From IMG/VR virus record IMGVR_UViG_3300034105_000354, positions 1 through 21,062 of that record: a stretch of 21,062 nucleotides of DNA. One strand, written 5' to 3'. Of the stretch, positions 1 to 21,062 are shown piece by piece. The position numbers and the translations under genes were made by a program. The number at the start of each line of letters is the position of its first letter. Position 1 is the first letter of the stretch. This stretch comes from a virus. The notes under the pieces were generated by a model, which was not told the origin of the DNA, made no database searches, and saw only the letters and a list, made by a program, of their open reading frames with translations.

Positions 1-200
1 TTAACACCTTTATCAACAAACTGACCATAATCATCCATTGAAAAACCAACAATAGTAAAACCGTTTTCAGTTACAATTTCACCTTTAATACTATTATATA
101 ATGATTTAGTATTATTATGTTTTGATTTACTTAAATTACTTCTTGATTGTTGAATAACATAATCACGAAATCTTTTTATAACTGCTTCCGTTTCTAACAT
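1..200 (-). CDS. HK97 gp10-like neck/tail-completion protein, 3' end cut off
   Basis: The gene begins MLETEAVIKRF at 200 and runs off the left edge after 66 codons with no stop. The final visible residues contain the motif DDYGQFVDKGV. The pattern D/E-Y-x-x-F-V-D/E-x-G is characteristic of HK97 gp10-like proteins, which sit at the head-tail interface of siphoviruses. Its ATG overlaps the stop of the upstream gene (ATGTTAG, 7 nt), so the two are probably translationally coupled. Family assignment rests on this motif and on position in a tail gene cluster; the C-terminal half cannot be seen. Confidence 0.7.
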   Translation of the reverse strand, partial: MLETEAVIKRFRDYVIQQSRSNLSKSKHNNTKSLYNSIKGEIVTENGFTIVGFSMDDYGQFVDKGV

Positions 201-649
201 TTGCTCATTTGATTTTGTATTACCATATCAAAAGTAACAGTTACACCTGCTAATTTATTTTCAAATCTTTCTGTAAAAAATTCACAAGATGGTGTGCCTA
301 TTAATTCATAATCATCACCAAAACTACCCATTCTTAAAACTTCCAAGAATCTATTAACTACCATTAACTGCGTATTTAAAACATCCTGCTCATTGTCATT
401 ACCTAAAAATATATCAGTTGTTAATGATTTACTTTCATCAACTATATCCATACATAATATAGATACATTGTAACTCCAAGTCGAACCTAAATACGTTGCT
501 GAATTTATTATAATATGACTCAAAGGAAAGATTGTAAGCTTGTTTAAATCAACTCTAAATATATCTCCTATAGTAACTGTATTTACAAATAAATCTTCCT
601 TTAATTGGTTCTTAATTGCTTGTGTTATTTCGTAATAATGTGATGTCAT
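194..649 (-). CDS. Putative tail completion/terminator-like protein (151 aa)
   Basis: A 151-residue acidic protein without signal peptide or membrane segment. Its size and its position directly between the tail assembly chaperone and a gp10-like gene suggest a tail terminator or completion protein. The N-terminal helix (residues 5-20) followed by alternating beta segments and a C-terminal strand (GVTVTFDMVIQN, about 135-146) would fit that fold. The start ATG overlaps the TGA that ends the -1 frame of the upstream chaperone gene (ATGA at 646-649), which points to coupled translation with the frameshifted product. The function is inferred from position; no catalytic motif is visible. Confidence 0.55.
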   Translation of the reverse strand: MTSHYYEITQAIKNQLKEDLFVNTVTIGDIFRVDLNKLTIFPLSHIIINSATYLGSTWSYNVSILCMDIVDESKSLTTDIFLGNDNEQDVLNTQLMVVNRFLEVLRMGSFGDDYELIGTPSCEFFTERFENKLAGVTVTFDMVIQNQMSKC

Positions 650-927
650 CTATTCTGTCTTTTAATTAAATCAGCTTCTATTTTATTCTTTTCTTTTTCG
701 AATGTTAGATATGTTAAACATTGGTTAATTGGTAATCTGGTAATTGAATCAAATCTTGTAATGTCTCCTTGAGCAAGAGCATAGATTGAACTATACCATC
801 CCCACTTTTGTCCGAAGTTTGCCGTTGCAGAATATTCTGTACCTCCTTGTCCTTCTCCAAATAAGCTATCGTAGCTTTCAATAATTCGTTGCCTAAACGA
901 TAAAAAAAAACCGTTGCACCTAAACAA
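646..927 (-). CDS. -1 frame segment of the tail assembly chaperone (gpT-like)
   Basis: This open frame overlaps the end of the preceding gene by 214 nt and is in its -1 frame. The only in-frame initiation codon near its beginning is a TTG at 927, so independent translation is unlikely. A slip at the T run joins zero-frame residues 1-164 to 85 residues of this frame, giving a 249-residue protein. The unique part includes NFGQKWGWYSSIYALAQGD and ITRLPINQCLTYLTFEKEK, which I associate with small tail chaperone proteins of Bacteroidota phages. The stop TGA overlaps the ATG of the next gene (ATGA), so this frame, rather than the zero frame, is the one joined to the downstream gene. This mirrors lambda G/GT. 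Confidence 0.65.
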   Translation of the reverse strand: MFRCNGFFLSFRQRIIESYDSLFGEGQGGTEYSATANFGQKWGWYSSIYALAQGDITRFDSITRLPINQCLTYLTFEKEKNKIEADLIKRQNR

Positions 928-1394
928 ACATCTAATGGTGCAAACTTCATTACTTCAGCATAGGTTATAGTGCCATTATAATCTTCAATCTCATAAGTGC
1001 CATTTAAGCCTTTCTTTTTAATTGGTCTATATAATACTGCCATTGCTTTATGTATCTCATCCCAATCGGTTATATACGTGTCTAAATCGGTATACTCACC
1101 AAATGTCATATCTTCTAAATTAGGAATAAAACCAAATTCAGTTCCACCCATTTTAAATGTAGGTATAAAAGAATGATTCTGGTTAAACATATTTCCAATA
1201 GATGTAGTTATATCATTTACATCTTTATATTTAATTGAAGCAACCTCTTTTAAATCTATTCCACAAAATATCTGTACCATCTTTTGATGCAAGAATTCTG
1301 AATCTTCATTGTCTTTTGCTATCTTTAAAAAAGCCTGATATTGTGAAAGTTTTATTTCACTTAATTTAGTTGGTATTGTTATTTCTAATTTCAT
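714..1394 (-). CDS. Tail assembly chaperone, zero-frame product (226 aa)
   Basis: Starts MKLEITIPTKLSEIKL. Residues about 88-106 (FGFIPNLEDMTFGEYTDLD) form a segment I associate with tail assembly chaperones of Bacteroidota siphophages. This is the analogue of lambda gpG: it would bind the tape measure protein during tail assembly. Residues 161-165 (T-V-F-F-Y) are encoded on a run of nine T, where a -1 shift would enter the overlapping frame ending at 646. Without the shift the protein continues as a further 62 residues (YRLGNELLKATIAYLEKD and onward) and stops at 714. The gene follows a strong terminator at 1443-1470 and an AT-rich leader lacking the host-type -7 motif. Chaperone identity is inferred from the overlapping-frame architecture and context. 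Confidence 0.65.
   Translation of the reverse strand: MKLEITIPTKLSEIKLSQYQAFLKIAKDNEDSEFLHQKMVQIFCGIDLKEVASIKYKDVNDITTSIGNMFNQNHSFIPTFKMGGTEFGFIPNLEDMTFGEYTDLDTYITDWDEIHKAMAVLYRPIKKKGLNGTYEIEDYNGTITYAEVMKFAPLDVCLGATVFFYRLGNELLKATIAYLEKDKEVQNILQRQTSDKSGDGIVQSMLLLKETLQDLIQLPDYQLTNV
902..910 (-). promoter_or_regulatory. Putative -1 ribosomal frameshift slippery site (T9)
   Basis: On the minus strand the gene reads ACG GTT TTT TTT TAT. This contains the canonical X-XXY-YYZ heptamer T-TTT-TTT at 909-903. After a -1 slip the next codon is TTA at 903-901 and the reading frame stays open to 646. I did not identify a convincing downstream pseudoknot by eye. A sequencing homopolymer error could also create two overlapping frames, but both frames encode protein-like sequence beyond the run. 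Confidence 0.6.
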
Positions 1395-1442
1395 TTGATT
1401 TGTTTTTTATAATAATAAAATAAAGTGTAAATTGTATTAAAC

Positions 1443-1470
1443 AAAAAAAGACCTACATTTCTGTAAGTCT
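1443..1470 (-). terminator. Intrinsic terminator, GAAA loop
   Basis: On the minus strand AGACTTACA-GAAA-TGTAGGTCT forms a 9-bp stem (one U-G pair) closed by a GAAA tetraloop. It is followed by seven U. It lies just after the 53-residue gene and before the tail chaperone leader, so it ends the small transcription unit that starts near 2.09 kb. Confidence 0.8.
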
Positions 1471-1496
1471 AATTTCCCTAACAATCAATTAACCTA

Positions 1497-1658
1497 TTAA
1501 CTAATCTCTTTTATATCTATTGCAAAGAAGTTCTGTTTAAACATATCTTTGAATATTGTAATAACCATTTGTTCGTTTGCTGCTATTATTTTAGCATACT
1601 CATAATCTTTCTCATTGTCAGCATATCTGTACCAACCTTTAACTTCGTATTGTTTCAT
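1497..1658 (-). CDS. Hypothetical small protein (53 aa)
   Basis: Starts MKQYEVKGWYRYADNE and ends DIKEIS. It is mixed alpha/beta in appearance, with no Cys, signal peptide or membrane helix. It begins 5 nt after the stop of the 73-residue gene and is the last gene before the terminator at 1443-1470. I do not recognise its function; the tight spacing, good start context and placement in a promoter-terminator unit support it as real. Confidence 0.6.
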   Translation of the reverse strand: MKQYEVKGWYRYADNEKDYEYAKIIAANEQMVITIFKDMFKQNFFAIDIKEIS

Positions 1659-1663
1659 AGTGT

Positions 1664-1885
1664 TTAAATTAATTTTACAATATAAGACACTCCCATTCCA
1701 GCGTGTACATCTATCATTGATTTTTTATTTTTTATTAAGTCTATTCTTAACTCTTTTTGATAATACAATTTACTTTGTGGTCTGATTCTTTTAACACAAT
1801 CTTCAATAAGTAAATCTATATCGCTACACTCTATTGTATAGCGATTATAAGATAAATTTTGTGGTGTGTGTGTTATTGTAATCAT
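1664..1885 (-). CDS. Hypothetical small protein (73 aa)
   Basis: The chosen start (MITITHTPQN) leaves 2 nt after the stop of the upstream 56-residue gene. An in-frame ATG further upstream at 1915 would overlap that gene by 28 nt and is less likely. The sequence has a basic middle (KRIRPQSKLYYQKELR) and a C-terminal strand-like end (GMGVSYIVKLI). No known domain is recognised. It is the middle gene of a three-gene unit between the terminase and tail genes. Confidence 0.6.
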   Translation of the reverse strand: MITITHTPQNLSYNRYTIECSDIDLLIEDCVKRIRPQSKLYYQKELRIDLIKNKKSMIDVHAGMGVSYIVKLI

Positions 1886-1887
1886 AA

Positions 1888-2058
1888 TTATATTGTTGGA
1901 TATGATTCTCTCCAAGCTTGTTTTACTGCAAAGAATTCTTTATTTATTTCTTGTATTCTTTCTCTTGTTGCTTTTACTCTTTTTGAAGAAATTAAAAGTA
2001 AATTTTTAGATTCGTTTTGTAATTCTATTAGTCTGTTTTGAAAATCTTGTGATGTCAT
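1888..2058 (-). CDS. Hypothetical helical protein (56 aa)
   Basis: Starts MTSQDFQNRLIELQNESKN and is rich in K, R, E and Q. It is predicted by eye to be almost wholly helical, and the C-terminal segment ends WRESYPTI. It is the first gene downstream of the promoter at 2093-2122, with a leader of about 25-30 nt. Function unknown; it may be a small regulatory or host-directed protein, but nothing in the sequence decides this. Confidence 0.6.
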   Translation of the reverse strand: MTSQDFQNRLIELQNESKNLLLISSKRVKATRERIQEINKEFFAVKQAWRESYPTI

Positions 2059-2092
2059 CTTGTTTTGTTTTTATGTTATTGTTATCTGAGTA

Positions 2093-2122
2093 CAAATATA
2101 CAACACTTATTAACATTACAAA
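2093..2122 (-). promoter_or_regulatory. Bacteroidota-type promoter
   Basis: On the minus strand TTTG (2122-2119), 18 nt, then TATATTTG (2100-2093) match the Bacteroidota primary-sigma consensus TTTG and TAnnTTTG. The predicted start is near 2088, about 30 nt before the first ATG at 2058. It would drive the three small genes ending at the 1443-1470 terminator. The rest of the gap, 2123-2210, is low-complexity AT-rich DNA in which I see no other feature. Confidence 0.7.
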
Positions 2123-2210
2123 ACTATTTTAAAATTTTAACAAAACTTTAACATTTATAAGATTAAATACATTTTACAAATACAATGCTTTTTGTTATTT
2201 ATATTTTACT

Positions 2211-2360
2211 TTAACTATTCAAATAAGCACTTGCAACTTTATACATCTCTTGCATCTTTTTAATCTCACCTATATTTCTTGGTAAATTAATAACCACTTG
2301 TACATTCTTTACGTGGTGAATATAACATTGTATTGTTGCAATAATTTCTCCGTATGTCAT
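2211..2360 (-). CDS. Hypothetical small protein (49 aa)
   Basis: Starts MTYGEIIATIQCYIHHVKN and ends YKVASAYLNS. It consists of an amphipathic helix, a short strand and a second helix. It starts about 50 nt after the terminase stop, with a GC-rich palindrome in between, so it probably belongs to the end of the terminase transcript. I do not recognise a family. Support is an uninterrupted frame with codon use like its neighbours. Confidence 0.5.
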   Translation of the reverse strand: MTYGEIIATIQCYIHHVKNVQVVINLPRNIGEIKKMQEMYKVASAYLNS

Positions 2361-2383
2361 AGTTTATATATTTGTCAGATAAC

Positions 2384-2396
2384 GGCGATTATCGCC
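2384..2396. repeat. GC-rich 13-bp palindrome after the terminase gene
   Basis: GGCGATTATCGCC is a perfect palindrome around one base. It overlaps a second inverted repeat (GATAA at 2378-2382 with TTATC at 2389-2393), so the RNA could form one hairpin or the other but not both. No U-run follows on the minus strand, so it is not a standard terminator. It could be an RNA-processing or attenuation element, or a protein-binding site. Confidence 0.45.
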
Positions 2397-2409
2397 TTTA
2401 TAAAACATT

Positions 2410-3576
2410 TTAGTAAATAAAATAACTTCCTTTGTTTGGGTTCTCTAAATGTGATGTTGCTGCATATCTCATTGCATCTATTGCGTGATTATAAGCATCT
2501 ATTGGTTTATTCATTTTTACTCCTGTCTTATCTGTTAGCCAAATGTAATTTCTTAATTCATTAATTAGATTCTTACTTCTTGATGTAACATATATCTTGT
2601 TTTGATTGATTAAATTAATACCATATAAGATACTATCTTTTCCTTTTGATACAGGTAATACATTATGTCCATAAGTATTCAATTCAGCTATTGATTTAGG
2701 TTCTGCACTATCAGCATAAACAATATCATTTACTTCATTTGCTTTTAATAGATTTGATATTTCACTATTCAATAATCCTTTTTTATAAATTACCTCATCA
2801 AATATATAAGCATCATTGTATTTATACATTGCAACTAAACTTGTAGGGTCATTTGAATAACCAAAATCCATTCCATAACACAATATTCTTGCATCAGTTG
2901 GCAAATCTATTTCATTCCAATCTGTAATACATACACCTTCTAAAGAACCTGTTTGTCCAAGTCCATATACTTGCCACCAATTTGCCCAATACGTAGATGT
3001 TAATGCTTTTACCTTTGCTGATTCTATTTCTTTTATAATAGTTTCACTTAATGCTTCATTGTCTAAATACGTTAATGTAATAAAGTCTACATTATCTTGT
3101 GTTAATATTTCTTTGTCTACCCAAAATGTAGAAGCAGGATTATAATCTAACCATATATCACCTGATGTTCTAATTGCCATTTGGTAATAGCTTTCAAAGT
3201 CTATATTGTTACATTCGTTTACGTATAATATGTTTCTTCTTGCTCCTCTTAACTTGTCTGGTTGGTCTACAGAAAAGAATTCAATATAACTACCATTAGC
3301 AAATGTGTATTTTAAAGTAGATTTATTAAACTGGTCATCATTATATCTACCTAAAGCCATTATAATCTTTAAGAAGTCTTTTAAAGCACCTCTACGTAAA
3401 TGTGGTATACTTTCAGATACAACACTTATTTCAAGCATTGGTTCTTTTATTGCTTTATCAATTAACAAAGGAAGTATTCCAAATGTTTTACCAGCTGAAG
3501 TACCTCCTCTAATAACTTTAATACGTTGCTTTAAACGTGATAACTTTCTTATTGCAGTAGTTAATACAAACTCCAT
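2410..3576 (-). CDS. terL: Terminase large subunit (388 aa)
   Basis: ATP-driven DNA packaging motor and headful/cos nuclease. The ATPase domain has Walker A GGTSAGKT at residues 24-31. A Walker B-like ILYVNE at 116-121 has Asn before the catalytic Glu121. The RNase H-fold nuclease domain has acidic residues in GMDFGYSNDPTS (Asp237), YADSAEPK (Asp289) and NHAIDAMRYA (Asp367). The length of 388 is compact, similar to PBSX/Terminase_3-type large subunits. It starts 11 nt after the small-subunit gene. TerL works at the portal vertex, but no portal gene follows it here, which is unusual for siphoviruses. Confidence 0.95.
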   Translation of the reverse strand: MEFVLTTAIRKLSRLKQRIKVIRGGTSAGKTFGILPLLIDKAIKEPMLEISVVSESIPHLRRGALKDFLKIIMALGRYNDDQFNKSTLKYTFANGSYIEFFSVDQPDKLRGARRNILYVNECNNIDFESYYQMAIRTSGDIWLDYNPASTFWVDKEILTQDNVDFITLTYLDNEALSETIIKEIESAKVKALTSTYWANWWQVYGLGQTGSLEGVCITDWNEIDLPTDARILCYGMDFGYSNDPTSLVAMYKYNDAYIFDEVIYKKGLLNSEISNLLKANEVNDIVYADSAEPKSIAELNTYGHNVLPVSKGKDSILYGINLINQNKIYVTSRSKNLINELRNYIWLTDKTGVKMNKPIDAYNHAIDAMRYAATSHLENPNKGSYFIY

Positions 3577-3587
3577 ATAATAGTTGC

Positions 3588-3845
3588 TTAAATGTCATCA
3601 AAATTGATGTTAAAGATAGGTTGCTCATTTGTTACTGTAATATCTTTTGTTTCTCTTGGTTTACCTGCATAATAGTTATAGAATAATTGTGTGAATTTAA
3701 AATCACCATTCTCTAATCCTTTTTCTAATGCCATAAATGCTAATGGTTCTAATGCTCCAAGTTTTTCTATTAACTTTACTTCATCTGCTTTTGATTTACG
3801 ACCTGCAGTTGTATGTCCTCCGTTGAATTTTCTTTTATCTTCCAT
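3588..3845 (-). CDS. terS: Terminase small subunit-like protein (85 aa)
   Basis: Starts MEDKRKFNGGHTTAGRKSKA and then has a helical core. The segment FTQLFYNYYAGKPRE (about 51-65) resembles the short small-terminase proteins found next to TerL in Bacteroidota phages. It would recognise the packaging site and recruit TerL. At 85 residues it is shorter than many TerS proteins, but the N-terminal basic Gly/Arg/Lys stretch and the immediate TerL neighbour (11 nt) support the call. Assignment is by resemblance and context. Confidence 0.7.
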   Translation of the reverse strand: MEDKRKFNGGHTTAGRKSKADEVKLIEKLGALEPLAFMALEKGLENGDFKFTQLFYNYYAGKPRETKDITVTNEQPIFNINFDDI

Positions 3846-3867
3846 AATTAAATAAAATTATTATTAA

Positions 3868-3893
3868 ATTAAAAATAAACATTTTTGTTTATT
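3868..3893 (-). terminator. Possible weak AT-rich terminator
   Basis: AATAAACA (3874-3881) and TGTTTATT (3886-3893) form a perfect 8-bp inverted repeat with a 4-nt loop. On the minus strand it is followed by TTTAATTTAAT. It overlaps the stop codon of the Zn-ribbon gene. The stem is almost all A-U, so termination may be partial, allowing readthrough into the terminase genes. Confidence 0.4.
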
Positions 3894-4095
3894 GTTTATC
3901 TTTAAATCCATTTTTCAATCTCATTAAATTATTTGCTCTTTCTTTTATCTGTTTAAATTCAGAATCAGTTTTAACTCTTTCAGACAAACATTTATCACAA
4001 TATAAATTTTGTGTCAAACCCGTAGTTATTATTATACTACATAGATGACATAGTGTTGCACCTATTCCTCCATTAAGTTTATGAATTGGTTTCAT
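3889..4095 (-). CDS. Small zinc-ribbon protein (68 aa)
   Basis: The likely start is MKPIHKLNGGIGATLCHLC at 4095, one base after the upstream stop. An ATG eight codons earlier would overlap the previous gene by 23 nt. Two CxxC knuckles (C-H-L-C and C-D-K-C, 16 residues between first cysteines) make a four-Cys zinc ribbon, followed by a basic helix (RVKTDSEFKQIKERANN). It may bind nucleic acid or another phage protein. It lies immediately upstream of the terminase pair. Its exact role is not known to me. Confidence 0.65.
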   Translation of the reverse strand: MKPIHKLNGGIGATLCHLCSIIITTGLTQNLYCDKCLSERVKTDSEFKQIKERANNLMRLKNGFKDKQ

Positions 4096-4096
4096 C

Positions 4097-4315
4097 TTAT
4101 TTATTTTTAAATGTTTCAAATATTAATCTTCTTGCTTCTGCATCTGATTTAGTTGCTCTTAATTTTTGTAAAAATTCTGACTTACCTATCTGTTCTTGTT
4201 GCCATTTAGCACCTTTTTCAAAACCATTTACATAAGATATTCTATCATTATCTGTCATAGAGTCGTCATTTAGCCAAAAGTTTTCAACAACTTCTTCAAG
4301 TGTTTCTTTTTTCAT
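4097..4315 (-). CDS. Hypothetical protein (72 aa)
   Basis: Acidic N-terminus (MKKETLEEVVENFWLND), then NGFEKGAKWQQEQ, a short motif found in many small phage proteins, then a basic helical C-terminus. No enzymatic motif is seen. Its ATG overlaps the stop of the 30-residue gene (TAATG), so it belongs to a tightly coupled run of small genes at 4.1-4.7 kb. Confidence 0.65.
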   Translation of the reverse strand: MKKETLEEVVENFWLNDDSMTDNDRISYVNGFEKGAKWQQEQIGKSEFLQKLRATKSDAEARRLIFETFKNK

Positions 4316-4407
4316 TATTCTTGTCCTTTTTTAATTAAATAATACCATAGCCAAATAATTTTTGACCTTATATATTCATAAGCTAATAATACTAATATAT
4401 ATTTCAT
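4315..4407 (-). CDS. Tiny membrane-like peptide (30 aa)
   Basis: MKYILVLLAYEYIRSKIIW followed by LWYYLIKKGQE. It is a very hydrophobic and aromatic peptide with a basic tail, compatible with a single membrane-inserted helix. It is linked at both ends: its ATG overlaps the TGA of the upstream Cys-rich gene (ATGA), and its stop overlaps the next ATG (TAATG). These two overlaps are the main evidence for translation. Function unknown. Confidence 0.5.
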   Translation of the reverse strand: MKYILVLLAYEYIRSKIIWLWYYLIKKGQE

Positions 4408-4568
4408 TCTTCATCTGGTTTATATTCCCAGAAGTATTCACATTCTAATCCTTCATTTGGAGGTTTACAAAAGTATGATTGTCTAAACTTACTTGGTTCT
4501 GCTTTATATCTATAACATATAGAAGATAGTTCACAGTTGTTTCCTGAACACATTGTTATATCTGGCAT
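4404..4568 (-). CDS. Cys-rich small protein (54 aa)
   Basis: Starts MPDITMCSGNNCELSSICYR. Cysteines at 7, 12, 18, 34 and 43, with conserved-looking aromatics (SYFC, CEYFWEY), suggest a metal-binding or structural-Cys mini-protein. I have seen similar short Cys-rich proteins in Bacteroidota phages but know of no function. It starts 3 nt after the upstream stop and its own stop overlaps the next start. Confidence 0.6.
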   Translation of the reverse strand: MPDITMCSGNNCELSSICYRYKAEPSKFRQSYFCKPPNEGLECEYFWEYKPDEE

Positions 4569-4571
4569 AGC

Positions 4572-4691
4572 TTATTTATTTAATTGATTAGACCAAAACT
4601 CTTTTAAACTATTTGGTATTGTTTTCCAAGTGTATAATGGTATGTCTTTCTCTTGTCCTTCATTCATCTTATTTATTATTTTCTTTTGCAT
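4572..4691 (-). CDS. Hypothetical small protein (39 aa)
   Basis: MQKKIINKMNEGQEKD and then IPLYTWKTIPNSLKEFW with a short polar tail. It starts 1 nt after the stop of the DnaA-like gene, as part of the same compact operon. No family recognised. A second in-frame ATG eight codons in could also serve as start. Confidence 0.5.
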   Translation of the reverse strand: MQKKIINKMNEGQEKDIPLYTWKTIPNSLKEFWSNQLNK

Positions 4692-4692
4692 C

Positions 4693-5241
4693 TTATTTGT
4701 TTTTATTATGTTCTATTACTTTCATATTCATATCATATATAGCTTCTAAACGTAGTATCATTACATTGTGGTGTTCTGTATCTTTTGTTTGATTTAAAAG
4801 GTTGTTTAAGTTGTTTATGATTTTGTATTCGTATGCTGCTTTTTCAAGTTTGTTGATTCTTAAATTACTTTCTTGTAATTCAATTTCTAATTCAGATACT
4901 CTTAAGTTTTTCTTTTTAAGTTCTAATCTTAATTCTTCATTATCTTCTGTGTTTAAAATGTTTTCTTCATCCATTTGATTTACTATTATGTTTCTTAAAC
5001 TTCTTAAATCTCTATTAAACTTTTCATACATTTCATAATTGTTTAAAGAATGTATTACTGTTGCGTGATTCTTATTTACTGATTCAGCTATCTCTTGTAA
5101 TGTCATTTTAGGTTTAAAATGCTTTACCAAATAAAAGTATAATGCTCTTGCTTCTATTATACTATGCTTTCTACTATTTTTAGAAACATCTATATCAGTT
5201 TCTTTTAATATTATTTCTTTTAATCTTTCTGTTATTTCCAT
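4693..5241 (-). CDS. DnaA domain IV-like DNA-binding protein with coiled coil (182 aa)
   Basis: Residues about 5-75 resemble the C-terminal DNA-binding domain of the replication initiator DnaA. A basic helix (SRKHSIIEARALYFYLVKH) is followed by LQEIAESVNKNHATVIHSL, where NHATVIHS matches the DnaA signature (DHTTVLHA in E. coli). The AAA+ domain is absent. Residues about 97-150 form a charged heptad-like coiled coil (ELRLELKKKNLRVSELEIEL), probably for dimerisation. It may bind phage or host origin DnaA boxes, either to start phage replication or to compete with host DnaA. It is followed within 1 nt by small genes and preceded by an exonuclease gene. Confidence 0.8.
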   Translation of the reverse strand: MEITERLKEIILKETDIDVSKNSRKHSIIEARALYFYLVKHFKPKMTLQEIAESVNKNHATVIHSLNNYEMYEKFNRDLRSLRNIIVNQMDEENILNTEDNEELRLELKKKNLRVSELEIELQESNLRINKLEKAAYEYKIINNLNNLLNQTKDTEHHNVMILRLEAIYDMNMKVIEHNKNK

Positions 5242-5252
5242 TTTGTTTTATT

Positions 5253-6029
5253 TTAAAGTATTCCTCTTAATACATATTGGTTTAAATCTACATCGCTATC
5301 CTCTCCAAAGAAGTATTTATAATTATCTATTCCTTGTTCAAGTTTTCTTTTGCCTTTCTCATAAAATTCATCACTACATTCAAATATTCCAATATCTAAA
5401 CTTCCTTTGTCAATGCATACAAAAACAAACTCATCTACATTAAACATTTCCCTGTAAAGATATGCTTGTAAATCATAAGAGTATTTATCTGCTGAATATC
5501 TAAACTCATTTAAACCAGTAGTTGTTTTTAAATCTACAATCATATTGTCTTTTAATATATCTGCTTTAGCTCTAAATGGTATTCCGTTTATCATTGCTAT
5601 TTCAGGTATCTCAAATTGTGCTTTAGACATATAGTGTACTGCTTCATCGTTTCTTAAAATTGCATCAGCTAATCTTTCAGCAGCTTTAATCTCATTTGTG
5701 GTGTAAACTTCTTTACCTTCTGCTTTTGCTTCTTTGTATGCTTTTCCTGCTTTAGTTGCTACATCTACAATAGTTAATTCATCTATCTTATGTGGCTCTA
5801 AAATCATTGTGTGAAATAGTTTACCATCTCTTAAAGGTTGTGTTTCACTTTGTCCGTACTTTGTTACGTACTTATACGTTTTAGGACTTGATAGCACCAT
5901 TTTAAGGCTTGAACTACTTAATGCCTGTTTACCTAAATAACCATAGTAAAACTCATCGTTATACATATTGTCTATTAGTTCTTGTTTATCCCAAATTTTG
6001 TTATCGAATGTTTTAATTTTTGTTTCCAT
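5253..6029 (-). CDS. Exonuclease VIII/RecE-like PD-(D/E)XK nuclease (258 aa)
   Basis: An N-terminal SSSSLKMVLSSPKTYKY segment and G-K-L-F-H-T-M-I-L-E-P (His73) match the family of RecE/exonuclease VIII-like phage nucleases. The catalytic core is GIPFRAKADIL (Asp157), then IVDLKTT (Asp166-x-Lys168), and DLQAYLYRE (Gln188, Tyr192). It would degrade double-stranded ends to give 3' single strands for the ERF annealing protein at 11.4-12.0 kb. The first 17 nt overlap the end of the 67-residue gene. Full-length RecE is far larger; this is the usual size of the stand-alone phage nuclease domain. Confidence 0.85.
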   Translation of the reverse strand: METKIKTFDNKIWDKQELIDNMYNDEFYYGYLGKQALSSSSLKMVLSSPKTYKYVTKYGQSETQPLRDGKLFHTMILEPHKIDELTIVDVATKAGKAYKEAKAEGKEVYTTNEIKAAERLADAILRNDEAVHYMSKAQFEIPEIAMINGIPFRAKADILKDNMIVDLKTTTGLNEFRYSADKYSYDLQAYLYREMFNVDEFVFVCIDKGSLDIGIFECSDEFYEKGKRKLEQGIDNYKYFFGEDSDVDLNQYVLRGIL

Positions 6030-6216
6030 TGTTTATTATTAGTTTTAGTATGTAATCGTATGTTGCTAATTCTCTTTCTGTGCTTTCAATCATTATCTTT
6101 AAATGGTCATCAGATGTTAAACTTTGTCCTGACATTAGTTCCCCAATGTATTGGAATAATTCTCTATCTAATACTTGTACTTTAGATTGTATTGTAAAGT
6201 ATGCAGCTTCATTCAT
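6013..6216 (-). CDS. Hypothetical helical protein (67 aa)
   Basis: Starts MNEAAYFTIQSKVQVLDREL and is helical and acidic throughout. It overlaps the upstream gene by 4 nt (ATGA) and the downstream nuclease by 17 nt. No motif identified. It could be an accessory of the nuclease, but this is based only on adjacency. Confidence 0.6.
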   Translation of the reverse strand: MNEAAYFTIQSKVQVLDRELFQYIGELMSGQSLTSDDHLKIMIESTERELATYDYILKLIINNGNKN

Positions 6217-6419
6217 ATTCTTATATTATCTAAATTACTCATTGTTTCATCATAATTTAATATTTCTCTAATCTGTTGTGCATAAGCATCTGATTCATTC
6301 CAATCTTTTACTAATGCTTCAGCAATTAATTCTAACTGTTTACGTACATAAACGTTTTCAGTTGTTTCTAAAATAGAAATGCAAGTTTCTAATTTGAATA
6401 AAATTTGTAGTTTGTCCAT
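6213..6419 (-). CDS. Hypothetical helical protein (68 aa)
   Basis: The preferred start is MDKLQILFKLETCISILE at 6419. An in-frame ATG at 6461 would lie upstream of the predicted promoter -7 site (6449-6456) and would add a Lys/Asn-rich stretch unlike a protein start. It is the first gene of the unit that encodes the RecE-like nuclease and the DnaA-like protein. It is helical, with two Cys absent from any metal-site pattern. Function unknown. Confidence 0.65.
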   Translation of the reverse strand: MDKLQILFKLETCISILETTENVYVRKQLELIAEALVKDWNESDAYAQQIREILNYDETMSNLDNIRI

Positions 6420-6448
6420 TTTAATTTTGTTTTTTAAATTGTTATACG

Positions 6449-6456
6449 CAAATGTA
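6449..6456 (-). promoter_or_regulatory. Probable Bacteroidota promoter -7 element
   Basis: TACATTTG on the minus strand matches TAnnTTTG. It lies directly after the terminator at 6501-6525 and about 30 nt before the ATG at 6419, where a promoter would be expected. No good TTTG is found at -33 (T-rich sequence there instead), so the call rests on the -7 match and position. Confidence 0.5.
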
Positions 6457-6500
6457 AACATTATTTGTTTATAAAAAACATTTTAACTAAAAATTAACAT

Positions 6501-6525
6501 AAAAAAAAACAATCATTTCTGATTG
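6501..6525 (-). terminator. Intrinsic terminator, GAAA loop
   Basis: On the minus strand CAATCA-GAAA-TGATTG is followed by nine U. The stem is 6 bp with a GAAA tetraloop. The stop codon of the 45-residue gene (TGA at 6515-6513) lies inside the 3' side of the stem. It ends the unit coming from the sigma factor region. Confidence 0.85.
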
Positions 6526-6650
6526 CTTAATTTTAAATTAATAATTTTTCTATATATTTCATTAACCCTTTCGGAGTTTAATCCTCTATTATAATTAAAT
6601 TTCATTATACGTTGGATTCTTTGTAATGCTGATTGTTTACTTCGTGTCAT
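6513..6650 (-). CDS. Small basic protein (45 aa)
   Basis: MTRSKQSALQRIQRIMKFNY followed by NRGLNSERVNEIYRKIINLK. It is strongly basic and helical, compatible with nucleic-acid binding. It starts 14 nt inside the end of the upstream gene and ends within the terminator stem, making it the last gene of its unit. Function unknown. Confidence 0.55.
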   Translation of the reverse strand: MTRSKQSALQRIQRIMKFNYNRGLNSERVNEIYRKIINLKLSNQK

Positions 6651-6978
6651 TTAATTTTTGTTTTAGTTTCTGAACGTAAAGGCTTGCATCCATTAATTCT
6701 TCTTGAAGATGTTGTAGCCATTCTAATGCGTTTAAATCATCTCTATCTAATGTAGTACCATATTTATTAATTCCTACGTTAGAACGTTGTTTAAATTGCT
6801 CTATTACTGATTCTACTATACTATCTCTCATTGTTTCATTTTCAAATTGTTTATATAACTTTTCACTACTATCAACATCATCTTCATTTTCCCAAAAACA
6901 AATTCCTAATTTAATATCATATAAAACATAATGATTTTGTGATAACCATTCTGCAAATTTTATTTCTTTATCTTTCAT
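6637..6978 (-). CDS. Possible all-alpha NTP pyrophosphohydrolase-like protein (113 aa)
   Basis: The C-terminal half, GINKYGTTLDRDDLNALEW followed by LQHLQEELMDASLYVQKL, has the K-Y-G-x-T-L and E-E-L-x-D-A-x-x-Y pattern common in small phage proteins related to MazG/dUTPase-like all-alpha NTP-PPases. The acidic residues of EELMDA could bind Mg2+. The N-terminal half (residues 1-55) is distinct and unassigned. If correct, it would sanitise or rebalance the nucleotide pool during replication. The full four-acid MazG motif is not clearly present, so the enzymatic claim is tentative. Confidence 0.5.
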   Translation of the reverse strand: MKDKEIKFAEWLSQNHYVLYDIKLGICFWENEDDVDSSEKLYKQFENETMRDSIVESVIEQFKQRSNVGINKYGTTLDRDDLNALEWLQHLQEELMDASLYVQKLKQKLNDTK

Positions 6979-7238
6979 TTACTAAATCTTTTAGAATGTT
7001 GTGTGTATAATTCCATAACTTTTTTAGATGCTTCATATTCTGTAAATTCTATTTTTGTTTTATCTATTTCAAAAGTATATATCTTTAAGTTATCTGATAT
7101 TTGAAACTTAATTACGTGATACATTTTTGTGTTTTGTATTGGTTGAATTACATAAGCTAAATCATTATTCCAGCATAATCTCATTGCTTGTATTTCATCT
7201 TCTTTTGGAGAATACTTTTCTGATTGCTTTTTAGCCAT
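6975..7238 (-). CDS. Hypothetical protein (87 aa)
   Basis: The start is taken as MAKKQSEKYSPKEDEIQAMR at 7238; an ATG three codons earlier is also possible. It has an alpha-beta pattern with three beta-strand-like segments (LAYVIQPIQ, YHVIKFQIS, IYTFEIDK) and no catalytic motif. Its start overlaps the stop of the 55-residue gene by 8 nt and its stop overlaps the next ATG. Function unknown. Confidence 0.65.
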   Translation of the reverse strand: MAKKQSEKYSPKEDEIQAMRLCWNNDLAYVIQPIQNTKMYHVIKFQISDNLKIYTFEIDKTKIEFTEYEASKKVMELYTQHSKRFSK

Positions 7239-7398
7239 TTGTAACATCCTTTCTAAATATTGATTTTAATATTACAGGTGACCAAGTTTGCGTTAAACAT
7301 AAATGATAAAGCATTTGCCCTAATTCATCAATATCAATGTCATCATTTTCTGTTTCTATTGTTGATGTTTTTCCGTAAGATGTATATGTTAATTTCAT
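7231..7398 (-). CDS. Hypothetical small protein (55 aa)
   Basis: MKLTYTSYGKTSTIETENDD, then an acidic turn and helix (IDELGQMLYHLCLT) ending FRKDVTNG. The start ATG overlaps the stop of the upstream gene (TAATG) and the end overlaps the next start, both typical of this operon. The beta-strand, acidic loop, helix layout suggests a small folded domain. No family recognised. Confidence 0.6.
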   Translation of the reverse strand: MKLTYTSYGKTSTIETENDDIDIDELGQMLYHLCLTQTWSPVILKSIFRKDVTNG

Positions 7399-7754
7399 TA
7401 GTCTAATTTTAAAAATTCTGTTTCTGCATATTCAGTAAACCATTCACTGTTTTCTTTGTATTTGTCTATTACTGCATTTATAAAAACTAATTCATCTAAT
7501 GAACTTGTTTGCAGTTTAGAAACTATTTCTTCTATGCTTCTTAATATATTAGTTGTTGTTTCTGGGTCTGTATTGTATATTATTTTAAATTCGTTTCTTA
7601 CTATTTCTTCCAAGTCTTTATTTAAACTATTTATCTTGTGTTTAATTTGTTGCTTGTACTGTTGAGTAAAAAATAAATTCTCATTTGATTCTAACAGTAA
7701 TTGACTTAATATTACTGATTTTAAATACTCTTGTTGTATTGCGTTTACTTCCAT
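7398..7754 (-). CDS. Hypothetical helical protein (118 aa)
   Basis: A wholly helical acidic protein (for example VNAIQQEYLKSVILSQLLLE and SIEEIVSKLQTSSLDELVFI). There is no Cys, signal peptide or membrane segment. Its start lies 10 nt inside the end of the PD-(D/E)XK nuclease gene. I do not recognise its role; adjacency suggests co-expression with that nuclease. Confidence 0.65.
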   Translation of the reverse strand: MEVNAIQQEYLKSVILSQLLLESNENLFFTQQYKQQIKHKINSLNKDLEEIVRNEFKIIYNTDPETTTNILRSIEEIVSKLQTSSLDELVFINAVIDKYKENSEWFTEYAETEFLKLD

Positions 7755-8140
7755 TGTTTTGCTTTTGTTAGTTCTAAATATGCTACTTCTTTTTCTATTC
7801 TTTGTGTGTTGTAAAATTGTGTTGTTGCTGGGTTCTTATTATTAAGTTCCCATTCTGGGATAATTAGATTTAAGTTAAAACTGTATATTCCTTTTGGAGT
7901 TGAGTTAAAATACATTGGTGTGTCTAAATGCTTTTCACATTCTTGCTTCATTGAATCATACTTTTTCTTTTCAAGTAGTAAAGTATTGTAATGTGTCTTT
8001 CTGCATTTAAGTTCTAATCTATGTCCTTTGATGGGACTGTAACAATCCCACCTTGACATTTGATTTTTAGCTTTAACTAAATCAGGATATACATTTTCTT
8101 TTAACCAATTAAATAAATCAACTTCTGACCAGTTATTCAT
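7745..8140 (-). CDS. PD-(D/E)XK nuclease-like protein (131 aa)
   Basis: The core SRWDCYSPIKGHRLELKCRK (residues 29-48) has Asp32, then Glu43-x-Lys45, spaced as in a minimal PD-(D/E)XK fold. It is followed by LLLEKKKYDSM, a helix typical after the active site. Restriction-endonuclease-like folds of this size act as phage structure-specific or VRR-type nucleases. The substrate cannot be told from sequence. The gene overlaps the preceding one by 8 nt, in the same early operon as SSB and the RecA-like ATPase. Confidence 0.6.
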   Translation of the reverse strand: MNNWSEVDLFNWLKENVYPDLVKAKNQMSRWDCYSPIKGHRLELKCRKTHYNTLLLEKKKYDSMKQECEKHLDTPMYFNSTPKGIYSFNLNLIIPEWELNNKNPATTQFYNTQRIEKEVAYLELTKAKQWK

Positions 8141-8516
8141 TTATTTTATATTCGTTGTATACACGTCTTAATTCATCAAGTTTACCTTTCCAACAACTTG
8201 CACAAGAACTTATCTGTAAACGATAGTTAAATACGTTAAAATATATATCTGAAATCTCTTGTTGTTCTATTGGTGTTAATGTAGTTTGTTGTGCCGATAA
8301 ATATTTTGTTAGTTTATTATAATCTGATTCGTTTAAACAGTTTATATTTCTGTTATATGGAAATAAATTATTTAACTTTTCTTTTCTTTCATCGCAATTA
8401 CAATCTAATCCGGTTACATCGGTAAATATCTTAACTGCTTTTTTAATTCCGGTAGCTGTTGTAATTTTTTCAATAGTATCTCCAAGACCTATTGATTCTT
8501 TTTTCTTTTTTGCCAT
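8133..8516 (-). CDS. Conserved Cys-containing phage protein (127 aa)
   Basis: Starts MAKKKKESIGLGDTIEKIT. A segment CNCDERKEKLNNLFPYN (about 39-55) and a second pair CASCWKGK (about 103-110) together could make a Cys-rich metal site. I recognise the G-L-G-D-T-I-E-K-I and C-D-E-R-K-x-x-L-N-x-L-F-P-Y-N patterns as recurring in Bacteroidota phage genomes, without a known function. The basic N-terminus suggests contact with nucleic acid. It follows the GIY-YIG endonuclease by 1 nt. Confidence 0.65.
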   Translation of the reverse strand: MAKKKKESIGLGDTIEKITTATGIKKAVKIFTDVTGLDCNCDERKEKLNNLFPYNRNINCLNESDYNKLTKYLSAQQTTLTPIEQQEISDIYFNVFNYRLQISSCASCWKGKLDELRRVYNEYKINE

Positions 8517-8517
8517 T

Positions 8518-8922
8518 TTAAATTTTTATTAAGTTATATTTATTATTATTATTTTTTATGTATGTTCTAACTGAAGAATAATCATATTGTAATGCATCAC
8601 AAGCTGCTTTAATTGTATCGTAAAATATTCCTGTATTTAAATCTAATACTTCTTTAGCATAAGGATTTTTGCTTCCAGTTTGATTTCTAACTCCTTTTTC
8701 ACATTTATATATTTTTTGAAATTCTAATTCTTTTTTAAAAGCATCATTTAAATCTTTAGTAACATATAAAATATTTACAGCATCATTATCAATACAAAAT
8801 CCACTTTTACTATTATGCTTCCATAATCTTTTTTGTAAATTAGTTGTAACTCCTATATAATTATCTAATAATAAATGATAAATTATAAAATCTTTTCCTT
8901 TAATTTTTTGTAATTTGCACAT
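8518..8922 (-). CDS. GIY-YIG homing endonuclease with NUMOD1 (134 aa)
   Basis: The N-terminal nuclease domain has a degenerate GIY strand (IIYHLLL, Tyr15), then NYIGVTTNLQKRLWKH with the YIG motif (22-24) and catalytic Arg32. Glu65 in KKELEFQK is the metal ligand. Residues about 90-125 (KEVLDLNTGIFYDTIKAA and onward) match the NUMOD1 DNA-binding module. It is a free-standing selfish endonuclease set between the sigma factor gene (2 nt) and the next gene (1 nt). No intron boundary is apparent. Confidence 0.85.
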   Translation of the reverse strand: MCKLQKIKGKDFIIYHLLLDNYIGVTTNLQKRLWKHNSKSGFCIDNDAVNILYVTKDLNDAFKKELEFQKIYKCEKGVRNQTGSKNPYAKEVLDLNTGIFYDTIKAACDALQYDYSSVRTYIKNNNNKYNLIKI

Positions 8923-8924
8923 AA

Positions 8925-9467
8925 TTAATAAATTTGATTATAATCGTTGTTGGAATAATCGTCATATTCTTTTTGAAATTTTTGTTTTAAAATAATCTTA
9001 TAATTTTTAATACTATGGAATATTGAAATTAAACTAATTGTAGTTCCTGTCGCAATATCTCGCATAGATAAATCATTATCACGATATAGTTTAAATAAAA
9101 GCATATCATAATGATTCCAACTTTTTATCTCATCATCAATTAACATACATATATCATTATATGCCTTGTGTTCTTCTATGTTTGAATCATCAAATAATTC
9201 CCAGCATCCATCAATAGGAACTTTTGTTATCTTTTTCTTTTTGTTATAATATTGGTAAAATAAAGAACGTAAAGTAAAGTATACATAACCTTTTCTTACA
9301 TTGCCATTTTCGTCTATTATCTTTTCAGAAGAAGCATATTTCCATAAAGCAATATACGTTTCTTGTACCAAATCTTCAGCATAATCGTATTCACCAAATT
9401 TATGGATTATTTCAATCCATTCTTTATGGTGTTTTGCTACTTTTTCCAGCCAGTTGAAGTTGTCCAT
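8925..9467 (-). CDS. ECF-like sigma-70 family factor (180 aa)
   Basis: Region 2 is seen at residues about 24-75: YDYAEDLVQETYIALWKYAS contains the A-E-D-L-V-Q-E-T hallmark that contacts core RNA polymerase and the -10 region. Region 4 at about 118-160 has a helix-turn-helix (LSMRDIATGTTISLISIF) for -35 recognition. With regions 1 and 3 missing and a length of 180, it is ECF-like. It would redirect host polymerase, probably to late genes. It overlaps the upstream membrane-protein gene by 31 nt. Divergent region 4 residues leave activity unproven. Confidence 0.8.
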   Translation of the reverse strand: MDNFNWLEKVAKHHKEWIEIIHKFGEYDYAEDLVQETYIALWKYASSEKIIDENGNVRKGYVYFTLRSLFYQYYNKKKKITKVPIDGCWELFDDSNIEEHKAYNDICMLIDDEIKSWNHYDMLLFKLYRDNDLSMRDIATGTTISLISIFHSIKNYKIILKQKFQKEYDDYSNNDYNQIY

Positions 9468-9655
9468 ATAAATGAAAATGATATTATTAATATTAGAACC
9501 TGTATAGTGTGTTCTGTTTCGTCATCAAATTCATCATCGTTGTACAATGCCCCAAGCATTACACCTTTAATTGGATTTATAATTATTTCACAATCGTAAA
9601 ATTGTGCTATTATAAATGCAGTAAATAAAATAAAACCTAAAGTTAATGTTATCAT
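9437..9655 (-). CDS. Two-helix membrane protein (72 aa)
   Basis: Two hydrophobic helices (residues about 2-18, LTLGFILFTAFIIAQF, and about 51-66, IQVLILIISFSFIW) are joined by a loop that contains a very acidic stretch (YNDDEFDDETEHT). The C-terminus ends STGWKK. It overlaps the sigma factor gene by 31 nt, which is unusually long for this operon. It could tether or regulate a partner at the inner membrane. No defined family is known to me. Confidence 0.65.
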   Translation of the reverse strand: MITLTLGFILFTAFIIAQFYDCEIIINPIKGVMLGALYNDDEFDDETEHTIQVLILIISFSFIWTTSTGWKK

Positions 9656-9656
9656 A

Positions 9657-9953
9657 TTAAAATAATTTTGCGTTTACTTTTGCTACTTTCTTTTCAGATA
9701 TTACTTCTTTTAATTGGATTGAAAAATCAATATGTGTTAATTCAGAATCAACTTCTAATAGTTCTTCAATACAATCAGCTATTGGAGTCAAATTATATCT
9801 TGCTTCCATATCTGTTAATTCTTGTAAATATACAAGCTTTTCTTTTAAATCTTTAAAAAAACTTATTAACATTTTATTATCTGAATGGTAAAGTAACATT
9901 CTTTCGTTTGAAACTTGTAATTCTTCTAAATGGTTTTTAATTGTTGTTTTCAT
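9657..9953 (-). CDS. Hypothetical helical protein (98 aa)
   Basis: Mostly helical and charged, for example IKNHLEELQVSNERMLLYHS and ISFFKDLKEKLVYLQELTD. Possible short coiled coil. It is 1 nt upstream of the membrane-protein gene and 2 nt downstream of the 63-residue gene. There is no enzymatic motif. Confidence 0.6.
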   Translation of the reverse strand: MKTTIKNHLEELQVSNERMLLYHSDNKMLISFFKDLKEKLVYLQELTDMEARYNLTPIADCIEELLEVDSELTHIDFSIQLKEVISEKKVAKVNAKLF

Positions 9954-9955
9954 AA

Positions 9956-10147
9956 TTATATTTTTTTACCACAAGTTGTACAATGATTAATTTCAAAATC
10001 TAAAAAAAAATGTTGTTGTCTTAATTTATAATATCTTTCAATATCAAAAAATTTACTTGAAATTATTTTTAAATCTAATTCGGGATTATTTTTTTGAATT
10101 AGTTGCATTTTTCTTTCTATTGATTTAAGTTTTGCTTTTGGTGTCAT
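9956..10147 (-). CDS. Small protein with C-terminal CxxC knuckle (63 aa)
   Basis: A basic helical N-terminus (KAKLKSIERKMQLIQKNN) and a C-terminal HCTTCGKKI. The single C-x2-C-G-K knuckle could bind zinc as a dimer or be a remnant of a zinc ribbon. It starts 2 nt after the ATPase gene stop. Function unknown. Confidence 0.55.
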   Translation of the reverse strand: MTPKAKLKSIERKMQLIQKNNPELDLKIISSKFFDIERYYKLRQQHFFLDFEINHCTTCGKKI

Positions 10148-10149
10148 AA

Positions 10150-10998
10150 TTAAAATATATCTTTTAATGGGTCATAAAATGCTCCTTCAACTTGTGGCAA
10201 TCCAAATTCATTAACTTTAAAACTAAAGTTTTCAAATGGTGCGTTTCTTGAACGTTTACAACTTACGGTTACTAATCCTTTATTAACTGTATTTAATTCT
10301 AATTGTATTTGTGTTTCTGTTTTCTTTTCTAAAAACGAGCCTAAATGTCCTGTTGGTTTATCTGTGCCAAAGTTAGAATGTATTACTGTTACTATGTGGC
10401 AATTTAACTCCTTTGACCATTTCATTAACTTCTGGACAACTGCATTGCTTTCTTCTATATTATTTACATCACTACACAAATCTGCTATTCCGTCAATTAT
10501 AACTAATCCAATATCTGTTGCTTCAAGTTTATCGTAAAGGTAATATTCTATAAATTCAACTCTATCTTTAAATGATAATTGCCTTAATGCTAAAGTATGG
10601 TATTTATCTGTTTTTATACCAGTCATATCAATAGGACGTTTAAACACATTTGCAGCGTGAAAATTGCCTTGTTCTGTATCGAAATGTATTAGGTGTTTAT
10701 TATCTCTATTTGCCTTTAAATCGCCTCCAAATTGCTCTAATTCATCTGCTAAATATATTGCTGATAATAATGATACAAAGAATGTTTTTTTACTTTTAGG
10801 AGGAGCTTGTACAAAGCTAAAATTGCCATAAGTTCCTATTGGTGTAGGATATTCAATTTTGCCATCTTTAGTTTCGTAACTTTTAACACCAAATGAAATT
10901 GCAGGTTTTGGATGTACTATCTTTTCTAATGGATTAATAAAGCATTCTGCTTCAAAAACTTCCATTAATAATCTTTTTTCGTCTTTATTTAATTCCAT
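10150..10998 (-). CDS. RecA-fold AAA ATPase, RepA/DnaB-like (282 aa)
   Basis: The P-loop is APPKSKKT at residues 65-72: Lys71 and Thr72 are kept, but the usual first Gly is Ala and the Gly before Lys is Lys70. HFDTEQ (105-110) supplies Glu109, LVIIDG (165-170) is Walker B, and IVTVIHSNFG (202-211) is a sensor-like strand. This layout fits the RepA/AAA_25 group of hexameric helicase-like ATPases. It would act in phage replication or recombination together with SSB upstream. A terminator (11016-11043) stands between it and ssb. ATP hydrolysis with this P-loop is probable, not certain. Confidence 0.75.
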   Translation of the reverse strand: MELNKDEKRLLMEVFEAECFINPLEKIVHPKPAISFGVKSYETKDGKIEYPTPIGTYGNFSFVQAPPKSKKTFFVSLLSAIYLADELEQFGGDLKANRDNKHLIHFDTEQGNFHAANVFKRPIDMTGIKTDKYHTLALRQLSFKDRVEFIEYYLYDKLEATDIGLVIIDGIADLCSDVNNIEESNAVVQKLMKWSKELNCHIVTVIHSNFGTDKPTGHLGSFLEKKTETQIQLELNTVNKGLVTVSCKRSRNAPFENFSFKVNEFGLPQVEGAFYDPLKDIF

Positions 10999-11015
10999 TT
11001 CTTTGTTTGTTTGTT

Positions 11016-11043
11016 AAAAAAAGGGAACTTTTACATTCCCTTT
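11016..11043 (-). terminator. Intrinsic terminator after ssb
   Basis: On the minus strand AAAGGGAA and TTCCCTTT form an 8-bp stem with an 8-nt loop, and seven U in a row run from the 3' arm past the stem. It lies 43 nt after the SSB stop and only 18 nt before the ATG of the ATPase gene. A smaller inverted repeat (TTTAGG at 11053-11058 with CCTAAA at 11069-11074) sits just upstream. No promoter is evident in the remaining 18 nt. Confidence 0.75.
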
Positions 11044-11085
11044 GAGTATAATTTTAGGTAGACTAATCCCTAAATTAATAATTAA

Positions 11086-11382
11086 TTAGAAAGGTAAATT
11101 GTCATCTACAACTGATGCAGTTGCTTCTGCTTTTTTATCAGCAACTGAAATAGTTCCATTTGTCCAGATTACATTTCCATTACCTAAATACGTTTTAGGC
11201 TTTTTAGCTTCTCTTTCTTCTTTTGTTTGACTATCAGTTAAAGAAACATTTTGTCCCCATTGGTTAGATTCATCATTTACTCCAACTGTAAAGTTGTAAT
11301 AAACTGCACCATCTTTTCCAGATACAAATTTTTCTTTTGGTAATTTGTCAACCCTTAAACTTACATTAATTAATGCACTCAT
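11086..11382 (-). CDS. ssb: Single-stranded DNA-binding protein (98 aa)
   Basis: An OB-fold-like beta pattern (INVSLRVDKLP, AVYYNFTVGVND, NVIWTNGTISV) ends in the acidic tip DDNLPF. That tip matches the SSB C-terminal motif DDDIPF, which recruits recombination and replication partners. At 98 residues it is short for a phage SSB, and the middle strands are compact. It would coat single strands made by the nuclease and hand them to the ERF protein encoded 56 nt upstream in the same transcript. A terminator follows the gene. Confidence 0.8.
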   Translation of the reverse strand: MSALINVSLRVDKLPKEKFVSGKDGAVYYNFTVGVNDESNQWGQNVSLTDSQTKEEREAKKPKTYLGNGNVIWTNGTISVADKKAEATASVVDDNLPF

Positions 11383-11438
11383 ATTATTTAATTTAATTTG
11401 CTTACCTTTTTTTACTGTTGTCAGCTATTCAGCTTTAT

Positions 11439-12002
11439 TTACTTGACTTTTAATAATTCATTTTTAACTATTGCAGTCATTTTATACTTACCTTCTATTG
11501 TTGCAATATTACCACCATTTTTTAAATATTCAATAGCTTTTGTAAATTCAGGTGTATTTTTATTTAACCATTTTAAATCATCTTCTTTAACAGGTGTTTT
11601 ATCGTGTTTGTTAGTTGCATCAGCATCTTGTGTATCGTCAATCAAAAGCAAATTACCTAATGCATATTTTTTAGCATAAGAACTTGCTGAACCAAACTTT
11701 TGTGGCATTTGCATACCTTTTTGTTCTAAATCAACACCAACTATAGCTGATGCAGTTATCGTGTCTAAATCATCGTTTATTGAAGCTACAGAACGTAACA
11801 TAGGAAATTGTAAAAATTGTGATTCTACCATAGATTCTGTAATTGTAAAGTTTACTTGGTATTTTTCATTGTATGGTTTTAATGCTTCTAATATATCTTC
11901 AGCACTTCTAAAGTTATATTTACCAAATGAATTGAATTTTGATTTTGATGCTTTAAATTCTTTTTGAATTAAAGACAATTTTTGATTTAATGTTAATTCC
12001 AT
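11439..12002 (-). CDS. erf: ERF-family single-strand annealing protein (187 aa)
   Basis: The ERF signature is visible: KYNFRSAEDILEALKP (about 28-43) and MPQKFGSASSYAKKYALGN (about 98-116), followed by LLLIDDTQDAD. ERF proteins form rings and anneal complementary single strands, as in P22. Together with SSB and the RecE-like nuclease it makes a phage recombination set. A linker (TNKHDKTPVKEDD) joins the core to a C-terminal helical segment. It starts 1 nt after the 59-residue gene. The family call is firm on sequence pattern. Confidence 0.85.
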   Translation of the reverse strand: MELTLNQKLSLIQKEFKASKSKFNSFGKYNFRSAEDILEALKPYNEKYQVNFTITESMVESQFLQFPMLRSVASINDDLDTITASAIVGVDLEQKGMQMPQKFGSASSYAKKYALGNLLLIDDTQDADATNKHDKTPVKEDDLKWLNKNTPEFTKAIEYLKNGGNIATIEGKYKMTAIVKNELLKVK

Positions 12003-12003
12003 T

Positions 12004-12183
12004 TTATTTTGTTTTAAGGTTATAAATTTCTTGTTTAATTATTCTTTTGTAATCTGTTGGACAATTTACATCTGCTAATTCAAAACAATAAGTTTCTAAT
12101 TGATTAATGTAAAATTCTAATTTGCAAAGTTTCTCTTGCATTGCTTCTATTCTAAATCTATTGTAATCTAATAAATCTTCCAT
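12004..12183 (-). CDS. Hypothetical helical protein (59 aa)
   Basis: MEDLLDYNRFRIEAMQEKLC followed by a further helix containing ELADVNCPTDYKR. It has four Cys (20, 33, 41 and none paired in CxxC form; the fourth is not resolved), so metal binding is not indicated. It starts 3 nt after the 27-residue gene and ends 1 nt before erf, so it is firmly embedded in this operon. Function unknown; it could be an accessory of the annealing protein. Confidence 0.6.
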   Translation of the reverse strand: MEDLLDYNRFRIEAMQEKLCKLEFYINQLETYCFELADVNCPTDYKRIIKQEIYNLKTK

Positions 12184-12186
12184 TTG

Positions 12187-12270
12187 TTAAAGTGTTAAAA
12201 TTAATACTGCACTAATAAATAATCCCCATAAAATAAATGCTAATCCGATGTCTTTTAAATTCTGTTTCAT
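12187..12270 (-). CDS. Tiny single-helix membrane peptide (27 aa)
   Basis: MKQNLKDIGLAFILWGLFIS followed by AVLILTL. A short polar start followed by one transmembrane helix of about 19 residues. It is the first gene after the terminator-promoter pair at 12302-12392 and is directly joined to the recombination genes. No family is recognised; a membrane-active early peptide is possible. Evidence is frame, position and clear hydrophobic design. Confidence 0.5.
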   Translation of the reverse strand: MKQNLKDIGLAFILWGLFISAVLILTL

Positions 12271-12301
12271 TTGTTTGTGTTTTTAGTTGTTATTTCTTTG
12301 G

Positions 12302-12309
12302 CAAATATA
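12302..12309 (-). promoter_or_regulatory. Probable Bacteroidota promoter -7 element
   Basis: TATATTTG on the minus strand matches TAnnTTTG, 31 nt upstream of the first ATG of the erf-ssb unit and just after the NinG terminator. The -33 region has only CTTT/ACTT at suitable spacing. The position between terminator and operon is the strongest support. Confidence 0.55.
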
Positions 12310-12359
12310 TAACTGTTTTTAATATAAAAGTGTTAATGAAATGTTAAAGTTTATAAAAT

Positions 12360-12392
12360 AAAAAAGGGACACTAATTAAAGCATCCCCTTTT
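12360..12392 (-). terminator. Intrinsic terminator after the NinG gene
   Basis: On the minus strand AAAAGGG and CCCTTTT form a 7-bp stem around a 17-nt loop, continuing into a short U-run (TTTTTTATTTT). It lies 27 nt after the NinG stop. The loop is longer than usual, so it is less certain than the terminators at 1.45 and 6.5 kb. Confidence 0.65.
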
Positions 12393-12418
12393 CTAACAAA
12401 CAATTTAAAAAACAAGAA

Positions 12419-12802
12419 TTATAAAGAACCCAAAAGAGAAGTATATTTATCAATCATTTCAACTAAATCTACATCAGCAAATTTAACTATTTGTTTTGAT
12501 TTAATTAATAAATTGTCAGGTAAGTTATTGTCAAACTTTGTTAAATACTTTGAAAAAGCATATTGCATTCCCTGATTTGTGATGTTGCATCCATAACATT
12601 GTACACCTACATTATTTTCATCCCATCGAGTTGAATAATGTCTACGTGACATAAAATGCCCACATTGAAGTTTTTTATAATGGTCTTTTTTACCACAAGT
12701 AACACAAGTAGCAATATCATCAATAGCATCTTTTCTTCTAATGTATTGTGAAAAGACTGTATCTAATTTTATTACTAAACTTTTTCTTGTTGGCTTTTTC
12801 AT
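12419..12802 (-). CDS. ninG: NinG/Rap-like recombination nuclease (127 aa)
   Basis: The core has cysteines at 33 and 36 (CVTCGK), then LQCGHFMSRRHYSTRWD (Cys47, His49, His55) and VQCYGCN (Cys69, Cys72). This is the zinc and HNH-like arrangement of lambda NinG (Rap), a Holliday-junction and D-loop endonuclease. The protein is shorter than lambda NinG, lacking most of the N-terminal part. It is the first early gene after the late block and has its own terminator. A -7-like TATATTTG ends 4 nt upstream of the ATG. Confidence 0.85.
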   Translation of the reverse strand: MKKPTRKSLVIKLDTVFSQYIRRKDAIDDIATCVTCGKKDHYKKLQCGHFMSRRHYSTRWDENNVGVQCYGCNITNQGMQYAFSKYLTKFDNNLPDNLLIKSKQIVKFADVDLVEMIDKYTSLLGSL

Positions 12803-12806
12803 TTGT

Positions 12807-12832
12807 CAAATATATTTAGTATAAATTAACAA
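12807..12832 (-). promoter_or_regulatory. Possible promoter giving a leaderless ninG mRNA
   Basis: TATATTTG (12814-12807) matches TAnnTTTG, with TTG at 12832-12830 spaced 15 nt away, shorter than usual. Transcription would start at or very near the ATG at 12802, leaving no leader. Confidence 0.35.
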
Positions 12833-12863
12833 TTTTAGTTAAAAACTTTATTTTTAAATAGTA

Positions 12864-12892
12864 TTGTTTTAATTTTTTATCCTGTAACTTTG
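12864..12892 (+). promoter_or_regulatory. Bacteroidota-type promoter on the plus strand
   Basis: TTG (12864-12866), 18 nt, TAACTTTG (12885-12892) match the Bacteroidota primary-sigma consensus. It points toward the late genes, against all annotated transcription. The predicted start is near 12898, followed by a very A-rich transcript. Two TAnnTTTG-like sites face the other way nearby, so the gap may be a divergent control region. Confidence 0.5.
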
Positions 12893-12896
12893 CCTT

Positions 12897-12985
12897 GTAA
12901 TCAAAAAAACAAAATAAGTATTTAAAAAAAGATTAAAATAAATAACCAAAAAGAAACAAAATAAATAACAAAAAACAAAGTGTGG
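12897..12985 (+). repeat. A-rich tract with short direct repeats in the late/early gap
   Basis: From 12901 to 12980 the plus strand holds 57 A and 12 T, the reverse of the T-rich plus strand elsewhere. AAAATAA recurs at 12911, 12935 and 12958 (spacing 24 and 23), and AAAATAAATAAC occurs twice (12935-12946 and 12958-12969). It could be the leader of a plus-strand RNA, a bent-DNA or iteron-like protein site, or simple low-complexity DNA. No gene longer than 19 codons starts in it. Confidence 0.5.
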
Positions 12986-13007
12986 AGAAGGCAATTATAT
13001 GCCAAAT

Positions 13008-13142
13008 TTATCTACCTTGACCTTTGTATTTCTTTTGATAATTTTTAGAAGATTTTAATTTAGAAGATTTTGTTTTTGAATGTACTCCAGGTCTTGAAAT
13101 ATTAGTTTCTATACGGGTAGAAACCACCGTCTGTTTTGCCAT
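13008..13142 (-). CDS. Small basic protein (44 aa)
   Basis: MAKQTVVSTRIETNISRPGV, then a Ser/Lys-rich tail with SKNYQKKYKGQGR at the end. I recognise this R-P-G-V-H-x-K ... S-K-N-Y-K-K-x-Y-x-G-Q-G-R pattern as a recurring short protein of Bacteroidota phages, without a known role. Strong positive charge suggests nucleic-acid or membrane-surface contact. It overlaps the end of the spanin gene by 34 nt and is the last gene of the late block. Confidence 0.7.
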   Translation of the reverse strand: MAKQTVVSTRIETNISRPGVHSKTKSSKLKSSKNYQKKYKGQGR

Positions 13143-13600
13143 ACTAAATAAATTATAATTATAATTAAAATATATCCTATTGGATTAGAAGTTTTCTCTA
13201 TATTTTTAACTTTTGTATTTTCTTTAACTTTTATAGTTTGTTGTTTATCTTCAATTTTAGACACTTTTATATCTTGTTTATGTAAACTATTGTCTTTTGT
13301 ATTAATGTGTCTTAAAACAACGTTTTTGTACGTTATACCGTTTACTACAATATCTTTACAAGTATCTAAAGGAGTTATTATAAATTCATCAATTACAATA
13401 TCATTTTTAGTTTCAATTTTTATATCCTCTTTCGTCTCTATTTTAGTGGAAATTTGGGACAAACTATCTTTCTTAACCTCATTTATAACTACTTTTCTTG
13501 TGCCACAAGATGATAACATTGTAATTACAGTTGATGCTACTACAACATAAACCCAAAACAATATCCAGTTCCTATTCTGCAAAATAATTGTCTGCTTCAT
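13109..13600 (-). CDS. Candidate unimolecular spanin (lipoprotein with C-terminal membrane helix, 163 aa)
   Basis: The N-terminus has Arg10, a hydrophobic stretch (about 12-28) and a lipobox L29-S30-S31-C32, so mature Cys32 would be lipidated and carried to the outer membrane. A Lys/Thr/Ile-rich periplasmic stretch follows (40-138), then a transmembrane helix IGYILIIIIIYLVW (141-154) and a basic tail QNRRWF. This topology, outer-membrane lipid at one end and inner-membrane helix at the other, is that of the T1 gp11 u-spanin. It lies directly after the lysozyme gene with a 29-nt overlap. No acidic residues follow Cys32, so no surface-export signal is evident. Confidence 0.7.
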   Translation of the reverse strand: MKQTIILQNRNWILFWVYVVVASTVITMLSSCGTRKVVINEVKKDSLSQISTKIETKEDIKIETKNDIVIDEFIITPLDTCKDIVVNGITYKNVVLRHINTKDNSLHKQDIKVSKIEDKQQTIKVKENTKVKNIEKTSNPIGYILIIIIIYLVWQNRRWFLPV

Positions 13601-14021
13601 AAATTCGTCTTTTAGTTAAACCTGCTAATTTTTTAGTACCAACTTTATCCCATCTTAAAAATTCATCTTTTATAGTATGGTCTAATCTATTATTATTTAC
13701 CTTCTTTAATAATGTACTTCTCATAAAATTTGCAACTCCTACATTATAAGCAAAAGATACTAAAGAGTTAAATTGATTTTGAGTTAAAGGTTGTGTAACA
13801 CATTTAGAAACTTTTTTAGCAAAATTATCAGCAATATCTTTAAACATTTCAAATGCTTCAGCTTTAGTTATTGATTTATCCACCATAGTAACTTTTTTAC
13901 CGTCTTTATAAAATGTGTTACCATATCCAATTGTAGCTAATTTAGCAGGACATAAATAAGGTTTAGCACTAAATCCTTCAAACTCACAAATCATCATATA
14001 GCCTTTATTGTCTAATTTCAT
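13572..14021 (-). CDS. GH24 phage lysozyme/endolysin (149 aa)
   Basis: Cleaves the glycan strands of peptidoglycan at the end of infection. The catalytic region CEFEGFSAKPYLCPAKLATI (residues 12-31) shows Glu15-x8-Cys24-x5-Thr30, the E-D/C-T triad of T4-type lysozymes with Cys in the Asp position. TIGYGNT (30-36) and LTQNQFNSLVSFAYNVG (79-95) are the other GH24 landmarks. There is no N-terminal signal or SAR helix, so it needs a holin for release. It overlaps the upstream coiled-coil gene by 4 nt and the spanin by 29 nt. Confidence 0.9.
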   Translation of the reverse strand: MKLDNKGYMMICEFEGFSAKPYLCPAKLATIGYGNTFYKDGKKVTMVDKSITKAEAFEMFKDIADNFAKKVSKCVTQPLTQNQFNSLVSFAYNVGVANFMRSTLLKKVNNNRLDHTIKDEFLRWDKVGTKKLAGLTKRRIYEADNYFAE

Positions 14022-14311
14022 TTTGATAAAAGTTTTATAATTGTTCCTACTAATCCAGCAGTAAGTAAACCTGCAACAAATTTCAACTGTCCGATATAAA
14101 CGGACTTTTTAGCCATATCTAATTCAATAAACTCTAACTTTTCTTTTAGTGCTTCTATATCGTGTTTAATGGAATCAATATCAGAAATAACACCTTTATT
14201 ACCATTTACTTTTGAGCCGATGAGTGCGGAAGAAATGTATTGTAAATCTTCTTTTATAAGGCGAAGGTGTTGTTCCATTCGGTCTAATCTTTCTTTGTCT
14301 TGAAATTCCAT
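14018..14311 (-). CDS. Coiled-coil protein with C-terminal membrane anchor, holin-associated (97 aa)
   Basis: Residues 1-70 form a heptad-like coiled coil (ERLDRMEQHLRLIKEDLQYI, IEALKEKLEFIELDM). Residues about 76-94 form one transmembrane helix (LKFVAGLLTAGLVGTIIKLL). The layout resembles the XhlA-type lysis proteins found beside holins and endolysins. It sits between the two-helix holin candidate (1 nt) and the lysozyme (4-nt overlap). It may itself be the holin or an antiholin; sequence alone does not decide. Confidence 0.65.
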   Translation of the reverse strand: MEFQDKERLDRMEQHLRLIKEDLQYISSALIGSKVNGNKGVISDIDSIKHDIEALKEKLEFIELDMAKKSVYIGQLKFVAGLLTAGLVGTIIKLLSK

Positions 14312-14312
14312 T

Positions 14313-14495
14313 TTAACTTTTTAATTTTGCAACTATATCCGTAAATCCTTGAATGCTTACATAAGCAGTAGCTATAACAACCCAATCTTGAGAAGTTAAA
14401 TCACCTGCAAATAAACCACCACAAGCTATTAAAAACACCATCAATTTACGTGATATGAATTTATTTAATATTTTATCTAAATTCTCCTTACTCAT
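14313..14495 (-). CDS. Candidate holin, two membrane helices (60 aa)
   Basis: A charged N-terminus (MSKENLDKILNKFISRK) is followed by two hydrophobic segments, about 18-31 (KLMVFLIACGGLFA) and 38-54 (WVVIATAYVSIQGFTDI), and a short basic end (KLKS). Size and topology suit a small class II-type holin that opens the inner membrane for the lysozyme. It overlaps the 96-residue gene upstream by 8 nt and is two genes away from the lysozyme. The call is based on topology and operon position. Confidence 0.65.
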   Translation of the reverse strand: MSKENLDKILNKFISRKLMVFLIACGGLFAGDLTSQDWVVIATAYVSIQGFTDIVAKLKS

Positions 14496-14778
14496 ATCCT
14501 GAAAAATTATGCTTTGGATTATTTACTATTATTTCATTATTTCCAAAATCAATATCTTGAATAGCCATAATATCATAATGATAACCATCTGCAAATATTG
14601 GAGAAGTTATTTCATTAAAATCTTCGTCATAAGTTCCTTCTGTAAGAACTATTAATCCAATATCAACTATTGCTTGTATTCCATTTTTATAGTTGTTTTC
14701 TGCATCGATTAAATCTTTAGCAAGAAAATCAGCAAGAGCAGTTTCTTTGTCGTTGTATTTCAATTTATATATGTTCAT
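14488..14778 (-). CDS. Hypothetical protein between fibre and lysis genes (96 aa)
   Basis: Starts MNIYKLKYNDKETALADFLA and includes IVLTEGTYDEDFNEITSPI and FADGYHYDIMAI, with a soluble alpha/beta appearance. I have seen proteins of this type beside lysis genes of flavobacterial phages but know of no function. It overlaps the holin candidate by 8 nt and follows the LamG-like fibre protein by 1 nt, so it may belong to either group. Confidence 0.6.
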   Translation of the reverse strand: MNIYKLKYNDKETALADFLAKDLIDAENNYKNGIQAIVDIGLIVLTEGTYDEDFNEITSPIFADGYHYDIMAIQDIDFGNNEIIVNNPKHNFSGYE

Positions 14779-14779
14779 T

Positions 14780-15988
14780 TTATAAAGTTGTTAATGATGC
14801 CATTTCAGCATCTGTTAAATAAGTTTTATATAATTGTGTAGATTTTACTTTTCCGTAAAATGTATTACTACCAGATGTTCCTCTATCAAAACTAAATCTA
14901 TTCATTGAAATTGGTAATGTTGTTACTATACTACTTGCTCTATTAACTCCATTTATCCATAAAGAAACTCCTAATGTATTACTATATCTTACTGCTATTT
15001 TTGCAAATTGTGTTTCATCTGTAACATTATAACTAATTCCGGGTATAACAACAGTTCCTGCTGATACCATAGCTGCTGCTATATTATTTGATGAAGTACT
15101 ATAATATAATATAATTCTATTTGAAGTTGTTCCATCTGAAATAGATATAATTCTATCTGTTAAATCATTTGCTAAAGCAGCACTTTCAATAAACATAACT
15201 CCTTCAGTTTGTCCTATTAAACTTGATACACCACTAACAGATGCTAAATCTGCATTCCTTGTGACTGTACTTGCTACTGTTGGAATATATGATGTGGCAT
15301 AAGAACCTAATTCGAGTTGTGGCATTGATAATGTAAAGTCTCCAGTAGGTGTCCCACCATTTACTCCTAATCCAAATCTAACTTCTGAAATTGTAGTTGT
15401 TGCAGTTGCAGTAAAAACTATTGTATAAGTATTTCCAGATTCTATATTTGTTGATGAAGATATTGCTACATTATTTTTGTAGTAAACTGATGTTCCAGTT
15501 GCATTAATAATTGCAATAATATCAATAATAGCTTGAGTAATAGTTACATTTTCTATATAAACTGAAAGAGAATATACATTGTTTATTGTGAATGGTTGAG
15601 TTTGATAAAAATATCCTCTTATAGATGTTCCATTAAAATTATAAGCAGTTACATTTGGATTTTTTACACTTGTAATTGGTGTTGTTGTTCCTAAAAATGA
15701 TTTTGTGAAACTTGTAGGTGTAGTTCCTCCACCAGCCCAAACACTATTTAAAAGTAAATTTGTTCTTTGTGGCTCTAATAATATATTAGCAACTCCATTT
15801 GTATAATCTAATCTTGGAATACCTGTAGTTACGTTTTCAACTAATCCACTACTATTGATTCGTGTAGCAGTTGTGGCTCTTGTAGTTGTTAAATCTCCAC
15901 TTCCACTTGAAGGCACAACAGAATATAACTTATTGGCTTTATAAGATGTTGGTGTTAAAACTAAAGATGCTTGTGTTAATAAACTCAT
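14780..15988 (-). CDS. Fibre/appendage protein with LamG-like domain (402 aa)
   Basis: The N-terminal region has DLTTTRATTATRINSSGLV (32-50), then PRLDY and LLEPQRTNLLLNS (70-82), a signature of phage fibre proteins that precede a concanavalin/LamG-type sugar-binding domain. The rest is beta-rich, and the end (YGKVKSTQLYKTYLTDAEM) is typical of a laminin-G jelly roll. It would sit on the tail tip and bind host surface polysaccharide. It starts 3 nt after a small gene and lies in the same transcript as the large fibre. Confidence 0.75.
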   Translation of the reverse strand: MSLLTQASLVLTPTSYKANKLYSVVPSSGSGDLTTTRATTATRINSSGLVENVTTGIPRLDYTNGVANILLEPQRTNLLLNSVWAGGGTTPTSFTKSFLGTTTPITSVKNPNVTAYNFNGTSIRGYFYQTQPFTINNVYSLSVYIENVTITQAIIDIIAIINATGTSVYYKNNVAISSSTNIESGNTYTIVFTATATTTISEVRFGLGVNGGTPTGDFTLSMPQLELGSYATSYIPTVASTVTRNADLASVSGVSSLIGQTEGVMFIESAALANDLTDRIISISDGTTSNRIILYYSTSSNNIAAAMVSAGTVVIPGISYNVTDETQFAKIAVRYSNTLGVSLWINGVNRASSIVTTLPISMNRFSFDRGTSGSNTFYGKVKSTQLYKTYLTDAEMASLTTL

Positions 15989-15991
15989 ATA

Positions 15992-16366
15992 CTATAAATT
16001 TATTTGATTCATATAATCTTGAATAGCTAATTCTCTTTGTGCATCTACTTCAAATCCATTCATTGAATTTAAAGATACAATTCTTAAAATATGTTGAAAA
16101 TCTCCAAATATTTGATTATTAGATTTTATCCATAAATTAACAGTTACATAATAAGCCACATCTCCTTCAGGAATTATTGGTAATTCTATATCTGTATCAT
16201 AAATTATTTTATTTGAATATACCGCTGGAGTTATTATTGTATCTATAACAATTCCATTTTCATCTAATAAATTTTCTGTTTTTTCAGCTTCTAATAATTC
16301 AAAACCGATTGGATTTACCGATGTTTCTGCACCAAATAAATAATTTTCTAAAATAAACTTTTCCAT
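15992..16366 (-). CDS. Fibre-associated hypothetical protein (124 aa)
   Basis: An acidic beta-rich protein with a C-terminal helix (VDAQRELAIQDYMNQI). Position between the two fibre genes (3 nt and 5 nt away) suggests a fibre assembly chaperone or a small adhesin-accessory protein, by analogy with T4 gp38/gp57-type partners. There is no sequence proof. No signal peptide or membrane segment. Confidence 0.55.
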   Translation of the reverse strand: MEKFILENYLFGAETSVNPIGFELLEAEKTENLLDENGIVIDTIITPAVYSNKIIYDTDIELPIIPEGDVAYYVTVNLWIKSNNQIFGDFQHILRIVSLNSMNGFEVDAQRELAIQDYMNQINL

Positions 16367-16371
16367 TTTTA

Positions 16372-19300
16372 TTAATTAAAATATTGACAATATATTATTC
16401 CTTGTGTTCCATTTCCACCACTTGCAGCTACTCCTTTTCCACCTGAACCACCTGCTCCATATCCTGTTGCATTGTAACCGTTTTTATTAGCCAATACACC
16501 CGAACCTCCTAATCCCCATCCTTTAGGACTTGAACCTCCTGTTCCAGATGGTACAGCAGCAGCAGTATTTAAACTATCTCCTCCATTTTGTCCACTTATA
16601 ACAATATCTGGAGTAACACCTGTTGCACTACCTGTTCCACCTGCTCCACCTGCTGCAGATTGTGCGGCAGTTCCAAATCCACCTCCTGATGCAGTAAATG
16701 TTGCAGCTCCTATTGTTAATGTTGTAGAAGTCCCAGAAGTTCCACCTGTTGCAGGAAGACCACCAGTACCACCTGTTCCTATTGCACAAGTATAAGTAGT
16801 TGATGGAGATAAACCTGTTATTCTTTCAAAAACATAACCACCTGCTCCTGCTCCTGAAGCACTTGAAGAAGTTCCAGTTGGTCCACCACCTCCACCACCA
16901 CCTCCACCAACTAATTCAATTATAAATACTGTTGATGTTGTAATAGTTGATGGTGTAGTAAATGATGTTCCTGAAGTAACTATTATTGTTCCTGTTTGTG
17001 CTGAACTTCCAGATATAACTAAATCTCCACTACCTAAAATACTATTTCCATTTATAGATTTGATATTTACAGTAGATTGTAAAGTATCTTGTTTACCACT
17101 AAATTGAGTTTGAATCCCACTTGTAACTCCTTTTACATAGGTTAATTCAGTAAGACTTGGATAAGTTGCAAGTGGTAAACTAACCACATTTTTATTAGCA
17201 TCAAATGAAGCTATTGTAGATGCAGTTTGTAATCCTATTTTTAATGTTCCATTTGATACCTCTAAATTATTTTGAGCTAAACCAGGACCTCCACCAATAT
17301 TTAAAGTTGCTCCTGTTCCTGATGTAAAAAATGGAGTTCCCAAATATTCAAAAAATACTGGGCTACCTGTTGCTCCAAATCTTATTGATGAAAATGTTTT
17401 TGCTCCAGCAAATGTTTGGTCTCCTGTTGTTACAACACCTCCAAAAGAAGCAGAAGCAGGTTGTAGATTTAAAACACTTCCAGTTAATGTAGCAGCATTA
17501 GCGTTAGGGACACTTCCTATTGCTGATAAAGTTATTGTATTCTGTTTAGCATCCAACTGACTCTTTACAACTACATCCGTATCTGCTGTACCTGCTGTGG
17601 CTGTTATTTTACCGTTGTTTTGTACTTTAGCTACAAGACCGTTATCCCCTGAAAAAGTAACAATATCAGTTCCCCCATCGGCTGTAAATTGAGCAGCTGC
17701 ACCACCACCTCCATACACCTGCATACCTATATGGGAATTACTTTCTACATAAAGAGTAGTTAAACCTATATTATCGTTTGATATTATTGTATTTCCTGTA
17801 AATGTTTTATCTCCTGCAAATGTTTGACTTGTTGTTGAAACTAATCCTTTTTGAGTTGCAGTTGCTAAAGGAACTAAATTTTCAGCAAGTGAATGTTCCC
17901 ATAAAGATGCAGGGTCATTCCAATATAATATCTCATTATTTAAAGCATCAACATTTTCTACATCAGCTAAATCTCTTAAATATATATTTGGCATTACAGA
18001 TGTAGGAATAGCTGCTGAACTTCTAACAGGAGAAGCTCCTCCAAATTGGAATTGATATGTAGGGTCTGAACCAACAGGAGATGTAAGTCTATTTGCGTAG
18101 TATTTTAAAACAACTCTATCTGTATCTAAAAAGATACCATCATTCCAAAGTGCAGTTGCAGAAAACTCAACATAACCTCCATTTGTTACAGGTAGTGTAT
18201 AGTCTGATTCAGCTATTAATGTTTCTGTTCCTGCTAAATTTCTTTTATATATTCTAAAGAAGAACTCCGCTTGACCTGTTCCACTTGTTCTGCTTATATT
18301 TCCAATAGTTTTAAAATCAAAAACACCAGGATTTCCTGATATAATATTTGCATCTGTAATAAGTGAACCTACTAATTGTCCAACTGATGTTATAACCCCT
18401 GTTGATACATCTACCGCAGTTGCATTATATCTTGTGTCTGCAATGTTTCTAACAAGTACAGTATATCCACTTATATCAGAAGCAGTTGTTGTAGCATATA
18501 AATCTAATGTAGAAGGTAAATCAGCAGAAGTTAAATAAATATTATTATCAACTGAACCATCAGCCTTTAAGAATTGATAATCAAAACCACCTGATTTTAT
18601 TAATTTTTCAGCAGTTATATCATTCAATCCTAAATTAACATCAGTTGTAGCACCTGTATATGGAACTAAATTTGTTATTGAAGGTATTGTTGGTTTATTT
18701 AATATTTGAGCATCACCACTTGTAGCATTCCAATCTGCATTTACATTTACTTCAGCACCTGTTGCTATTCCCGCTAATTTATTCTTTTCAGCAGTTGTGT
18801 AATCATTTAAAGTAGCACCTGCTAAAGTACCATTTCCTAATGGAACAGTTGCATCTGTACCTGTATTACTATTTATTGTAAAATTACTTATAGTTTGAGT
18901 AGTGGTTAAATTTGTAGCACCACCTCCGCCACCACCTCCATAAGATATTGAACCATCTGCCATTAAATATTCATCAGCAGCACCACCTAATTTAACAAAT
19001 TTATCAGCATTTATTTGTTGTGTATATCCTTGATTTACATAAGATATATTTCTTAAAACTGCTAAAGAAGATAGTAATTGATTAGATGCTTCAACTGTAC
19101 TACCATCAGTAATAGTCCTTAAATAAAAAGCATCAAATATTGAGTTATCTCTATCTAAATAATTTAATTGTAATTGTTGTGAATTGTCTTTATTATCAAC
19201 ATAAGTTGTAGTAGCTAATCCTGTAGGTTTATTTAAAATTTCAGCATCTCCACTAACTGCATTCCAATCAGCATTTACATTTACTTCAGCACCTGATGCA

Positions 19301-19695
19301 ATACCATTTAATTTAGTTTTTTCAGTTGCAGAAAATAATCCAGCATTTGTGCTATCAGCTAATGGAATAGTAGCATCTGTACCTGTGTTACTGTTTACAA
19401 CGCCATTAGATATACCCGAAGTATAAGTTAAATTAGTAGTTCCAACAATAGATGTTAGTGGAGTTGTACTTCCATTATCTAATAATACATTTGCACCTGT
19501 ACCACCACTTTTAATAAATGAATTAGCAGTTATAGAATTAGAAGTTGTAGAACCTAAATCTGTAACAGATTGTAAAGTTTGATTTAATCCACCTGTAACT
19601 TGGTTTATATTTACAGTTGTTAAATTAGGATTTACAGTTATTGAAACACTATCTACTGTTTCAGAAACATTAATATCTATTATATCGTTTGCCAT
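16372..19695 (-). CDS. Large tail fibre with glycine-rich tip (1107 aa)
   Basis: The N-terminus (MANDIIDINVSETVDSVSIT) probably attaches to the tail. Fibre-shaft repeats follow. A 58-61 residue module with GAEVNVNADWNA and ILNKPT occurs twice (101-158 and 276-336), and a short I-K-S-G-G ... L-x-A-D-G-S motif occurs three times (about 59-76, 232-250, 364-382). A globular beta region at about 410-590 comes next. Residues about 897-1107 form a glycine-rich domain with a run of nine Gly, like the polyglycine-sandwich tips of phage adhesins that bind host receptors. No S74 self-cleaving chaperone is seen. It overlaps the upstream gene by 1 nt. Confidence 0.85.
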   Translation of the reverse strand: MANDIIDINVSETVDSVSITVNPNLTTVNINQVTGGLNQTLQSVTDLGSTTSNSITANSFIKSGGTGANVLLDNGSTTPLTSIVGTTNLTYTSGISNGVVNSNTGTDATIPLADSTNAGLFSATEKTKLNGIASGAEVNVNADWNAVSGDAEILNKPTGLATTTYVDNKDNSQQLQLNYLDRDNSIFDAFYLRTITDGSTVEASNQLLSSLAVLRNISYVNQGYTQQINADKFVKLGGAADEYLMADGSISYGGGGGGGATNLTTTQTISNFTINSNTGTDATVPLGNGTLAGATLNDYTTAEKNKLAGIATGAEVNVNADWNATSGDAQILNKPTIPSITNLVPYTGATTDVNLGLNDITAEKLIKSGGFDYQFLKADGSVDNNIYLTSADLPSTLDLYATTTASDISGYTVLVRNIADTRYNATAVDVSTGVITSVGQLVGSLITDANIISGNPGVFDFKTIGNISRTSGTGQAEFFFRIYKRNLAGTETLIAESDYTLPVTNGGYVEFSATALWNDGIFLDTDRVVLKYYANRLTSPVGSDPTYQFQFGGASPVRSSAAIPTSVMPNIYLRDLADVENVDALNNEILYWNDPASLWEHSLAENLVPLATATQKGLVSTTSQTFAGDKTFTGNTIISNDNIGLTTLYVESNSHIGMQVYGGGGAAAQFTADGGTDIVTFSGDNGLVAKVQNNGKITATAGTADTDVVVKSQLDAKQNTITLSAIGSVPNANAATLTGSVLNLQPASASFGGVVTTGDQTFAGAKTFSSIRFGATGSPVFFEYLGTPFFTSGTGATLNIGGGPGLAQNNLEVSNGTLKIGLQTASTIASFDANKNVVSLPLATYPSLTELTYVKGVTSGIQTQFSGKQDTLQSTVNIKSINGNSILGSGDLVISGSSAQTGTIIVTSGTSFTTPSTITTSTVFIIELVGGGGGGGGGPTGTSSSASGAGAGGYVFERITGLSPSTTYTCAIGTGGTGGLPATGGTSGTSTTLTIGAATFTASGGGFGTAAQSAAGGAGGTGSATGVTPDIVISGQNGGDSLNTAAAVPSGTGGSSPKGWGLGGSGVLANKNGYNATGYGAGGSGGKGVAASGGNGTQGIIYCQYFN
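18688..19395 (-). repeat. Internal duplication in the tail fibre gene
   Basis: The segments 19222-19395 and 18688-18870 encode two near-identical modules (N-S-N-T-G-T-D-A-T at the start, N-A-D-W-N-A in the middle, I-L-N-K-P-T at the end). Insertions of a few codons occur between them in the second half. They are also similar at DNA level, so the copies are recent or kept alike by recombination. Confidence 0.75.
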
Positions 19696-20030
19696 TATCG
19701 AGTTACATCATTAGTTATTGAAAAGTTTCCACTTATATATGTTTTAACAGTACCATCTGCTTTTATTAATTCAATATCATAAATGTAATTATAAGCATCT
19801 AAATTTATTATTTGTTTATTAATCTTAAATAAACCAGTAGCAGCAGTAGTTATAGTTATTCCTGCACTTGCAACAGAAGTTAATGAAAGAAATATTACTC
19901 CTCCATATTCTTTTCTTAATTGCATTCTTAATGTGCAACCTGTTAAATTTAATGCTACTGAATTAACAAGCATTTGAAAGTTTACTGCTTCAAATGTATC
20001 TCCTTTTATATGTGTAAAATCTAAAGCCAT
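19695..20030 (-). CDS. Baseplate/fibre-associated BppU-like protein (111 aa)
   Basis: Starts MALDFTHIKGDTFEAVNFQM and has LTGCTLRMQLRKEYGG and NYIYDIELIKADG. This pattern resembles the N-terminal domain of BppU-type baseplate upper proteins, which join receptor-binding fibres to the baseplate. It lies immediately upstream of the large fibre (TAATG-like 1-nt overlap). Its start overlaps the stop of the 28-residue gene. Assignment is by pattern and position. Confidence 0.65.
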   Translation of the reverse strand: MALDFTHIKGDTFEAVNFQMLVNSVALNLTGCTLRMQLRKEYGGVIFLSLTSVASAGITITTAATGLFKINKQIINLDAYNYIYDIELIKADGTVKTYISGNFSITNDVTR

Positions 20031-20116
20031 TATTTGTCTTTATTTAGTTTGTTTAAAAATACCTCTAACTTTTTTACGTTAGTTTCTTTTGGCTTGTATG
20101 TTTCTTTTTTATTCAT
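20030..20116 (-). CDS. Tiny basic peptide (28 aa)
   Basis: MNKKETYKPKETNVKKLEVF followed by LNKLNKDK. It fills the gap between the HNH gene and the BppU-like gene exactly, with ATGA at its start and TAATG at its end. It may be a short structural peptide or a coupling frame that keeps ribosomes on the message past the HNH gene. Confidence 0.45.
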   Translation of the reverse strand: MNKKETYKPKETNVKKLEVFLNKLNKDK

Positions 20117-20514
20117 TTTTTTTGATAATGTAACAAACCATTTTTTACTGCGTGTAAATGATTTTCATAATTTGTAACCCATTCCAAATTTTCAAGTCTA
20201 TTATCTGTTTTTATACAATTAATATGATTAACTTGTTTTTTGTTTTCTATATTTTCTATAAAAGATTTTGCGACTAACTGATGTACTAAATGATTTTTTT
20301 TAATACCATCAATATTTAATGTACATCTACAATATCCTTTTGGAGTTATCCAAAAAGAAATTAATTTTCCTTTGTAAGTATAAAAATCTTTTTTGGTAGG
20401 AATAAAAGGATTTGTCATTTCTATTTTCCTTGTAATACTTTTTACCCTACCTAAATTACTTACTTCATAATAGCCATTGTATCCACTTATTGGCTTCCAA
20501 ATTTCTGTTTGCAT
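20113..20514 (-). CDS. NUMOD4/HNH homing endonuclease (133 aa)
   Basis: The N-terminal NUMOD4 motif is EIWKPISGYNGYYEVSNLGR (residues 4-23). The HNH nuclease follows: LVHQLVAKSFI and QVNHINCIKTDNRLENLEWV, with the conserved H-N-H pattern and C-terminal NLEW. It is a free-standing selfish endonuclease between the connector and fibre genes. The N-terminal and C-terminal domains are complete, so it may be active. No intron signature is seen around it. Confidence 0.9.
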   Translation of the reverse strand: MQTEIWKPISGYNGYYEVSNLGRVKSITRKIEMTNPFIPTKKDFYTYKGKLISFWITPKGYCRCTLNIDGIKKNHLVHQLVAKSFIENIENKKQVNHINCIKTDNRLENLEWVTNYENHLHAVKNGLLHYQKK

Positions 20515-20531
20515 ACGCTTTTTTATTTATG

Positions 20532-21062
20532 TTAAATTATTAATGTTAATAGAATTGCTAAATTCAAAACCCATCCTGTAAAATTTGCATTGTGGTCTGG
20601 AAATACATCAGCATTTGAATTAGCAGTATATTCAGGGAATAAATTCTGATTAAAACTCATATAATCTATAAATCTATTTGTATAAGATTGTGCAACATCT
20701 CTTTCTTTTTCAATTAAAAAATCTATTTCAGACTTTTCAACCGTAGAACTGTTTTCAGAATTATGTTTGAATACTCCTTTATTTGATACTTTATAAGCTG
20801 CGTAAGGTAAAAACTCTACCATTGCCCAATGTATTACCATTGGCTTAATATATTTGCTTAAAAGCGTTGTATATGGACTTGCTAAATTACCTGCAACAAT
20901 CCCATCGTTTATTTTATCGTATAGTTTAGTTCCTAAATAGTTTTGTATATGTAATTGTTGTGCTTGAAATATATATTGAGTATATATATCAGGGTCTAAA
21001 TTACCATTCAAATTAGTAAATTTAACTATGTCATTTGTGCTTATGAATAATCCTTGTGCCAT
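20532..21062 (-). CDS. Head-tail connector-like protein, DUF6712 type (176 aa, start at edge)
   Basis: Starts MAQGLFISTNDIVKFTNLNG, exactly at the window edge, so a longer N-terminus cannot be ruled out. The helical body contains QLHIQNYLGTKLYDKIND and IKPMVIHWAMVEFLPYAAYK, which resemble the DUF6712/gp6-like connector proteins of Bacteroidota phages that join portal to tail. The last 12 or so residues (LNLAILLTLII) are hydrophobic and unusual for the family. It is 17 nt upstream of the HNH gene. Assignment is by resemblance and position. Confidence 0.65.
   Translation of the reverse strand: MAQGLFISTNDIVKFTNLNGNLDPDIYTQYIFQAQQLHIQNYLGTKLYDKINDGIVAGNLASPYTTLLSKYIKPMVIHWAMVEFLPYAAYKVSNKGVFKHNSENSSTVEKSEIDFLIEKERDVAQSYTNRFIDYMSFNQNLFPEYTANSNADVFPDHNANFTGWVLNLAILLTLII

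Follow-up and report, generated by a model that had tools for sequence, protein, structure and literature searches.

The window analysed here, a stretch of 21,062 nucleotides (positions 1 to 21,062 of IMG/VR virus record IMGVR_UViG_3300034105_000354), has no evident plus-strand genes, in agreement with the first-pass annotation. It does contain a rightward promoter match followed by an A-rich sequence beside ninG, which raises the question of what this site might express against the direction of the rest of the genome. The first-pass annotation offered two answers, a small antisense RNA resembling lambda oop that delays lysis, or the leader of an unannotated plus-strand unit. On balance, the somewhat more probable explanation is a divergent and probably operator-controlled transcription slot, with an A-rich RNA of about 100 nt as its cargo in this phage. 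The features concerned are listed in table 1.

The one-way layout was also found in six assembled relatives (29.3–32.1 kb), in which nearly all ORFs lie on one strand (ORFs picked: 0–186 bp on the plus strand versus 26.7–28.6 kb on the minus strand). In four of the six, a stretch of at least 100 bp from one end recurs in the other half, as in circularly closing contigs. A megablast search of the 11–15 kb part of the window gave no match in phage records, and isolates provided only distant matches to ninG and the lysozyme, those to ninG being in Riemerella, Polaribacter and Bacteroides phages. A ninG scan of genome contigs gave only four matches, at 29–41% identity, and therefore no host was found. 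Nevertheless, the promoter type, the A-rich leaders and the distant ninG matches suggest a host in the Bacteroidota.

Several other minus-strand genes of the window have recognizable domains. A 180-aa protein (8925–9467) matches Sigma70 region 2 at E 4.5e-5, slightly short of the Pfam cut-off, and is a possible phage sigma-like factor. A 182-aa protein (4693–5241) carries a DnaA C-terminal DNA-binding domain (E 5e-10) and is possibly a replication initiator, and the GIY-YIG and NUMOD4/HNH proteins (8518–8922 and 20113–20514) are probably homing endonucleases.

Table 1. Features of the region between ninG and the last late gene.
Feature	Position	Strand	Basis or remark
ninG, anchor gene on the early side	12419–12802	-	Pfam NinG E 7.8e-8; PHROG 5034
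-7 box TATATTTG, candidate divergent ninG promoter	12807–12814	-	equivalent box in relatives by inspection
Palindrome TTAAC-N7-GTTAA, possible operator	12826–12842	none	between the two promoters
-33-like TTG	12864–12866	+	rightward promoter, spacer N18
-7 box TAACTTTG	12885–12892	+	predicted start near 12897 (G at -5)
A-rich non-coding tract, presumed RNA	12897–12984	+	all three frames stopped in the A-rich part
3' motif AACAAAAAACAAAGTGTG common to A-rich tracts	12967–12984	+	sequence comparison
44-residue gene, last late gene here	13008–13142	-	stop codon bounds the cassette

The rightward promoter reported at first pass, TTG-N18-TAACTTTG, is present on the plus strand at 12864–12892 and conforms to the Bacteroidota pattern of a -7 TAnnTTTG with a -33 TTG at N17–23. 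The housekeeping promoter of this phylum consists of TTTG at -33 and TAnnTTTG at -7, and in F. johnsoniae the latter has the refined form TAHHTTTG (PMC6847099). The nn bases of the window promoter, which is predicted from sequence, include no G, whereas the type D box carries G at the first n, and some relatives are without the -33 part. In the F. johnsoniae numbering the G of the -7 box is at -5 (PMC6847099), which gives the start predicted in table 1. Taken alone, the match is ordinary in the window: TAnnTTTG was counted 48 times versus 44 expected, and TTG-N17-23-TAnnTTTG gave 9 plus-strand and 3 minus-strand matches versus 4.7 and 2.4 in shuffles. The match is not significant from the window alone, and the promoter is credible only because it is kept in relatives.

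A lysozyme query detected about 55 close IMG/VR relatives, mostly at 76–96% identity. Many of these preserve the gene order lysozyme, spanin, 44-residue gene, intergenic region and ninG, with the intergenic region before ninG in distinct versions. Two scans anchored on ninG gave 121 upstream regions in addition to the window, of which 112 differ from one another within the first 100 nt. In 57 of the 109 IMG/VR regions long enough for this count, a plus-strand TAnnTT[TC]G box was located 69–72 or 79–82 bp from the ninG start, compared with a mean of 0.17 matches per offset elsewhere, many of the regions being related to one another, so that these counts and those of the palindrome below represent non-independent events. 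The nn positions of the box vary (AC, AA, AT, CC, GT), and the remaining positions are nearly constant. A -33-like TTG stands at N22 from the box in type B relatives, and a -33 element was absent when looked for in the L053 group. Where extra sequence or an inserted gene lies beside ninG (L012, L015, L124, L157, L180, L203), the cassette remains on the late side. Both the promoter and the tract that follows it are kept in relatives, and the conservation that had been suggested as a check was thus observed.

Between the box and the ninG promoter lies a palindrome, whose N7 version is the only match in the window. The form TTAACANNNNTGTTAA occurred once per locus in 29 of 300 loci (some of which overlap), and was 22–23 bp from the ninG start in 17 of 17 cases of the ninG-anchored set. 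A relaxed form, TWAAC-N6-GTTWA, was found between the box and the ninG promoter in 39 of 112 regions, versus 0.65 expected. The palindrome overlaps the expected place of the -33 element of the ninG promoter, which makes an operator role plausible. The arrangement resembles the lambda-type promoter/operator region in that a palindrome separates two divergent promoters, and in that one of the cargo types described below has weak HTH matches; it differs in that no repressor gene was identified in the window phage. On the other side of ninG, a terminator-like hairpin with a T run (12360–12393, minus strand) lies just downstream of the gene and the next TATATTTG box is at 12302–12309, suggesting that ninG would be a single-gene unit.

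The sequence after the rightward promoter is unusual in composition. Positions 12901–12980 contain 57 A, 12 T, 4 G and 7 C, which confirms the A and T counts given at first pass for the most A-skewed 80 nt of the plus strand. The excess of A over T peaks at 12899 (46 per 80 nt), versus 28 for the runner-up on the plus strand (at 12355) and 31 for the best among 200 first-order shuffles. The tract was rejected as coding sequence because of the stops noted in table 1, and short ATG ORFs beyond the 3' motif were also rejected, being lost in L189, L012 and L180.

A tract of this kind might work as DNA, namely as a transcription-dependent origin at which the rightward transcript remains paired with the T-rich template, forming an R-loop where the DNA melts readily, and primes replication. 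The minimal origins oriF and oriG of T4 span about 100 bp, have little homology, and each consist of a promoter and an A+T-rich unwinding element (PMC3016281), a definition that also describes the window promoter and the roughly 100 bp of A+T-rich DNA following it. There is one such site per genome, adjoining recombination and replication genes, and in all four assembled relatives with the tract, no other plus-strand site is as A-skewed; it lies 90–307 bp from ninG there. However, in the two assembled relatives whose slot holds other cargo (G006, G005), no plus-strand site elsewhere reaches the same A-skew, and the GC skew of the assembled relatives does not change sign across the site. The tract also preserves specific words, not merely composition, and differs from the T4 origins in its strong strand asymmetry and specific 3' motif. 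Its absence from some relatives argues against an origin of the T4 type, and an R-loop origin is considered quite unlikely.

Folding gave no indication of a structured RNA. No consensus pairs were found in a 12-row alignment of A-rich tracts, the mean z of the 3' part was about -0.25, and hairpins were weak and no better than shuffles on either strand. Rfam covariance models did not match the window, the cassette or the loci of eight relatives, and no account of such an element was found in the literature. These data also bear on the idea that the late operon is terminated or insulated by a zone on the T-rich minus strand, the plus-strand promoter being secondary. The tract starts directly past the last late stop codon, and some relatives can pair AAAAGCA...TGCTTTT ahead of a long minus-strand T run, but given the weakness of the hairpins, and a fixed plus-strand box and versions C, D and E of the slot that would be left unexplained, such a zone is an unlikely main function.

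Among type A sequences, the mean pairwise difference was 0.00 for the box and 0.04–0.08 for the first 60 nt of the tract, compared with 0.17 (p44) and 0.40 (ninG) at third codon positions. At 0.19, the 3' part of the tract shows no stronger conservation than the third positions of p44. The type B cassette differed by 0.06–0.17, versus 0.165 (p44) and 0.26 (ninG) at third positions. Recombination instead of constraint may contribute to the low divergence of the cassette.

The comparison of relatives showed that the slot is occupied by different cargo. The first type consists of A-rich tracts, which are window-like in L010, L015, L022, L024, L033, L124, L149 and L220, and of type B in L006, L007, L012 and others. 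Further A-rich tracts were found in L053/L167/L171/L178/L203, the L159–L192 group, L155, L204, L218/L219/L244, L154/L256/L265, L181, L196 and L225. They can be partly aligned across relatives, with common words that include AACAAAATAAG and ACAAAGTGTG, and they make up a diverged family of unstructured non-coding sequences.

The second type of cargo comprises plus-strand ORFs of 48–52 codons, types C and D, which are related to each other. The variable sites of type C are distributed over the three codon positions as 6, 3 and 12, favoring third positions, and searches of PHROGs, Pfam and phage records gave no match to the type C protein. The A-rich tract could in principle be the decayed remnant of such a gene, since it occupies the same slot and both are A-rich. 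Against this, many diverged phages carry the A-rich family, with its 3' motif conserved and its divergence low, and the type C frame showed no similarity to the tract by eye, making decay a very improbable origin.

The third type, E, is a protein of 136 aa that could regulate the two divergent promoters; its C-terminal part gave weak HTH matches (E 0.008–0.08, below curated cut-offs). In L177, L185 and L223 it is encoded on the plus strand, by an ORF about 100 nt away from the start of ninG. The fourth, type F, is a sequence after the plus-strand box that is not A-rich; in L168, L253, L258, L259, L172 and L273–L277 a conserved TACTTCCAATGCGTTG...GGAAGCTGTTTGGAACAGGTAA replaces the tract, with no Rfam match. 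The presence of plus-strand ORFs in the slot of other phages lends weight to the unannotated plus-strand unit that the first-pass annotation had named as its alternative. As the same slot holds other RNAs or small proteins in relatives, it probably serves as an exchangeable cassette for regulation and not as an antisense switch acting on the lysis genes.

RNAs of the lambda oop type act as cis-antisense RNAs, overlap their target gene on the opposite strand and end at an intrinsic terminator. The window promoter likewise opposes the main direction of transcription and would be expected to give a short RNA. It faces the 44-residue gene, the spanin and the lysozyme with no strong terminator between, and an antisense RNA across these genes would delay lysis. 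However, the conserved part of the cassette extends only to the last late stop codon, whichever gene carries it, and this boundary also holds where the 44-residue gene is missing (L053, L218, L154). The type C ORF ends a few codons into the antisense strand of the 44-residue gene, that is, within the overlap. The late stop boundary disfavors the cis-antisense role originally proposed, to which only a small probability is now assigned. Unlike oop, the conserved part overlaps no target gene and the slot is exchangeable with protein genes. No convincing rightward terminator of the oop intrinsic type was found between 12897 and 14089, and antisense read-through is therefore possible.

According to the favored explanation, the site would be a divergent control region where the late block meets the early block in an otherwise one-way genome. 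A promoter of the Bacteroidota main-sigma type, directed away from ninG, would serve the exchangeable slot, probably early and through the host RNA polymerase, and the palindrome between the promoters may bind a regulator controlling both directions. In the window phage the product would be an unstructured, A-rich non-coding RNA of about 90–110 nt, ending near the last late stop codon; in relatives the slot would supply diverged versions of the tract, small proteins, or the protein with weak HTH matches. Judging by composition only, the RNA may act in trans, for instance as a ligand of a host factor favoring A-rich RNA, such as ribosomal protein bS1, and not by pairing with lysis mRNAs.

The suggestion of bS1 derives from F. 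johnsoniae, in which adenines are preferred upstream of start codons and their binding by bS1 was raised as a speculation (PMC6847099). In a specific form of this idea, the A-rich RNA family would occupy a host factor preferring A-rich leaders (bS1 or the 30S subunit) and shift translation in hosts that initiate without depending on Shine-Dalgarno pairing, in a slot exchangeable with small proteins; this is regarded as a long shot.

If transcribed, the cassette would be the sole rightward unit evident in phage genomes that otherwise run one way, and would define a slot where RNAs and small proteins take each other's place under a common control region. Early regulators or takeover factors of a large group of uncultured phages could then be sought in a compact place, and the A-rich cargo would be a candidate class of unstructured RNA overlooked by searches based on RNA structure.
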